From Frigoribacterium sp. VKM Ac-2836 (GTDB taxonomy: Bacteria > Actinomycetota > Actinomycetes > Actinomycetales > Microbacteriaceae): a DNA stretch of 64,000 nucleotides. Shown here piece by piece: positions 1 through 64,000 of this stretch (positions are counted from its first letter, which is position 1; the number at the start of each line of letters is the position of its first letter). A program made the position numbers and the translations under genes. The notes beneath the pieces are model-generated. The model saw only the letters and a list, made by a program, of their open reading frames with translations, did not search any database and was not told where the DNA came from. Where the stretch lies: NCBI RefSeq assembly GCF_013248995.1, contig NZ_JABRPK010000002.1, positions 248,001-312,000 on the forward strand, read 5' to 3'.

Positions 1-1
1 C

Positions 2-64
2 TGTGCCCAACTCGGTCCGGGCGACTACGTGAACGGCGACGGACAGACCGTCAGCTGCGGGTGA
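2..64 (+). CDS. 3' end of an unidentified protein (partial)
   Basis: The window opens inside a reading frame whose last 20 residues end in DYVNGDGQTVSCG before a TGA at 62-64. Two cysteines lie in this short tail, which would suit an exported, disulfide-bonded protein, but too little is present to name a family. It converges on the gene at 161-646, with a strong hairpin between them. Confidence 0.45.
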   Translation, partial: CAQLGPGDYVNGDGQTVSCG

Positions 65-119
65 TCCCGGCGACAGACGTCGCCAGCGGAGGCGGGTCGC
101 CCGGGACGCGTGTCGCCGG

Positions 120-148
120 GGCGCGGGTCGCCGTTCACGACCCGCGCC
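120..148. terminator. hairpin between convergent genes
   Basis: An 11-bp perfect stem, GGCGCGGGTCG pairing with CGACCCGCGCC around a 7-nt loop, sits between two convergent genes. There is no clear T tract. It probably terminates transcription from both sides, as many high-GC actinobacterial terminators lack the U run. Confidence 0.5.
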
Positions 149-160
149 GCGCCTCCTCGG

Positions 161-646
161 TCAGAGCGAGACGGTGCCGGTGTCGGCGACGTTCTTCGGG
201 TGCCCGCCCGTCACGGCGGCCTTGGCGTACTTGAAGAGGGTGACGGCCTTGGGCTCGTTGCTGACCCAGTACTCGGCCGTGTCGACGTCGACCTCGAGCA
301 GGGCGACGCTGGGGTCGTCGCGGCCCTGGTCGAACCAGGCCTCGGCGCCGGTCGTCCACAGCTCGTCGATCAGCGCGGCGTCCTTGACCACCGACGCCGT
401 CCCGGCGAGCGACAGGTAGCCCTTGCCGGTCTCGACGGCGACGTTCACCTGCGGGTGCGCCTTGACGTCGTCCACCTTGGGGGAGGGGTCGCGGGTGAAG
501 AAGTACACCTTGCCGTCGAAGTCGCGGTCGACGAGAGCGAGGGGGCGGCTCACCAGGTGGCCGTGGCTGCTCTGGGTGGTGAGGATGCCGATGCGGCCCG
601 CGTCGAGGACCTCGCCGATCTTGCTGCTGTCGTTGGTCTCAGTCAT
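161..646 (-). CDS. pyridoxamine 5'-phosphate oxidase-family (general stress 26-like) protein
   Basis: The 161-residue protein has the split-barrel flavin-binding fold of the PNPOx-like general stress protein 26 group. An early strand reads GILTTQSSHGHLVSRPLALV, followed by VYFFTRDPSPKVDDVKAHPQVNVAV and a later LSLAGTASVV segment, all typical of that family. Members bind FMN, FAD or F420; the substrate here is unknown. The ATG at 646 is leaderless: TAGGGT lies seven bases upstream and there is no Shine-Dalgarno. It is transcribed away from trhO and is probably monocistronic. It is not a true PdxH, which is longer and has a C-terminal PLP-binding signature. Confidence 0.85.
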   Translation of the reverse strand: MTETNDSSKIGEVLDAGRIGILTTQSSHGHLVSRPLALVDRDFDGKVYFFTRDPSPKVDDVKAHPQVNVAVETGKGYLSLAGTASVVKDAALIDELWTTGAEAWFDQGRDDPSVALLEVDVDTAEYWVSNEPKAVTLFKYAKAAVTGGHPKNVADTGTVSL

Positions 647-679
647 GCCGGGGACCCTACGCCGCAGGCTCGACCACGG

Positions 680-1588
680 TCACAGCGCCGGGGGTCCGCC
701 GACGGTCACAGGGCCGGAGGCGCGGTGCCGGTCGCAGGTCACGTCGCCTCGTGCGCCGCAGCCCTCGCAGGCGACCAGTTGCTCTCGGCACTGCACCTCG
801 ACGCAGTTCTGCATGCGACTGGTCGCGGTGCCGCAGGTCTCGCAGTGGCCGATCACGGCCGCGTGGTCACTGAACTCGACCGAGCCGCGTCCGTCGAAGA
901 CGTAGAGCGAACCGTCCCACAGGCCGTCGTCGCCGAAGCGCTCGCCGTACCGCACGACACCCCCGTCGAGTTGATAGACCCGCGAGAAGCCGCGTGCCGT
1001 CATGAGGGAGGAGAGCACCTCGCAGCGCACACCACCCGTGCAGTAGGTGACGACGGGCTCGTCCTTGAGGTGGTCGTAGCGGCCGCTGTCGAGTTCGGCC
1101 ACGAAGTCGCGGGTGGTCGCCACGTCGGGCACCACGGCGTCTCGGAACCGGCCTATCCGTGACTCGTACTCGTTGCGCCCGTCGAAGAAGGTGACCTGCT
1201 CGCGATCGACGAGCTCGTGCAGTTCGTCGGGGGACAGGCGCTCGCCCGTGCCCACGACTCCGGACTCGTCGACCTCGAGCTCGTCGGGTGCGCCGAACGT
1301 CACGATCTCGTCGCGCACCTTGACCGACAACCGGGGGAAGTCGCTGCCGGTGCCTTCGCTCCACTTGACGTCGAGCTGGGCCAGCGCGGGGTGCTGCCGT
1401 GTCTTCTTGAGCCACCGTTTGACGTCGGGCAGGTCGCCACCGAGCGTGCCGTTGACGCCCTGCGTCGAGACGAGCACGCGGCCCGTCAGGTCGAGCGATT
1501 CGGCCAGGTCGCGCTGCCAGAGGCGGATGGCCTCGGGATCGGCCAGGGGCGTGAACACGTAGAAGAGCACGATCTTCGGGGTGGCCAT
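680..1588 (-). CDS. trhO: tRNA uridine(34) hydroxylase, rhodanese family (TrhO/YceA)
   Basis: The 302-residue protein has the TrhO layout: an N-terminal ferredoxin-like domain (about residues 1-95, with [13 protein letters not shown]), a rhodanese domain with the active-site loop CTGGVRCE near residue 185, and a cysteine-rich C-terminus (CETCG, CREQ, CEGCG) that resembles a zinc site. The family uses prephenate-independent oxygen chemistry to form 5-hydroxyuridine at tRNA position 34. The ATG at 1588 is preceded by TAGACT six bases upstream, so it is probably leaderless. Length matches the family. Confidence 0.88.
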
Positions 1589-1684
1589 CCACGGAGTCTA
1601 GTTTCTCGGTCCACTGCTCGACGCACAGGGCATGAATGCCTTATGCTTTCGACCAGAATATCGCACATCAACAGAGAGGCGCCG

Positions 1685-3079
1685 ATGCCCGTCCCGTCCC
1701 CCACCCGCCCGGCCATCCCTCGTCGCCTGCACAAGGACGCCGTGTTCGACCACCTCGCCGCGGCCATCCTCGACGGCACCCTGCGGCCGGGCGAACGCCT
1801 CCGTGATGCCGACTGCGAGGCGTGGTTGGGTGTCTCGCGGACGCCGATCCGGGTCGCCATCGCGAAGCTCGAACACATCGGCCTCGTCGACTCGACGGCG
1901 GGTCGAGCGATCCGCGTGGTCGTCCCACGTCGCGGGCTCGCCGTCGACCTGCTCGAGGCCGCGTGCGCACTGCTCTGCGCGGTGGTCCCGTCGAGACTCG
2001 CCGGGCAAGACGAGGGCGAGCGTGCCGAGATCGATCGGCGACTCGGAGTCCTGGCCGATGCCTGCGCGGCGGCACCGCGGTCGTCCCGACCACCTGTCGA
2101 CGAGATGGTCGAGGCCGGACGAGCGGTGTGGGCGATGCTGATCGCACCCGCACCGGACGGTCTCGCCGTCCGGTGCGCCGAGCGTCTGGCGCTGCCCTTG
2201 CGGCATCACCTGCGCGACGTCTCGACGGACGATCTCGGCATCCTCGCGGACCTGATCGACGAGGTCCGTCGCCGCATGGCCACCGAGCGCCGTAGTGAGG
2301 GGCGAGCTGTCGAGGACGTGCTGGCACGGGGTCTCCGGCGTCTGGGGGCCGGTGGCCCCGTCGGGGCCGGGTCGGCCGTCGCCGCCGATCGCGGGCCCCT
2401 CCCTGGCCGCCCGGGCTCGGCCCCCGGGGCACGGTCCGGTGTCGAGTCCCCTCTCGGCCGTCGACGTCTGAGCGACGACGTCCACGACCTCGTGCTCACG
2501 GCCGTCCTGGACGGCACCCTGGCCCCCGACGAGCGCCTCGTCGACGACGAGCTCATCGCGTGGCTCGGGGTGTCGCGCACACCGATCCGCTCCGCGCTCG
2601 AGCGGCTCGACGAGGCCGGGCTCGTCGAGCTGGCGCCGAACCGGTACACCCGGGTGGCGCGCCCTCGATCGGGCGATGTCGTCGCCGCCCGCGACCTGTA
2701 CGCGTCCCTCGTGTCGTGGTCGGCCAACCGGGTCGGGTCGCCGATCGGTGAGCGGAGCGACGAGCTCGCGTCGATGCTCACCCGTCTCGACCCGGTCATG
2801 CGACGCGCCGAGGGGCACCGGACGACCATGACGACCCTCTCGTGCGTCCACCCGGTGGTGCGGTGGCTCGCATCCGCCGAGGCGTCGCCGTCGCTCGCCC
2901 GCGAACTCGACCTGCTCGAGCCCCGACTCGCCCACGGCCTCGTCGCCTGCGGCTTCACTCTGCCGGCCGGGGCCTGGAGCTCGTTCTCGTCCACCGTCAC
3001 CGCGATCCGGGTCGCTGGTGGGGGAGTCGGGCCGGCCGTCGCCGACTTGGTCCGCTCGCTCAGCGACCCTGCCGGCTGA
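1685..3079 (+). CDS. regulator with two tandem GntR-type winged-helix domains
   Basis: The 464-residue protein carries two complete GntR winged helices, at about residues 14-80 and 260-325. Both contain the recognition-helix signature WLGVSRTPIR preceded by DGTLxPxERL and followed by an LxxxGLVE turn. A short helical segment without an obvious FadR/VanR effector motif follows each one, so the gene looks like an internal duplication. The ATG at 1685 was chosen because AGAGAGG lies just upstream; an in-frame ATG at 1643 is the alternative. The 3' end overlaps the convergent LCP gene by 20 bases. A single-domain GntR with a very similar PNRYTRV wing is at 62571-63140. The target genes cannot be read from the sequence. 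Confidence 0.8.
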   Translation: MPVPSPTRPAIPRRLHKDAVFDHLAAAILDGTLRPGERLRDADCEAWLGVSRTPIRVAIAKLEHIGLVDSTAGRAIRVVVPRRGLAVDLLEAACALLCAVVPSRLAGQDEGERAEIDRRLGVLADACAAAPRSSRPPVDEMVEAGRAVWAMLIAPAPDGLAVRCAERLALPLRHHLRDVSTDDLGILADLIDEVRRRMATERRSEGRAVEDVLARGLRRLGAGGPVGAGSAVAADRGPLPGRPGSAPGARSGVESPLGRRRLSDDVHDLVLTAVLDGTLAPDERLVDDELIAWLGVSRTPIRSALERLDEAGLVELAPNRYTRVARPRSGDVVAARDLYASLVSWSANRVGSPIGERSDELASMLTRLDPVMRRAEGHRTTMTTLSCVHPVVRWLASAEASPSLARELDLLEPRLAHGLVACGFTLPAGAWSSFSSTVTAIRVAGGGVGPAVADLVRSLSDPAG

Positions 3080-4073
3080 TCGCCGTGAGGTCGTCGTCGG
3101 CGAAAGCGCGACGGACCTCGGCCAGGGAGGCCTCGTCGACCGTGACGATCGACTGCCCGTCGGGTGAGGTGGCCGTTCCCGTGACCGGCATCGTGAACGA
3201 CGTCACGTCGGCCGGGCGGAGATGGCGCAGCGAGACGGCCAAGCCGATCATGTCGCCGGTGGTCCACGAGTCGTCGACGCCGACGTGGCCGGCCGCCTCC
3301 TGGACGACAGCGGCCACCCGGGCTGGATCGGTCAGCGACTGGGTGCTCAGCAGGCGATCCGCGATGCCTGCCACGAGGGCCTGCTGGTTGCGCATCCGCT
3401 GGAAGTCTCCGTCAGCGAAGGCGTGACGCTCGCGGACGTAGTCGAGGGCGCTCGGCCCGTCGAGCGTGAGCGGCCCCTCGGCGAAGACGCGTCCGTTCCG
3501 GGTGAAGGCCACCTCGTTCTCGACCCTCACGGCCCCGAGGGTCGCCACGATGGACTGCACCCCGGAGAAGTCGACGACGGCGACGTGATCGACACGGGCT
3601 CCTGTCAGCCCCTCGATCGTCCGTGCCTCGAGGGCGGCGCCGCCCCAGGCGAGAGCCGCGTTGACCTTCGCCGGCCCGTGACCGGGCACGTCGACCCACG
3701 TGTCGCGGGGGATCGACATGAGGTCGACCGAGCGACGGTCGGCGGCCACGTGGGCGACCATGATCGTGTCGGCGCGCTGGGGCCCCGCGTCGGTGAGTTC
3801 GTCGACGTCGAGCGGTCGGCGGGAGTCCGATCCGAGCAGCAGGAGGTTGACCGAACCGTCGGCCGGCGCGGCGGGCCGGCCCGCGTAGTCCGGCAGTTCG
3901 CCGAGGTCGTCCATCGCGGTCTCTGCGGACCGGATCGTCGACCAGGCGAAGGCCGCGACGACGACGACGACACCGACCAGCACGAGCCCGGTCGACGCCA
4001 TCAGGGCCCGCACGATGACGCGACGGCGGTGCCTGGCGCTGCGGAGCTGTCGACGTGGCTGGGTGTCGGTCAT
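3060..4073 (-). CDS. LytR-CpsA-Psr (LCP) family cell-wall polymer ligase
   Basis: The 337-residue protein has a basic cytoplasmic N-terminus, one membrane segment (about residues 24-47) and an extracellular LCP domain. Family motifs are visible: LLLLGSDSR, DTIMVAHV, MSIPRDTWV, KVNAALAWGG, and DYVRERHAFADGDFQRMRNQQ near residue 225. LCP enzymes move undecaprenyl-phosphate-linked glycopolymers onto peptidoglycan. The gene lies 43 bases downstream of a polyprenyl-phosphate sugar transferase on the same strand, so the pair probably forms one operon for a surface glycan. No other glycan genes are nearby. Confidence 0.9.
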   Translation of the reverse strand: MTDTQPRRQLRSARHRRRVIVRALMASTGLVLVGVVVVVAAFAWSTIRSAETAMDDLGELPDYAGRPAAPADGSVNLLLLGSDSRRPLDVDELTDAGPQRADTIMVAHVAADRRSVDLMSIPRDTWVDVPGHGPAKVNAALAWGGAALEARTIEGLTGARVDHVAVVDFSGVQSIVATLGAVRVENEVAFTRNGRVFAEGPLTLDGPSALDYVRERHAFADGDFQRMRNQQALVAGIADRLLSTQSLTDPARVAAVVQEAAGHVGVDDSWTTGDMIGLAVSLRHLRPADVTSFTMPVTGTATSPDGQSIVTVDEASLAEVRRAFADDDLTAISRQGR

Positions 4074-4116
4074 CGGGGCTCCGGATCGTGTTCGAGGTCG
4101 GGCATAGGGCAGGGGC

Positions 4117-4854
4117 TCAGTAGGCGCCGGACGGCTTGAGGACCGCGCCGATCGTCTTGACGAGCAAGCGACCGTCGGTCGTCGGGGTCCACGCGTGGAC
4201 GTAGTCGAGGTCGAGGTCGAGCCCGGCGTCCCAGTCGAGGTCGGAGCGTCCGCCGACCTGCCACGGGCCGGTCAATCCCGGCAGCACCCGCAACCTCTCT
4301 CGGGCGCGGCTGCAGTACTGCGCGACCTCGCCCGGGAGGGCCGGGCGAGGACCGACCAGGCTCATCTCGCCTCGCAGCACGTTGACCAGCTGGGGCAGTT
4401 CGTCGAGCGAGTGCTTGCGGAGGAAGCGACCGGTCCGGGTCACCCGGGGGTCGGCGCGGAGCTTGAAGAGCGGCCCGTCGGCGTCGTTCGCCTCAGGGAG
4501 GAGCGTGTCTCCCCTGCCGTCTTCGCGCATGGAGCGGAACTTGAGCATCTCGAAGGTGCGCCCGTGGAGGCCACAGCGCACCTGGCGGTAGAGGACCGGG
4601 CCTCGGCTGTCGAGCCGGACGGCGATGGTGACGAGGGCCAGGATCGGAGCCAGCACGGTCAGGGCGGCGAGGGCCCCGACGACGTCGATCGCGCGCTTCG
4701 TCCGACGGGCGGAGGGGCGTCGGACCGGTGGAGTCGCCGGGGCGACGCCCGGTTCGTGGGCATCGCCCCGGTGGCGGCGGTCGGGCCTGACGGGTACGGA
4801 GGGGGTGTTTCTCGAGGGCGCGGAGGCGGAGACAGGTCTCGTCGTGATCGTCAT
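4117..4854 (-). CDS. undecaprenyl-phosphate sugar-phosphate transferase (WcaJ/EpsL type)
   Basis: This is a small polyprenyl phosphoglycosyltransferase: one N-terminal re-entrant membrane helix (ALAALTVLAPILALVTIAV) followed by the catalytic domain. Diagnostic motifs are GPVLYRQVRCGLHGR, FEMLKFRSMR (with the Asp-Glu dyad region after it), HSLDELPQLVNVLRGEMSLV, GPRPALPGE and LPGLTGPWQVGGRS. It would load the first sugar phosphate onto undecaprenyl phosphate at the inner face of the membrane. The ATG at 4854 gives 245 residues. An upstream in-frame TTG at 4908 would add 18, and neither start has a convincing ribosome site. It is likely co-transcribed with the LCP gene. Confidence 0.85.
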   Translation of the reverse strand: MTITTRPVSASAPSRNTPSVPVRPDRRHRGDAHEPGVAPATPPVRRPSARRTKRAIDVVGALAALTVLAPILALVTIAVRLDSRGPVLYRQVRCGLHGRTFEMLKFRSMREDGRGDTLLPEANDADGPLFKLRADPRVTRTGRFLRKHSLDELPQLVNVLRGEMSLVGPRPALPGEVAQYCSRARERLRVLPGLTGPWQVGGRSDLDWDAGLDLDLDYVHAWTPTTDGRLLVKTIGAVLKPSGAY

Positions 4855-4970
4855 CGGGGTGCTGAGCGTCTTTCGTCTGGTCCACGGCCGGAGGAGCGTG
4901 ATGCGCAAAATATCACACAGACATGAACAATGACAAAAGGACTGTCGGCGGCACCGTCTACCATCGCGAC

Positions 4971-5900
4971 ATGGACCAGGTCGAGCACGTCGGCACCGTC
5001 TACTCGTCGACGCAGCCCGTCGACGTCCGAGCCACCCTGAGGCCCTTGAGCCGCGGCTCAGGCGATCCCTCGTTCCGTGTCGACGGCGATCGCACGTGGC
5101 TCGCTCTGCGGACCCCGGCGGGTGAGGCGACGCTCTGTGTGTCGGCGAGCCGCGCCTCCTCGTCCGTCCGCGCGGATGCCTGGGGCCCGGGGGCCGCCTG
5201 GTCGGTCGACCACGTGCCCGAACTGCTCGGCCGCGGCGACGACTGGTCCGGGCTCGACGTCACGGCGAACGCGTTCCTCGCCGACGCCCGTCGGCGTCAG
5301 CCGGGGTTGCGGCTCACGCGCACCAACCTCGTGCTGCAGGCCGTCGTCCCGGCGATCCTCGAGCAGAAGGTGACGAGCGTCGAGGCCTGGCGTGCCTGGC
5401 GGCAGCTCGTGCGCCGTCACGGTACGCCGGCCCCTGGCCCGTCACCCGAGGGGCTCGTCGTTCCGCCCGACGCCCTGGGCTGGCGTCGCGTGCCGAGCTG
5501 GGAGTGGCACCGGGCGGGCGTGGGGCCGCAGCGGTCCGCGACCGTCATGAGGGTCTGTGCCGTGGCACCCGCCCTCGAGCGCACCCTGTCGGTCGGTCGT
5601 GGCGGCGACGAGGTGGCGCGGCGCCTGCGCTCGATCGCCGGTGTGGGTGTCTGGACCGCGGCCGAGACGACCCAGCGGGCGCACGGCGACCCCGACAGCC
5701 CCAGTGTCGGCGACTACCACCTGCCCGCCGTCGTCGGGTGGGCGCTCATCGGCCGACCCGTCGACGACGACGGCATGCTCGAGTTGCTCGAGCCGTGGCG
5801 TGGCCACCGCGAACACGTCATGCGACTCATCACCGGCAGCGGTTTCTCGAAGCCGAGGTTCGGCCCTCGCATGACGATCCAGGACCACCGCTTCCACTGA
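4971..5900 (+). CDS. DNA-3-methyladenine glycosylase-like HhH-GPD protein
   Basis: The 309-residue protein resembles AlkA-type glycosylases. LQAVVPAILEQKVTSVEAWRAWR begins the HhH-GPD fold. The helix-hairpin-helix is LRSIAGVGVWTAAET, and the catalytic aspartate is probably in SVGDYHLP downstream of it. These enzymes excise alkylated bases in base-excision repair. The ATG at 4971 is preferred because TACCAT lies seven bases upstream (leaderless). An earlier ATG at 4923 would add 16 residues unlike the family. The N-terminal 110 residues are variable and could be the AlkA N-domain. Confidence 0.82.
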   Translation: MDQVEHVGTVYSSTQPVDVRATLRPLSRGSGDPSFRVDGDRTWLALRTPAGEATLCVSASRASSSVRADAWGPGAAWSVDHVPELLGRGDDWSGLDVTANAFLADARRRQPGLRLTRTNLVLQAVVPAILEQKVTSVEAWRAWRQLVRRHGTPAPGPSPEGLVVPPDALGWRRVPSWEWHRAGVGPQRSATVMRVCAVAPALERTLSVGRGGDEVARRLRSIAGVGVWTAAETTQRAHGDPDSPSVGDYHLPAVVGWALIGRPVDDDGMLELLEPWRGHREHVMRLITGSGFSKPRFGPRMTIQDHRFH

Positions 5901-5955
5901 CGCGTGCTGCGACCGTGCCCTCGACGCCGGACCCGGAGCGACGCGGCGGCTCGGG

Positions 5956-6426
5956 TCAGCCCCGGGCGTCGGGTGACGCGTCCGTGCCGATCGCCTCGAG
6001 GACGCGGCCCGAGAACGCCTGGACGACCTGGGCGTCCGTGCCGAGGACGTCGGCGAAGTACCTCTTGATCGCGGCGGTGTGCCCCCGGGTCGCGGCGAGC
6101 ATGGCCCGACGGCCGTCCGGGGTCAACTCGACCCAGGTGCCGCGCGCGTCGGACGCGCACTCGGTGCGACGGACCAGCCCGCGGCGCTCCATGCGCGTGA
6201 CCTGGTGACTGACCCGGCTCTTCTCCCAGCCGATCTGCTCGGCGATGTCACGGACGCGCGAGCGTCGGTCGCTGCTGCGACCCAAGCCGACGAGGATCTC
6301 GTACTCCGGGGCGGAGACGCCCGAATCGCTCTGCAGGTGGAGTTCGAGGGCGCGGTCGAGTCGTCGTCTCATGGCGTAGAAGGAGTCCCAGACGACCCAC
6401 TCCTCGTCGGTGAGTTCGTCGGCCAT
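5956..6426 (-). CDS. MarR-family transcriptional regulator
   Basis: The 156-residue protein has the MarR winged helix: LQSDSGVSAPEYEILVGL, RVRDIAEQIGWEKSRVSHQV as the recognition helix, RMERRGLVRR, and the wing with DARGTWVELTPDGRR. It is divergent from the PutA-like gene with 41 bases between starts. The ATG at 6426 has TACACT six bases upstream, so both genes of the pair appear leaderless and their promoters overlap. Control of the neighbour or of itself is plausible. The ligand is unknown. Confidence 0.88.
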   Translation of the reverse strand: MADELTDEEWVVWDSFYAMRRRLDRALELHLQSDSGVSAPEYEILVGLGRSSDRRSRVRDIAEQIGWEKSRVSHQVTRMERRGLVRRTECASDARGTWVELTPDGRRAMLAATRGHTAAIKRYFADVLGTDAQVVQAFSGRVLEAIGTDASPDARG

Positions 6427-6467
6427 TCGCCCAGTGTAGGGACGGTGGCGCGGCATATCCTCGACCC

Positions 6468-9400
6468 ATGTCCGATGTGCACGCCGACGAAGTCACGCAG
6501 CAGACCATCGAGACAGCCCGCCGCTGGTGGGACGCCGCTCGTGCCGTCCCGGTGCAGGGTCCGGCCGCTCGGCTGGCCGAGGTGCTGCGCGACCCCCGAG
6601 GGCTCGAGTTCGCCCGCGACTTCGCCGATCGCGTCGTCCGTCCCGAAGACGACCGGGCGGCGGCGTCCGCGCTCGACTCCCTCAGCCGACGCACGCCCGC
6701 CCTGCTGCCCTGGCACCTCCGGGCGGCGATCTCGTTCGGTGGGGGATTCGGCCCCATCGCCCCCAAGCCGATCATGCCCGTCGCCAGGCGGACCCTGCGC
6801 CACATGGTCGGGCACCTGCTCGTGGACGCCCCGCCCGAGAAGCTCGGTCAGACCCTCGCCGGGCTCCGCGGCGACGGCGTCCGGCTCGACCTGACCGCCT
6901 GGGGGCCGGTGGTGTCGGGTCCGACCCAGGCCGAGCGGCGAGTCGCCGCGGTCCGGGCACTGATCGAGCGGCCCGACGTCGAGCGCGTCACGACCACGGT
7001 GCGCGAACTCGTCGGCCCGACCTCGCCGTGGGCCTTCGACGAGACGAGCGACCTTGCCGTGTCGCGGCTCGAGCCCCTGTTCGAGCTCGCCGCGTCGACG
7101 GGCACCCTCGTCACCCTGGGCGTCGACCGGCACGCCGACGTCGACCTCACGATCGACGTCTTCACGCGGCTGCTCGACCGACCCGGGCTCGAGTCGGTCA
7201 CGGCGGGCATGGTCATCCAGTCGTACGTCCCCGAGGCGCTCGACTCGCTGCGGCTGCTCACCGACTGGGCCCGGGCCCGGGTCGACCGGGGTGGGGCGCC
7301 GATCTCGGTCAGGCTGGTGAAGGGTGGGTCGCGTCGTGCCGAGGTCGTCGACGCTCGCCTCCACGACTGGCCCGTCGTCACGTTCGAGGCGAAGCACGAG
7401 ACCGACGCCAGCCACCTCCGGCTGGTCGACTTCGCGCTGCGGCCCGAGAACGCCGCTGTCGTCCGGGTCGGACTCGCGGGGCACGACGTCTTCGACCTGG
7501 CCCGTGCCGTCACCGTCGCCCGTCGACACGCCACCGACCACCTCCTCGACGTCGAGATGTGGCTGGGATCGGCGCCCGGTCTGGCCGAGGCCGTCCGCTC
7601 CGATCTGGGGTCCCTCGTCCTCCAGGTGCCGGTGATCCACCCCGGCGAGTTCGACTCCGCCGTGCGACACCTGGTGGGCCGACTCGACGCGCTCGCCGAC
7701 CCCGAGGGATTCCTCTCGAGCACCCTCGACGTCGACCACGAGGCGGCATTCGCCCGAGAGGCACGTCGACACGACCGCGCCGTCGCGACCGTGAACGAGC
7801 TGTCCTCCCTCCCTCGACGTCGGCAGGACCGATCGGGCCCGCTCGACGAAGGCCCCGACCACGTCGTCGACTTCGTGGCCGAGGGCGACACCGATCCGTC
7901 TCTCGACGGCAACAGGAGGTGGGCCCGAGGAGTCCTCGGACGCGCCCGCCGGTCGGTCGCCGGCGTCGAGACCGCGGACGCGGCCCCCTCCCTCGCAGCC
8001 GGTGCCCTCGAGGACGGTGCCCTCGAGACGATCATGACCCGCGCCTCCGCTGCCGGGGCGGCCTGGGCCGGCCGAGATCCCGAGACCCGTGCCGAACTGC
8101 TCGACCTCGCGGGCCGCGAGCTCGCCCTCCGGCGGTCGCGACTCGTCGAGGTGTCGATCAGCGAGTCCGGCTCGACCCTGTCCGAGGCCGACCACGAGGT
8201 CGGTGCGGCCGTCGACTCGGCGCATCGATCGGCGGTCCTCACCCGTGCCCTCGCGTCCGTCGACACGGCCGTGCACCGACCGCCGCGACTGACGGTCGTC
8301 GTGCCCGACCTCGTGACGCCCGCCGCGAGCACGGTCGAGTCCGTGCTCGCGGCGTTCGGAGCGGGCAGTGCCGTCGTCGTCCAGCTGCCGCGACGCCGGC
8401 GGCGGACGGTCGCCGTCGTCGCCGAAGCGCTCTGGGCCGTCGGCGTGCCCGACTCGCTCCTGGCCCTGGTCGCCGCCGACGAGCCCGACGACGAACTGTC
8501 CCTGCTGACGCACCCGGCGGTCGACCGGGTCGTCGCGCACCGGCCGATCGAGGCAGCTGTCAGCCTTCGCAGCGCCCGCACCGACCTCGACCTCGCCGTC
8601 CGGACCCCGGGGGTCACCTCGCTCGTCGTCACCCCCTCGGCCGATCTCGAGCTCGCGGCCGCCGACGTCGTGGCGAGCGTCGTCGATCACGCCGGCCGAG
8701 GTCACGGTGCTCTCGACCTCGTGCTGGCCGTCGGCTCCGTCGGTCACGGTGAGACGTTCCGCCGCCTGCTGCGCGAAGCCTTCGAAGCGGTCGTCGTCGG
8801 TCCCGCCGACGCCGTGGCCACCGTGATGGGTCCGCTCGACGCGCCTCCGACCGGGTCCGAGCTCGAGGTCCTCACCGTGCTCGGCCCCGGTGAGTCCTGG
8901 CTGGTCGAACCACGCCCCCTCGACGAGACCGGAACCCTCTGCTCGCCGGGCGTGCGCGATGGGGTCGACCCCGAGGGCGCCTTCGCCTCCCGCCCGCACA
9001 GGGTTCCCGTCGTCGGCTTCGTCGTCGTCGAGACACTCGCCGAGGCCGTCGCGGTACAGAACGCCGAGAGCGGTGGCGACGTGGCGGGGTTGCACTCGCT
9101 CGACGTCGACGAGATCGACGAGTGGCTTCATGCCGTTCGGGCCGGAGACCTCGTCGTCGGCGGGCCGACGACGGGCGCGCGGGTGCGCCGCAGACCCACC
9201 GGCGGGTGGGGACGACGGGCGATCGGCCGTGGTCTGAAGCCCGGTGGGCCCAATGCACTGATCGGGCAGGGGGCCTGGCATCACCGGGCGCACGACCCGC
9301 GTCCCTCCCTGCGCCTGCACGACGTGTCCGAGGGGGTCACCCGTCTGGTCGACGCGGCGCGACCGACGCTCTCGTTCGAGCAGTTCGACTCGCTGCGCAC

Positions 9401-10073
9401 CGCGGTCGAGAGCGATCAGCGCGCCTGGCAGTCCGAGTTCGGTCTGGCGCGGGACGTCACCGGCCTGGTCGTCGAGCGCAACGTCCTGCGGTACCGCCCG
9501 CACCCCGTCACGGTGCGGCTCTCGTCGGGGGCCGACCGGGCGGCGCTCGTCCGACTCGTCGCCGCCGGCGCGCGGGCCGGGTCGACCCTGATCATCAGCT
9601 CGGCCGTTCCGCTGCCGGCCGGTCTCGTGCACCTGCTGCGCGCCTCCTCGTCCCCGGTGCGCGTGCGCGACATCGTCGTCGAGAGCGACGAGGCCTTCGT
9701 CGCCCGGGCTGCCGCGGGGGCGCTGCAGCGAGACAGGACCGAGGCGAACGGTCCGGACGTGCTCGACCTGCTCGCCGAGGCGGCCGGCGGCGAGCGGGCG
9801 CGCGACGAGGACGAGCAGGTGGACGACTCGAGGCCCGCCCCGTCGCCCGAGGCGGTGCGCGCCTACCGCGGCCTGCGCATCCGACTCGTCGGCGGTGACC
9901 CCGCGGCCTTGGCCCGGGCGGTGCAGGGCAGTCCCGACGTGACGATCGTCGCCGGCGAGGTGACCGAAGAGGGGCGGATCGAACTGTTGACGTTCGTGCG
10001 AGAGCAGTCGGTCTCGCTGACGGCCCACCGATACGGTCGCCTCGACCCCGCGCTGGCCGACCTGCGGCTCTGA
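6468..10073 (+). CDS. PutA-like proline dehydrogenase/P5C dehydrogenase fold protein, probably catalytically inactive
   Basis: The 1201-residue protein follows the actinobacterial PutA plan from end to end: N-terminal helices, a proline-dehydrogenase barrel (about 120-420), an aldehyde-dehydrogenase domain (about 500-930) and a C-terminal conserved domain. Yet residues expected for catalysis are changed. In the barrel, RLVKG (282) is kept, but the VSVK lysine is Thr (177), the LDxEE aspartate is Gly (218), and the YLVRR motif reads HLVGR (401-405). In the dehydrogenase part, the GQ(K/R)CSA cysteine is His (746), the ETSGKN glutamate is Arg (712), and PWNFP is absent. The frame is intact with normal codon use, which argues for a maintained pseudoenzyme rather than a dying gene. 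The leaderless ATG has TATCCT just upstream. Automated annotation would call this putA. The residue comparison uses remembered family motifs. Confidence 0.8.
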   Translation: MSDVHADEVTQQTIETARRWWDAARAVPVQGPAARLAEVLRDPRGLEFARDFADRVVRPEDDRAAASALDSLSRRTPALLPWHLRAAISFGGGFGPIAPKPIMPVARRTLRHMVGHLLVDAPPEKLGQTLAGLRGDGVRLDLTAWGPVVSGPTQAERRVAAVRALIERPDVERVTTTVRELVGPTSPWAFDETSDLAVSRLEPLFELAASTGTLVTLGVDRHADVDLTIDVFTRLLDRPGLESVTAGMVIQSYVPEALDSLRLLTDWARARVDRGGAPISVRLVKGGSRRAEVVDARLHDWPVVTFEAKHETDASHLRLVDFALRPENAAVVRVGLAGHDVFDLARAVTVARRHATDHLLDVEMWLGSAPGLAEAVRSDLGSLVLQVPVIHPGEFDSAVRHLVGRLDALADPEGFLSSTLDVDHEAAFAREARRHDRAVATVNELSSLPRRRQDRSGPLDEGPDHVVDFVAEGDTDPSLDGNRRWARGVLGRARRSVAGVETADAAPSLAAGALEDGALETIMTRASAAGAAWAGRDPETRAELLDLAGRELALRRSRLVEVSISESGSTLSEADHEVGAAVDSAHRSAVLTRALASVDTAVHRPPRLTVVVPDLVTPAASTVESVLAAFGAGSAVVVQLPRRRRRTVAVVAEALWAVGVPDSLLALVAADEPDDELSLLTHPAVDRVVAHRPIEAAVSLRSARTDLDLAVRTPGVTSLVVTPSADLELAAADVVASVVDHAGRGHGALDLVLAVGSVGHGETFRRLLREAFEAVVVGPADAVATVMGPLDAPPTGSELEVLTVLGPGESWLVEPRPLDETGTLCSPGVRDGVDPEGAFASRPHRVPVVGFVVVETLAEAVAVQNAESGGDVAGLHSLDVDEIDEWLHAVRAGDLVVGGPTTGARVRRRPTGGWGRRAIGRGLKPGGPNALIGQGAWHHRAHDPRPSLRLHDVSEGVTRLVDAARPTLSFEQFDSLRTAVESDQRAWQSEFGLARDVTGLVVERNVLRYRPHPVTVRLSSGADRAALVRLVAAGARAGSTLIISSAVPLPAGLVHLLRASSSPVRVRDIVVESDEAFVARAAAGALQRDRTEANGPDVLDLLAEAAGGERARDEDEQVDDSRPAPSPEAVRAYRGLRIRLVGGDPAALARAVQGSPDVTIVAGEVTEEGRIELLTFVREQSVSLTAHRYGRLDPALADLRL

Positions 10074-10097
10074 CCGCGACGGTCTGACGGCCGGCCC

Positions 10098-10535
10098 TCA
10101 GGCCGAGCGGCGGCTGATCAGCTTGGACAGCACGATAGCGCTGCGGGTGTGGTCGACGTTCGGGGCGTTGCGCACGCGTTCGAGCGCCTCTTCGAGTGAC
10201 GGGATGTCGCGGCTGCGCATGTGAACGATGGCATCGGCGCTGCCGGTCACCGTTCCGGCATCGACGACCTCGGGCACCGTGCCGAGGATGCGTTGCAGCT
10301 CTTGGGGCGAGACGGTGCCGCGGCAGAACAATTCGACGTACGCCTCGGTGCCGAGCCCGTCGACGGCGGGATCGACTTGAACGGTGAACCCCTTGATGAC
10401 CCCGTCGGCGACGAGGCGGTCGACGCGACGTTTCACCGCCGAGGCACTGAGGCCGACCGAGGCGCCTATGTCGCCGTACCCGGCGCGAGCGTTCTGACGC
10501 AAGAGGTCGATGATGCCGTAGTCGAGATTGTCCAC
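10098..10535 (-). CDS. Lrp/AsnC-family transcriptional regulator
   Basis: The 145-residue protein begins at a GTG (10535), with TACGAT six bases upstream and no ribosome site. It has an N-terminal helix-turn-helix (LDYGIIDLLRQNARAGYGDI, LSASAVKRRVDRL) and a C-terminal RAM ligand-binding domain (GTEAYVELFCRG, VVDAGTVTGSADAIVHM). It is divergent from the dimethylargininase gene about 100 bases away. In related actinobacteria such Lrp genes commonly sit beside arginine/ornithine catabolic genes, so control of its neighbour by an amino acid is a reasonable inference. Confidence 0.9.
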   Translation of the reverse strand: MDNLDYGIIDLLRQNARAGYGDIGASVGLSASAVKRRVDRLVADGVIKGFTVQVDPAVDGLGTEAYVELFCRGTVSPQELQRILGTVPEVVDAGTVTGSADAIVHMRSRDIPSLEEALERVRNAPNVDHTRSAIVLSKLISRRSA

Positions 10536-10637
10536 CGAGCCATCGTACGCTAGAATTCTGCACCATAGCTGACAAATACGCAAGAAAATTGCGTGAGAGC
10601 TCGGCCTCGTGCGCGCCTGCGATGTGACACTGATCCG

Positions 10638-11516
10638 GTGAGCCTGACGATCGAACCCACCGACCTGCCCGACGCGACCGCCCGACGGGACTCCACCCGC
10701 GTGGCGAGCCACCGCACCATCTTGATGTGCCGGCCCGAGCACTTCACCGTCAGCTACAAGATCAACCCGTGGATGGACCCCACCCGGCCGACCGACACCA
10801 CGGTGGCGCTGGCCCAGTGGCAGACCCTGTACGACACCTACGTCGGCCTCGGTTTCGACGTCGAGCTTATCGAGCCCGAAGCGGGCCTGCCGGACATGGT
10901 CTACGCGGCCAACGGCGGCTTCGTCCTCGACGGCATCGCGTACGGTGCGCGATTCACCTACCCGGAGCGCCAGGACGAGGGGCCGGCCTACATGCGCTGG
11001 TTCGCCTCGGCCGGCTTCAAGGTCGCCGAGCCCGCCGAGACCAACGAGGGTGAGGGCGACTTCCTGCTGGTCGGTGACGTCATCCTCGCCGGGACGGGCT
11101 TCCGCAGCGACTCGAGTTCACACGAAGAGATCGGCCGCGTCTTCGGGCGCGAGGTCGTCAGCCTCACCCTCGTCAACCCGAGTTTCTACCACCTCGACAC
11201 CGCCATCGCCGTGCTCGACCCCGAGCCCGTGGACGGTCGTCACACCATCGCGTACCTCGAGAGCGCCTTCGACGACGCCTCGCTCGCGATCCTGCGGCAG
11301 CGCTTCCCCGACGCGATCCTCGTCAGCGAGGAGGATGCGGCCATCCTCGGCCTCAACTCGTACTCGGACGGGTACAACGTCGTCATCGCCGCCCGGGCGA
11401 CCGGCTTCGAACGACAGCTGCGCGAGCGCGGTTACAACCCGATCGGCGTCGACCTCTCCGAGCTGCTGCTCGGCGGCGGCGGCGTCAAGTGCTGCACCCT
11501 CGAGCTGCGTCGCTGA
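10638..11516 (+). CDS. ddaH: dimethylargininase (arginine deiminase-fold hydrolase)
   Basis: The 292-residue protein has the guanidine-modifying (amidinotransferase/ADI) fold. Substrate-binding segments DMVYAANGGF and EGEGDFLLVG, the catalytic His in FYHLDTAIAVLD, and the nucleophile Cys near the end in GGGGVKCCTLEL are all present. Dimethylargininases release citrulline and a methylamine from methylated arginine; arginine deiminase activity is the alternative. The GTG at 10638 was preferred over an upstream ATG at 10593. Its stop is 3 bases from the stop of the convergent mannosyltransferase gene. Confidence 0.85.
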   Translation: MSLTIEPTDLPDATARRDSTRVASHRTILMCRPEHFTVSYKINPWMDPTRPTDTTVALAQWQTLYDTYVGLGFDVELIEPEAGLPDMVYAANGGFVLDGIAYGARFTYPERQDEGPAYMRWFASAGFKVAEPAETNEGEGDFLLVGDVILAGTGFRSDSSSHEEIGRVFGREVVSLTLVNPSFYHLDTAIAVLDPEPVDGRHTIAYLESAFDDASLAILRQRFPDAILVSEEDAAILGLNSYSDGYNVVIAARATGFERQLRERGYNPIGVDLSELLLGGGGVKCCTLELRR

Positions 11517-11519
11517 GCG

Positions 11520-13037
11520 TCAGTCCGACGGTCGCGCGAAGAGGTAGACGACGCTGCGTCCGGTGCGGTGCTCCTGCCGGATCTCGTACCCCTGGTCGCG
11601 CAACTGGCGCAGGTCGGCCGCGCTGAGCACGTCGACCGAGAGCCGGGCGATCCACAGGCGGTCGACCGACGACAACCGGTCGGCCAGCTCGTCGGCGTCG
11701 TCCTCGTCGTCGAGCCGCAGGGTGACGTCCGAGTACGAGCCCGACGGCAGCCCTGAGCGCACGTATGCGATGTCGTCGAGCTCGGCGAAGCGCTCCGGGT
11801 AGGCGTAGATCGCCTGACGGGGGCGCGTCGAGACCGTGCCGGTGGCGTCGAGCAAAAACGCGTCGCCCGGACGGGCCTGGCTCTCGATGTAGCTCGACAG
11901 CTGCGCGAGGTCGCTGCCACCCCCCTTGCCGGTGGGCAGCCGCTGCAGCACGTAGGTCGGGACAGAGCCCGCGACCAACAGGGCGACGAGGGCGATGCTG
12001 ATCCACCGCCTCCGGAAGCCGGTGACGGCCACGGCCAGCAGCAGGCACATGCCGGGAGCCGAGAAGGTCACCAGTCTCGACGTGTACACCGGCGACAGCA
12101 CGAGTCCCAGCACGAGCAGCAGCCCTGCCGGCACCGCGACCCAGAGCGCGCCGAGCAACACGACGCTGCCGGGCGTCCGCGACCGGTCGCGCAGGCGCGT
12201 CCCGAGCAAAATGAGCAGGATCGCCGAGATGACGGCGAAGGCGAGGCCCGTCACGAACCACGGTTCGACCAGGACCGTCCACCAGGTGACGTCGGCCCCC
12301 GTCGACGGATCGGCCACCCCGAGGAGGCGCGATCGCTCGGCGAGGACGGTCCCGATGACCGGCGCGGTCGCGAACAACGCGGCCCCGGTCGAGACGGACC
12401 AGCCGAGGAGGCGGTGGCGGGCGCCACGACGTCGGCGCTGTGCCGGCGCCAGCAGCAGGAACACGCCGTGGACGACGATGATCAGGCCGAGAGGGACGTA
12501 GGTCGCGATCGACCCGGCGAGGACCGCGCCGTACCCGATCCACCAGCGCCGGCGGTGACGTCGGGACGCCACGAGCAGCAGGACGGTCACCCAGACGGCC
12601 AGCGCGGCCGAGAGCGCGTAGGGGCGGGCCTCGGCGGCCTCGAGCGTGAAGCGGGGCAGCACCGCGTAGAGCGCGGCGGCGAGCAGGGCCGTGCGGCGCG
12701 TCGTCAGCATGCGCGTGAGGACGAGCACCCCGGCGGCCCCGGCTCCGACGAACACGGCGGAGGGGAGCCTCGTGACCACCTCGGCCTCGCCGAAGGCGCC
12801 CACCCAGACGCGCATGAGCAGGTAGTAGACCGTGTGCACCGCGTCGCGCTGATCGACGAAGGCCAGCAACTGGCCGAGGGGCAGTCGTGCCACCTGCAAG
12901 GTGGTCGCCTCGTCGCTCCAGTACGAGGGCACCCAGCTGAAGGCCGCCCCGAGCAGCAGCGCCGCGAGTCCGGCGACGAGTGGGTCGAGCCAGCGGCTAC
13001 GGAGGGGGACGACGGCGGGGTCGTGACCGATGCTCAC
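11520..13037 (-). CDS. GT39/PMT-like membrane glycosyltransferase
   Basis: The 505-residue polytopic protein has about 11 hydrophobic segments after a short N-terminus. The first extracellular loop holds WVPSYWSDEATT, with the acidic pair of GT39/GT83-type dolichyl- or polyprenyl-phosphate-mannose transferases. RFTLEAAEARPYAL resembles a second family motif. The C-terminal 120 residues form a soluble domain. Such enzymes glycosylate exported proteins or lipids using polyprenyl-phosphate sugars. The substrate is not evident. The gene converges on ddaH and starts downstream of the tRNA terminator. Confidence 0.75.
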   Translation of the reverse strand: MSIGHDPAVVPLRSRWLDPLVAGLAALLLGAAFSWVPSYWSDEATTLQVARLPLGQLLAFVDQRDAVHTVYYLLMRVWVGAFGEAEVVTRLPSAVFVGAGAAGVLVLTRMLTTRRTALLAAALYAVLPRFTLEAAEARPYALSAALAVWVTVLLLVASRRHRRRWWIGYGAVLAGSIATYVPLGLIIVVHGVFLLLAPAQRRRRGARHRLLGWSVSTGAALFATAPVIGTVLAERSRLLGVADPSTGADVTWWTVLVEPWFVTGLAFAVISAILLILLGTRLRDRSRTPGSVVLLGALWVAVPAGLLLVLGLVLSPVYTSRLVTFSAPGMCLLLAVAVTGFRRRWISIALVALLVAGSVPTYVLQRLPTGKGGGSDLAQLSSYIESQARPGDAFLLDATGTVSTRPRQAIYAYPERFAELDDIAYVRSGLPSGSYSDVTLRLDDEDDADELADRLSSVDRLWIARLSVDVLSAADLRQLRDQGYEIRQEHRTGRSVVYLFARPSD

Positions 13038-13060
13038 GCGGCCACGCCGTTAAACGAGTC

Positions 13061-13083
13061 AGGCCCCGCCTGAGCGGGGCCTT
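13061..13083 (-). terminator. terminator of the tRNA operon
   Basis: AGGCCCCGC and GCGGGGCCT form a 9-bp stem with a short loop, a few bases past the 3' end of tRNA-Phe on the minus strand. The T-rich sequence is weak (GACTCGTTT). Confidence 0.65.
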
Positions 13084-13086
13084 CTG

Positions 13087-13159
13087 TGGCTGGACACGGC
13101 ATCGATCCGTGGACCTTTCGATTTTCAGTCGAACGCTCTACCAACTGAGCTACCCAGCC
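13087..13159 (-). tRNA. tRNA-Phe (GAA)
   Basis: The minus strand folds into a full cloverleaf: acceptor GGCTGGG pairing with TCCAGCC, D arm GCTC...GAGC, anticodon stem TCGAC..., loop with GAA, and T stem CACGG/CCGTG. The T loop reads ATCGATG, with A instead of T at position 54. No CCA is encoded. It is the last member of a Glu-Asp-Phe transcript. Confidence 0.95.
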
Positions 13160-13195
13160 GTGAGGGCCCGAAGCCCCCAGGCGATGAACTCGCCT

Positions 13196-13272
13196 TGGCG
13201 ACCCTGACCGGACTTGAACCGGCGACCTCCGCCGTGACAGGGCGGCGCGCTAACCAACTGCGCTACAGGGCC
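13196..13272 (-). tRNA. tRNA-Asp (GTC)
   Basis: A clear cloverleaf on the minus strand: acceptor GGCCCTG, D arm AGCGCAGTTGGTTAGCGC, anticodon loop with GTC, and T arm CCGGTTCAAGTCCGG. The CCA end is encoded. It is the middle gene of the tRNA operon. Confidence 0.96.
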
Positions 13273-13352
13273 AAACTTGCTGCTGTGACACAGCGTACTC
13301 GATGTTCTGTTGTGATTGGTGCAGTTGATGCCTCGGTACGGTCTTGCTGTGG

Positions 13353-13431
<79 letters not shown>

Positions 13432-13463
13432 GTGTCCGAGGACGTCATAGCAACCGATCACAG

Positions 13464-13492
13464 AGCATACGGATGATCGCGGGCAAAAGCAA
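13464..13492 (-). promoter_or_regulatory. promoter of the tRNA-Glu/Asp/Phe operon
   Basis: On the minus strand TTGCTT (-35) and TATGCT (-10) are separated by 17 bases, ending about 33 bases before tRNA-Glu. No other gene lies between. Confidence 0.6.
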
Positions 13493-13538
13493 AACGGGGG
13501 CGACGCGGATCGCTGCGCGCGCCTCCTCGTCCCCCGTT
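13493..13538 (-). terminator. hairpin followed by T-rich tract on the minus strand
   Basis: AACGGGGG and CCCCCGTT are inverted around 30 bases. On the minus strand the stem is followed by TTGCTTTTG. It abuts the tRNA promoter -35 and may insulate it from upstream transcription. No minus-strand gene could be identified upstream in 13540-13766. Confidence 0.45.
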
Positions 13539-13766
13539 CTGGTCACGCGACTCGTCCGCCACTCCGTCGCGATTGCCCGACGTTCGTCGGCGCGGAGGCT
13601 AGTTTCAAGTCGTTCTTGAGAGTTCGGGCCCGCCCCCCGGGTCGGCCCGCCCGTCGACTCCGCTTCGCGGCGCTGTACGGGACCGCCTGCCGGGGTTACC
13701 GTGTCCCACACGGCGACCACCGGCCCTGCGGACTCGACGCCGTCACGACGAAATCGGACCCATTCG

Positions 13767-15053
13767 ATGACCACCACCCACCGACCCGGTCGAACCCGCC
13801 GGGCGAGCCTCACGTCGGGTCCCCTCGCGCCGTCGTCGCGGCTCGCCCGCGTGGTCGTCTCGATCGCCGCCGCGTCCCTGCTGCTCACCGCGGGTGTCAT
13901 CGGGCTGCCCGCCTCGTCGGCCACCGCCGCGTCCTACCCCTCGTGGGAGGACGTCCAGAAGGCTCGGGGGGACGAGACCGCGAAGCAGGCCGAGATCACC
14001 AACCTCGAAGGCATCCTCACCCAGATGCAGGCGGACCTCGACGCCAAGAACGCCGAGGCCGAGAAACGCGGTGACGAGCTGCAGAAGGCCCAGACCGCGT
14101 ACGACGACGCCCAGTACAAGACGGCCCAGCTGCAGTCGCAGGCCGACTCGGCCGACAAAGTGGCCGCCGCCAGCGAAGAGCGCGCAGGCCAGCTCGCCGC
14201 GCAGCTCGGTCGCTCCGGTGGCACCAACGGCGTCAGCGGCAGCCTGATCGCCGATCCTGGTGAGGCGGGGCAGCTGCTCTACAAGCTCGGCGCGATGACC
14301 AAGCTCACCGAACAGGCCGACGGCATCTACGCGCAGGCCACCCAGGACCGCAACACCGCCCAGGGTCTCAGCGACCAGGCCGCGGTCGCCGAGGCGGCAC
14401 TGGCCGAGTTGGCCGACAAGGCCCAGCAGGCCCTGGCCGACGCGAACGACGCCGCCCAGGCCGCGAGCGACGCCCTGGCCGCGCAGCAGGACAACCAGGC
14501 GCGACTCCAGGCTCAGCTCGAGACCCTCAAGACCAACGTCGACCACACCGAGGCCGAGTACCAGAAGGGCGTCGAGGAGTCCCGCGCCGCCGCGGCCGCA
14601 GCGGCGGCGGCGACCAACGGCACGGCCCTCGGGGTCGTGTCGCCCCAGGGGTGGACGCGCCCCGCCGGCGGCAACATCTCGAGTGGCTTCGGCATGCGGG
14701 TCAACCCGGTGACGCACGCGTACATCCTGCACGCGGGCACCGACCTCGCCGCGGGGTGCAACTCGCCGATCTACGCCGCGACCGCGGGCGTCGTGACCTA
14801 CGCCGGCTGGTACGGCGGCTACGGCAACTTCGTGCTGGTCGACCACGGCAACGGCGTCACCACCGGGTACGGCCACCAGCCGAACGGCGGCATCATGGTC
14901 AGCGTCGGGCAGGCGGTCGGCACCGGACAGCAGATCGGGCACGTCGGTTCGACCGGCAACTCGACCGGCTGCCACCTGCACTTCGAGACCCGCGTCGGCG
15001 GCGTCGCGCACAACCCGCAGCCGTTCATGGCCGACCGTGGCATCCGCCTCTAG
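13767..15053 (+). CDS. secreted M23 peptidase with N-terminal coiled coil
   Basis: The 428-residue protein has a Tat-less signal peptide (hydrophobic core VVVSIAAASLLLTAGVIGL, cleavage near ATAAS), then about 200 residues of Ala/Gln/Glu-rich heptads in the style of PcsB/EnvC partners. A C-terminal LytM/M23 domain has zinc ligands in HAGTDLA and HLHFE, plus the GHVGSTGNSTG loop. It probably cleaves peptidoglycan at division or is held inactive by its coiled coil. The ATG at 13767 was chosen; a GTG at 13701 overlaps a likely -10 (TTACCGT). A strong terminator follows. Confidence 0.9.
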   Translation: MTTTHRPGRTRRASLTSGPLAPSSRLARVVVSIAAASLLLTAGVIGLPASSATAASYPSWEDVQKARGDETAKQAEITNLEGILTQMQADLDAKNAEAEKRGDELQKAQTAYDDAQYKTAQLQSQADSADKVAAASEERAGQLAAQLGRSGGTNGVSGSLIADPGEAGQLLYKLGAMTKLTEQADGIYAQATQDRNTAQGLSDQAAVAEAALAELADKAQQALADANDAAQAASDALAAQQDNQARLQAQLETLKTNVDHTEAEYQKGVEESRAAAAAAAAATNGTALGVVSPQGWTRPAGGNISSGFGMRVNPVTHAYILHAGTDLAAGCNSPIYAATAGVVTYAGWYGGYGNFVLVDHGNGVTTGYGHQPNGGIMVSVGQAVGTGQQIGHVGSTGNSTGCHLHFETRVGGVAHNPQPFMADRGIRL

Positions 15054-15100
15054 GCGACCGCGGACGACGACGGAAGCGGCCTGACGGCACCCGGACCGAC

Positions 15101-15134
15101 GAAGGGCCCGACACCATGCGGTGTCGGGCCCTTC
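15101..15134. terminator. bidirectional terminator
   Basis: GAAGGGCCCGACAC pairs perfectly with GTGTCGGGCCCTTC (14 bp, 6-base loop) between the convergent M23 and ppa genes. Confidence 0.9.
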
Positions 15135-15155
15135 GTGCCGTCGGGGTGAGCGAGG

Positions 15156-15647
15156 TCAGTGACCCTCGTCCGCCAGCTTCTTGATGCCGGCCTCGACGAT
15201 GGCCTCGGCCTCGGCGGCGTCACCCCAGCCCTCGGTCTTGACCCACTTGCCGGGCTCGAGGTCTTTGTAGTGCTCGAAGAAGTGCTCGATCTCTTTGCGG
15301 AGGTACTCGGGGACGTCGGTCACGTCCTGGATGTGCTGCCAGCGCGGGTCCTTCGCCGGGACGGCGATGACCTTGGCGTCGCTGCCGCCGTCGTCGGTCA
15401 TGTTGAAGACGCCGACCGGTCGCACCTTGACGCCCACACCCGGGAACAGCGGGTAGTCGAGCAGCACCAGCACGTCGACGGGGTCGCCGTCGAGGCCCAG
15501 CGTGTTCTCGAAGAAGCCGTAGTCGGTCGGGTAGACGAACCCGGTGAACAGGACGCGGTCGAGGTAGACGCGACCGGTCTCGTGGTCGACCTCGTACTTG
15601 TTGCGGCTGCCTTTGGGGATCTCGATCACGGCGTCGTACGCGGCCAT
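15156..15647 (-). CDS. ppa: inorganic pyrophosphatase, family I
   Basis: The 163-residue protein matches soluble family-I pyrophosphatase: [36 protein letters not shown] (the metal-binding aspartates) and [10 protein letters not shown]. It hydrolyses pyrophosphate and so pulls biosynthetic reactions forward. The start has AAGGAG upstream. It is divergent from tilS; the same arrangement near hpt is known in mycobacteria. Confidence 0.97.
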
Positions 15648-15718
15648 GGGTGTGCTCCTTGCGATGCGTCGTTGGGGGGTCCGACCCGACGGGTCGGCGG
15701 TGTCGCTAACGTTACAAG

Positions 15719-16711
15719 ATGCCCGACAGACCCCGCCTGACCCCCGCGACGGCCGACGTCCGACGTGCCGTGCGCGCCTCCTTGTCCGGTCACGCCGAGG
15801 GCGACCTGGTGCTCGTCGCCCTGAGCGGTGGGCCCGACTCGCTCGCGCTCGCGGCGGGCGTCGCCTTCGAGGCGCCGCGAGCCGGCCTCCGCGCGGGAGC
15901 GATCGTCGTCGACCACGATCTGCAAGGGGACTCGCGAACCGTCGCCGCCCGCGCGGCCGAGCAGGCGAGCGGCCTCGGGCTCGACCCGGTCGTCGTCGAG
16001 CGGGTGTCGGTCGGTACCGAGGGCGGGCCCGAGGCCGCCGCCCGCACCGCGCGCTACGCCGCGCTGTCGGCCACCGCCGCCCGGCACGGCGCGCGCACCG
16101 TGCTGCTCGGCCACACCCGCGACGACCAGGCCGAGACGGTGCTGCTCGGCCTCACCCGGGGCAGCGGTGCCACGAGCCTGAGCGGCATGGAGGCGCGCTC
16201 GGGCCTCTACGCTCGCCCCCTGCTGGCCGTCGGTCGCTCGACCACGGCGGCGGCGTGCGCCGACGCCGGCCTCGAGGCCTGGGCCGATCCGCACAACGAC
16301 GACCCGACCTTCACGCGGGTGCGGCTGCGGCAGACCGTCCTGCCGATGCTCGAGCGCGAACTGGGGCCGGGCATCACCGAGGCGCTCGCGCGCACGGCCG
16401 ACGCCCTCCGCGAGGACTCGGCGGCCCTCGACCACTTCGCCGACGAGCTCGCCGAAGAACTGGCCGACCACGCCGAGGCCGGCATCTCGCTCGACGTGCG
16501 CGGGCTCGCCGCCAACCCGGCGGCCCTGCGCCAACGGCTCATCCGACTCGCGGTGCAGAGCGAGTTCGGCGTCTCGCTCAGTCGGGTCCAGACCCTCGAG
16601 GTCGCCCGCCTGGTGACCGACTGGCACGGGCAGGGGGCGGTGTCGCTGCCGGGCATTACAGTGGAACGCACCGGAGGCGCGCTGCACTTCTCGGCGACCG
16701 GCGCCTCCTGA
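15719..16711 (+). CDS. tilS: tRNA(Ile)-lysidine synthase
   Basis: The 330-residue protein has the PP-loop SGGPDSLAL at about residue 40, then [13 protein letters not shown] and RPLL, with a shortened C-terminal part compared with E. coli TilS, as is usual in actinobacteria. It makes lysidine at C34 of the CAU-anticodon isoleucine tRNA. It lies 43 bases upstream of hpt and is probably co-transcribed. Confidence 0.95.
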
Positions 16712-16754
16712 GATCCCCCTCGGCACCCCACGACCCCAGGAGCACGACACCACC

Positions 16755-17306
16755 ATGGAACTCAGCGACATCGAGGGCGACCTGACCAGCGTGCTCTACA
16801 CCGAAGAGCAGATCCACGCCAAGATCGCCGAGGTCGCGCGGCAGGTCGAGACCGATTACGCGGGTCGCGAGCCGCTGCTGGTGGGCGTGCTCAAGGGCGC
16901 CGTCATGGTCATGGCCGACTTCTCGCGCGAGCTCAAGCTGGCCTCGGCGATGGACTGGATGGCCGTCTCGTCCTACGGCTCGGGCACCAAGTCCTCGGGC
17001 GTCGTGCGCATCCTCAAAGACCTCGACAGCGACCTGCACGGCCGCGACGTCATCATCGTCGAGGACATCATCGACTCGGGCCTGACGCTTTCGTGGTTGC
17101 TCGAGAACCTCCAGAAGCGCGGCGCGGCCTCGGTCGAGATCTTCGCCCTGTTCCGCAAGCCCGCCGCCGCCAAGGTGGCCGTCGACGTCAAGTACGTCGG
17201 CTTCGAGATCCCCAACGACTTCGTCATCGGCTACGGCCTCGACTACGACGAGAAGTACCGCAACCTGCGCGGTGTCGGGGTGCTGGCCCCGCACGTCTAC
17301 AGCTAG
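16755..17306 (+). CDS. hpt: hypoxanthine phosphoribosyltransferase
   Basis: The 183-residue enzyme has the PRPP-binding motif [14 protein letters not shown], the flexible loop with [11 protein letters not shown] and the C-terminal [14 protein letters not shown]. It salvages hypoxanthine and guanine to IMP and GMP. AGGAG precedes the ATG. tilS, hpt and ftsH are consecutive here, the conserved actinobacterial order. Confidence 0.96.
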
Positions 17307-17431
17307 CGTTCCGGCCCACGGCAGGGCGGATCAAGCCCTCGGCGAACACCCATCCAGGGCATAGCAGGCCCGAGGTACCCTTTTGCTCACGTTCTTCCTG
17401 CAGAAAGGTGTCGGGCGTCGCCCGTACTGAC

Positions 17432-19423
17432 ATGGACTTCAAGAAACTCTTCCGCGGTCCGATCATCTACATCGTGATCGCGGTCATCGGCATCGGCATC
17501 GGGTGGAGCCTCATCAGCGGGGCGGGTACCACCCAGATCTCGACCCAGAAGGGCCTCGAGGCGATCCAGGCCGACCAGGTCAAGTCGGCGACGATCTTCA
17601 GCAACGAGCAGCGCGTCGACCTCGTCCTCAAGGACGGCGACAAGGCCGAGCAGTTCTACTACGCGACGCCGCGTGGCTCCGAGGTCGTCTCGGCCATCAA
17701 CGACGCGAACCTCGAGAACTTCGACGACACCGTCACGCAGACCAGCTGGTTCATGTCGCTGCTCAGCATCCTGTTGCCGTTCTTGATCATCGGCGTCATC
17801 TTCTGGTTCCTGCTCTCGTCCATGCAGGGTGGCGGCAGCAAGGTCATGCAGTTCGGCAAGTCCAAGGCCAAGCTGGCGTCCAAAGAGACGCCGCAGGTCA
17901 TGTTCACCGACGTGGCCGGCGCCGACGAGGCGATCGAAGAACTCGAAGAGATCAAAGAGTTCTTGAAAGAGCCGGCCAAGTTCCAGGCCGTGGGTGCGCG
18001 CATCCCGAAGGGCGTCCTGCTCTACGGCCCTCCCGGTACCGGCAAGACCCTGCTCGCCCGGGCCGTTGCCGGTGAGGCCGGAGTCCCCTTCTTCTCGATC
18101 TCGGGCTCGGACTTCGTCGAGATGTTCGTCGGTGTCGGCGCCAGCCGCGTCCGCGACCTCTTCGAACAGGCCAAGCAGAACAGCCCCGCCATCATCTTCG
18201 TCGACGAGATCGACGCCGTCGGTCGTCACCGTGGTGCCGGCATCGGTGGTGGCAACGACGAGCGCGAGCAGACTCTCAACCAGCTGCTGGTCGAGATGGA
18301 CGGCTTCGACGTCAAGACCAACGTCATCCTGATCGCGGCAACGAACCGTCCCGACGTGCTCGACCCGGCCCTGCTGCGTCCCGGTCGCTTCGACCGCCAG
18401 ATTGGCGTCGACGCTCCCGGTCTCGACGGCCGCAAGCAGATCCTCGAGGTGCACGGCAAGGGCAAGCCCCTCGCCGCGTCGGTCAACCTCGAGGTGCTGG
18501 CCCGCAAGACCCCAGGGTTCACCGGTGCCGACCTCGCCAACGTGCTGAACGAGGCCGCCCTGCTGACGGCTCGCTCGAACGCCCAGTTGATCGACAACCG
18601 CGCCCTCGACGAGGCGGTGGACCGCGTCATGGCCGGCCCCCAGCGCCGAAGCCGCATCATGAACGACCACGAGAAGCTGATCACCGCCTACCACGAGGGT
18701 GGCCACGCCCTCGCGGCGGCGGCGATGCGCCACACCGACCCGGTGACCAAGATCACGATCCTGCCCCGCGGGCGTGCCCTCGGGTACACGATGGTGCTCC
18801 CTCTCGAAGACAAGTACTCGGTCACGCGCAACGAGCTGCTCGACCAGCTCACCTACGCGATGGGTGGCCGCGTCGCCGAAGAGCTCGTCTTCCACGACCC
18901 CACCACGGGTGCTTCGAACGACATCGAGAAGGCCACGGCCACGGCCCGCAAGATGGTCACCGAGTACGGCATGAGCAACAAGGTCGGCTCGGTCAAGCTC
19001 GGCCAGGCCTCTGGCGAGATGATGATGGGCCGCGACGGCAGTTCGCGCGACTACTCCGAGAACATCGCCGAGACCGTCGACGCCGAGGTGCGCGTCCTGC
19101 TCGAGCAGGCGCACGACGAGGCGTGGGAGGTCATCAACGACAACCGCGACGTGCTCGACTTCCTCGCTCGCGAGCTGCTCGAGAAAGAGACCCTCGACCA
19201 CGACGAGCTCGCCGAGATCTTCAAGGACGTCAAGAAGCTGCCCGAACGCCCGCAGTGGCTCTCGAGCGACAAGCGTCCGGTGTCCGACCGTCCGGCGATC
19301 CCCATGCCGACGAAGTCGCCCGTGGACGCCGAGGCCGTCGACGGCGGCGTCGACTCCGAGCCGACCTCCAAGCCGGCTCGCACGCGCCCGCCCCGCACGA
19401 CGCCGGGCATCGCCACGGCCTGA
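17432..19423 (+). CDS. ftsH: ATP-dependent zinc metalloprotease FtsH
   Basis: The 663-residue membrane protease has two transmembrane segments (about 8-27 and 105-125), an AAA+ domain with Walker A GPPGTGKT, Walker [12 protein letters not shown] and [22 protein letters not shown], and the zinc motif HEGGH. The last 50 residues are a proline-rich tail. It degrades misfolded membrane proteins and some regulators. The ATG at 17432 is standard for the family (MDFKK). TACCCT near 17377 could be its own -10. Confidence 0.97.
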
Positions 19424-19511
19424 CGCCCGACCGGCCCGACCGGCTGCGCCGAGGCGCAGCCGGTCGCTAGCCTGGCAGCTCGTCCCGAGCACCGATCGGA
19501 GGTACCGCTTC

Positions 19512-20900
19512 GTGACCGACCAGTCCAGCGGCACCCCCGCCGCACCCCGCGACGACCGACGTCCGGCCGCGGCGCGCCGAGAGGGTGGCGGTGCGCCGTC
19601 GAAACGCCCTCGCGGTCGCGAGCGCTATCCGGCCGACGTCGTGGTCGACGCCCCACCGGCCTCCGCCCGGGCGGCCGGCGACGACCCCGCCGCGGGTCCG
19701 ATCACGCGAGGACGCCTCGTCCTGGCGCAGAACGAGACCGCGGCTGTCCGTCCGCCGGCCCAGTTGCCGCCCGTCACGCACACGCCGGCCACGACCCCGG
19801 CGACCGTCGACGTACCCGTGTCCCGCTCGGGCCGTCGGTTGGTGGCCGGCGGCCGGTTCGAGGGGCCGCTGCACGAGCGGTCGTTCGACGACCTCGGCCC
19901 CGCGGTCGAGGCACGGCCACGACCCGAGGGGCAGCGCAGCGGTTCGCACGCCGCCCCGGTGGTGCGTGACCGGGGCGCGACCGGCCCGGGGTCGCATGCC
20001 GCGCCTCCTGAACGGGTTCTCCGACGATCACGCGACCGTTCCAGCGCCCGTCGGCCGGGTCCGGCCGTGATGGGCGTCCTCAACGTCACGCCCGACTCGT
20101 TCAGCGACGGGGGCCGCCATCTCGACCTCGACGCCGCCCTGGCCCACGCCCGCGCCCTCGTCGCGCAGGGGGCCGACGTCGTCGACGTCGGCGGCGAGTC
20201 GACCCGGCCCGGTGCCGCGCGTGTCGAGCCCTCGGACGAGCTGGGCCGCGTGCTGCCGGTCGTGCGCGAACTCGCGGCCGAGGGCATCCGCGTCAGCATC
20301 GACACGATGAACGCCTCGACCGCCTCCGCCGCGCTCGAGGCCGGTGCCGAGATCGTCAACGACGTGTCGGGCGGTCTCGCCGACGTCGACATGGCCCGGG
20401 TCGCCGCCGAGAGCGGTCGCACCTTCGTGGTCATGCACTGGCGTGGTCGGCTGGACGGCTCCGGTCACACGCCCGCCTCCTCGCGAGACTACGACGGTGA
20501 CGTCGTCGGCACCGTCGTCGACGAGCTCGCCCGGCGGGTGGACGACCTCGTGGCCCGTGGTGTGGACGCGTCGACGATCGTGCTCGACCCCGGGCTCGGT
20601 TTCTCCAAGGACGCCACCCAGAACTGGCAGCTGCTCGGCCACCTCGACGCGCTCGGCCGGCTCGGCCTGCCCGTGCTCGTCGCCGCGTCGCGCAAGCGGT
20701 TCCTCGCGGACCTCCTGCCCGAGGGCGCACCACCCGTCGACCGCGACCCCGCGACCGCCGTCGTCAGCGTGCTCGCCGCGCAGGCCGACGTCTGGGGCGT
20801 GCGCGTCCACGACGTCGCCGGCACCCGGCTCGCCCTCGACGTGCTGCAGGCGTGGACCGAGGCCGCAGTGGCTCCCCGCCGCCCGGCGAGGCACGCGTGA
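19512..20900 (+). CDS. folP: dihydropteroate synthase with long disordered N-terminal extension
   Basis: The catalytic domain occupies about residues 185-455 with the family signatures VMGVLNVTPDSFSDGG, DVVDVGGESTRPGA, NDVSGG and LDPGLGFSKD; SRKRF is near the end. It joins pterin pyrophosphate to p-aminobenzoate. The first 185 residues are Pro/Ala/Arg-rich and low complexity, not part of normal FolP (about 270 residues). The GTG at 19512 is firmly set by GGAGGT eight bases upstream, so the extension should be translated. folE, usual between ftsH and folP, is absent here. It overlaps folB by 4 bases (GTGA). Confidence 0.93.
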   Translation: MTDQSSGTPAAPRDDRRPAAARREGGGAPSKRPRGRERYPADVVVDAPPASARAAGDDPAAGPITRGRLVLAQNETAAVRPPAQLPPVTHTPATTPATVDVPVSRSGRRLVAGGRFEGPLHERSFDDLGPAVEARPRPEGQRSGSHAAPVVRDRGATGPGSHAAPPERVLRRSRDRSSARRPGPAVMGVLNVTPDSFSDGGRHLDLDAALAHARALVAQGADVVDVGGESTRPGAARVEPSDELGRVLPVVRELAAEGIRVSIDTMNASTASAALEAGAEIVNDVSGGLADVDMARVAAESGRTFVVMHWRGRLDGSGHTPASSRDYDGDVVGTVVDELARRVDDLVARGVDASTIVLDPGLGFSKDATQNWQLLGHLDALGRLGLPVLVAASRKRFLADLLPEGAPPVDRDPATAVVSVLAAQADVWGVRVHDVAGTRLALDVLQAWTEAAVAPRRPARHA

Positions 20901-21346
20901 GCGGCGGCGCGAGCAGGCCCGAGGGTCGGCCCGGCTCCGAGCACGAGTCGGTCGGCGAGCCCGTGCCGGCCCTCCGTGCCCGCGGCCTCGACGTGCTGCG
21001 CCTCAGCGGCGTGCGGGCCACCGGCCACCACGGCGTCTTCGACCACGAGCGCCGTGACGGCCAGGAGTTCGTCGTCGACGTCGTCGTGCACCTCGACACC
21101 GCGCCCGCGGCCACCGGCGACGACCTCGGCGAGACGGTGCACTACGGCGTGCTGGCCGAAGAGATCGTGGCCGCCGTCGAGCGAGACCCGGTCGACCTGA
21201 TCGAGACCCTCGCCGAACGCCTCGCCGCCGTCGTGCTCGCCCATCGCGCGGCCGTCGCGACCGAGGTCACCGTGCACAAGCCCGGGGCTCCCATCACGGT
21301 CCCGTTCGGCGACGTGTCGATCACGATCAGCCGGGAGCGCGCATGA
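20897..21346 (+). CDS. folB: dihydroneopterin aldolase
   Basis: The 149-residue protein starts at a GTG overlapping the folP stop. After about 30 variable residues come the family features LRLSGVRATGHHGVFDHERRDGQEF and VHYGVLAEEI, then LIETLAERLAAVVL, with TVHKPGAPI near the end. It cleaves dihydroneopterin to hydroxymethyl-dihydropterin, the FolK substrate. Confidence 0.95.
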   Translation: MSGGASRPEGRPGSEHESVGEPVPALRARGLDVLRLSGVRATGHHGVFDHERRDGQEFVVDVVVHLDTAPAATGDDLGETVHYGVLAEEIVAAVERDPVDLIETLAERLAAVVLAHRAAVATEVTVHKPGAPITVPFGDVSITISRERA

Positions 21347-21897
21347 CGGGCCCTCGCGTCCGACGGGCGGTGATCGCCCTCGGTTCGAACCTCGGTGATC
21401 GTGACGGCCTGCTGCGCGAGGCCGTCCGGGCCGTCGACGCGACGCCCGGCATCACGGTGGTCGCCGCATCCGCCCCTGTGTCGTCGACGGCCGTCACCCT
21501 CGACGGTCCCGACCCGAGCAAGCCGACCTACCTCAACGCCGTGCTGCTCGCCGACGTCACGCTCGGGAACGACGCCCTGCTCGACGCGCTGCAGGCGATC
21601 GAGGCCACGCACGGGCGAACCCGCGACGTCCGCTGGGGAGACCGGACGCTCGACCTCGACGTCATCGCCCTAGACGACGAGCAGATCGAGACCGAGCGCC
21701 TGCAGGTGCCGCACCCCCGTGCGGCCGGTCGCGCGTTCGTGCTCGAGCCCTGGATGCAGCTGGACCCGGAGGCGCGGCTCGCCGGAGCAGGGCGGGTCGC
21801 CGACCTCGTGTCCCGCCTCGCCGAGCGGACCCGGCCCGTGCCGGGCGCGACCTCGCTGCTCGACCCCGCCCCCGAATCCAGCCCAGGAGCCCCGTGA
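21343..21897 (+). CDS. folK: 2-amino-4-hydroxy-6-hydroxymethyldihydropteridine pyrophosphokinase
   Basis: The 184-residue protein shows HPPK motifs: ALGSNLGDRDGLLREAV, YLNAVLL, and RWGDRTLDLDVIAL with metal-binding aspartates, followed by PHPRAAGRAFVLEP. It starts on an ATGA overlap with folB and overlaps the next gene by 4 bases, so translation is coupled along the operon. Confidence 0.95.
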   Translation: MTGPRVRRAVIALGSNLGDRDGLLREAVRAVDATPGITVVAASAPVSSTAVTLDGPDPSKPTYLNAVLLADVTLGNDALLDALQAIEATHGRTRDVRWGDRTLDLDVIALDDEQIETERLQVPHPRAAGRAFVLEPWMQLDPEARLAGAGRVADLVSRLAERTRPVPGATSLLDPAPESSPGAP

Positions 21898-22370
21898 AGC
21901 ACACCCGCCCCTCCACCCTGGTCGGCCTGATCATCGTGGCCGTGGCCGCCGGCTTCGTCCTCGACTCGGTGCTGGTGGCCATGCGTCAACCGTCGATCGT
22001 GCTGCCCGCGGCACTCGGTCTCGTGCTGCTCGGCATCGGCGGCGTCGTCGTGTCGATGGCGGTTCCCGTGCGCCGCGTCGCGACCGGGTCGAGCAAAGAG
22101 CGGGTCGACCCCTACTACGCCACGCGCGTGCTGCTGCTGGCCAAGGCGAGCAGCCTGGCCGGTGCCCTGTTCGGCGGCTTCGCCGGAGGAGTGCTGCTGT
22201 TCGTCCTGTCCCGCGGCGTGGGGGTCGCTGTAGGCTCGCTCGTGCCCGCGATCGTCGCCGTCGTCGGCGGTGCGGGGCTGCTCGTGGCCGGCATCGTCGC
22301 CGAGCGCATGTGCACCGTCCCGCCCGCCGACGACGAGAACGGTCAGGGTCCGGGCACGCAGGCGGTCTGA
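21894..22370 (+). CDS. DUF3180 membrane protein
   Basis: The 158-residue protein has four hydrophobic segments and sits directly after folK, where actinobacteria usually carry a DUF3180 gene. The motif RVDPYYATRVLLLAKASSLAG is characteristic of that family. Function is unknown. Translation is coupled to folK by GTGA overlap. Confidence 0.85.
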   Translation: MKHTRPSTLVGLIIVAVAAGFVLDSVLVAMRQPSIVLPAALGLVLLGIGGVVVSMAVPVRRVATGSSKERVDPYYATRVLLLAKASSLAGALFGGFAGGVLLFVLSRGVGVAVGSLVPAIVAVVGGAGLLVAGIVAERMCTVPPADDENGQGPGTQAV

Positions 22371-22412
22371 CCGCCCGTGGCCCGACCGCCGCCGACCGGA
22401 AGAGACGACGAC

Positions 22413-22892
22413 ATGGACCGACTCGACATCCCCGACGCCGAGTGGACACGCGTCTCGCCCAAGTACGTCTGGCCCGAGCTGGTCGGCTACCTCGTCACCG
22501 GCCTGATCGTGGCCGGCGCCACCGTCCCCCTCTGGCTGATCGGCGAGTGGTGGGCCTACGCGATCACCGCCGTCGTGGTGGCCGTCACCGTCGTGGTCGC
22601 CGCCCTGACCCCGCGTCGCGTCCGGGCGATCGGCTACCAGCTGCGCGAGGACGACCTGCTGCTGCGCAAGGGCATCCTGTACCTGCGAGTGGTGGCCGTG
22701 CCCTACGGGCGCATGCAGCTGATCGACATCAACCGCGGACCGGTCGTGCGGGCGCTCGGTCTCAGCGACCTCAAGTTCGTCACCGCGGCCGCGGCCTCGG
22801 CCGTGACGATTCCGGGCGTCCCCGCCGACGAGGCCGAGCGGTTGCGCGACCGCCTCGTCGAGCTGGCCGAATCACGGCGGGCCGGTCTGTGA
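22413..22892 (+). CDS. PH domain-containing membrane protein (YdbS-like)
   Basis: The 159-residue protein has two membrane helices (about 25-65) followed by a bacterial PH (bPH2) domain: GYQLREDDLLLRKGILY, RVVAVPYGRMQLIDINRGP, and LSDLKFVTAA. It pairs with the next gene, with which it overlaps by 4 bases, like the YdbS/YdbT couple of Bacillus. A role in membrane stress is known only loosely. An upstream GTG at 22377 is an alternative start. Confidence 0.88.
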   Translation: MDRLDIPDAEWTRVSPKYVWPELVGYLVTGLIVAGATVPLWLIGEWWAYAITAVVVAVTVVVAALTPRRVRAIGYQLREDDLLLRKGILYLRVVAVPYGRMQLIDINRGPVVRALGLSDLKFVTAAAASAVTIPGVPADEAERLRDRLVELAESRRAGL

Positions 22893-24661
22893 GCAACCCC
22901 CGCACCGAGACGGACGGGGGCGGGGGCCGACCCGCGCCTCCTGACGTCGCCGCCCTCACCGACGGCGAGTGGCACCGCCTGCACCCGGCCACCCCGCTGC
23001 TCAAAGGCGGCATCGCGCTGGCCGCCGTGCTCGTGATCCTCTTCAACAACGCGCGCGAGTACGTCGTCGAGCTGTTCGTGCCGGGCGGTCGGCGGGGCGA
23101 CGAGGGCGACCCGTTCGGCTACGTCGTCGACCAGGGCTGGCTGGGCCTGCTGCTGCTGGCCGTGCTCGTGGTCATCGCGCTGTTCGTCGGCGGCTTCTGG
23201 TTGTCGTGGCGCATGCACACCTTCCGGGTCGGCGACGACGTGGTCGAGGTGCGCAGCGGCATCGTGTTCCGCACCAACCGGCGGGCGCGGCTCGACCGCA
23301 TCCAGGGCATCAACATCCAGCGTCCTCTGCTCGCCCGCGTCTTCGGTGCCGCCAAGCTCGAGGTCAACCAGGCCGGGCAGGACGCCAACGTCACGCTCGC
23401 CTACCTGCGCTCGGCGTCGGCCGACGACCTCCGCCGAGAGATCCTGCGCCGCGCGGGCGGGGCGCAGCAGCGGCCCGCGCCGGCCGCGTCCGACGCCGGC
23501 TCGCCGACCGCCGCCGCCGACGACGCGTCCGTGACCTCGGCGCAGCACGACGAGCACGCGGCGCACCGGCAGGGCTTCGGCGGTCTCATCGAGCACCGTG
23601 CGAACGAGTTCCTCGCGCCAGAGCTCGACCCCGACGAGGCACCACCGCAGTCGGTCGTGGCCCTCTCGCCGGGCCGCCTGATCGGGTCGACCATCCTGAG
23701 TGGTTACACGCTGTTCCTCGTGGCCGTCGTCGTCGCGATCGCGATCAGCGTCATCACGACGGGCGAGTGGTTCCTGCTCTTCGCGCTGCTGCCGGCCGTG
23801 CTCGGCTCGGGCGGGTTCTACGTCAACCGCATCACCAAGTCGCTGCGGTACACGATCGCCGGCACACGCGACGGGGTCCGCATCGGGTACGGCCTGTTCT
23901 CGACCTCGAACGAGACGCTCCCGCCCGGGCGCATCCACTCGGTCAAGGTCAGCCAACCGTTGCTCTGGCGGCCGTTCGGCTGGTGGGACGTCAAGATCAA
24001 CCGCGCCTCGCGCTCGAGCACCAAGGGTGCCGCGGGCCAGGAGAACACGACGATCCTGCCGGTCGGCGACGAGGACGACGTCCGCCGCGTCCTCGAACTC
24101 GTCCTGCCCGAACTGGTCGGCACGGCCGCCGTGGGCGTCGCCGCCGAGGAGGCGCGGGCCGGGTCGAGCGAGTCGGCGGGCGCCCCCGAGACGGTGGCCT
24201 CCGCGACGGACGTGGCCGCGCCTCCTGCCCTTCGGGACGCCGTCGAGGCGACGACCGAGCACACCCTCACGCTCGTCGAGGGAGGGCTGCGGTCGAGCGG
24301 CACCGACGGCGGCTTCACCGTGTCGCCCCGTCGGGCCGCCGTGTTGCGCTGGTTCTCGTGGCGGCGCAACGGGTTCCGCTCGGCGCCGGGTGCGCTGCTG
24401 TTGCGCAAGGGCGCGATCTGGCGGCAGCTCGTCATCGTGCCGTTGCCCCGGGTGCAGAGCGTCGGTCTCGTGCAGGGGCCGCTGCGGCGTCGCCTGCGTC
24501 TCGCGACCGTGCACCTGCACACCGTCCAGGGGCCGATCGTGGCCGAGATCGGTGCCCTCGACCAGGACGACGCCCTCGGCTTCTTCACGACCGCCGGGCG
24601 GGAGGCGGTCGTCGCCGCGCGCGCCGACCGTACCCACCGCTGGAGCGAGGAGGCCTCGTGA
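22889..24661 (+). CDS. PH domain-containing membrane protein, three-module (YdbT-like)
   Basis: The 590-residue protein contains several hydrophobic helices and three bPH2 modules. These are around RVGDDVVEVRSGIVFRTNRR (about 115), TIAGTRDGVRIGYGLFSTSN (about 325) and FRSAPGALLLRKGAIWRQLV (about 495). Low-complexity linkers separate them. The GTG at 22889 overlaps the previous stop. It is probably a membrane complex with its neighbour; the molecular role is not established. Confidence 0.87.
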   Translation: MSNPRTETDGGGGRPAPPDVAALTDGEWHRLHPATPLLKGGIALAAVLVILFNNAREYVVELFVPGGRRGDEGDPFGYVVDQGWLGLLLLAVLVVIALFVGGFWLSWRMHTFRVGDDVVEVRSGIVFRTNRRARLDRIQGINIQRPLLARVFGAAKLEVNQAGQDANVTLAYLRSASADDLRREILRRAGGAQQRPAPAASDAGSPTAAADDASVTSAQHDEHAAHRQGFGGLIEHRANEFLAPELDPDEAPPQSVVALSPGRLIGSTILSGYTLFLVAVVVAIAISVITTGEWFLLFALLPAVLGSGGFYVNRITKSLRYTIAGTRDGVRIGYGLFSTSNETLPPGRIHSVKVSQPLLWRPFGWWDVKINRASRSSTKGAAGQENTTILPVGDEDDVRRVLELVLPELVGTAAVGVAAEEARAGSSESAGAPETVASATDVAAPPALRDAVEATTEHTLTLVEGGLRSSGTDGGFTVSPRRAAVLRWFSWRRNGFRSAPGALLLRKGAIWRQLVIVPLPRVQSVGLVQGPLRRRLRLATVHLHTVQGPIVAEIGALDQDDALGFFTTAGREAVVAARADRTHRWSEEAS

Positions 24662-25455
24662 GCGACCCGTACGGCCCGCCCGGGAACGAGCGCGGTCCGG
24701 ACCGCCGCAGCGGTCGGCTGGGCGTGGGCATCGTCGGCGCCGGCCGGGTCGGGCCCGTCCTCGGCGCCGCGCTCGCCGCCGCGGGCCACGCGATCGTCGG
24801 CATCTCGGCCGTGTCCGAGCGCAGCCGGGACCGGGCCGAGGCGATCCTGCCGGGCGTGCCCGTGCTGACCGTGCCCCAGATCGTCGAACGCAGCGAGCTC
24901 GTGCTGCTCGCCGTCCCCGACGACCAGCTCGCCGACCTCGTCGAGGGTCTGGCCGCGACCGGCACCTGGCAGCTCGGCCAGCTCGTCGTTCACACCTCGC
25001 CCCGGCACGGGCTCGAGGTGCTGCGGCCCGCCCTCTCGTCGGGGGCGATCCCGTTGGCGATCCACCCGGCACTCGCCTTCACGGGCACGACGATCGACCT
25101 CGTGCGGCTGCGCGACGCCTGGTGCGCCGTCACGGCACCGACCCCCGTGCAGCCGATCGGGCAGGCGCTCGTCGTCGAGATGGGCGCCGAGCCGGTCATC
25201 GTGGCCGAGGTCGATCGGCCCCGCTACGCCGAGGCGATCGCGACGGCCACCGAGTTCTCGGCCGCCATCGTCGCGCAGTCGGTCGGCCTGCTGACCGAGC
25301 TGGGCCTGCCCGAGCCCGGTCGACTGCTCGCGCCGCTCATGCGCTCGGCGATGGACGCCGCCCTGGGCGAGGCCGGCGGCTCGACCGGCCCCGGTACCAT
25401 CGACATGGCCTCGTTCGACGACGGCCCCACCGCGTTCGGTGACCCGCGCGCCTGA
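24658..25455 (+). CDS. Rossmann-like and DUF2520 domain protein
   Basis: The 265-residue protein has an N-terminal NAD(P)-binding motif (GIVGAGRVGPVLGAALAAAG) and a C-terminal helical part starting near IHPALAFTGT. In many actinobacteria it lies directly upstream of panC; here lysS follows instead. A short-chain reductase related to ketopantoate reductase has been suggested for the family, without proof. GTGA overlap with the previous gene. Confidence 0.86.
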   Translation: MSDPYGPPGNERGPDRRSGRLGVGIVGAGRVGPVLGAALAAAGHAIVGISAVSERSRDRAEAILPGVPVLTVPQIVERSELVLLAVPDDQLADLVEGLAATGTWQLGQLVVHTSPRHGLEVLRPALSSGAIPLAIHPALAFTGTTIDLVRLRDAWCAVTAPTPVQPIGQALVVEMGAEPVIVAEVDRPRYAEAIATATEFSAAIVAQSVGLLTELGLPEPGRLLAPLMRSAMDAALGEAGGSTGPGTIDMASFDDGPTAFGDPRA

Positions 25456-25504
25456 CCCGGCCCGCGCCTCCCACCCCCTCCACCACCCCAGGAGCACCTG
25501 ACAC

Positions 25505-27025
25505 ATGACCGCCGCGCCCGACCCGACCACCACGACCGACGACGAGGCGGCCACCGCCGCACGCGAGGCGTCGGAGCAGAAGCAGGTGCGGCTCGACAAG
25601 CGCACCCGTCTGCTCGAGGCCGGCGTCGAGGCGTACCCGGTCGGCGTGCCGATTACCGACACCATCGGTGCGGTCCGCGCCCGGTACGCCGAGCTCGAGA
25701 CCGACAGCCGATCGGGTGACGTCGTCGGGCTCGCCGGTCGTGTCGTGCACGCGCGCAACACGGGCAAGCTCTGCTTCGCCGCCCTGCAGGCCGGCGACGG
25801 CAGCCGCATCCAGGCCATGGTCTCGCTCGCCGAGGTGGGCGAGCAGCGCCTCGCCGACTGGAAAGAACTGGTCGACCTGGGCGACCACGTCTTCGTGTCG
25901 GGCGAGGTCATCTCGTCGCGTCGCGGCGAGCTGTCGGTCATGGTCAGCGACTGGTCGATCGCCGCCAAGGCGATCCTGCCGCTGCCGAACCTGCACTCCG
26001 AGCTCAGCGAAGAGACGCGCGTCCGTCAGCGCTACCTCGACCTGATCGTGCGCGACCAGGCCCGCGCCACCGTCCGGGCCCGGGCCGCCGCGGTCTCGTC
26101 GCTGCGTCGCACCTTCGACTCGTACGAGTACCTCGAGGTCGAGACGCCCATGCTGCAGACGATGCACGGCGGCGCGGCGGCCCGGCCGTTCCAGACCCAC
26201 AGCAATGCCTTCGACACCGAGCTGTACCTGCGCATCGCGCCCGAGCTGTTCCTCAAGCGAGCCGTCGTCGGCGGCATCGACCGCGTCTTCGAGATCAACC
26301 GCAACTTCCGCAACGAGGGCGCCGACTCGACGCACTCGCCCGAGTTCGCGATGGTCGAGGCGTACCAGGCCTACGGCGACTACGACCAGATGGCCCGCCT
26401 GACCCAAGAACTCGTGCAGAACGCCGCCATGGCCGTCTCCGGCTCGCATCTCGTCACGCTCGCCGACGGCAGCGAGTACGACCTCGGCGGCGAGTGGGCC
26501 CGCGTGCCGATGTACGAATCGCTCAGCGAGGCATCGGGCGTCGACATCACTCCGTCGACCACGGTGGCCGACCTGCAGGCGCTGGCCGCCACGGTCGACC
26601 TGGTCGTGCCGCACGAGACCCACGGCAAGCTCGTCGAAGAGCTCTGGGAGCACTTCGTCAAACCGTCGCTCGACCGGCCGACCTTCGTCGTCGACTTCCC
26701 GGTGGACACGAGCCCGCTCGTCCGTCAGCACCGCTCGAAGCCCGGCGTGGTCGAGAAGTGGGACCTCTACGTCCGCGGTTTCGAACTCGCCACCGCGTAC
26801 TCCGAACTGGTCGACCCGGTCATCCAACGCGAACGCTTCGTCGAGCAGGCCGCGCTGTCGGCCCGAGGCGACGCCGAGGCCATGCGCCTGGACGACGACT
26901 TCCTCACGGCGCTCGAGTACGGCATGCCGCCGAGCGGTGGCATGGGCATGGGCATCGACCGTCTGCTCATGGCCATCACGGGTCTCGGCATCCGCGAGAC
27001 GATCCTCTTCCCGCTCGTCAAGTAG
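25505..27025 (+). CDS. lysS: lysyl-tRNA synthetase, class II
   Basis: The 506-residue enzyme has the OB-fold anticodon domain (residues about 70-180), motif 2 [13 protein letters not shown] and motif 3 [15 protein letters not shown]. Length and order fit bacterial LysS. AGGAG lies upstream of the ATG. A nonamer-built hairpin follows at 27078-27110. Confidence 0.97.
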
Positions 27026-27077
27026 TGCTCGCCACCTAGGGCTCGCCCGCGAGAATCGACCGTGAGTCTCGAGAGCA

Positions 27078-27110
27078 GGAGGCGCGGTGCCGGTCGGGCA
27101 CCGCGCCTCC
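27078..27110. terminator. hairpin made of two inverted nonamer copies
   Basis: GGAGGCGCGGTGCC pairs perfectly with GGCACCGCGCCTCC (14 bp, 5-base loop), downstream of lysS. The same element recurs at 31274-31312 and 56032-56070, each time between genes. It probably ends lysS transcription. Confidence 0.65.
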
Positions 27111-27171
27111 GTCGTCTCGTCGTCGAGAGGTGCACGTGGTTTTCCCGGGCGGGGCGACGTACCCTGGTGCG

Positions 27172-27405
27172 GTGCCTGAGTCCCTCGCCGGAGCCATCGT
27201 CTTCTCCGTGACGCCCACCATCGTGGTGGGCCTCATCTTCTGGTTCATCGTCCGGGCACTGCTGCGCTCCGACCGCACCGAGCGTGCCGTCTACGCCAAG
27301 GTCGAGGCCGAAGAGCGCGCGAAGGCCGAGGCGGAAGAGCGCGCTGAATCACGCGACCTCGCCGCAGCCGACCGCGCGGACCGCGCAGGTCGCGGCGCGG
27401 TCTAG
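27172..27405 (+). CDS. small membrane protein with charged tail
   Basis: The GTG at 27172 is leaderless (TACCCT six bases upstream) and opens a 77-residue protein. It has one transmembrane helix (about residues 6-28, VFSVTPTIVVGLIFWFIV) followed by an alternating Glu/Ala/Arg tail likely to be helical. It resembles short actinobacterial proteins located near lysS, but no function is known. Confidence 0.6.
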   Translation: MPESLAGAIVFSVTPTIVVGLIFWFIVRALLRSDRTERAVYAKVEAEERAKAEAEERAESRDLAAADRADRAGRGAV

Positions 27406-27794
27406 CTCCGCTTCTCGATTCGTCAGGGGAGTCGCCCGCCTCTCGTGGTAGTCACCGAGGTGGGCGGTGTCGGGTCACGGCACCGCGCCTCCTGGGTTCG
27501 TGTGACGTTGACGGTGCCACGGCAGATCTGCGGCCGAGTTTCCGGTGAACGAGCTGAGAATGTGTACCCCCGCCGTGCTAGCGGCCGCCTATACCCGTTT
27601 CGGGCTGCTGTCAAACGTCGTTCGTCTTCGTACCCCGTCGGTGTCGAAACTCTGGATGTGCGCTCCGAGAAGACCCGCGAGGGCCTGCGCCGACTGTCGG
27701 CGGCCGTGTGGCGCACGCCAGACTTTAGGTACGCCGACGAGCTTCACGAACTAATCGACGCGACACAGGTCAGTACTCGAGCAGGGAGAGAACG
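27406..27794 (+). promoter_or_regulatory. gene-free leader upstream of the sigma-factor gene
   Basis: About 390 bases carry no convincing gene. The segment 27545-27780 is lower in GC than its surroundings. TTGACG at 27506 is a possible -35 without a good partner. A single nonamer copy is at about 27484. The ribosome site CAGGGAG is immediately before the sigma start. A long untranslated leader is the simplest reading. Confidence 0.35.
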
Positions 27795-28817
27795 ATGACG
27801 ACCACTTCCGTCACCACACGCAACACCACCACAGCGACCGACGACACCGAGGTCGAAGTCCTGTCACAGGTCCGAGGGGCCTCCACCGACCAGGTCGGCG
27901 ACTACCTCCGCCACATCGGTCGCATGCCGCTGCTCGACGCAGCCGAAGAGACCGAGATCGCCCGCCGCATCGAGGTCGGCCTGTTCGCCGGCGAGAAGCT
28001 CAAAGAGCTCCAGGCGGCCGACGCGGTCAAGAAGAACCGCACCAAGGCCCACGCCGAGACGATGCGCGACCTGCGCTGGCTGCAGCACGACGGCGAGCGT
28101 GCGAAGGACCGCATGATCACCGCGAACCTTCGTCTCGTCGTCAGCATCGCGAAGCGGTACACGCAGCGCGGCCTTCCCTTCATGGACGTCATCCAAGAGG
28201 GCAACCTCGGTCTCGTCCGTGCCGTCGAGAAGTTCGACTACACCCAGGGCTACAAGTTCTCGACCTACGCCACCTGGTGGATTCGTCAGGCCATCGCCCG
28301 TGGCCTGGCCGACAAGGCCCGTGCCATCCGCATCCCGGTGCACACGGTCGAGCGTATCAACCGCATCTCGCGCGCCGAGCGGGACCTCACCGTCGACCTG
28401 GGCCGCGCGCCCACCGTCGACGAGGTGGCCGAAGAGGTCGCCATGGAGGTCGCCGACCTCATCGAGCTGAAGTCGCGTTCGCACGAGCCGGTGTCGATCC
28501 ACACCGTCGTCGGTGACGCAGAGGACAGCGAGCTGGGCGACTTCATCGAAGACGAAGAGACCCCGTCGCCCACGCAGGCCACCGAGAGCACGCTGCTCAA
28601 CCGCGACATGCACGCCCTCGTGGCGACGTTGCCCGAAGACGAGGCACGTGTGATCCGCATGCGCTTCGGCCTCGACGACGACCAGCCCATGACCCTCGAC
28701 GAGATCTCGAAGCGCGTCCACTCGTCGCGTCAGGCGGTCTCGCGCGTGGAGAGCCGTGCGCGCCTCCGCATGTTCGCGAAGGCCGTCAGCCAGGACCTCC
28801 AGCTCTACCTGCAGTAG
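27795..28817 (+). CDS. group-2-like sigma-70 factor with divergent region 4.2
   Basis: The 340-residue protein has sigma regions 1.2 (DQVGDYLRHIGRMPLL), 2 (ANLRLVVSIAKRYTQRGLPF, DVIQEGNLGLVRAVEKFDY, KFSTYATWWIRQAIARGL), 3 and 4 (LPEDEARVIRMRFGL). The core-binding and -10 segments are canonical. The -35 recognition helix is not: it reads SSRQAVSRVESRARL where housekeeping sigmas have VTRERIRQIE. It is shorter than SigA at the N-terminus, so it is probably a stress or growth-phase sigma factor. Confidence 0.87.
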   Translation: MTTTSVTTRNTTTATDDTEVEVLSQVRGASTDQVGDYLRHIGRMPLLDAAEETEIARRIEVGLFAGEKLKELQAADAVKKNRTKAHAETMRDLRWLQHDGERAKDRMITANLRLVVSIAKRYTQRGLPFMDVIQEGNLGLVRAVEKFDYTQGYKFSTYATWWIRQAIARGLADKARAIRIPVHTVERINRISRAERDLTVDLGRAPTVDEVAEEVAMEVADLIELKSRSHEPVSIHTVVGDAEDSELGDFIEDEETPSPTQATESTLLNRDMHALVATLPEDEARVIRMRFGLDDDQPMTLDEISKRVHSSRQAVSRVESRARLRMFAKAVSQDLQLYLQ

Positions 28818-28835
28818 TCCGAACGCATCACGCAA

Positions 28836-28869
28836 GGGCCGCCGCCTGGGTCACCCCGGGCGACGGCCC
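28836..28869 (+). terminator. sigma-gene terminator
   Basis: GGGCCGCCGCCTGGG pairs with CCCGGGCGACGGCCC (two mismatches, short loop), 20 bases after the stop codon. Confidence 0.7.
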
Positions 28870-28903
28870 TTCGTCGTGCCTGGGGGTCGCAGGCCAGCCC
28901 TGT

Positions 28904-28959
28904 CGAGTGGGCAGAAGCTGCTTTTCGGCGGGCACCCAGCAGCATCTTCGGCCCATTCG
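28904..28959. repeat. imperfect hairpin, left flank of DUF559-type gene
   Basis: CGAGTGGGCAGAAGCTGC is inverted against GCAGCATCTTCGGCCCATTCG. The arm is closely related to that of the hairpin at 30049-30102 on the other side of the same gene. Confidence 0.45.
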
Positions 28960-29060
28960 GGCGGCGGGTCGTCTGGTCCCCAGGGCCGATGTGCTCGCAG
29001 TTGTCCCGAGGCGACGACACGAGGAGGCGCGGGAGAAGTCCCAGGGATCAGTCTCGACGG

Positions 29061-30041
29061 GTGCCGCGCATCGTCGTCCCCCGTCCGCTTGCCGATGGCC
29101 CTTTCGCCGTCGCCGAGGCTCACCGGGCAGGTCTCGGCGTCGGACGACTCCGAGGCTCCGACCTTGAGGCGCCGCACCGTGGCGTCCGGCGCCTCGTCGA
29201 CCCGGGTCGTGACCCGCACGGTTCCACGCCCGACCTGATGCAGTCGGCCCGGTCGCTGCGTCCGGTGATGCTGGAGGACTGGCGTTTCTCCCACGTGACG
29301 GCCCTCGGTCTCTGGGGTCTCCCCGTCCCGTGGCGGGTCCGAGACGCCAGAGAGCCCCTGCACGTCACCTCGACCGGCGGACGGGGCCCACGACGGCCCG
29401 GTGTCGTGGCGCACCGGGCCCGGTCGGCTCCGGACGTCGAGGTCACGACCGACGTCGGTGTGGCACGGCCCGAGCCGGGTCGTCTGCGGCTGCTGGTCGA
29501 CGGTCTGCCGGTGGACGATCCCGTCACGGCGTGGGTGGAGAGCGGGTCCTTGCTGACGGTCGACGACCTCGTCCGTGCCGGAGACGCGATCGTGGGCTCC
29601 TGGTCCGAGCACGGCATGGCACGCGAGCGCACCCTCGACGAGCTCGAACGTGCGGTGCGATCTGCCCGGGGTCGACGGGGTGTCAGCCGTGTCCGCGAGG
29701 CCTCGGCGCTGGTGCGACCCGGGGTCGAGTCGCCGAAGGAGACCGAGCTCCGCCTCCTGCTGACCCGGGCGGGGCTTCCCGAACCCGAGGTCAACGTCCG
29801 GACGTACGACGGCAGTGGGCGCTACCTCGGCAAACCCGACCTGCGGTACCCGTGGTGCAAGGTGGCCGTCGAGTACGAGGGCGACGAACACCGTCGTGAC
29901 CCCTGGCGATTCCGCACCGACATCCTGCGGCGAGAACGATTCGCCGACGCCGGCTGGAGGACCATCCGCTCCACCGACGACGACCTGCACGGGCGTCGCG
30001 CCGACGAACTCGTCGCCCGTGTCCGCCGATGTCTCGCGTGA
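29061..30041 (+). CDS. AbiEi-like/DUF559 (Vsr-type endonuclease fold) protein
   Basis: The 326-residue protein from the GTG at 29061 begins with an RVPRP...AVAEAHRAG...GRL segment typical of AbiEi-like winged-helix proteins. It ends with a DUF559 PD-(D/E)XK-like core: KPDLRYPWCKVAVEYEGDEH, then RTDILRRERFADAGWRTIR. These genes are common as scattered single copies in Microbacteriaceae; function is unknown. Start choice is uncertain, as the frame opens 72 bases earlier. Related hairpins flank it on both sides. Confidence 0.65.
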   Translation: MPRIVVPRPLADGPFAVAEAHRAGLGVGRLRGSDLEAPHRGVRRLVDPGRDPHGSTPDLMQSARSLRPVMLEDWRFSHVTALGLWGLPVPWRVRDAREPLHVTSTGGRGPRRPGVVAHRARSAPDVEVTTDVGVARPEPGRLRLLVDGLPVDDPVTAWVESGSLLTVDDLVRAGDAIVGSWSEHGMARERTLDELERAVRSARGRRGVSRVREASALVRPGVESPKETELRLLLTRAGLPEPEVNVRTYDGSGRYLGKPDLRYPWCKVAVEYEGDEHRRDPWRFRTDILRRERFADAGWRTIRSTDDDLHGRRADELVARVRRCLA

Positions 30042-30048
30042 AGCGATC

Positions 30049-30102
30049 GAGTGGGCACGAGATGCTCCTCCGGGCCGACGTACGAGCATGTTGTGCCCAC
30101 TC
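30049..30102. repeat. hairpin, right flank of DUF559-type gene
   Basis: GAGTGGGCACGAGATGCTC faces GAGCATGTTGTGCCCACTC across a 16-base loop, starting eight bases after the stop codon. It can act as a terminator, but its similarity to 28904-28959 suggests a dispersed repeat family. Confidence 0.55.
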
Positions 30103-30270
30103 GTGCGTCCGCGCGGCCCGAACCCGCCATCGACAGGGGAGGCGCGGGGCGGTACCGTGAGCAGACCAGGGTCACGAGGTGGCCGGGCCACGAGATACAT
30201 GTGGACACGAGACACTCGGGGCCGCGAGGGACACGCGCGCACGAGGCGCGACACGAGAGGGGTGAAGAGC

Positions 30271-30330
30271 ATGACTGCCGTCAACGCACATCACGCGTAC
30301 CCCACTCACCCCGAGACCCTCCGCCCGTAG
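30271..30330 (+). CDS. possible 19-residue leader peptide upstream of RIO kinase
   Basis: An ATG preceded by GAGGGGTGAAG encodes MTAVNAHHAYPTHPETLRP and stops at 30330, 63 bases before the RIO kinase TTG. The good ribosome site and position suggest a translated upstream ORF. It contains three histidines but no attenuator could be recognised. Confidence 0.35.
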   Translation: MTAVNAHHAYPTHPETLRP

Positions 30331-30393
30331 CGACAGCCGCGCGACCGTCGTCGTGCCCGCCGGGCAGGTCTCACGCCTCCCCTGGAGCATCGC

Positions 30394-31245
30394 TTGACCT
30401 TCTCCGACGATTTCGTCGTGCCCACCTTCTCCACCGTCGACCCCGACGTCGACGCCGACCAGCGCTGGTCCACCTGGCCGGCCGCCACCCCCACCGAACG
30501 CGGGCCCCGGCCCTGGCCCGCCTGGGTCGTCACCTCGGCCGCCGCGATCGACACCGAGCTCGGCGTCGTCAAGACCGGCAAGGAGGCCGACGTCCACCTC
30601 GTCGACCGGGCCGTGCCGACGGACGTCGTGCTCGGCGCCGGTGACGGAGCCCGCGCCTCCTTGCTGGCCGCCAAGCGGTACCGCGGACCCGAGCAGAGCG
30701 ACTTCCACCGTTCGTCCGAGTACCGCGAGGGCCGACGTGTGCGCAACACCCGCGACGGTCGGGCGATGGCCCGAGGCACGCAGCACGGCCGTCGGGTGCA
30801 GGCGGGGCTCTGGGCCGCGGCCGAGTTCGACGCCCTCTGCCGCATGCACGCACTCGGGGTCGCCGTGCCCTACCCGGTGCAGATCAGCGGCACCGAGATC
30901 CTGATGGAGTTCGTCGGACACGGGGTCGAAGCCGCCCCGCGCCTGGCCCAGGTCAAGGACGACGGTGCGACGCTGTGGCCCTTGTTCGAGCAGGTGCACG
31001 AGATCGTGCTCGGCTTCGCGCGGGCCGGCTTCGCGCACGGCGACCTCTCGCCGTACAACCTGCTGGTCCACGACGGGCGGGTGGTCGCCATCGACGTGCC
31101 CCAGCTGGTCGACGTCGCGAGCAACCCGGCCGGTGTCGACCTGCTCGAACGCGACTGCCGCAACGTCTGCGCCTGGTTCGCCCGGCGCGGGTTCGTGCGT
31201 GACCCCGAGCAGGTCTTCGCCGAGGCGCTCGGCGAGGTCTACTAG
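30394..31245 (+). CDS. RIO1-family atypical serine kinase
   Basis: The 283-residue protein has a nucleotide loop KTGKEADVHL (about residue 60), the ATP-binding lysine in LLAAKRY, catalytic loop HGDLSPYNLL and metal motif VAIDVPQLVD. This matches RIO1-type kinases found in actinobacteria; their bacterial substrate is unknown. The start is probably the TTG at 30394, with GGAG eight bases upstream. It converges on nadK across a nonamer hairpin. Confidence 0.87.
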   Translation: MTFSDDFVVPTFSTVDPDVDADQRWSTWPAATPTERGPRPWPAWVVTSAAAIDTELGVVKTGKEADVHLVDRAVPTDVVLGAGDGARASLLAAKRYRGPEQSDFHRSSEYREGRRVRNTRDGRAMARGTQHGRRVQAGLWAAAEFDALCRMHALGVAVPYPVQISGTEILMEFVGHGVEAAPRLAQVKDDGATLWPLFEQVHEIVLGFARAGFAHGDLSPYNLLVHDGRVVAIDVPQLVDVASNPAGVDLLERDCRNVCAWFARRGFVRDPEQVFAEALGEVY

Positions 31246-31273
31246 CCGGGGCCGGGCGACGGCGGCAGAGCGC

Positions 31274-31312
31274 AGGAGGCGCGGTGCGCGTCCACCGCAC
31301 ACCGCGCCTCCT
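31274..31312. terminator. hairpin made of two inverted nonamer copies
   Basis: AGGAGGCGCGGTG pairs perfectly with CACCGCGCCTCCT (13 bp, 13-base loop) between convergent RIO-kinase and nadK genes. It is a likely bidirectional terminator. Confidence 0.65.
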
Positions 31313-31325
31313 CGAGGTGGTCGCG

Positions 31326-32324
31326 TCAGTGCGCGGGGCTGATGCCGGTGACGGCGGCGTCGTCGTCGTGCACGACCCCGGCGATGCCGCCGGCACGTTC
31401 GGCGCGCTCGCGGAACCGCGCCCGGACGTCGGTCGGGACGAGCTCGAGCAGCTGGTCCTCGCGCAGCGGCAGATCGAGCAGGCTGAGCTTGAGCCGACCC
31501 TTGCGCCCGTGCCGGTCGGCGTCGAGCCGGATGACCTGCCCGGCGTCGCGCCGCAGCACGAGACGGATGACGCAGCCCTCGCTGACGTCGGCGACCACGC
31601 GGCCGTCGACCTCGAGCGCCGCCGAATGGGTGCCGTCGCCGATCTCGAACCTCAGCCGTTCGCGCGGGCCCAGCACCACCGAGCGGTCGATGCCCGACAT
31701 CGGCGCCACCGGGGTGACCACGACGGCGGCGATCGCGGGCGACAGGATGGGACCGCCCGCGGCGTAGTTGTAGGCGGTCGATCCGGCCGGGGTCGCCGCC
31801 ACGATCGCGTCGGCCTTGTAGTAGCCGTAGGGGGTCTCGTCGAGCACGAGGTCGGCGGAGACCACGCCTTCGCCCGGGCGCCGGGCCACCGAGGCGTCGT
31901 TGAAGGCCAGGTAGGTGTTCTCGAAGCCGGTGGTCGAGTGCGTGACCTCGAGCGCGTGGTGCGCCTCGAGCGAGAACTGCTTCTGCCCGACGCGGTCGAG
32001 GGCTTCGGGCAGGTCATGGGGCTCGACCTCGACGAGGAATCCCACGTTGCCGTAGTTGACGCCGAGCACGGGCACGGGGCGCTCGGCCACGAGACGCATG
32101 GCGCCCAGCATCGTGCCGTCGCCGCCGAGGGCCACCACGACCGTGACGCGCTCGCGGAAGGTGCGCTCGTCGACCAGATCGACGCCCTCGCCGACCCGAG
32201 CGGCGTCGGAGGTCATGGCGACCAGATGGGCCTGTGATCGGGCCGTCCAGCTGCGGATGATCTCGACGCTGTCGAGAACCGACTTCGTGGGGTGCGGAAC
32301 GAGGCCGACCGTGAACTTGCCCAT
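31326..32324 (-). CDS. nadK: NAD kinase
   Basis: The 332-residue enzyme has GGDGTMLGAMR, the family's phosphate-binding motif, NDASVARRPGEG, and the GSTAYNYAAGGPIL catalytic stretch. It makes NADP from NAD. The ATG at 32324 is leaderless (TAGCCT seven bases upstream); an earlier start at 32354 would place the promoter inside the gene. In actinobacteria nadK often neighbours recN; here it is alone. Confidence 0.95.
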   Translation of the reverse strand: MGKFTVGLVPHPTKSVLDSVEIIRSWTARSQAHLVAMTSDAARVGEGVDLVDERTFRERVTVVVALGGDGTMLGAMRLVAERPVPVLGVNYGNVGFLVEVEPHDLPEALDRVGQKQFSLEAHHALEVTHSTTGFENTYLAFNDASVARRPGEGVVSADLVLDETPYGYYKADAIVAATPAGSTAYNYAAGGPILSPAIAAVVVTPVAPMSGIDRSVVLGPRERLRFEIGDGTHSAALEVDGRVVADVSEGCVIRLVLRRDAGQVIRLDADRHGRKGRLKLSLLDLPLREDQLLELVPTDVRARFRERAERAGGIAGVVHDDDAAVTGISPAH

Positions 32325-32453
32325 GGACGCGAGGCTAGCCGCCGCACCTGTCAACGCGCGCCGTCAGCCCGCTTGCGCACTGCTCTATGCCCCCAGCGAA
32401 CAGGGGCAGATTAAGCCGCGGGGCCTGGTTACTCTCTCTGTAAACCGGTGCCG

Positions 32454-32459
32454 TACCCT
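32454..32459 (+). promoter_or_regulatory. -10 element of clpC
   Basis: TACCCT is preceded at about 16-18 bases by TGTAAA. Roughly 55 bases of leader follow before the clpC ATG. No HAIR or clear ClgR box was recognised. Confidence 0.4.
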
Positions 32460-32519
32460 GCGGGCGCCAGATGCACATTCGGTGGCGACAACCACCCCGC
32501 CACCTAGGGAGCAAAGAAG

Positions 32520-35009
<2,490 letters not shown>

Positions 35010-35083
35010 GCGCGACACCAGCACGACAGCGACACCGGCACGACGGTCATACCGAAGGAGGCGCGAGTCGCCTTCGACGCCAG

Positions 35084-35111
35084 GGGCGGTCTCTCACGAG
35101 AGAGGCCGCCC
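35084..35111 (+). terminator. clpC terminator
   Basis: GGGCGGTCTCTC pairs with GAGAGGCCGCCC (one mismatch) with a 4-base loop, about 75 bases after the stop, followed by TTCG. Confidence 0.75.
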
Positions 35112-35200
35112 TTCGGCGTACCCGGGGACGGGTCGCGAACGCGTCGCTAGGCTGGGCGACGGCCCGCGCCTCCTCGGGTCGTCGTCTTCGAGGGAGTCCC

Positions 35201-35770
35201 ATGTCAGACGCGGCAGACGCGCCCATCGGTGCCGGCGGGCTCGGCGGTGCCGACCGGCACGGCATCACGGTGCGCAACGCCGTCGTCAGCGACGTGCCCC
35301 ACATCCAGCGGCTGTGCGAGCCGTTCGTGCAGAAGCGCATCCTGCTCGGCAAAGACCTCGTGACGCTGTACGGCGACGTCCAGGAGTTCCAGATCGCGGT
35401 CGGGCCCGACGGGGTGCCGATCGGCTGCGGTGCGCTGCACGTCATGTGGGACGACCTGGCCGAGGTGCGGACGCTCGCCCTCGACGCCGCGTGGATTCGC
35501 AAGGGCGTCGGCCACCGCCTCCTCGAGTCGCTCGAAGGGGCGGCCCGCCGGCTCGAGATCGGCCGGCTGTTCTGCCTGACGTTCGAGGTCGACTTCTTCG
35601 AGAAGCACGGATACCTCAACGTCGGCGACGACGGGCTCGTGCCGCCGGACGTCTACGGCGAGCTCGTCCGCTCGACCGACGAAGGTGTCGCCGAGTTCCT
35701 CGACCTGGCCCGGGTCAAGCCCAACACGCTGGGCAACTCGCGCATGCTCAAGGCGCTGCCCGCGCTCTAG
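35201..35770 (+). CDS. amino-acid N-acetyltransferase, N-acetylglutamate synthase-like GNAT
   Basis: The 189-residue GNAT lacks an amino-acid-kinase domain and resembles the short actinobacterial glutamate acetyltransferase. ITVRNAVVSDVPHIQRL opens the fold. EVRTLALDAAWIRKGVGHRLLESL contains the acetyl-CoA pyrophosphate loop, and LTFEVDFFEKHGY is typical of the family. It would start arginine synthesis by acetylating glutamate. It has its own ribosome site and a nonamer copy in its leader. Confidence 0.82.
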   Translation: MSDAADAPIGAGGLGGADRHGITVRNAVVSDVPHIQRLCEPFVQKRILLGKDLVTLYGDVQEFQIAVGPDGVPIGCGALHVMWDDLAEVRTLALDAAWIRKGVGHRLLESLEGAARRLEIGRLFCLTFEVDFFEKHGYLNVGDDGLVPPDVYGELVRSTDEGVAEFLDLARVKPNTLGNSRMLKALPAL

Positions 35771-35797
35771 TCGCCCTAGCCCTAGGTGTCCGTGGCC

Positions 35798-35861
35798 GGT
35801 CGAGTGGTCCCGAATCGTCCCTCACCCCAGGAGGCGCGGGTCGAGTGGTCCCGAATCGTCC
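35798..35861. repeat. 23-bp direct repeat flanking one nonamer copy
   Basis: The 23-bp unit starting GGTCGAGTGGTCCCGAATCG occurs at 35798-35820 and 35839-35861, separated by 18 bases that contain CAGGAGGCGCGG. The copies are identical. It lies between convergent genes. Confidence 0.8.
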
Positions 35862-35876
35862 TTCCCCGGGCTGGGG

Positions 35877-36368
35877 CTAGCGGAGGGCCTTGAGGAGGTC
35901 TTCGGGGGCTGCGGCCATGGTGTGCGGGCCGGCGATGTCGAAGAAGACCTGCTCGATGACGTCGAGGTGGGCCTCGAGGAACACCCGCAGCGAGAGCGCG
36001 TCGTAGAGCATGACCTGACGGTCGGGGTCGTCGGGGACCATTGCGGCGTAGGCCTCGGCCGACGAGAAGAGCAGCAGGATTCGCTTGTCGGTGTTCTCGC
36101 GACCGAAGACGCGCACCTGGTCGCCCTCGTCGGGGAGGGCTCCGTCGTCGGGGCCGCCGGTGGACGGGGCGGCGTCGGTCGTGTCGGCCGGCAGCACGAG
36201 CTTCGGGACGACGACGACGTCGTGCCGCAGGGCGAACGCGACGGCGGCGGCGTCCTGGGCGGCGAGGGCGAGTTCGAGCGACTCGGACCGGAAGGTGCCG
36301 TTGCGGTCGGCCGGGTCGACGGGCTCGCGGGGGCCGACGGGCTCGGAGGAGGGGGTGGCTGCGTTCAC
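35877..36368 (-). CDS. SseB-like domain protein
   Basis: The 163-residue protein begins at a GTG. It contains AAVAFALRHDVVVVPKLVLP and KRILLLFSSAEAYAAMVP, features of the SseB N-terminal domain family seen in actinobacteria. The biochemical role is unknown. It is downstream of the exported protein at 36382 with a 14-base gap, so co-transcription is likely. Confidence 0.65.
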   Translation of the reverse strand: MNAATPSSEPVGPREPVDPADRNGTFRSESLELALAAQDAAAVAFALRHDVVVVPKLVLPADTTDAAPSTGGPDDGALPDEGDQVRVFGRENTDKRILLLFSSAEAYAAMVPDDPDRQVMLYDALSLRVFLEAHLDVIEQVFFDIAGPHTMAAAPEDLLKALR

Positions 36369-36381
36369 GGGTGGGTCACTG

Positions 36382-37062
36382 TCAGTTCAGGATCATCTGG
36401 GCGGTGTCGGCGGAGGTGATGTCGCCGACCGAGACGGCGAGACGGTAGGTCGCTCCGCCACCGGTGACGGGCGTGCGCGAGGTGGACTCGCAGGTGTCGG
36501 CGGACGAGCGGGTGCGGTCCCAGGCGATCGGGGGAGTGCTGAGGGTCTGGCCCGCGGTGAGCGTGACGACCTGGTTGGTGCCGTTCACCTGGCAGTCCTT
36601 CGACGACCAGTACTGCTCTTCGCCACTCGAGATGACGAGGGTCTGCTGGGCCGAACCCAGGTCGATCGAGCAGTCGGCCCGACCCGAGTTGGTGATCGAC
36701 ATCGAGATCTGCGGCAACTCGGTGGCGGCGTAGGTCGTCTTGTCGGTGACGGGCTCGAGCTCGATGTCGCGGGTCGAGCAGGTCGCGGCGTCGGAGGCGC
36801 CCTCGGTCGAGGTGTCGGCCGGGTCGGCCGTGGCGTCGGCCGCGGGAGCGGTTTCGGTGGCGGCCGACTCGCTCGGAGCGGGATCGGCCGCGGGCGCGGA
36901 GGTCGTCGCGGCGGCACCGGGTTCGGCTGAGCCCGAGCCGGGACGGACGACGATCAACACGATGATGACCACGACCGCGATCAGACCGAGCGCGAGCACC
37001 GCGCGACGACGCCAGTAGACCGAGGGCGGTTGTGGCCCGACCGGGTTCTTGAACGTCGACAT
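36382..37062 (-). CDS. membrane-anchored extracellular protein, unknown function
   Basis: The 226-residue protein has one N-terminal transmembrane helix (AVLALGLIAVVVIIVLIVV), an Ala/Pro/Asp-rich spacer, and a C-terminal beta-type domain with four cysteines (ATCSTRD, ADCSID, KDCQV, DTCES). The domain resembles DUF4232-like folds. The ATG at 37062 is leaderless (TAACCT six bases upstream). Likely anchored outside the membrane. Confidence 0.65.
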   Translation of the reverse strand: MSTFKNPVGPQPPSVYWRRRAVLALGLIAVVVIIVLIVVRPGSGSAEPGAAATTSAPAADPAPSESAATETAPAADATADPADTSTEGASDAATCSTRDIELEPVTDKTTYAATELPQISMSITNSGRADCSIDLGSAQQTLVISSGEEQYWSSKDCQVNGTNQVVTLTAGQTLSTPPIAWDRTRSSADTCESTSRTPVTGGGATYRLAVSVGDITSADTAQMILN

Positions 37063-37195
37063 GCGCACAGGTTAAGGGCCGGTCAGGGCGTTGGCCGGGA
37101 CCGTCGCGGCGTGTGGGCTGAGAATCCGCGTGGAGCGGGGTGCAGGCGTCGGGCCGGGGCGGTGGCGGGACGTGCCCCGGTGTGGGACGTGCGGT

Positions 37196-38560
37196 TCAGA
37201 AGGCGCGGTCGAGCTCGCGGTCGCGTTCGGAGCCCGCGGCACTGAACGCCCGGCGGAGAGCTTCGCGCAGGTTGCCCGATTCGGCGTCGACGAGCTGGGT
37301 GAAGCCGAGGCGCCGTGCTTCTGACGCGCGCTGCTTGGGCGAGGAGACGGGGCGGATCTCGCCGGCGAGGCTGATCTCGCCGACGGCGGCCATGGTCTGG
37401 GGGAAGGGCTTCTCTCGGCTGGCGCTGGCCAGGGCGAGTGCGATGGCGAGGTCGGCACCGGGTTCGGTGATCTTGATGCCGCCGACGGTGCTGACGTAGA
37501 CGTCGGCGTCGCCGAGGCGGATGCCTGCTCGACGTTCGAGAACGGCGAGCAGCATGGCGACGCGCGACGAGTCGACACCGTTGACGACGCGACGGGGTTG
37601 GGGCGTCGAGCTGGCGACGATGAGCGCCTGGACCTCGACCGGCAGGGCCCGGCGGCCCTCCATCGCGACGGTGATGCAGGTGCCGCTGACCGGGGTGCCG
37701 TTGCGGGACATGAAGAGGCCGCTGGGGTCGGCGACCTCGGCGATGCCGTCGCCGGTCATCTCGAAGCAGCCGACCTCGTCGGTGGGACCGAATCGGTTCT
37801 TGTGGGCGCGGATGAAGCGGAGGGCGGTCTGGCGGTCGCCTTCGAACTGGCAGACGACGTCGACGAGGTGTTCGAGCAGACGGGGACCGGCGATGGTGCC
37901 GTCTTTCGTGACGTGGCCGACGAGCAGGACGGGCAGGTTGCGGTCTTTGCTGACCCGGATCAGGGTCGAGGCGACCTCGCGCACCTGCGAGGTGCCGCCG
38001 GCGATGCCGTCGATGCTCGAGGACGAGACGGTCTGCACCGAGTCGACGATGACGAGTTGCGGGTCGACCTGGTCGATCTGGCCGAGGATGACCGCGAGGT
38101 CGACCTCGGCGGCGAGGAAGAGGTTGTCGTGCATGGCACCGGTGCGTTGGGCCCGGAGGCGGACCTGCGAGGCGCTCTCTTCGGCGGTGACGTAGAGGAC
38201 GCGGGCACCCGTGGCGGCGGCACGCGAGGCCACCTCGAGCAGCAGGGTCGACTTGCCGACACCGGGTTCGCCACTCAACAGGATGGCGGCGCCGGGCACG
38301 ATGCCGCCGCCGAGGACGCGGTCGAACTCGGCGATACCGCTCGGCCAGTACGCGACGCTGTTGGCCTCGACCTGCGTGATGGGTCGGGCGATGCGGTCGC
38401 CTTCGACGCGGACCGAGGCGGTGCCGCGGGCGCTGACCAGTGCCGAGGTGACGTCGACGACGGTGCCCCACCGCTGGCACTCGCCGCACCGGCCGGCCCA
38501 TTTCAGGCTCGTCCAGCCGCACTCGGTGCAGCGGAACGGGGGAGTGGTGGGGCGGGCCAT
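37196..38560 (-). CDS. radA: DNA repair protein RadA
   Basis: The 454-residue protein has the N-terminal C4 zinc finger (CTECG, CGECQRW), Walker A GEPGVGKST, the KNRFG motif (HKNRFGPTDEVG) and a C-terminal Lon-protease-like domain. RadA drives branch migration in recombination. The start is leaderless with TAGGCT six bases upstream, placed inside the end of the upstream hydrolase gene. Confidence 0.96.
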   Translation of the reverse strand: MARPTTPPFRCTECGWTSLKWAGRCGECQRWGTVVDVTSALVSARGTASVRVEGDRIARPITQVEANSVAYWPSGIAEFDRVLGGGIVPGAAILLSGEPGVGKSTLLLEVASRAAATGARVLYVTAEESASQVRLRAQRTGAMHDNLFLAAEVDLAVILGQIDQVDPQLVIVDSVQTVSSSSIDGIAGGTSQVREVASTLIRVSKDRNLPVLLVGHVTKDGTIAGPRLLEHLVDVVCQFEGDRQTALRFIRAHKNRFGPTDEVGCFEMTGDGIAEVADPSGLFMSRNGTPVSGTCITVAMEGRRALPVEVQALIVASSTPQPRRVVNGVDSSRVAMLLAVLERRAGIRLGDADVYVSTVGGIKITEPGADLAIALALASASREKPFPQTMAAVGEISLAGEIRPVSSPKQRASEARRLGFTQLVDAESGNLREALRRAFSAAGSERDRELDRAF

Positions 38561-38569
38561 GCTGTCAGC

Positions 38570-39466
38570 CTAGGAGGCGCCCCCGACATCGGAGGAGGCC
38601 TGCGTCGGGGACGTGGCCGCGCCTCCTGGGGTCGCCGCCGCGTCGGTCGCCTGGGCGGCCGTATGGGCTGCGACGGCCTCGGCCTCGCGGGCTTCGTGGG
38701 CGGTGGCGGCCTCGTCGGCGGCGATGCGGGCCAGGCGGGCGGCGATGGCGGGTTCGAAGGCCGAGGCCCAGACGCGGTAGCCGCGGTCGTTGGGATGGAA
38801 GAGGTCGCCGGCCGAGTTGCGGTAGGTGCGGAAGAAGCCCTGGCTGCGGGTGGTCTCGTAGAGCGGGGCGAGGGTGAGGCCGAACTCGCCGGCGACGCGG
38901 CGGACGATGGCGTTGGCCTCGACGAGCTTCTTCTCGCGGTCGGGAATCCACATGGCGGGAAGGTCGCCGACGATGGCGTGCGAGGGCAGGGCGCCGTAGA
39001 TGACGCGGAGGTTCTTCTCGAACGACTCGGGGTTGAACTGGATGATGTCGTTCGCGCCGATGGCCACGGTGACGACATCGGGTTCGTACTTCTCGAACTT
39101 CGGCAACTGGTCTTTGCGGCAGAGCCAGGTGGTCGAGCCGCTGACGCTGAGGTTGACGACCCGCAGCGAGGTGTGGCTCTGGCGGCGCATGTACGCGGAG
39201 AGGCGGCCGACGTAGCTGCGGGCCGGGCTCGAGGCGCCGATGCCCTGCGCGGCGGAGTCGCCCATCGCGACGTAGAGCAGCTTGCCCTTGCGGTCGAAGC
39301 GGTCGCGCCACCAGGCGGAGTGGACGGGCAACAGCGCGTTGAGGTCGGCGGCGGCGGCGTTGCGCCGCTGCATGAACCGGTTGACACCGGCGCCCGCGGC
39401 GGCCGTGGTGGCGAGGGTGACGCCGACGCCCGAGAGGAAGGCGGTGACGGTGTGGCGTGAGGGCAT
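38570..39466 (-). CDS. SGNH/GDSL hydrolase
   Basis: The 298-residue protein has a hydrophobic N-terminus (possible signal or anchor), block I MGDSAAQGIG, block III AIGANDI, and block V FHPNDRGYRVWA containing the catalytic Asp/His pair. The Ala/Glu-rich C-terminal 50 residues are low complexity. It probably acts on an ester at the envelope. The leaderless ATG has TAGCCT six bases upstream. Confidence 0.88.
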   Translation of the reverse strand: MPSRHTVTAFLSGVGVTLATTAAAGAGVNRFMQRRNAAAADLNALLPVHSAWWRDRFDRKGKLLYVAMGDSAAQGIGASSPARSYVGRLSAYMRRQSHTSLRVVNLSVSGSTTWLCRKDQLPKFEKYEPDVVTVAIGANDIIQFNPESFEKNLRVIYGALPSHAIVGDLPAMWIPDREKKLVEANAIVRRVAGEFGLTLAPLYETTRSQGFFRTYRNSAGDLFHPNDRGYRVWASAFEPAIAARLARIAADEAATAHEAREAEAVAAHTAAQATDAAATPGGAATSPTQASSDVGGAS

Positions 39467-39603
39467 GGGCCGAGGCTACGCCGGGCTCCGATGCCCGTGC
39501 CGACCATCACGGCAGCCTGTGCACGACCCCGAGGAGGCGCGGTGCGGTGGACGAGCCGTCACCCGGTTTCGTCCCTGCCGCCGGATGTACTAAACTCGTC
39601 CTC

Positions 39604-39694
39604 GGTACCGTGTCCGAGCGGCCGAAGGATCATGTCTCGAAAACATGTGTGGGGGTTAACTCCACCGTGGGTTCAAATCCCACCGGTACCGCCA
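39604..39694 (+). tRNA. tRNA-Ser (CGA)
   Basis: A class-II tRNA with acceptor GGTACCG/CGGTACC, anticodon loop CTCGAAA, a long variable arm and encoded CCA. Accessory DNA begins immediately downstream, a usual integration site, but no copy of its 3' end was found in the window. Confidence 0.96.
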
Positions 39695-39743
39695 GAGGGT
39701 TGTTTGCGCATCATCCGAAATTCGTTTGCGGAACTCAGCCCGA

Positions 39744-39778
39744 GAAGAAAGCCCCCGAGTAGTTCGGGGGCTTTCTTC
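39744..39778 (+). terminator. tRNA-Ser terminator
   Basis: GAAGAAAGCCCCCGA and TCGGGGGCTTTCTTC form a 15-bp perfect stem with a 5-base loop. Confidence 0.9.
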
Positions 39779-39799
39779 CGTTTCTGGGCCTAGACGCCC

Positions 39800-40177
39800 T
39801 TGCCGGCGAGGGGTTTGGGACCTCTAGACCGCTTCCTCTGTGCCATTGGGCGCGCAGTCGGCTTAAACGGGTGGCACTTGGACACGGTCGACCTGAGCAT
39901 GAAAGACGGCAGGCCCTTCGGGTACGTCACCTTCGTAGAAGCAGGGGCCGGCCGTGAAGCTCAGGTAGCCGTTCGTTGGGATCATGTGCACGACCAGCTC
40001 CAGTGCTTCGCAACGGACCGGAACATCGGCAAAGAGCGAGGCGAACTCGAGCGGGACGTTCGTCATCGAGTTGGCGCGCTGGTGGCTGCCTACGCCCAGC
40101 TGGGCCTGTCGATCGCAACTAGTTACGTTGCCGCCGAGGCATTGCGGACCGCGGCCAATCTGGCGCCCCATCGCTAG
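39800..40177 (+). CDS. hypothetical protein (uncertain start)
   Basis: A 125-residue frame from TTG at 39800, or 92 residues from ATG at 39899 (MKDGRPFGYVTFVE). The C-terminal part is plausible helix (RHRVGALVAAYAQLGLSIATS). No family recognised and no clear ribosome site. It could be a fragment at the island edge. Confidence 0.35.
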   Translation: MPARGLGPLDRFLCAIGRAVGLNGWHLDTVDLSMKDGRPFGYVTFVEAGAGREAQVAVRWDHVHDQLQCFATDRNIGKERGELERDVRHRVGALVAAYAQLGLSIATSYVAAEALRTAANLAPHR

Positions 40178-40433
40178 CTGCTCTCAGCCCCCGGGTACGG
40201 GGAGAGCGTGGTATCGCAGTCCGGACCGCAGCGCCCCCGCTCGCAGGAGAGCCGAATTGCGGTCAGACTCTTTGAAGCCAACACAAAGGGGCGCGACTGC
40301 CCATGGCGTCGTCAAGTACGCCTCGGTGAAGGAGCGAGCCGGGGGCTTGGCCCAGCAGAGCGACTGGGGCTCCGAGTCGACGAGCGTGGCCCGGCGCGGC
40401 ATTAGAGAGGGCGGTGCCACGGTTTGGGGCCGT

Positions 40434-42386
40434 TCAGCGGCGGATCTTGTCCGTCGAACTTGACGGAAGGTGTTCGCCTATGTGGCCGATGTAGATGCAT
40501 CCGTCGTTAGAGACCTGGTCGTAATAGTGGATTCGAAGCTTTTGCTGCGCTGACCAGCTATGCGGCTTGAAGTGAGACCACATATGCACGTGCCCAGTAG
40601 GGTCGACCTCCTTCGGCACGGGAAGGAGGCGATGATCGCCGAATCGCGCGCGGGTGTCGCTTGTTTCGTCTCGGGCGTGCTTGTTCGGTGGGACGTGGAA
40701 CCGGTCAGCAGGACCGGATTCGCAGAACGCGTGCACGCTGCTGTCCCACACCCCATCGAGGCGCGACGCCCGGTAGGCAGCCATAGTGCCCAACGCGTCC
40801 CAGGCCGCGCGGAGCCCGGCTTGGTCGAGGTCGAGCGCTTTCACCGCTTTTACAGTCCGTAGGTTCCCGGTGATGACGATTTGGTGAGTGGCGAGTCTGG
40901 GATCGGTGAGGAGGGCGTCCCAGTCGGCGGGGCTTGAGCCGAGCGGGTTCGCCGGTCCGTTGTCGTCCACCCAGCTGTACGCGTTCGCTGGGTCATGCTC
41001 GATCACCTTGCTGCGTAGGAATGCGGCCTCCCGGTTCTTTGCCGCGAACTGCACGTCAAGGCGATCCCGTTCTCGGGTGACCGCAGCAGCATCGGATCGT
41101 TCGCCCTCCAACGTGTCCTCCAGCAACTCGACCTTGCCGCGGAGTTCGTCGTTGTCCGAGAGCAAGCGCTGAACCGATTCTGCGTCCGGCACGGTTCGTG
41201 TCGCGGCATCAAGTAGTTCGAGCAACGTCGACTCGAGGAGATCCGGCAGGCCGAGGAAGTCTTGCAGCTCCATCAGCTGGCGGAGAGCCTCTGCTCGCGC
41301 GGAATTTGCGGTCGCTACCTCGGTGCGGAGCGCGACGATGACATCCGCCGAGAGGTCTTCCGCCGCTACTGGCGCTACCGCGGGAACGGATAGGCCAATC
41401 GTATCGACCATGGTGGGCTTCAACGCCGGTCGCGCAGCCTGTCGGGCTGCGACGCGTTCGCTTAGCGGCACGGCATTTGGTTCGACCGCGGAACGGAGCC
41501 GCTGCGCGGCGGTGCGGTCGAAGGCCCTGTTCCACTCTCGAACCGTCGGGGGCAGTGGCTTCTGGTACTGACGAACGAACCGCTCGACGGTCCGTTCGAT
41601 GTCGGCATCCAGTCCGGCGAGGGTCCGCGTCGTCAGCCAGCGCGCCGCGGCTTCAGTGGCGGGGTCGTCTAGATCCACGTCCGGTGGGTAAGTCCGTAGC
41701 GTCCCAGCCCCCACGGCACGCCGACCGTGCAGAGCGCGAAACTGCTCAGCGGAGATTGGATCGAGCGAGACCACATGTGCGATGCCCGCGCATCGTCGAG
41801 TCCACCGGCGCACACCCTGCATCCACTGTTCGAATTCGATCCCGTCGATGGGTGCGGCGACAAGAACCGGGAGACGACGAGTCGGGTCATCAATCAGTTC
41901 CTGAAGCTCCTTGAGCCCGGCGTTCGATACGTGCCGCACACCGGTGCGGACGGGACCAACATCTGAGAGATCAACGACGTCGAGGATCATGTCCGCGACC
42001 TTCGGTTTCGCTGCCCGTCGCCGGTCAGAGGAAGCCGTCCGGACGCTGACCCATCCTCCACTCGGGCCGTCCACAGCGACGATGGTCACAACAAACGTTG
42101 TCCCCCGATTTGTGTTCCACGCGCGGACCCGGACCCCGTCCTCGCGTCCTGCGCGACGGTGCAAGACTTCGACTCGGCGTGTTGGGGGTGAGCCGACTGC
42201 TTCGCCTTCGACACCCGGGTCGATTTCGACCCCGAGCTTGTCTCTACTCCACGCGGCCACCTCGTCGAGCACGCGGCGCAACCAGTTGCTACTGCCCTGG
42301 GTGGTCCAGTACGCCTGATAGTCGTGATCCGCAGGTGCGGCAGTCTCCGTTTGGCTGACGTCCGTGCGCTCATCCGTGGTCGTCAC
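40434..42386 (-). CDS. 650-residue protein of unknown function in island
   Basis: The protein starts at GTG 42386. The N-terminal half mixes alpha and beta segments, including LPVLVAAPIDGIEFEQWMQG and RRCAGIAHVVSLDPISAEQF, reminiscent of large uncharacterised actinobacterial proteins. A charged coiled coil spans about 395-450. The last 60 residues form a beta-rich module (HMWSHFKPHSW, LRIHYYDQVSNDGCIYIGHIG). It has no visible catalytic motif or membrane segment. It is alone, about 800 bases from the AAA gene and divergent from it. A defence-related role is guessed from location only. Confidence 0.6.
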   Translation of the reverse strand: MTTTDERTDVSQTETAAPADHDYQAYWTTQGSSNWLRRVLDEVAAWSRDKLGVEIDPGVEGEAVGSPPTRRVEVLHRRAGREDGVRVRAWNTNRGTTFVVTIVAVDGPSGGWVSVRTASSDRRRAAKPKVADMILDVVDLSDVGPVRTGVRHVSNAGLKELQELIDDPTRRLPVLVAAPIDGIEFEQWMQGVRRWTRRCAGIAHVVSLDPISAEQFRALHGRRAVGAGTLRTYPPDVDLDDPATEAAARWLTTRTLAGLDADIERTVERFVRQYQKPLPPTVREWNRAFDRTAAQRLRSAVEPNAVPLSERVAARQAARPALKPTMVDTIGLSVPAVAPVAAEDLSADVIVALRTEVATANSARAEALRQLMELQDFLGLPDLLESTLLELLDAATRTVPDAESVQRLLSDNDELRGKVELLEDTLEGERSDAAAVTRERDRLDVQFAAKNREAAFLRSKVIEHDPANAYSWVDDNGPANPLGSSPADWDALLTDPRLATHQIVITGNLRTVKAVKALDLDQAGLRAAWDALGTMAAYRASRLDGVWDSSVHAFCESGPADRFHVPPNKHARDETSDTRARFGDHRLLPVPKEVDPTGHVHMWSHFKPHSWSAQQKLRIHYYDQVSNDGCIYIGHIGEHLPSSSTDKIRR

Positions 42387-43186
42387 TGACCCACCCTTCG
42401 CTTAGTGAGAGAAGCTTACCTAGGGAAGGTGTCGTCATGCGTTAGCTCCCTTTCGATTCTCGGCATCGATCCCAGCACGGTCCGCTGATGGTTACGGCCA
42501 TACCGGCCCTATGCGGGCACGTCGGCCATGTCCGGCATCGACGTCCTACCTCGCCACCGGTTGTGCACTACTCGCTAACCGTTTCCGCCCCCGGGGTACA
42601 AAGCTGGTTCAGGCCGTTGACTCGGCATCGTCGGACCAGGTAGACGGATGCTTCACCTTCCGGCTCAGCGGCAGGGGGATGCATCACGGGAACTTTTCGT
42701 CTCTGCCAGCGGCTCATGACGTCAAACGCGTCGCTGACATCGCGGTCGCCGCAAGGTGCTGCCTCCAAGTCCACAAGTGGACGCCCGCTGTGCCCACTTC
42801 TGGGGCGACAGGCGGGGCGGGGGCATCCACCCCGACCTCCACATTTACGCTCGGGCGGCTTTAGCCGCCCCGCTCACCCGGTGGCGGCCAGCTTCTGCCG
42901 GCGCCTCCACTTCGCGGGGTCGTTCGCCTGCTCGCAGAGGGGGTTGGAGGAGGGCCGAATAGCGACCGCCGTGGTCGATCCAAGGCTGCTCGTCAGGCCT
43001 GGTGAGTTCGCAACTAACGCGCTATGTCGTTCCGGGCGAGCCCTTGGTTCCACATCGCATTGCGCACCTGCTTGATCGTGTCTGAGTGGACGCGACAGGC
43101 TCATTCTCGACGTTTGGGCAAGCCCAAATGAGACCCAAGTGGGTGTGTGGCTGTCTCTCGTTGTGTGCAGCGTGTCCCTCAGCTCG
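42387..43186. other. gene-poor stretch between divergent island genes
   Basis: About 800 bases with no convincing gene; the frames found lack family features or overlap known starts. GGGCGGC and GCCGCCC form a short hairpin at about 42852-42869. Confidence 0.4.
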
Positions 43187-43212
43187 TCAGAAATGTCTGA
43201 TCGGGGTCTTAG
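43187..43212 (+). promoter_or_regulatory. palindrome and -10 of the AAA/subtilase operon
   Basis: TCAG-N6-CTGA (43187-43200) lies just upstream of TAGTAT (43207-43212), which ends nine bases before the ATG at 43222. The palindrome sits in the spacer or -35 region and could be an operator. Confidence 0.45.
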
Positions 43213-43221
43213 TATGTCCGT

Positions 43222-44409
43222 ATGGAGCACTTCTCGATCGTCAAGGCCATCGGCCGCGCCGCGCTGGCGGCGGATAACCGGGAGGTCGTTGCTCATCAGC
43301 TGGTTCGCCTCGAGGCCGCGCTTCGCAGTTCTGGTGACGGCGACGCTGATGCCCTTCAGAAGATGATTTCTGCCGCTTCCCGCCCTCGCCGAGCTGCGCC
43401 AAGCCGCGTTGCTCGAAGCGCAGTCTCCGCGTTGGAACGTATGGCGGTGGGTGTGCCGGTGCCGGTTGATCCAGAGAGCGCGGCCCCGCTTGCGACGGTT
43501 GTGTTCCCTGAGCAGAACACTGCGAGTCGACCTATCTTCAACGACGTCGTGACGGAGATGGTGCAGTCACTGACCAAGGAATGGGATCATCAGGAGCAAT
43601 TACTGCAGGCTGGCCTGCATCCGTCATTGACCGCGTTGGCCTACGGCCCGCCCGGGACAGGAAAGACATCGCTCGCGCTTTGGCTCGCCAAGGAGCTAAA
43701 TTTGCCGGCAGTTGTTGCCCGTCTTGACGGTCTTATCAGCTCTCTGCTCGGGACAACAGCGCGCAACCTCGGCTCGTTGTTTGAGTTCGCAAACAGGTAC
43801 GAGTGCGTCCTCATTCTCGACGAGTTCGACGCCATAGCGAAGCTTCGAGACGACCCCAACGAAGTTGGGGAGATCAAACGAGTTGTGAACGCGCTCCTAC
43901 AGAACATGGATGGTCGCGCCGCGATCGGCATCACTCTGGGATTGACCAACCACGAAGCGCTCCTTGATCCAGCAGTTTGGCGTCGGTTCGAGGTGCAGGT
44001 GCCGATCCCCGTACCTGCCGTTCCCGAACGAATTGCCATTGTCGCCGCAGCTTTGGGCGACACCCCCGGCATCGAGGCGGAAGCGAAGCTCATCGTCTGG
44101 ATGACCGATGGCTTTTCAGGGGCGGAGGTGACCACGGTGTGCAAGAAATGGCGGAAGCGCCAAATTGTGGACGGTCTAGCCCGCACCGACGCAGTGCAAT
44201 TGATCATGCAGGTCACGGCTTCCACTGCGGCGCGTTTTGGTGCAGCGGATCGTCCTGAGTGGCCGAACCGAGAAGCTCTCATCGCCGATCTAGTCCTGAG
44301 TGACACTCTTCACTTCTCCCAGGGTGAACTGGCACATTTGTTCGGCATCAGCACCAAGACCGTAAGCCGCCTAGTGAATAAAATTCAGAGCGAGGATGGC
44401 AATGCCTAA
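43222..44409 (+). CDS. AAA+ ATPase with C-terminal HTH-like end, partner of a subtilase
   Basis: The 395-residue protein has about 95 residues of helical N-terminus, then an AAA+ core. Walker A is [10 protein letters not shown] (141-150), Walker B CVLILDEFDA (about 195-204), with sensor-1-like GLTNHE and arginine-finger-like AVWRRFE. It is a FtsH/spastin-like ATPase by look. Residues 363-390 (SQGELAHLFGISTKTVSRLV) resemble a helix-turn-helix. It is translationally coupled to the subtilase (stop overlaps its start). The pair probably works together, the ATPase sensing or unfolding and the protease cutting. Confidence 0.8.
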   Translation: MEHFSIVKAIGRAALAADNREVVAHQLVRLEAALRSSGDGDADALQKMISAASRPRRAAPSRVARSAVSALERMAVGVPVPVDPESAAPLATVVFPEQNTASRPIFNDVVTEMVQSLTKEWDHQEQLLQAGLHPSLTALAYGPPGTGKTSLALWLAKELNLPAVVARLDGLISSLLGTTARNLGSLFEFANRYECVLILDEFDAIAKLRDDPNEVGEIKRVVNALLQNMDGRAAIGITLGLTNHEALLDPAVWRRFEVQVPIPVPAVPERIAIVAAALGDTPGIEAEAKLIVWMTDGFSGAEVTTVCKKWRKRQIVDGLARTDAVQLIMQVTASTAARFGAADRPEWPNREALIADLVLSDTLHFSQGELAHLFGISTKTVSRLVNKIQSEDGNA

Positions 44410-46930
44410 CCAGCCAGTCCAGATCGTCACAAACCCGCAGCGGCTGACGCAACGGCGCGACAAACCGTCCCCAAATTCCGCCGGTACCGATTTTTTCGCA
44501 GGCAATGACGCTGGATTTGCTCGCCATCAGGTGCGGTTGACGACGCAACTCGCCAGCATCATTAGCGCACTAAAAGTGCCTACGTACATGAATGATTACA
44601 ATGGCTTGGGTTTTGTAATCGTCAAGATGAGTTCCCAAGCCATCGCGAAAACACACCGGCCGCAGATACGCCTGTTCAAGAAGAATGCAGTTCCTCATGT
44701 GGCCACGCGGGGCATTGGAGAACCAATCTTCGCCTGTACCCCGGAGACGCTTCGTGGAGTCCTTGAGCGGCTCCGTCAAGCTGAACTCAGCGTCGGTACC
44801 AAAACGCTAAAAACTGGAGAGATCGTCGCGAACCCGACGAGAGCCCGGTGCGAAGCGTCTGCAATCGCGAGCATTGAGCTGTGGTCTGTCGCAGACAAGC
44901 GTGCCTTCGATGCTGAGGATGGGGTTGCGTGGCTGAGTCGGTCCGGGTCGGGTGGCAGATACCACGTGGAGCTCTTCCCATTTGGTGGGGTGTCAGCACC
45001 GGCATCTCTGACATCTGCTGGCCAGAGCGCAGCGCGAGCGCTCGAGAACGACCTCACCAACGTCTCCGTTGACATAAATGCGCAAGCGGCTCGCGGGGTG
45101 GGCGGCCCGCTTGCTCTATCTGTGGCTGTGCTTGAACCAGGCGTCCCCGGGCGTACTGAACTCGGAATCACACTCGAGGAAGTCGGAACCGCGCTTCGAA
45201 GCCGCGGGAACCCAGCCCCCAACGTCGACGTCGACGAACATGCGCGTGTTCTCAACGCTCTCGAACGCAACCCGCTCGTACGCTCCATCGCGCTCCCGCC
45301 GCTCCCCTCAGCCACGCAGGGAGAGGCTGCAGCCACCGGCGCCCTGGCATTGCCCGTCCTCCCGGGCCCCGACGAACAGACCCTGCCAATCATCGGTGTA
45401 CTGGATGGGGGCGTTGGGCCCGTGCTCGACCCTTGGGTTGTCGACCGCTGGACGGTGATAAGTCCATCGGACACGGACGCGGAGCATGGCACGTTCATCA
45501 GTGGCCTCCTGATCGCGGCAGGACCGCTTAACCCGTCGCTTTTGGATTCATCACGTCCGGCCTGCCGGATACTGGACCTTAAGGTGCTGCCAGCGGACCC
45601 TGGAGGCACTGGTGTCAACTTTGGCCGCTACTACCCCGGTGGAGCCGCGGAGTTTCTCGACGAAATTGAAGACGCTGTCCGAGATGCCAGGAAACGGTAT
45701 GACGTCCGAATATTCAACTTAAGCGTAAATTTTGACGGGCCCGGCGACGACGCGCGTTACGGCTTCACGGCGCAGCGTTTGGACGAGATAGCGCGACAGC
45801 ACGACGTCATATTTGTGATATCCGGCGGTAACCTTGTGCCTAGTGATCAACGTGCCGAGTGGGGTACGAATCCTGACCGTAACCTTGCTGCGCTGGTTCG
45901 GGAGACGAGGACGACGGTCTCGGAACCCGCTGAGAGTTTGTTTAACCTGTCAGTAAGTGCGTTGAACCCACCTGGAATTGGTGGACAGGTGCCCTATGCC
46001 CTCACTAGGTACAGTCGAAGAGGGCCGGGGTTGCGCGGAGCTACAAAACCAGATCTTGCGCATATCGGCGGTAGCGGCACGTACGACAGCGTCGCTGGTT
46101 ACGGCCTGGTCTCAGTCGATGAGGCCGGAGCGGAAGTCACGGACTGCGGGACCAGCTTCGCGGCGCCCCTTGTCGCGCGCGAGCTCGCTGACCTCGACGT
46201 CGCCATTCAGGGGGATGTGCCCCGTGAGGTGCTCCTGGCTCTCCTAATCCACGAGGCGAGAATGCCGAAGCAACTTCAGAAGGGGTCAATCGGTGCAGTC
46301 GCAACCCAGCTTGCAGGTTTCGGCGTGCCCAGCCAGACGCACCACACTCTGGAGCGTCCCGACTCGGAAATCGTAATGGTCTTTAACAGCACTGTGCTGC
46401 CACGCGAGGAGCACAGTTTGGACTTCTCCTGGCCGGCTGCCCTAACCACAAACGGTAAGTGCCGCGGGTATGCCCGGCTGACTCTGGTTGCGCGGCCGGT
46501 TCTTGCCTACGAGCACGGGGACGAACGCATTCGCGTCAACATCGACGCTAAGCTCATGCAGCAAAATGAGGATGGCGGGTTCAACAATGTGCTGAAGCCT
46601 GTCCACAACCCCAACGCCATGGCCAACCCAAAGACCGAACGCGAGCGGCTGCGAGAGAATCACAAGTGGCAGGTCGTGAAGAGCTTCGAGACGGCCAACA
46701 TGCGTGGACGTGGCAGCAGCTCGACGTGGCGGTTCTTTGTTGAGTACCTGACCCGCGCGGAAGAGCCGCTCCCGATTAAGGGCGTCGAGTTCGCCGCGGT
46801 CCTCACGATTTCCGACCCCAAGGGCGTCGCACCGGTTTTTCAGCAGATGCGGCAACAACTAAACGCACGAGGGGTGCAGACCACTGACATTCGGGTCGGA
46901 ATTCGCAACCGAGTTAGCACGCGCTTCTGA
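44402..46930 (+). CDS. subtilisin-family (S8) serine protease paired with AAA+ ATPase
   Basis: The 842-residue protein lacks a signal peptide, so it should be cytoplasmic. Residues 1-325 are a large unrecognised N-terminal region. The S8 domain has Asp335 (IGVLDGG), His362 (AEHGTFISG) and Ser585 (CGTSFAAP), with oxyanion Asn in VISGGN, so the triad is complete. A 240-residue C-terminal beta-rich region follows. The ATG at 44402 is preferred (GAGG six bases upstream); 44396 is the alternative. Composition is AT-richer than the chromosome. It is similar to AAA/S8 pairs often seen in defence islands. Confidence 0.82.
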   Translation: MPNQPVQIVTNPQRLTQRRDKPSPNSAGTDFFAGNDAGFARHQVRLTTQLASIISALKVPTYMNDYNGLGFVIVKMSSQAIAKTHRPQIRLFKKNAVPHVATRGIGEPIFACTPETLRGVLERLRQAELSVGTKTLKTGEIVANPTRARCEASAIASIELWSVADKRAFDAEDGVAWLSRSGSGGRYHVELFPFGGVSAPASLTSAGQSAARALENDLTNVSVDINAQAARGVGGPLALSVAVLEPGVPGRTELGITLEEVGTALRSRGNPAPNVDVDEHARVLNALERNPLVRSIALPPLPSATQGEAAATGALALPVLPGPDEQTLPIIGVLDGGVGPVLDPWVVDRWTVISPSDTDAEHGTFISGLLIAAGPLNPSLLDSSRPACRILDLKVLPADPGGTGVNFGRYYPGGAAEFLDEIEDAVRDARKRYDVRIFNLSVNFDGPGDDARYGFTAQRLDEIARQHDVIFVISGGNLVPSDQRAEWGTNPDRNLAALVRETRTTVSEPAESLFNLSVSALNPPGIGGQVPYALTRYSRRGPGLRGATKPDLAHIGGSGTYDSVAGYGLVSVDEAGAEVTDCGTSFAAPLVARELADLDVAIQGDVPREVLLALLIHEARMPKQLQKGSIGAVATQLAGFGVPSQTHHTLERPDSEIVMVFNSTVLPREEHSLDFSWPAALTTNGKCRGYARLTLVARPVLAYEHGDERIRVNIDAKLMQQNEDGGFNNVLKPVHNPNAMANPKTERERLRENHKWQVVKSFETANMRGRGSSSTWRFFVEYLTRAEEPLPIKGVEFAAVLTISDPKGVAPVFQQMRQQLNARGVQTTDIRVGIRNRVSTRF

Positions 46931-46993
46931 CGTGCGGGACCCGGAGAGATGCGTCGGAACGACTGTCGGCTCGGCGGCCCCGTGGCCCGAACC

Positions 46994-47158
46994 TCACTTC
47001 TTCTTGGACTGATCGTTCTCGGGGGAAGGCGCCGTCTTCTTGGCCTGAGCGCTCGCGCTGCTCCGCGTCACATACTTGCCGGTCGTCGGGTTTACTCGGA
47101 TGCCGCTGACGCGGTATGCCCCGTTCCCTAGGCTCTGAAGTGAGTAGCCGTTTGCCAT
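46994..47158 (-). CDS. 54-residue basic protein downstream of SIR2-GAF gene
   Basis: This small gene starts at ATG 47158 with a perfect AGGAGG six bases upstream, and ends at 46994. The protein begins MANGYSLQSLGNGAYRVSG, continues with VNPTTGKYVTRSSASAQAK and ends KKK. The NPTTGKYVT segment recalls small actinobacterial proteins of unknown function. It follows the SIR2-GAF stop by 25 bases on the same strand, so it is probably the third gene of the CHAT/SIR2 unit; an inhibitor or adaptor role is only a guess. Confidence 0.7.
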   Translation of the reverse strand: MANGYSLQSLGNGAYRVSGIRVNPTTGKYVTRSSASAQAKKTAPSPENDQSKKK

Positions 47159-47183
47159 GTCTGCCTCCTACCTAATTTGGAGT

Positions 47184-48584
47184 CTACGTCCTGGACACGG
47201 ATCCGGTAGATGCAACGAGCCGTTCGCCCCAGTCGACCGCGATGTCAAGTGTCGTGTCCATCCACATTGCCGTCGACTGGAAGTAGGTCTCGGCGCTTCC
47301 AGGCAAGCCAACGCTTAGAACGGCTGACGCGATTCCCGGAAGACCGTCGAGTTCCACGCGAATTGGGGTGGCAAAGACGGTACCCCAGCGACTCGTCGTT
47401 CCCTCTTGCAGGTCCTGAAACACCGTCGCTTCGGCGCCGAGCGCACGGCCCGCGATCCACTGGCTGTCGTGACCGCTAGGCACGTGGCGCACATCGTCGA
47501 TGGAGCGGAAGCAGCGATCTTGAGCTGCGTAACGAGCAACGTTGCCTTGCCCGTCTGCGATCCATAGCGTTGCGTTCAGGCGGTCGACGTTAAACGCCGT
47601 GCAGAGCGAGGTGGCGTCCGAAAGCAGCTGATCTGAGTACGCCTGCTGCAGGTCCTGAAATGAATCGACATGCGCCTGCCACAGAGTGGCAGCTCGCTCC
47701 TGCGGTGCGCGGTAGCCGGGTGCATGTAGATGCCGCAACTCTCGAATGATCTGCGCGGCATCCGAGTGGTCTTCGAGGATCACGGGAGTAAGACCCGCTG
47801 CGCTCCACTGATCAGCCAACGCCTCCTTGATCTGGTCGAACTCCGGCCTTGTGACGTGAAACGATTCCCTGGCCAGAAGTACCAACGCGTTCGATGCGTC
47901 GGGAGCGGCCAGGGCCACGTGTAGCCAACGCCGGACGTCGGGGTCGCGGTAGGACGTTCCTGCGATCACGATGGCCCCTTTCTTGGCGCACGCGATAAGC
48001 AGGCGTTGCTGCCACGAATCCGGGTCTCCTAGCAGCTCGTTAAAGTCGGAAAGGGTAAGCACGACATCTTGGCTCTCGCGCACTGATGCAACGCCGTGGA
48101 GGTGATGCACCGGAATCGTTCCAGCAGGCCGCTGGTCGTCGATTCGGGGCTCAGCAGTGACCGCATCGCCAGCTTCGTCGATTGCATCCTCGATAAGCGT
48201 GTCGAAATTCAGGGTGATGACCGTGGACTCTCCCAAATCCCCGGCCAATGCGTGGCTTGCTGCCGCAATGTGCAGAGGTGACGGGGACAAGTCATTGAGA
48301 TTCGAATAGAGCGCTGCTCGAACGTATTGGTCCCAACGCTTCCCGAGCCGCCGGCGTGCCGCTTCCGCTACGAGCAAAGGGTCTTGTCGATTAACCAGCA
48401 ACCACGCGGCGTCCTCATCGGGAACTGACCCAGAGGCACGAAGGAGCCGGACTGCCAGCTCCTCCCACCCGGGCAAGCCTGACGCTGCTGATGCGCCAGC
48501 TCCGAGCAATAGCGTGACGTGTTGGTCACTTCCGGAGTCACGAAAGGAGCCCATCGTTGCAGCGGTCAAGTCGGGCGCGCTCAC
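47184..48584 (-). CDS. SIR2-like NADase domain fused to GAF-like sensor domain
   Basis: The 466-residue protein has an N-terminal SIR2 fold: LLLGAGASAASGLPGW (NAD-binding), TLNFDTLIED, and HLHG with the likely catalytic histidine. These match effector-type SIR2 domains (ThsA, DSR type) more than deacetylases, since no zinc-ribbon cysteines are seen. Residues about 310-466 look like a GAF domain (LCTAFNVDRLNATLWIAD, GRALGAEATVFQDL, RWGTVFATPI). The start is GTG 48584 or ATG 48554. An operator-like palindrome overlaps the GTG. NAD+ depletion upon ligand or stress sensing is the inferred role. Confidence 0.8.
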   Translation of the reverse strand: MSAPDLTAATMGSFRDSGSDQHVTLLLGAGASAASGLPGWEELAVRLLRASGSVPDEDAAWLLVNRQDPLLVAEAARRRLGKRWDQYVRAALYSNLNDLSPSPLHIAAASHALAGDLGESTVITLNFDTLIEDAIDEAGDAVTAEPRIDDQRPAGTIPVHHLHGVASVRESQDVVLTLSDFNELLGDPDSWQQRLLIACAKKGAIVIAGTSYRDPDVRRWLHVALAAPDASNALVLLARESFHVTRPEFDQIKEALADQWSAAGLTPVILEDHSDAAQIIRELRHLHAPGYRAPQERAATLWQAHVDSFQDLQQAYSDQLLSDATSLCTAFNVDRLNATLWIADGQGNVARYAAQDRCFRSIDDVRHVPSGHDSQWIAGRALGAEATVFQDLQEGTTSRWGTVFATPIRVELDGLPGIASAVLSVGLPGSAETYFQSTAMWMDTTLDIAVDWGERLVASTGSVSRT

Positions 48585-48597
48585 AGCATCATGCTGT
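48583..48597. promoter_or_regulatory. perfect 15-bp palindrome at SIR2-GAF start
   Basis: ACAGCAT-C-ATGCTGT straddles the GTG start of the SIR2-GAF gene. It is a candidate operator in the short gap after the CHAT gene. Confidence 0.45.
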
Positions 48598-48650
48598 CAC
48601 ACGAGCCACGCTCACGGTTTCCGACGGTGGCGAGCCTCACGCTTTGTGAT

Positions 48651-48680
48651 TGAGCGCCCACGCCTTGAGCGCCCACGCCT
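48651..48680. repeat. 15-bp tandem duplication at the CHAT stop
   Basis: TGAGCGCCCACGCCT occurs twice in succession, ending at the CHAT stop codon. Replication slippage is the simple explanation. Confidence 0.75.
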
Positions 48681-49774
48681 TAAGCGTCCGGGGGTAGCTC
48701 GGGCAGTACGAGGCGGGTCTCGTAAGGGTTGTAGCCCTCAGCGGCATGCAGCTGTGGAAGATCATGATCAGGCAGCCCCATCATCTCTAGAGCTGTCTTT
48801 GCGAGATCGTGCGAGGAGCCGATGGACTGTCCGTCCGCGATGGACGCGTAGAAGCGTGCCGCGTAGTTGATGGCGTCAGAATTCCCTATTGAGTCGGAAT
48901 GACCAATAGCGAAGGCCGCGATGCTTTCTGTCACACGGTAAGCCTGTGCAGCGGTCCTGCACGCATTGAGGACGACGAGAAGCGGAGTTTCGTCGACAGC
49001 TTGTAGAGCACGCCCCAGTAGCCGGCCGGACATCGTATGACCGTCATTGTGGGCGTCGACATCTTCTTCGAAGACAATGACGTCCTCGTTGCCGTGGCCG
49101 GAGAAGTGCACGACGTGAGGGGTGCCCTGCGTAAGACCGTTCAGAAGGTCTGCGCTCGTCGCAGCAGGCCTGACGTCGAGTCGAACCTGGTCGCGACCAG
49201 ACGCGAACCGAACTGCATCCTGAATTTGCTTCTGCTCGCGTCCGACGCGCCGGTCATCTCGGCCTGACGAGGTGAGGATAAGGATGCGGAGGCGCTCTTT
49301 CTTCGGCTGTCGAAGGTCGGCTATTGCCCTCTCGTGCACGTCGAAGCGCATCGCCATCTCGTCGCGCAGACGGCCCGTCTCGGCCCTGACTGTCGTCACT
49401 TGCTGAGCTCGTTGCCTTTCTAGGGCAGTGTCGGTCTGCTGACGCTTTCGTTCCGACGCCCTTAGTTCCGAGGCTTCGGCGGCTGACATCTGCCTTTGAA
49501 GAGCTACTTCTTCGGCTAGGTACTTGCTCGCCTTGGTCTGCCAAGCGGCGGCGTCCTTGCCGGCGGTGTTGGCGTCCTGCTCGTACCTGTTTGCGTCCCG
49601 CGATCGGGACTTGCGCGTCGACTCGCTGCTTGTCTTGGATGCAGCAGTCCGAGCCTTTGTCGCATCCGCCCGCTTGGCGTTCTCTTTCGTTCGTGCCGCC
49701 GAGGCCTTCTTCTCCGCATCGGCCTTCTGCGCGCGCTTCCGATCCAGTTGAGACCGAATCGTCGAGCTGCTCAT
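48680..49774 (-). CDS. CHAT-domain (caspase-like) protease with N-terminal coiled coil
   Basis: The 364-residue protein has a highly charged coiled coil (about 1-155), then a CHAT domain. It opens with RLRILILTSSGRD...EQKQIQDAVRF, has HFSGHG (His227) and VVLNACRTA (Cys272), the dyad of clan CD proteases. The ATG is leaderless (TAGCCT six bases upstream). It is the first gene of a unit with SIR2-GAF 95 bases downstream. CHAT proteases act in programmed death and in CRISPR-linked immunity; here the activator is unknown. Confidence 0.82.
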   Translation of the reverse strand: MSSSTIRSQLDRKRAQKADAEKKASAARTKENAKRADATKARTAASKTSSESTRKSRSRDANRYEQDANTAGKDAAAWQTKASKYLAEEVALQRQMSAAEASELRASERKRQQTDTALERQRAQQVTTVRAETGRLRDEMAMRFDVHERAIADLRQPKKERLRILILTSSGRDDRRVGREQKQIQDAVRFASGRDQVRLDVRPAATSADLLNGLTQGTPHVVHFSGHGNEDVIVFEEDVDAHNDGHTMSGRLLGRALQAVDETPLLVVLNACRTAAQAYRVTESIAAFAIGHSDSIGNSDAINYAARFYASIADGQSIGSSHDLAKTALEMMGLPDHDLPQLHAAEGYNPYETRLVLPELPPDA

Positions 49775-50304
49775 GGTGCGAGGCTAAGGGAACGCCCCGA
49801 CTCTTGGGCGCAGAAGAGTTCGAAAAGTCCCGCGGTGCGGTGACCTACGGTTCGTCTCCCGCCGTACGCGCATGGGGTGTTCATGCTTGAGGATCAACCA
49901 CGAGGCAGAAGCGAGGCTCCCCGCCTCGGTCAAGCAACCAACAATTTGGCAGCAGTGAGGCCTGGGGCTCCAGAACGTTTGCCGGGTTGCGGGCGCCGCC
50001 GCGGCAAGGGGAAGCCCGACACGCCCCGAGGGCTGCGGGGGCTGGCAGGGGAAATCGCTCTGACATTCGGGGGAAACCCAGCTTCGGTCTGGGGTCCGAG
50101 GCCCCAGTCTGCAACGATCGAGGGGATCTGCAAACAGCCCGCCAGACAAAGAGCCTCGAGGACCCCGTGATTACAGGGTTCCCGGGGCTCTTTTCTTTGT
50201 CGACAGGGCCCAGCGGTGACACAGCGGTAACAGGGACGCGGTGAGCTCCAGTGAGTAACCAGCACCTCCGCATCACGAGGGGTGTCCAGCTGCCCCATCC
50301 TGCG
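49775..50304. other. gene-poor stretch with strong hairpin
   Basis: No gene is convincing here. At 50148-50194 AAAGAGCC...GGGGCTCTTTT forms a long hairpin with a T-rich 3' side, a good plus-strand terminator of something no longer recognisable. Confidence 0.5.
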
Positions 50305-50690
50305 GTCAAGACAGAACGTCAAAATCTCGTCGTCGACCTTGACCCCCGGGCACATTAGACAGCTCTATCGACGCCGACCTCGGTGACGATGACCAGGCCC
50401 AACTCGCGGACGCCCTCAGCTCCCGTCTCCCCGAGACACTGCGGGACGTCATGGTGCCGGGCCTGTGGCCTGGCCTCGAATTCGTGCCGACCGCGGGCGT
50501 CGCCCTCGGTGCCAGACGCGACGAGCTCGTGATCGCCGACGCAGGCCGCGAGAGCTGCCTCCACGAGGCCTGCGAGCCGTCGCCGGTAACTACGACCTGA
50601 TCCTGATCGACTGCGCCCCGAGCCTCGACCAGCTCAGCAGTAACAGCCTGACGGCCGCCGACCGGGTTGTGGTCGTCGCTCACCCTCATG
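50305..50690 (+). pseudogene. decayed ParA-family ATPase
   Basis: ParA pieces appear in all three frames: LVVDLDPRAH (50305-50358, then stop), SIDADLGDDDQAQLADALSS to DELVIADAGRES (from 50358 to about 50580), and YDLILIDCAPSLDQLSSNSL plus ADRVVVVAHP (from about 50585). At least two frameshifts separate them. The Walker A end (KGGVGKT) is missing. It is a relic of a plasmid- or element-borne partition gene. Confidence 0.8.
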
Positions 50691-50977
50691 GAGACGTTTG
50701 GCGCGTAGTTCTGCTGAAAGGATCTCGACTCCACAGGGGCCTCGCCAGCCTGCATCGTGCACGGCGCCACGAATGCGCATACGGGAAGCGCGTTGGCGTT
50801 CGGTAGGCGGTAGTTCACTGGGGCAGGGTGTGGTCGATTCGTTCGCGCGCATTCCATCGCGTGGGGGAAATTCCTGAGGATTACGTCAATTAGTTGGCAT
50901 CGCTCGGCGAGGGCGTTCTAGCGTTTTTCCAGACCGATCAGTACACCAACGGAATTCGACCGAGAGGACGCAGACCA

Positions 50978-51529
50978 ATGACCTGTACCCGAAAGTTCTC
51001 CACCACATTCCTCGCCGGCACCCTGGGCATCGCGCTCGCCTTCGGTGGGGCGACTGCCGCGCAGGCTGCACCGACTCAGACCTCGTCGGCGCAGACCGTG
51101 TCGGCGACCCAGCAAGAAGCCGCCCCCGCCCCCACCGAAGCACAGTTGGCCGAGATGGAGGAGGCGCTCTCGATCATCGAACGCATCCCCGATTCGGTGC
51201 TCCGAGCCGGAGACGCGGCCACGCAGCAGTGGCTCGCCGAGAACACCCCGGCCCCGAACGCAGGCGGGGGAGAGGTCACCCTCCAGGCGAACGTCCTCGG
51301 TTGCGCCGGTGCGATCGCCACCGTCATTGCTTCGACCGCCTTCCCGGCGGCGAAGATCCTCAAAGCCAAGGCGCTCATCAAGCAGCTGGGCGGTGTCACC
51401 GAGGCGGCCAAAATCATGTGGGGCGCGAGCTTCTCGTACGAGAAGGTCAAGGCGTTGGGCGGCGCCGCTGCCGCGCTCGCCGGTGAGCTCATCGGCATCA
51501 CGCAGATCAAGGAGCAGTGCTTCTCATGA
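50978..51529 (+). CDS. secreted protein with hydrophobic two-cysteine C-terminus
   Basis: The 183-residue protein from ATG 50978 has a signal peptide (FLAGTLGIALAFGGATAAQAA), an acidic, Ala/Gln-rich middle and a hydrophobic, helix-rich C-terminal part beginning NVLGCAGAIATVIASTAF and ending QCFS; the two cysteines could bridge. The next gene overlaps it (ATGA) and encodes a small membrane protein. The layout (precursor plus membrane partner) resembles bacteriocin/immunity pairs, but the family is not known to me. Confidence 0.65.
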   Translation: MTCTRKFSTTFLAGTLGIALAFGGATAAQAAPTQTSSAQTVSATQQEAAPAPTEAQLAEMEEALSIIERIPDSVLRAGDAATQQWLAENTPAPNAGGGEVTLQANVLGCAGAIATVIASTAFPAAKILKAKALIKQLGGVTEAAKIMWGASFSYEKVKALGGAAAALAGELIGITQIKEQCFS

Positions 51530-51795
51530 CGAACTGGCTCCGCGCCCTCGCCCCGCTCGTCCTGACGGCGATCGCCCTGGTCGTCTTCTTCACGGCCGAT
51601 CGCACCGTCGGGATGCTGTTGATCGTTGCCGCCCTCGCCTCGGCGTTCCTCGCGGGCAAGAGCGTCGTCGGCCGCCCGTCCCGGAGTCTCGACCGCGACG
51701 TCGACTCCGCCGAGGTCCGCGCCTACCGCGAAGCCCACCCGGACAGCACCATCAGCGATGCCGTCAGCGCCGTCGGGGGCACCGCCCGCCCCTGA
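51526..51795 (+). CDS. small two-helix membrane protein, partner of the secreted protein
   Basis: The 89-residue protein has two membrane helices (LAPLVLTAIALVVFFTA, VGMLLIVAALASAFLAG) and a soluble tail. It starts on the stop codon of the secreted gene, so translation is coupled. Immunity or export assistance is possible. Confidence 0.65.
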   Translation: MTNWLRALAPLVLTAIALVVFFTADRTVGMLLIVAALASAFLAGKSVVGRPSRSLDRDVDSAEVRAYREAHPDSTISDAVSAVGGTARP

Positions 51796-51808
51796 TCATC
51801 GACACGGA

Positions 51809-51847
51809 CACGACGAGCCGCACCCGAGGAGGGTGCGGCTCGTCGTG
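51809..51847 (+). terminator. terminator of the secreted/membrane pair
   Basis: CACGACGAGCCGCACCC and GGGTGCGGCTCGTCGTG form a perfect 17-bp stem with a 5-base loop. Confidence 0.9.
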
Positions 51848-52218
51848 GTTACGGTGCTCGTGGCACCGACTGCGGGGGCGCTGGTCACGTGACCTGTGCC
51901 TCCTGCCCTACGCCTCGGCGTCGGAGACGACGATCCGTTTGGCTCCAAAGACGGCGAAATTGCTCCGCAGGACAACACCGAGAGTTTGTCTGCCCCGGCA
52001 TGTCTGGCCGCCGGTCTCCATAGCCGGGCCCTGAACGCCCGCACTCTCGGACGAATACGACATCGGTCGATGTCCTCACTTCCCCGCTTGCTGATGCCAT
52101 CGCCTAGGCCGCAGGGTTGGGTTATACCTCGATAGATTTTCGTTAGAGGTACCCTTATCGGCCGCTAGTAGACAGAGTTCTCCTGCATGAAGGTGGGAAA
52201 CGTGTTTTTTCCGGTGCT
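51848..52218. other. gene-free stretch
   Basis: No supported gene. ACCTC (52128-52132) and GAGGT (52146-52150) form a loose inverted pair in AT-rich DNA. Confidence 0.3.
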
Positions 52219-52425
52219 CTAGCGGGTGCGGCGAGCTTCGCGCAGGAGCGCGACTCGCATCGTCAGCCCTTCGCCGCAAAGGGCCACGAGGACGTCAATG
52301 ACGGCCTCCGACCACAGGGCGAGGAGCTTCGTCGTGTGCTCGTTGGTGAACAGTGCGACGAGGATGACGACCCAGAAGGGAGCGCCGGAGAAGAACACGA
52401 TGGCCGCGGCAGAAGCGTTGGACAT
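52219..52425 (-). CDS. small membrane protein, 68 residues
   Basis: The ATG at 52425 has AAGGAGG seven bases upstream. The product has one strong hydrophobic helix (IVFFSGAPFWVVILVALF) followed by a basic-ended amphipathic segment. Family unknown. It resembles short toxins of type I systems or simple membrane peptides. Confidence 0.55.
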   Translation of the reverse strand: MSNASAAAIVFFSGAPFWVVILVALFTNEHTTKLLALWSEAVIDVLVALCGEGLTMRVALLREARRTR

Positions 52426-52568
52426 GTTTTCCTCCTTCGGAAGTGGCCTTGCGGCCGGGCCCTCGCCGATCGCGAGGGAGCTTGTGATGTGCATGCCGAG
52501 GCCATGCGCGGCACGCCCTGGTTAGAGGCGAAGGGGACCGGGCGCGCGGTCGCTGCTCAACTGGGGGC

Positions 52569-52598
52569 AAAAAAAGCCAGGCCCGTGAGGGTCTGGCT
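52569..52598 (-). terminator. minus-strand intrinsic terminator
   Basis: AGCCAGACCC and GGGCCTGGCT pair with loop TCAC and are followed by TTTTTTT on the minus strand. The transcript upstream (52600-52745) has no clear gene and could be a small RNA; TACCCT on the minus strand lies near 52740. Confidence 0.75.
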
Positions 52599-53333
52599 GG
52601 TGGCTTACGAATGGCGCAGGGCTTCATCGTCGCACGCGGCAATGCTCTAACGACGAAACGGCGCTGGAGGGCCGTTAGACATAGTGCTGTCGCAGTGAGC
52701 GCACTCTAGCGTGGGCAGAGCTTCGCTATGTGGAACCAGGGTACCTCGTGGGCAGAGTTCACGCGAGCCCTTCGATTCTCGAGGCAGAGCTGTCACCCTT
52801 GCGGAAGACCCACCCAAAGATGACGAAAAGCCAGTCCGAGGGACTGGCTTGCTGCGCGGGCCTGTCCCGCACGCACTCACGCTACCTCGGCAGAGCGCCA
52901 CATTTGCATCGTTGCCGCGGCGAGGCCCTGTCGGTCCCCCGCCGTAGCTCTCCGGCCCGTGGGGGTCCAGTCGTCGAATGAAAACGCAAGCCGCAGACCT
53001 CGACCCCGCCGGGTACGAAGGCGAGGCCGAGACGGTCGACGTGGGCGGCACCCCGCGGTGCTGCACCCGCGGACGCGGTCACACCGACGACGAGCACCGC
53101 GCCGTGTTCGGCCAGCTCGGAGACGGACCCGCCTAAGGGAATGGCGATCGCTCGGATCTGATCCCGGAGGTGCAGCCAACATTTGTTTCGGAGTGGGAAC
53201 AGGGTCGCGAATTGGCCGGCAGTTTGTTGGCACTTACTCAGAGGGGCTGCGCGTGCGCCACGGATGACGGAAGGTTGTTGTGAGTCTGTGATTTGAGATG
53301 GGATTGCAGGTGTCCTCGGACTAGGGTTAAGGC
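52599..53333. other. intergenic stretch with two hairpins
   Basis: No firm gene found. AAGCCAGTCC/GGACTGGCTT (52828-52850) is a second perfect stem sharing the AAGCCAG core of the terminator at 52569. Between 52700 and 52765, CGTGGGCAGAG occurs twice in direct orientation. Confidence 0.4.
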
Positions 53334-53708
53334 ATGGCAACGATCGAGCTCAAGGCATACACCGCTTCCGTTCGGACGGATATGCCCGAACTCGTGGGTG
53401 CGCTTCGCGATGTGCTCGGGGCGCAGCTCGTGGCCTACATCGCCGGCGTCAAAGAAACCCGCGCGGTCCGTCAGTGGGCAGAGAATGACGGTCGGCGCCC
53501 GCAGCCCAAGCAGGAGCAGCGTCTCCGCCTCGCCTACCGGGTGGCAGCTCTGCTGCTTGATCAAGACGCCCCTCGGGTGGTGCAGGCCTGGTTCCAAGGA
53601 ATGAACCCGCAACTCGACGACATCGCACCAGCACGTTTCATCCGCGAGACAGACGGCGACGACGCGAAAGTCCTAGCCGCCGCGCAGAGCTTCGCCGCGA
53701 ACGGATGA
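53334..53708 (+). CDS. Xre/MbcA/ParS-type antitoxin of RES system
   Basis: The 124-residue protein has the helical N-terminus and Xre-MbcA-ParS toxin-binding core typical of RES partners: VAYIAGVKETRAVRQWAE, LRLAYRVAALLLDQ, VVQAWFQGMNPQLD. It neutralises the toxin and represses the operon in known cases. Stop and start codons overlap with the toxin gene. Confidence 0.87.
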   Translation: MATIELKAYTASVRTDMPELVGALRDVLGAQLVAYIAGVKETRAVRQWAENDGRRPQPKQEQRLRLAYRVAALLLDQDAPRVVQAWFQGMNPQLDDIAPARFIRETDGDDAKVLAAAQSFAANG

Positions 53709-54442
53709 TCGATCCGAACTCCCTGCAGCACATGTCCGCGCCGTCGCCGGTGTGGCGTGTGGGGCGCCGGCCGAACCCCTGGGACTGGGCGCCCTGGCGA
53801 TACGCCTCAGCGGACACCGGGACCTTCCCCGGTCGCTGGGACTCACCCGCCCCGCACACCTACCGAACGACCTACGCCGCCACCGAACCCCAAGGTGCCC
53901 TCCTCGAGGTCCTCGCCCGTTTCCGACCGGACGCCTCTCTCGTGGCCGCCATGACGGAGATCGTCGTCGACGAAGCCGATCGAGCCCTCTATTCCACGCA
54001 ACAAGCTGGCATCGTCCCGACTGAGTGGTTCGCCGCACGGTTGCTCACCCGGGCGTCTCTCGCCGGAAGCTACCTCGATATCGCCCACTCCGAGACCATC
54101 GCGGGCTTCTGGGGTGAATTCGCCCACTCGGCGATCGCTGAGTACGGCCTCGCGGACTTCGATGGTTCCGCGCTCCAGAACGCCAATGTGCGCCCACTGA
54201 CCCAGGCCATCAGCGCCCGGGTGTACCGAATGACCAACGACGACGACGTCCCGTCGTTCGACGGCATCCGATTCCTGTCCCGATTCGGCGCCGACCAGGA
54301 GCTCTGGACCGTCTTCGAGCAACCCGACGACACTTCCACCAGCAAGCTACTGAGCGAGATCCAGACCATGGCCATCTCCGAGGGCGATCACGCAGTGGCA
54401 CAAGCCATGCAGACGCTCGGGCTCACGCCCGACGAGGACTGA
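53705..54442 (+). CDS. RES-domain toxin (NAD+-degrading family)
   Basis: The 245-residue protein has the RES fold: WRVGRRP at the start, GTFPGRWDSP, YRTTYAATEPQGALLEVLARF, and the later RPLTQAIS. Its fold is ADP-ribosyltransferase-like, and characterised members (MbcT, Res) consume NAD+. It is the second gene of a standard antitoxin-first pair. It contributes an NAD+-targeting activity to this island. Confidence 0.87.
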   Translation: MIDPNSLQHMSAPSPVWRVGRRPNPWDWAPWRYASADTGTFPGRWDSPAPHTYRTTYAATEPQGALLEVLARFRPDASLVAAMTEIVVDEADRALYSTQQAGIVPTEWFAARLLTRASLAGSYLDIAHSETIAGFWGEFAHSAIAEYGLADFDGSALQNANVRPLTQAISARVYRMTNDDDVPSFDGIRFLSRFGADQELWTVFEQPDDTSTSKLLSEIQTMAISEGDHAVAQAMQTLGLTPDED

Positions 54443-54896
54443 GCGCGAACGCCGCCGGAAGCGGCACTGTGACCACTAGCCCTGCTTCCTGCCTGGCCCG
54501 CGCGAAGTCGGACTGGCCGCCGGGGGAGCAGGCAAAACAAGGTGCGTTATGGGTCACATCGTTCTTACGAGCGCACGATTGCTGACCAATCCACGTTGAG
54601 GCCTGCAGTGCTAATTTCTGAGGCAGGCTTACCTTTTCAACCGCCAGCAGGGTCCAGTGGGACATAGACAAGCCCATTCAGGTCGCTAGGCAATTCAACA
54701 TTCGACTCGTAGAGCAATGTGACTCGCTTGCGGCCCAGGAGCCCCAAGAGGTCAAGCCGAAGCGGGCCTGAAAGCATCTGCGGCGTCTCGCCGACCTCGG
54801 AGCCTCTCGACGTCGTCCTTGATCAGCGGCGAGCGGCCTGCAAATCGGCCGAACCGGAGCTCGCACGGCGGGAGGCAGCTCGCCGACTGGTCGGCG
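54443..54896. other. gene-free stretch at right edge of island
   Basis: No gene could be supported. The composition changes from AT-richer (54530-54720) to chromosomal GC by about 54760, so the island edge lies here. No attachment repeat was seen. Confidence 0.4.
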
Positions 54897-55241
54897 TCAC
54901 CCCTCCCGCAGCACCTTCGCCATCGGACGGCCGCGCGCGACCTCGTCCACGAGCTTGTCGAGGCGGCGGATGTTCGCCGTCAGCTCATCGTCGAGGGCCT
55001 CGATGCGGACGCCACAGATGACCCCTGTCACGAGCGCGCCCCGGGGGTTGAGGTCGGCTGCCGCGAAGAAGTCGCGGAACGTGGTGCCGTCGGCGACGTG
55101 CTGGTCGATCTCGTCCTGACTGTAACCGGTCAGCCAGGTCACGACCTGGTCGACCTCGGCCTGCGTGTGGCCCTTCCGCTCGACCTTGGCCACGTACAGG
55201 GGATAGACCTTGGCGAACGGCATGTCGTCCAGGCGGCTCAT
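54897..55241 (-). CDS. DUF2200 domain protein
   Basis: The 114-residue protein matches DUF2200: PFAKVYPLYVAKVERKGHT, VTWLTGYSQDEID, DFFAAADLNPRG and LDKLVDEVARGRPMAKVLR. Function unknown. The ATG at 55241 is leaderless (TACGAT six bases upstream). Confidence 0.9.
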   Translation of the reverse strand: MSRLDDMPFAKVYPLYVAKVERKGHTQAEVDQVVTWLTGYSQDEIDQHVADGTTFRDFFAAADLNPRGALVTGVICGVRIEALDDELTANIRRLDKLVDEVARGRPMAKVLREG

Positions 55242-55312
55242 GCCGGAATCGTACGCCGGCGGGCCGTCCGGCACCGCGCCTCCTGGGGTCTCGGCCGACC
55301 TAGGGTGAAGGC

Positions 55313-55831
55313 GTGCCCTACGAACCGGACGGGACCGCAGCCGCGGCCGACGACACGTCGCCCTTCGCGCATCGGCTCGCCGACCGCTTCCTCGACGACT
55401 ACGTGCCCGGCCTCACGCTGGAGCACGGCTCGTACCGCGTCACGGCGGACGAGATCGTCGACTTCGGCCGCCGGTTCGATCCGCACGACATGCACGTCGA
55501 CGCCGACCGGGCCGCGGCGACGCCCCTCGGCGGGCTCGTGGCCAGCGGCTGGCACACCACCGCCATGATGATGCGCCTGATGGTGGCGTCCTACCTCAAC
55601 CAGCGCGCCAGCGTCGCGTCGCCGGGCGTCGACGAGTTGCGCTGGTCGGCTCCCGTCCACCCCGGCGACGTGCTCCGCGCCCGATTCACCGTCGTCGACG
55701 CCCGCCCCTCGGCCTCCCGTCCCGATCGGGGAGTGGTGCGCACCCGCATCGAACTCCTCGACCAGCACGACCGGGCCGTGATGACGCAGGTCATGACCAA
55801 CCTGATCCTGTCCCGCCCCGTGGCCGGCTGA
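55313..55831 (+). CDS. MaoC-like hotdog-fold dehydratase/thioesterase
   Basis: The 172-residue protein has DIVDFGRRFDPHDMHVD with the R-hydratase Asp/His pair, GLVASGWHTTAMMMRLMV, and RWSAPVHPGDVLRARFTVV. It may hydrate enoyl-CoA or act as a thioesterase. The GTG is leaderless (TAGGGT six bases upstream). Confidence 0.85.
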   Translation: MPYEPDGTAAAADDTSPFAHRLADRFLDDYVPGLTLEHGSYRVTADEIVDFGRRFDPHDMHVDADRAAATPLGGLVASGWHTTAMMMRLMVASYLNQRASVASPGVDELRWSAPVHPGDVLRARFTVVDARPSASRPDRGVVRTRIELLDQHDRAVMTQVMTNLILSRPVAG

Positions 55832-56031
55832 CCAAGGCCGGTCCGCGACGGAGTCCAGGTCACCCCGCCCGGGTCTCCGGACGCTCGACGACGATGAGAA
55901 GAGCCGCGTCCCGCAGCGCCGCGACCTCGCGATGGAGGCCATCGGCGGTCACGTGGCGGCCGGAGGCACCGCCGACGGGCCGTTCCTTGTGGTGATCGAG
56001 CGCGCCTGCTGCAGCTGACGCGACGGTGCGA

Positions 56032-56070
56032 AGGAGGCGAGGTGCCGGTCGGGCCGGCACCGCGCCTCCT
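56032..56070. terminator. nonamer-type hairpin
   Basis: AGGAGGCGAGGTGCCGG pairs with CCGGCACCGCGCCTCCT with one mismatch and a 5-base loop, 13 bases from the end of the SDR gene. It is the third member of the family at 27078 and 31274. Confidence 0.6.
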
Positions 56071-56082
56071 GAACGTCACCGG

Positions 56083-56793
56083 TCAGCGCGCGGCGAGCTG
56101 CGGGTAGAGGGCCTCGAGCGGAGCCGACAGGCCCGCCTTCACCTGGCGCGAGGTCTCGTCGGCAAGGACCTCGTGCTCGCCGGCCTCAAGGGCGTCGAGC
56201 ACGTCGGCGACCAGGGTCGCCGGGTCGGTCTTCGCGTCCGTGACGCCCGCGGCCATGGCGGTGTCGACGTAGCCCACGTGCACGCCGACGACCTGCACGC
56301 CCGCGGGCTGCAGCTCGAGGCGCAGGGAGTTCGTGGCCGACCACAGCGCGGCCTTCGTCGCCGAGTAGATGCCGGCGACGGCGTACCAGGAGAGGGCGGA
56401 GTGGATGTCGATGATCGCGGTGCCGCCGCCGTGGGCCGAGAGGAGGGGTGCGTAGGCCCGGGCGAGGAAGAGCGGCCCGAGGAAGTTGGTCTCGACGTTG
56501 GCGCGGATCTCGTCGTCGGTGTGGCTGAGGATGCCGGGCGTGGGGGTGCTCGCACCGGCGTTGTTGATCAGCACGGTGACGTCGGGCGCCGCCTCGACGA
56601 CGGCGGCGATCGAGGCGGGGTCGGTCACGTCGAGGGTGAGGGGCACGACGCGATCGTCGTCCCAGGTGCGCGGGGTGCGGGCCGTGGCGTAGACCTTCGC
56701 GGCGCCGCGGGCCAGGGCGGCTTCGACGAAGCGGGTGCCGATGCCCCCGTTCGCTCCGGTGACGAGGACGACGGAGCCGGTGATGTCGGTCAT
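56083..56793 (-). CDS. short-chain dehydrogenase/reductase
   Basis: The 236-residue SDR has the NAD(P) motif VTGANGGIGTRF, NNAGAS, catalytic Ser in IHSALSW and YSATK. GGAAGGA lies before ATG 56793. It is divergent from a TetR regulator with a shared operator between. Confidence 0.92.
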   Translation of the reverse strand: MTDITGSVVLVTGANGGIGTRFVEAALARGAAKVYATARTPRTWDDDRVVPLTLDVTDPASIAAVVEAAPDVTVLINNAGASTPTPGILSHTDDEIRANVETNFLGPLFLARAYAPLLSAHGGGTAIIDIHSALSWYAVAGIYSATKAALWSATNSLRLELQPAGVQVVGVHVGYVDTAMAAGVTDAKTDPATLVADVLDALEAGEHEVLADETSRQVKAGLSAPLEALYPQLAAR

Positions 56794-56862
56794 GGGTGTT
56801 CCTTCCAATGATGCTGCGAAGATGAGGCGGCTCGCGATCGGGCCACCCCTTGCTGACTCATG

Positions 56863-56878
56863 TCATAATTGAGTTCAG
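56863..56878. promoter_or_regulatory. shared operator of SDR and TetR genes
   Basis: TCATAATTGAGTTCAG, read on the minus strand as CTGAACTCAATTATGA, matches a site in the oxidoreductase promoter (58576-58590, CTGACTCAATAATGA). It is a candidate TetR binding site containing a CATAAT -10. Confidence 0.6.
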
Positions 56879-56902
56879 TCAGTTTCTATTCCAGGAGGTC
56901 CC

Positions 56903-57505
56903 GTGTCTTCGGCAGCCCCGTCCCTCGGTCGTCGCGAGCGGAACAAGCAGGAGAAGCTCGAGCGCATCACGCGCGCGGCATCCGACCTGTTCACCCGGCA
57001 CGGGGTCGACGAGGTCACGACGCAGCAGATCGCCGAGGCAGCCGACGTCGGCGCCGGCACGCTCTTCCTCTACGCCAAGACCAAGGGTGAACTGCTGCTG
57101 CTCGCCCAGAACGCGAACTACGCCCGTTCGCTCGACCAGGGTGTGCGCGACGCCGACCGGGCGCCCGGCGTGATCGACGCGGTGGTCGCCCTGCTCACGC
57201 CGATCGTCGAGTGCAACCGGGCCCAGGTCGAGAACGGCCGCACCTACCTCCGCGAGATGGTGTTCGGCGACCCGGCCGAGCCGCACCACGCCGAGGCGCT
57301 CTCGATCGTGGAACGCACCGAGCGGGCGCTCGCCGGCGTCATCGCCTCTCGCACCGAGAGGGACGAGGCCGAGGCGGCGCGCCTGGCGCACGTCGTGTCA
57401 GCGGTCCAGTTCGTCGCGATGGCGTCGGTGGCGGACGAGTCCGTCACCGTGGCGACGATCGTCGCCGACATCCGGACGCAGCTCGAGCTCGTGCTGCCGC
57501 GCTGA
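56903..57505 (+). CDS. TetR-family regulator
   Basis: The 200-residue protein has the TetR helix-turn-helix: RITRAASDLFTRHGVDEVTTQQIAEAADVGAGTLFLYAKTKGELL. The effector domain is helical. The GTG at 56903 has GGAGG six bases upstream. It probably represses itself, the SDR and the oxidoreductase at 57543-58538, which converges on it. Confidence 0.92.
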   Translation: MSSAAPSLGRRERNKQEKLERITRAASDLFTRHGVDEVTTQQIAEAADVGAGTLFLYAKTKGELLLLAQNANYARSLDQGVRDADRAPGVIDAVVALLTPIVECNRAQVENGRTYLREMVFGDPAEPHHAEALSIVERTERALAGVIASRTERDEAEAARLAHVVSAVQFVAMASVADESVTVATIVADIRTQLELVLPR

Positions 57506-57542
57506 CGGGCGCGACCCGGGGTGTTGGGTCGCCCGGAGCTGG

Positions 57543-58538
57543 CTACGGGAGGGTGACGACGGCCTTGCCGCGGATGCGGGCCTTGCCGAGCTCGTCGAGC
57601 GCGGTCGCCGTCTCGGCGAACGGGTGCGTCGCACCGACGACCGGGCGGATGGCCCCGGCGTCGACGAGCGCGGCGATCTCGCGCAGCTGAACGCCGTCGG
57701 CGCGCATCAGCAGGAACTCGTAATGGACCCCGAGTTTCTTCGCTTGGGCGCGAACCTTACGACTGAGGCCGGCAATCGCCAGGCGCACGACCGGATTCAG
57801 GCCCGCAGCCTTCGCGAAGGCGGGGGTGGGCGGACCCTGGATGCCGATGGCCAGGCCGCCGGGGCGGAGCACTCGGAGCGACTTCGCCAAGTTGTCGCCG
57901 CCGAGACCGTCGAGCACGAGGTCGTAGCCGGACAGTGCCTCCTCGAAGTCCTGGGTGCGGTAGTCGACGACGACGTCCGCCCCGAGTCCGCGGAGGAACT
58001 CGGCGTTCGCCGAGGAGGCGGTGGTCGCGACGTGCGCGCCGAGGTGCTTCGCGAGTTGGATCGCGATCGTGCCGACGCCTCCGGCGCCCGCGTGGACGAG
58101 CACCTTCTGGCCGGGCTGCAGGTTGCCGCGCTCGACGAGGGCTTGCCAGGCCGTCAGGGCGACGAGGGGCAGCGACGCGGCCTCGACGATGCTGATCGAC
58201 GTCGGGGCGAGAGCGACGTCGGCTTCGTCGACGGCGATCCGCTCGGCGAAGGTGCCGATCCGGTGGTCGCGGGGGCGAGCGAAGACCTCGTCGCCGGGCT
58301 TCAGACTGCGGACCGAGCCGCCGACCTCGATGACGGTCCCGGCGACGTCGTGGCCGAGGACGAGAGGCGCCTTGTACGGGAGGATCAGCTTGAACTCGCC
58401 CTCGCGGATCTTGGCGTCGAGGTGGTTCAGGCCGGCGGCGGCGACCTGGACGAGCACGTCGTGATCGCCGACCGTGGGCTCGGGCGCGAGGATCTCGTGC
58501 AGCGGCTGCTTGTAGGCGTCGAAGGCGAAGGCTCGCAT
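57543..58538 (-). CDS. quinone-oxidoreductase-type zinc-free alcohol dehydrogenase
   Basis: The 331-residue MDR protein has an N-terminal GroES-like domain (GHDVAGTVIEVG) and the NADPH loop HAGAGGVGTIAIQLAKHLGA. The zinc-binding cysteines of true ADHs are missing, so NADPH-dependent quinone/enone reduction is likely. It has a strong promoter with an embedded operator. Confidence 0.92.
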   Translation of the reverse strand: MRAFAFDAYKQPLHEILAPEPTVGDHDVLVQVAAAGLNHLDAKIREGEFKLILPYKAPLVLGHDVAGTVIEVGGSVRSLKPGDEVFARPRDHRIGTFAERIAVDEADVALAPTSISIVEAASLPLVALTAWQALVERGNLQPGQKVLVHAGAGGVGTIAIQLAKHLGAHVATTASSANAEFLRGLGADVVVDYRTQDFEEALSGYDLVLDGLGGDNLAKSLRVLRPGGLAIGIQGPPTPAFAKAAGLNPVVRLAIAGLSRKVRAQAKKLGVHYEFLLMRADGVQLREIAALVDAGAIRPVVGATHPFAETATALDELGKARIRGKAVVTLP

Positions 58539-58575
58539 CGTGGTTCTCCTGGGGTTCTTCCTGGCGTGATCTGAT

Positions 58576-58612
58576 CTGACTCAATAATGAGCACACTCAG
58601 TAACAAAGTCAA
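58576..58612 (-). promoter_or_regulatory. promoter and operator of oxidoreductase
   Basis: On the minus strand TTGACT (58612-58607), 17 bases, CATTAT (58589-58584). The operator-like CTGACTCAATAATGA (58576-58590, plus strand) covers the -10, as expected for repression. Confidence 0.75.
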
Positions 58613-59279
58613 GAGTCGTCGGCTCGGAGATCACGTGGCCGCAGGTGCGTTCAGGTGCTCTCGTCCACGAGCCCAGGGGCCTCGACGCCTGATGCCCGAC
58701 GTCGAGCTCGGCCACCGCCAGATCGTCCACGTCGGGGGCCCTGACGGTTGGCGAGCGTCCGAGAACCGCGAGCGTGCCACCCGCTCGGCGTTGCGGGTCG
58801 CGGGCCTGGACGCCGAGTTCGTCGCTCGGGTGACTGGACCGCTCACTCGCGCTGGGCTGCAGCCCAGCCCGTCCTCGCCAGTCGAGCTATCGGGGTCCTG
58901 ACATGGCGCAGGCCGATCACCGGAAGATCCCCTCGCTCGTCGTCTCCGGCGCCGTCGGCCGCCGCTGCGATGGCCGGGGTCTCGGTGGTCCTGTGAAGCG
59001 CGCCGGCGGCGCGCCGGCGGGCACCTGTCGTCTCAGGACGAGGTGCCCGCCGTGCCGTAGTCCCCCCAGGGGTGGCCTGTCCGCGGTCATCGGGTCACCT
59101 CGGACGGGCACGCACTGCGACGTGCGTCAGCAGGGTCCGGGCTGACAATTCGTCAAGTTAGTGGGCGCCGGTCGCGTTGTTCAGATCCCTTCCGCGCCGT
59201 CGTTCCCGCCACGGTCGCGATCGCGCCACTCCCTCACACGACGGGTGCGCCCGCGATGACGTCGACGTAGCGTCGGACC
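58613..59279. other. gene-free stretch with hairpin
   Basis: No convincing gene in about 660 bases; a frame with RQIVHVGGPDGWRASEN looks only vaguely protein-like. CGGCGGGCACCT and AGGTGCCCGCCG form a perfect 12-bp stem at 59015-59052. Confidence 0.4.
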
Positions 59280-59507
59280 ATGGACGACGCGACGAACCAG
59301 AACTCCGAGAGCTCCACCGCCACGAAGGTCAACGGTGATTTCTCGCTGGCCGTCGTGTTCGGCGTGGTCGGGTTCACGTTCCTGATGACGCTCGACACTC
59401 CATGGGCCTCGCTGCCCATGCTCGCCGTCGCGGGCTTCTACCTGGTAAAGGCCCTCCGCGCCGTGTACCGAGAGCGGAAGGCGCCGACGGAGGCACCCGA
59501 CGCCTGA
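59280..59507 (+). CDS. small two-helix membrane protein
   Basis: The 75-residue protein has helices AVVFGVVGFTFLMTL and SLPMLAVAGFYLVKAL. The ATG is leaderless (TAGCGT six bases upstream). No family recognised. Confidence 0.7.
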   Translation: MDDATNQNSESSTATKVNGDFSLAVVFGVVGFTFLMTLDTPWASLPMLAVAGFYLVKALRAVYRERKAPTEAPDA

Positions 59508-59567
59508 GGTGTCCCTCCTGCTTGAGCTGCACCAGCTGACGCCTGTCGCCCCTCCCGCACACCGGCC

Positions 59568-60182
59568 TCATGCAGGCAGGAGGTTCTCGCCGTCCCACGA
59601 GGTCGCCGTCCAGCCCGCCTCCACAGAGCCTTCGAGGACGACGATCCCTGTGTTGCTGACGCCGTGGGTCCGACTGAACGCGGCGTCGACGTTGTCGGCG
59701 ACGAACGCTGCCCACACGCAGATGGCCGCTTCGTGGGCCACCACGACCACCGTGGCCCCGGGCGGCGTCGTCGCGGTAGACGACGCGACGGCGTCGCCGA
59801 ACCGAGCCATGAACTCCGTCCCGTTCTCGCCTCCCGGGATGCGCGCCTCCTCGTCTGTCCACCAGCGCTGCATGGTGCCGACGTAGCTGGACCGGGCCTC
59901 GGAATAAGGCCGTCCCTCGAGGTCACCGGCCTCGATCTCGTGCAGGCCCTGCACCGGCACATGGGGCACGCCGAGCGACGCGGCAAGCGTCTCGGCCGTC
60001 TGGAGCGCCCTGAGGGCACGGGACGAGTGCACGACCGTCACCTGCTCGGCCGCGAGCGTGCCCGACAGTGCGCGCGCCTGCTCGACCCCCGTGGCGGACA
60101 GGGGCGGCCCCGGCAGGCGAGAGCCGATCACCTGGGCGGTGTTGTCGGCGGTCTCGCCGTGTCGGATGAGGAGGAGGCGCAT
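59568..60182 (-). CDS. histidine phosphatase superfamily protein
   Basis: The 204-residue protein has RHGE (LLLIRHGETADNT), the family's phospho-histidine motif, an acidic EIEAGDLEG segment and VVVVAHEAAI with the second histidine. Substrate unknown. It begins four bases after the stop of a truncated SDR frame and is probably translated from the same message. Confidence 0.9.
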   Translation of the reverse strand: MRLLLIRHGETADNTAQVIGSRLPGPPLSATGVEQARALSGTLAAEQVTVVHSSRALRALQTAETLAASLGVPHVPVQGLHEIEAGDLEGRPYSEARSSYVGTMQRWWTDEEARIPGGENGTEFMARFGDAVASSTATTPPGATVVVVAHEAAICVWAAFVADNVDAAFSRTHGVSNTGIVVLEGSVEAGWTATSWDGENLLPA

Positions 60183-60185
60183 CGG

Positions 60186-60257
60186 TCAGCCGATCGTCCG
60201 GCCGCCGCCGGTGACGCAGGCGACTCTGCCGGTGAAGCGAGGGGTCGTGGTGCTCAT
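60186..60257 (-). pseudogene. N-terminal fragment of a short-chain dehydrogenase
   Basis: An ATG with AAAGG upstream encodes 23 residues, MSTTTPRFTGRVACVTGGGR then TIG and stop. This is the start of an SDR nucleotide-binding site cut off right after the glycine motif. The rest of the gene is missing; the phosphatase gene follows at once. Confidence 0.7.
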
Positions 60258-60394
60258 GAGGTGCCTTTCGGGGACAGGCCCGATTGTGACACGGCGAGGG
60301 CCAGCGCCACGGCGACCGGGGGAGCCCCGGCGCGAGCAGCGCCGACCAGCATCCAGGTCGGACCCCCGTCGTGCGGGCCCTCTGCGCTTCGTAC

Positions 60395-61300
60395 TCAGCG
60401 CGTCTCTCTCGCCACGCGCAAGAAGGTCGACACCCCTCGGCGCACCTGGTCGGACCAGACCGCATGCAGGAAACGGACGAGGGGCGGGCCGGTCAGTTCG
60501 ACGCGGACGAGGGTCCCCGCGGCGAGGTCCGTCTCGACCGTTCGCAGGCTCATCGCGGCCGGCGCCATTCCGGCGCGAGCAGTCGACCGGACGATCGCCG
60601 TGGTCTCGAGCACGGCTGCGGGAGTGCCGAGTGCCAGCCCGGACCTCTCGAGCCACGCCTCGACCGTCGCCCGTGTTCCGGACCCCGGCTCCCGCAGGAG
60701 CAACGCCGCGTCGGCCAGGTCCTCGGCGCTGATGCTCGGCCGCGTCGCCCACGGGTGGTCGGGGGCGACGACGACGACCAGTTCGTCCTCGGTGATCACG
60801 GTCGACGAGAGCCCGGACGGGGCGGAGGGGGTCTCCACGAAACCGACGTCGGCGTCACCGGAGCGGACCAGCGCGATGACGGCGGCCGAGTTGTCGGCCA
60901 GCAGACGCACCGACGAGTCGGGTGCGCGGCGCCGGAATTCTCGCAACCAGGACGGGGCGAACAGCTCGGCGATGGTCTGCGAGGCCGCCACCACGATCGA
61001 GTCGGGCGCGTCGCCCAGCGCAGCGACGCCTTCTTCGAATCGTCGAGATGCCTCGAGGACCGGCCGCCCCAGGTCGAGGAGGAGTCGACCGGTGTCGGTC
61101 ATCGCTGATCCCTCGGTGGAACGGCGCACGAGAGGCTGGCCCACGGCGCGTTCCGCGGCTCGCACGCGCCCGGACACGGCCTGCTGGGTCACTCCGAGGG
61201 CCGAGGCTGCGCGTGAGATCGAACCGGTCTCGGCGACCCGCTCGAGGACTTCGAGGGTGTCGAGGTCGAGTGTTCGATCCGTCAGGCGTTTGGGCGTCAC
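60395..61300 (-). CDS. LysR-family regulator
   Basis: The 301-residue protein has LysR HTH (TGSISRAASALGVTQQAVSGRV) and a substrate-binding-protein-like effector domain. It is divergent from the TDT transporter 70 bases away and likely controls it. Confidence 0.92.
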   Translation of the reverse strand: MTPKRLTDRTLDLDTLEVLERVAETGSISRAASALGVTQQAVSGRVRAAERAVGQPLVRRSTEGSAMTDTGRLLLDLGRPVLEASRRFEEGVAALGDAPDSIVVAASQTIAELFAPSWLREFRRRAPDSSVRLLADNSAAVIALVRSGDADVGFVETPSAPSGLSSTVITEDELVVVVAPDHPWATRPSISAEDLADAALLLREPGSGTRATVEAWLERSGLALGTPAAVLETTAIVRSTARAGMAPAAMSLRTVETDLAAGTLVRVELTGPPLVRFLHAVWSDQVRRGVSTFLRVARETR

Positions 61301-61370
61301 AAGAAGACATTGTGCCCCTCACAAGCCGATCGACGTAGCCGTGACGGTCCGGAACGGAGACGCTTGTCGC

Positions 61371-62534
61371 ATGAGCATCGCCGACACCGCCTCCGCATCG
61401 ACGCCGACCGGGCCTACCGGAACGCCTCGGAAGCGAATCCTCCAAGAGCTCGAGCGACCCGGCCACATCGTGTCGAACCTGACACCGAACTGGTTCGCCT
61501 CCGTCATGGGGACGGGCGTCGTCGCCGTCGCCGCTGCATCGCTCCCATTGCAGTTCCCCGGGCTTCGCACCGGCGCGACGGTCGTCTGGTCGATCTCCGC
61601 GGCTCTCCTGGTCGCACTCACGGTCGCCACCGGACTGCACTGGTTGCGCTACCGCAGCACGGCGATGACGCATCACCGACACCCGGTGATGGCCCACTTC
61701 TACGGTGCGCCGCCGATGGCGTTCCTCACCGTCGGTGCCGGTGCCCTCTTGCTGGGCAAGGATTGGATCGGGCTGCCCGCCGCCGTCGCCGTCGACTGGA
61801 CGCTCTGGACGATCGGAACCCTCGGCGGGCTCATCACGGCCGTCCTCGTGCCGTCCCTCGCCTTCAGCCGACACGAGAACGGGCCCGCCGCCGCGTTCGG
61901 GGGCTGGCTGATGCCGGTCGTGCCGCCCATGGTCTCGGCCTCGACGGGTGCCCTGCTGCTGCCCTACACACCCGCAGGGCAGGCTCGCGAGACGCTGCTG
62001 TGGGCTTGCTACGGTCTCTTCGGCCTCAGCCTGGTCATGTCACTCGTCGTCATCACGCTGATCTGGAATCGACTCATGCAGCATCAGGTCGGCCCTGCCG
62101 CGTTCGTGCCGACCCTCTGGATCGTTCTCGGCCCCATCGGCCAGTCGATCACGGCGGTGAACCTCCTCGCGTCGAACGCTCCGACCGCCGTCGACGCCGG
62201 TACCGCGCATGCCCTCCTCGTCGTCGCGCTCGTCTACGGGTTCGCGATGCTCGGATTCGGCCTCGCCTGGACGGCCATCGCCCTCACCATCACCGTCCGC
62301 ACGGCACGTCGGCACCTCCCGTTCAGCCTGACCTGGTGGTCGTTCACCTTTCCGCTCGGCACCTGCGTCACCGGTCTGAACGGTCTCGCGCTGCACTCCG
62401 GCCTTGATGCGGTGGGGTACCTCGCGGTCCTCTACTTCGCCGGTCTCGTCACGGCCTGGATCGTCGTCGCCACGAGGACCTTCCACGCCTCGGTCATCCG
62501 AGGAACCCTGCTGGTACCCCCGGCGGTCCACTGA
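61371..62534 (+). CDS. TDT-family (TehA/SLAC1) transporter
   Basis: The 387-residue protein has ten hydrophobic segments. NWFASVMGTGVVAVAA is a TDT hallmark, then HPVMAHFYGAPPMAFLTV, and TWWSFTFPLGTCVTG near the end. The family moves tellurite, C4-dicarboxylates, sulfite or chloride; the substrate here is unclear. Confidence 0.9.
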   Translation: MSIADTASASTPTGPTGTPRKRILQELERPGHIVSNLTPNWFASVMGTGVVAVAAASLPLQFPGLRTGATVVWSISAALLVALTVATGLHWLRYRSTAMTHHRHPVMAHFYGAPPMAFLTVGAGALLLGKDWIGLPAAVAVDWTLWTIGTLGGLITAVLVPSLAFSRHENGPAAAFGGWLMPVVPPMVSASTGALLLPYTPAGQARETLLWACYGLFGLSLVMSLVVITLIWNRLMQHQVGPAAFVPTLWIVLGPIGQSITAVNLLASNAPTAVDAGTAHALLVVALVYGFAMLGFGLAWTAIALTITVRTARRHLPFSLTWWSFTFPLGTCVTGLNGLALHSGLDAVGYLAVLYFAGLVTAWIVVATRTFHASVIRGTLLVPPAVH

Positions 62535-62570
62535 GGGACGTCGAGAGGGCCCGCCTTCGGTGCCCGGCCG

Positions 62571-63140
62571 CTACCCGCGGTTGAGGGCCTGGGCATGCCG
62601 GATGATGTTGTCCCAGTTGATGACGGCGTCCGGGTGTTGCAGGTGGAACTGAGCTTGCGATCGAACGCGTCGCTCCGCCTCGGTGATGAGCGGGTTCTCG
62701 ATCTGGGCCGCGAGGGCGCCGAAGGCGTCGTCGAACGACATCTTGGCCCCGCGATCCTGATCGAGGAGGCGCGGCAGGAGGTCGGCCACGTGCTCGCGTG
62801 CATCGCGGAGCGCGTCGGCGGGGACGCGGTCGAGGTGTTCCAGGACGAAGGCGCGGATCATCTGCATGTACTCCGCCGCGCGCCGATAGACGTCAGGTGA
62901 TCGGTCCGGGACGCGGGTGTAGCGATTGGGTTCCATCTCGATCAGGCCGTCCACCGCGAGCATGGCGAGAGCTTCGCGGATGGGAGTGCGAGACACCTGC
63001 AGCCAGGTGGTCAGGTCCGCGTCGTTGATCTTCTCGCCGGGTTCGAGCTGGCCCTTGAGGATCTCTTCCCGAATCGTGGAGTACACGCGATCGCGGATGA
63101 GTTGGCGGGGACGCTCGCTGGTCGGCTGGGGAACAGGCAT
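62571..63140 (-). CDS. GntR-family regulator (FadR/VanR subgroup)
   Basis: The 189-residue protein has the winged helix RVYSTIREEILKGQLEPGEK, WLQVSRTPIREAL, LIEMEPNRYTRV. The effector domain is short and helical. It resembles the two domains of the gene at 1685-3079. It converges on the TDT gene. Confidence 0.9.
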   Translation of the reverse strand: MPVPQPTSERPRQLIRDRVYSTIREEILKGQLEPGEKINDADLTTWLQVSRTPIREALAMLAVDGLIEMEPNRYTRVPDRSPDVYRRAAEYMQMIRAFVLEHLDRVPADALRDAREHVADLLPRLLDQDRGAKMSFDDAFGALAAQIENPLITEAERRVRSQAQFHLQHPDAVINWDNIIRHAQALNRG

Positions 63141-63173
63141 GCATGAAACATATGGCAGGCCGTGGGTCAGGTG

Positions 63174-63758
63174 TCAATGCTCGGGGTGCAAGCTCTCGTC
63201 CGCAGGGGTGGTCGTCCACGAGGTGAAGTGCACGGTGAGGTCGGCACGCGACGGGGCGCAGCAGAACGGACCGGCGCTCACCACGGCATCCGGGGCGAGC
63301 GGGGCCACACGGACCAGACGCCACGGCTCGGCGTCGACGCGCGCTCGCACGGTAAGCGCGTCGCCCGACCGGCTGGCGCGGATCGTCACGGTCCGGCCGG
63401 TCCAGTCCACGGGGGAGAGCGACCAGTCCGACTCGCCCCGGGTCACCACGGCCCCGAGGCTCTGCTCGCCGTCGCTGAGTTCCACGCCGGCCTTGACCCA
63501 GGTCGTGGGGCCGACCGAGACGAAGATCCCGGCCTGGTCGAACTGGGCCGAGAAGTCGAGGACGAACGACACCTCCATCGCCGTGCCCTGGGCGAAGGGC
63601 GCGACCAGGGCGTGCTCGGTGTCGTGGACGAACCCGTACGACGTGATGCGCCAGGCGTCGCTGCCCTCGGCCGCCGTGACGCGCATGCCGTCGTCGGAGA
63701 CGAGGACCGCGGCCGGCTCGGTGGTCCAGGTGCCGGTGGCCCAGGCGATGTCGGTCAT
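63174..63758 (-). CDS. DUF1349 domain protein
   Basis: The 194-residue beta-rich protein matches DUF1349: WRITSYGFVHDTEHALV, FDQAGIFVSVGPTTWVKAG, SDWSLSP and VTIRASRSGDALTVRA. The fold is concanavalin-like; function unknown. AGGGACC precedes ATG 63758. Confidence 0.9.
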   Translation of the reverse strand: MTDIAWATGTWTTEPAAVLVSDDGMRVTAAEGSDAWRITSYGFVHDTEHALVAPFAQGTAMEVSFVLDFSAQFDQAGIFVSVGPTTWVKAGVELSDGEQSLGAVVTRGESDWSLSPVDWTGRTVTIRASRSGDALTVRARVDAEPWRLVRVAPLAPDAVVSAGPFCCAPSRADLTVHFTSWTTTPADESLHPEH

Positions 63759-63948
63759 GGGGTCCCTGTGCGATTGGACGTGCATCTGTCAAGGTCGTGC
63801 AAATCGTACATCCGCTCCTCGGGGGGTCCTGTCCGGGCCTCCCACGATCGGCACGGGAGCGTAGCGTCGAGGTGAGGGGCGATCGTCGTCGAGCGCCGTG
63901 TTCCGGCCCGCCTCTCGCCCCCGAACCGAACCCACCCCCAGGAGACCC

Positions 63949-64000
63949 ATGCGCACCGTCAACGCCTACGCCGCACCGTCCGCCACCGAGCCCCTCGTCA
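63949..64000 (+). CDS. start of a zinc-type alcohol dehydrogenase (partial)
   Basis: AGGAGA precedes the ATG; the first residues MRTVNAYAAPSATEPLV match the start of YjgB/AdhC-like NAD(P)-dependent alcohol dehydrogenases. The gene runs off the window. Confidence 0.6.
   Translation, partial: MRTVNAYAAPSATEPLV

Follow-up and report, generated by a model that had tools for sequence, protein, structure and literature searches.

A SIR2-GAF protein and its dedicated small partner form a two-gene operon, probably an anti-phage system of actinobacteria

The functional unit described here is a two-gene operon, in which a gene for a SIR2 domain fused to a predicted GAF domain is followed by a gene for a small partner protein. 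This SIR2-small pair is probably an actinobacterial anti-phage system. It was found in the window, the whole 64,000-nucleotide stretch of Frigoribacterium DNA that was analysed, downstream of a CHAT protease gene (Table 1). As the initial annotation had reported, all three genes lie on the minus strand, with gaps of 95 nt between CHAT and SIR2 and of 25 nt between SIR2 and the small gene. That annotation had joined the three genes into one immune operon; the comparisons below uphold the pairing of SIR2-GAF with the small gene and set CHAT apart.

Table 1. Features of the SIR2-small locus and its surroundings (positions in the window)
Feature	Position	Strand	Remarks
SIR2-GAF gene	47184..48584	-	466 aa
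SIR2-GAF protein			SIR2 domain ~1-290 (N126/H163), then signalling helix, predicted GAF domain ~309-458
Small basic partner gene	46994..47158	-	54 aa, net +7, YRV ... TGKYV core
CHAT protease gene	48680..49774	-	coiled-coil-like N-terminus, H227/C272; neighbour only
Candidate extended -10 box upstream of SIR2-small	48591..48599	-	TGACAGCAT, -15 to -7 from GTG
Shine-Dalgarno AGGAGG of the small gene	47164..47169	-	read from the sequence
IetA + IetS, known defence pair, separate system	43222..46930	+	PADLOC 447 and 819 bits
10.3-kb block common to Frigoribacterium PhB160	39868..50144	.	adjoins tRNA-Ser
tRNA-Ser gene	39604-39694

Results

A small gene follows SIR2-GAF in every locus

Relatives of SIR2-GAF were collected by a peptide-pattern scan over 84,980 species genomes, which returned 39 loci. 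Long relatives with 36-100% identity, all Actinomycetota by their titles, made up 23 of these (L014-L036), and the other 16 (L037-L052) were partial and distant; in the seven distant loci that were inspected (L037-L043), none had a small partner within 400 nt downstream or, judged by eye, a GAF part. In PLSDB, 12 plasmid records matched SIR2-GAF, and in nine the match spanned 80% or more of the protein. Six of the 12 records were retrieved and four (L008, L009, L010, L012) were used, giving with the 23 long relatives a set of 27 loci. Excluded from this set were L011, where SIR2 is split by insertion sequences, L013, which encodes a different long protein, and L001-L005, each of which is the window, its sister or a duplicate of another locus. 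The pair occurs in eight families of actinobacteria: the tree contains seven, and plasmids add the Nocardiaceae. Recombinases lie near SIR2 in several loci, and viral_contigs contained no match to SIR2-GAF.

Directly downstream of SIR2, 27/27 loci have a short gene, and its core is the same throughout. The 54-residue gene called in the initial annotation is genuine. When profiles were built without the locus in question and its listed near kin, the small ORF was the top match in all 27 cases, with E-values of 0.0012 to 2e-19. Selection on the small gene is purifying, with pN/pS of 0.18-0.45 in nine of ten pairs and synonymous sites near saturation; in the tenth pair the sequences were too close to judge. 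The encoded partners have 50-69 residues and are of low complexity and usually basic. Three loci with a broken SIR2 (L011, L018, L035) have an intact small gene; L035 comes from a metagenome bin, and its in-frame SIR2 stops may therefore be sequence errors. The same locus holds a second small-protein gene (11784-12176, minus strand) with two RSAxSGRY repeats, convergent to the SIR2-small pair.

Besides SIR2, no gene of at least 90 aa recurred in more than 8/27 loci when recurrent neighbours were sought by similarity, and a third gene was rejected on this ground. The next groups were one including an ABC-transporter ATPase (8 loci, scattered) and recombinases (5 and 3 loci); the others were reading frames lying antisense to the SIR2 gene and a small number of three-locus groups, among them one (L026, L029, L031) whose L029 member had no PADLOC match at 1e-5.

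Among 199 genomes of the family, the five strong matches to the small protein (57.7-76.7 bits) fell in the five genomes with a SIR2 orthologue, a count that leaves out two weak, partial SIR2 matches. Nine further genomes gave weak matches of at most 29.9 bits, covering the C-terminal RSAxTGRYV half only. Across 396 genomes of the phylum, the window's own genome gave the only strong match, and twelve others were weak (at most 31.3 bits). Since the weak hits match the C-terminal half only, it is the N-terminal half, S-x-Q-x-L-G-x-G-x-Y-R-V in most members, that marks the SIR2 partner.

As a motif, the C-terminal half is more widely distributed, occurring also beside what we take to be nrdE/nrdF (L094). 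This half being a generic small-protein motif, we rejected the view that the small family serves defence only. The small protein of L008 had no match in the phage collection. In two genomes (L080, L081), an RSAxSGRFV small gene lies between presumably kinase-like and helicase-like genes; this may be another conflict operon, its small protein being related.

An immune-type SIR2 domain is joined to a predicted GAF domain

The SIR2_2 domain scored 65.3 bits, above the Pfam cut-off. Structure comparison assigned the SIR2 part to the defence-type NADase fold, with ThsA, KomC and DSR2 as nearest relatives, and the best 35 structure matches were all defence SIR2 enzymes. N126 and H163, which we take to be the catalytic pair by analogy with ThsA/DSR2, were invariant in 22 aligned SIR2 proteins, and these putative catalytic residues are thus kept in the alignment; the titles of matched structure entries name H171A (DSR2) and H146N (KomC). 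By its family, the SIR2 head is thus a putative NADase. For the C-terminal part, the GAF call from sequence was weak, and AlphaFold structure prediction, which gives fold and not ligand, showed a GAF fold. The fusion of SIR2 to a GAF-like part, as first described, was borne out.

CHAT is a neighbour of the operon

The CHAT gene was correctly recognised: PF12770 scored 32.2 bits, above the Pfam cut-off, and H227 and C272, the residues singled out at the outset, were invariant in 10 aligned members. The nearest solved chain was 8tl0 (E 4.6e-28), a SAVED-CHAT protein according to PMC11417357. Its CHAT domain is alike, whereas the window's CHAT has a coiled-coil-like N-terminus and not SAVED. This N-terminus resembled PADLOC PDC-S66 (30.7 bits, residues 1-129 only, for a model without a given cut-off), and no other PADLOC model matched CHAT at E 0.1. 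A Borvo CHAT protease is named in PMC10952713.

A single immune operon of all three genes, in which an infection-activated protease works with the NADase, is extremely improbable. Their common strand, the 95-nt gap and their presence together in one 98.7%-identical block of two strains speak for it. However, tblastn at E 0.01 against 30 loci (the 27 and three short duplicates), with flanks of 5.8-10 kb upstream and 0.6-10 kb downstream searched in the 27, detected CHAT in 1/27 SIR2 loci, that of Frigoribacterium PhB160 (L020). In the 199 family genomes, SIR2 orthologues were present in 5, CHAT in 7 and both in 2, namely the window's genome and one of the same genus (G035), which have one near-identical block in common. 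Nor did CHAT have a constant neighbour elsewhere: across 11 CHAT loci (L020 included), none recurred beyond pairs of loci, and a partner gene common to CHAT loci was rejected. In addition, the gap contains a conserved promoter-like box that belongs to SIR2. CHAT was therefore rejected as an operon member, and the conserved three-gene system is largely refuted: of the proposed co-occurrence, the part linking the small gene to SIR2 stood in 27/27 loci, and the three genes together are nearly absent outside the strain. Most likely, CHAT works alone as a protease and makes up a separate one-gene module of the island. Setting it apart avoids a chase after a false three-gene system.

SIR2 and the small gene carry different initiation signals

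In the window, TGACAGCAT (48599 to 48591) resembles an extended -10 box, and SIR2-small could therefore be transcribed without CHAT. G-14, A-11 and T-7 were found together upstream of the SIR2 start in 23/27 loci, compared with 4/85 neighbouring ORFs, a noisy control in which the longest start was taken. The A-T pair at other offsets was seen in 0 to 2 of 26. The promoter-like box in the CHAT-SIR2 gap was also kept in loci without CHAT. The position of the box puts the expected 5' end of the transcript at the start codon of SIR2; the SIR2 mRNA would then be leaderless and begin inside the CHAT-SIR2 gap. A Shine-Dalgarno-like word preceded the small gene in 27/27 loci and SIR2 in 4/27. Leaderless genes are common in actinobacteria, and a leaderless box alone is thus no proof of regulation.

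The CHAT-SIR2 gap (48585-48679) contains a 15-nt tandem duplication that is single copy in PhB160, and a CAGCATGATGCTG palindrome spans the -10 box and the SIR2 start codon.

Charge of the small protein mirrors that of the SIR2 domain

Small-protein charge was inversely correlated with SIR2-domain charge (Spearman -0.66, n=21, p 0.001) in a post hoc comparison that tried two domains and leans on one clade; no correlation was found with the GAF part (Spearman 0.14). The set of 21 was alignment A3 without the near-identical L020, A3 itself being without the broken L018 and L035 and the plasmid copies. Basic small proteins numbered 26/28, and the two acidic ones (-7, -4) belong to Mycetocola, which also has the least acidic SIR2 domains (-7, -1). 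Without Mycetocola, the correlation was -0.55 (n=19, p 0.016). Tree-corrected r was -0.51 (p 0.019), falling to -0.33 without the largest contrast, and contrasts were negative in 11/17. The same trend was absent in neighbouring proteins (n=20). SIR2 positions that differ in charge in Mycetocola are 41, 50, 55, 57, 58, 65, 187 and 189, and further 119, 136, 141, 219 and 243. Mirror-tree analysis gave r 0.84 for both small-SIR2 and small-GAF and therefore singles out no domain. The charge link is suggestive only, a hint of contact and a lead.

Discussion

A proposed NAD+-depletion unit

We propose, with about even confidence, that the pair is an anti-phage NAD+-depletion unit, with SIR2-GAF as the NADase and the small, usually basic protein most likely restraining it. 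The SIR2 head would be an NADase kept silent in the resting cell, and the GAF domain, joined via long helices, would serve for sensing or dimerisation. The small protein would bind directly to the acidic SIR2 domain and would most likely hold it in check, as an antitoxin does. Infection or another stress would remove the small protein or supply a GAF ligand, upon which the SIR2 heads would assemble and destroy NAD+, stopping cell and phage. In several of the known immune enzymes of the SIR2 type, activity is withheld until a partner or assembly switches it on. We infer the NADase activity from the family, and the restraint, the trigger and the anti-phage role are likewise inferred. A small gene that is intact where SIR2 is broken fits a brake, in three loci that are few and may include sequence errors. 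The link to defence comes from the SIR2 fold, the mobility of the pair and, in Frigoribacterium and Curtobacterium, the IetAS genes next to it. In the other SIR2 loci, the flanks are not clearly defence islands: PADLOC at 1e-10 on 85 flanking proteins from 22 loci gave two SoFic, two PDC-S24 and two PDC-S04 matches and one each to IetA, IetS and an oxidoreductase model. A similarity search for recurrent neighbours in the flanks revealed neither a linked trigger nor a linked cyclase.

The constant presence of the small protein would be equally expected of an activator, a chaperone or a sensor. The main rival, in which this protein is an activator or infection sensor that passes a signal to SIR2-GAF, is possible though unlikely. 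The pairing data fit it just as well, the GAF domain is a plausible regulatory surface, and ThsA, KomC and DSR2 are SIR2 effectors that a signal or partner activates; structures of these three with ligands and phage proteins were among our structure matches. Against this, an intact small gene beside a broken SIR2 is easier to understand for a restrainer, although there are three cases only, and a low-complexity, usually basic protein of 50-69 residues leaves little room for a sensor. Unlikely, too, is that the pair is a toxin-antitoxin pair for plasmid or island maintenance, its anti-phage effect being absent or secondary. The 12 matching plasmid records, nine of them with the coverage of at least 80% given above, point this way, as do the recombinases nearby in several loci and the combination of a toxin-like enzyme with a tiny partner in two genes. 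The adjacency to IetAS in two genera and the closeness of the SIR2 fold to anti-phage enzymes argue for defence, but both are compatible with a maintenance role.

Returning to the brake, its restraint might be tied to translation mode, a reading to which we give little credence. The SIR2-GAF toxin would be leaderless and its brake Shine-Dalgarno-led on the same transcript. Phage attack on leadered initiation would lower the short-lived brake while the NADase would still be made, and NAD+ would be emptied; the leaderless/leadered split, conserved across genera, would be the sensing device, and the GAF domain would set its threshold. If the split matters, it would give a toxin pair a novel means of sensing what state the ribosome is in.

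Relation to known systems

None of the PADLOC, NCBIfam, Pfam or PHROGs models searched describes the SIR2-GAF and small pair, in agreement with the early remark that no described system is known to have this set. The pair was likewise not found in literature on SIR2 with GAF or a small partner, in a search whose sources were partial texts and included few subscription papers and preprints. In the libraries and literature searched, we found no description of SIR2-GAF with a dedicated small partner. The likely SIR2 immune effectors would gain a GAF-bearing enzyme and a dedicated 50-69-residue partner, in a pair that is small and easy to test.

Thoeris ThsA shares the SIR2 NADase-type fold. However, its C-terminus is a SLOG domain, where SIR2-GAF has the predicted GAF domain, and SIR2-GAF has a small protein partner in the 27 loci instead of a large recurrent one. 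The limit of 8/27 loci for genes of at least 90 aa applies to a ThsB-type TIR partner as well, although divergent TIR genes might not cluster; the best 25 of 80 Pfam families in the flanks of SIR2 loci were surveyed. Kongming KomC and the DSR2, SPARSA, Avs5 and SIR2-HerA enzymes have C-terminal parts and partners of their own, different from those of SIR2-GAF. The 466-aa SIR2-GAF also fails the NCBIfam Dsr1 model NF041818 (22.4 bits, cut-off 1400).

With type II toxin-antitoxin systems, SIR2-small has in common two linked genes that are kept together (27/27 loci). RES/Xre is an NAD-depleting toxin-antitoxin system with an enzyme fold other than SIR2. SIR2-small resembles this pair, and NatR-NatT (PMC11535050), in being a two-gene unit of an NAD+-directed enzyme and a partner; it differs from both in enzyme fold and partner, and neutralisation is here putative.

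The operon lies on a block shared between strains

The 39868-50144 block, which contains IetAS, SIR2-small, CHAT and a HEC-07/NsnC-like gene, is 98.7% identical to that of Frigoribacterium PhB160 over 10,278 aligned positions, whereas the chromosomal flank just before it reaches only 79-82% identity to the same strain. In the three congeners compared closely (G592, G596, G598) of 15 others that match, homology ends at 39869, ~175 nt past tRNA-Ser; in the remaining ones, some also end at 39869 and some near tRNA-Ser. Recent transfer of the whole block is the likeliest explanation of this sequence pattern. Direct repeats bounding the block were looked for and none found.

IetA and IetS are convergent with the SIR2-small operon in the window, and the same orientation was found in Curtobacterium pusillum (L026:11598-15300, minus strand; IetS 827 bits, IetA 433 bits). 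IetAS beside SIR2-small is a recurrent pairing of two modules in Frigoribacterium and Curtobacterium, and the setting beside this known defence pair supports the immune reading of the initial annotation.

Other genes on or near the island were also noted. Inside the shared block, a 650-aa gene (40434-42386, minus strand) has a weak HEC-07 match mid-protein (32.3 bits) and a C-terminal NsnC match (32.2 bits) and is possibly another defence gene. Between CHAT and the next gene, 50306-50860 holds reading frames that we take to resemble ParA fragments, perhaps mobile-element remains near the right end of the island. Just past the island (53334-54442, plus strand), a small gene precedes one with a RES domain (PF08808, 41.4 bits), and the two look like a toxin-antitoxin pair of the RES/Xre type.
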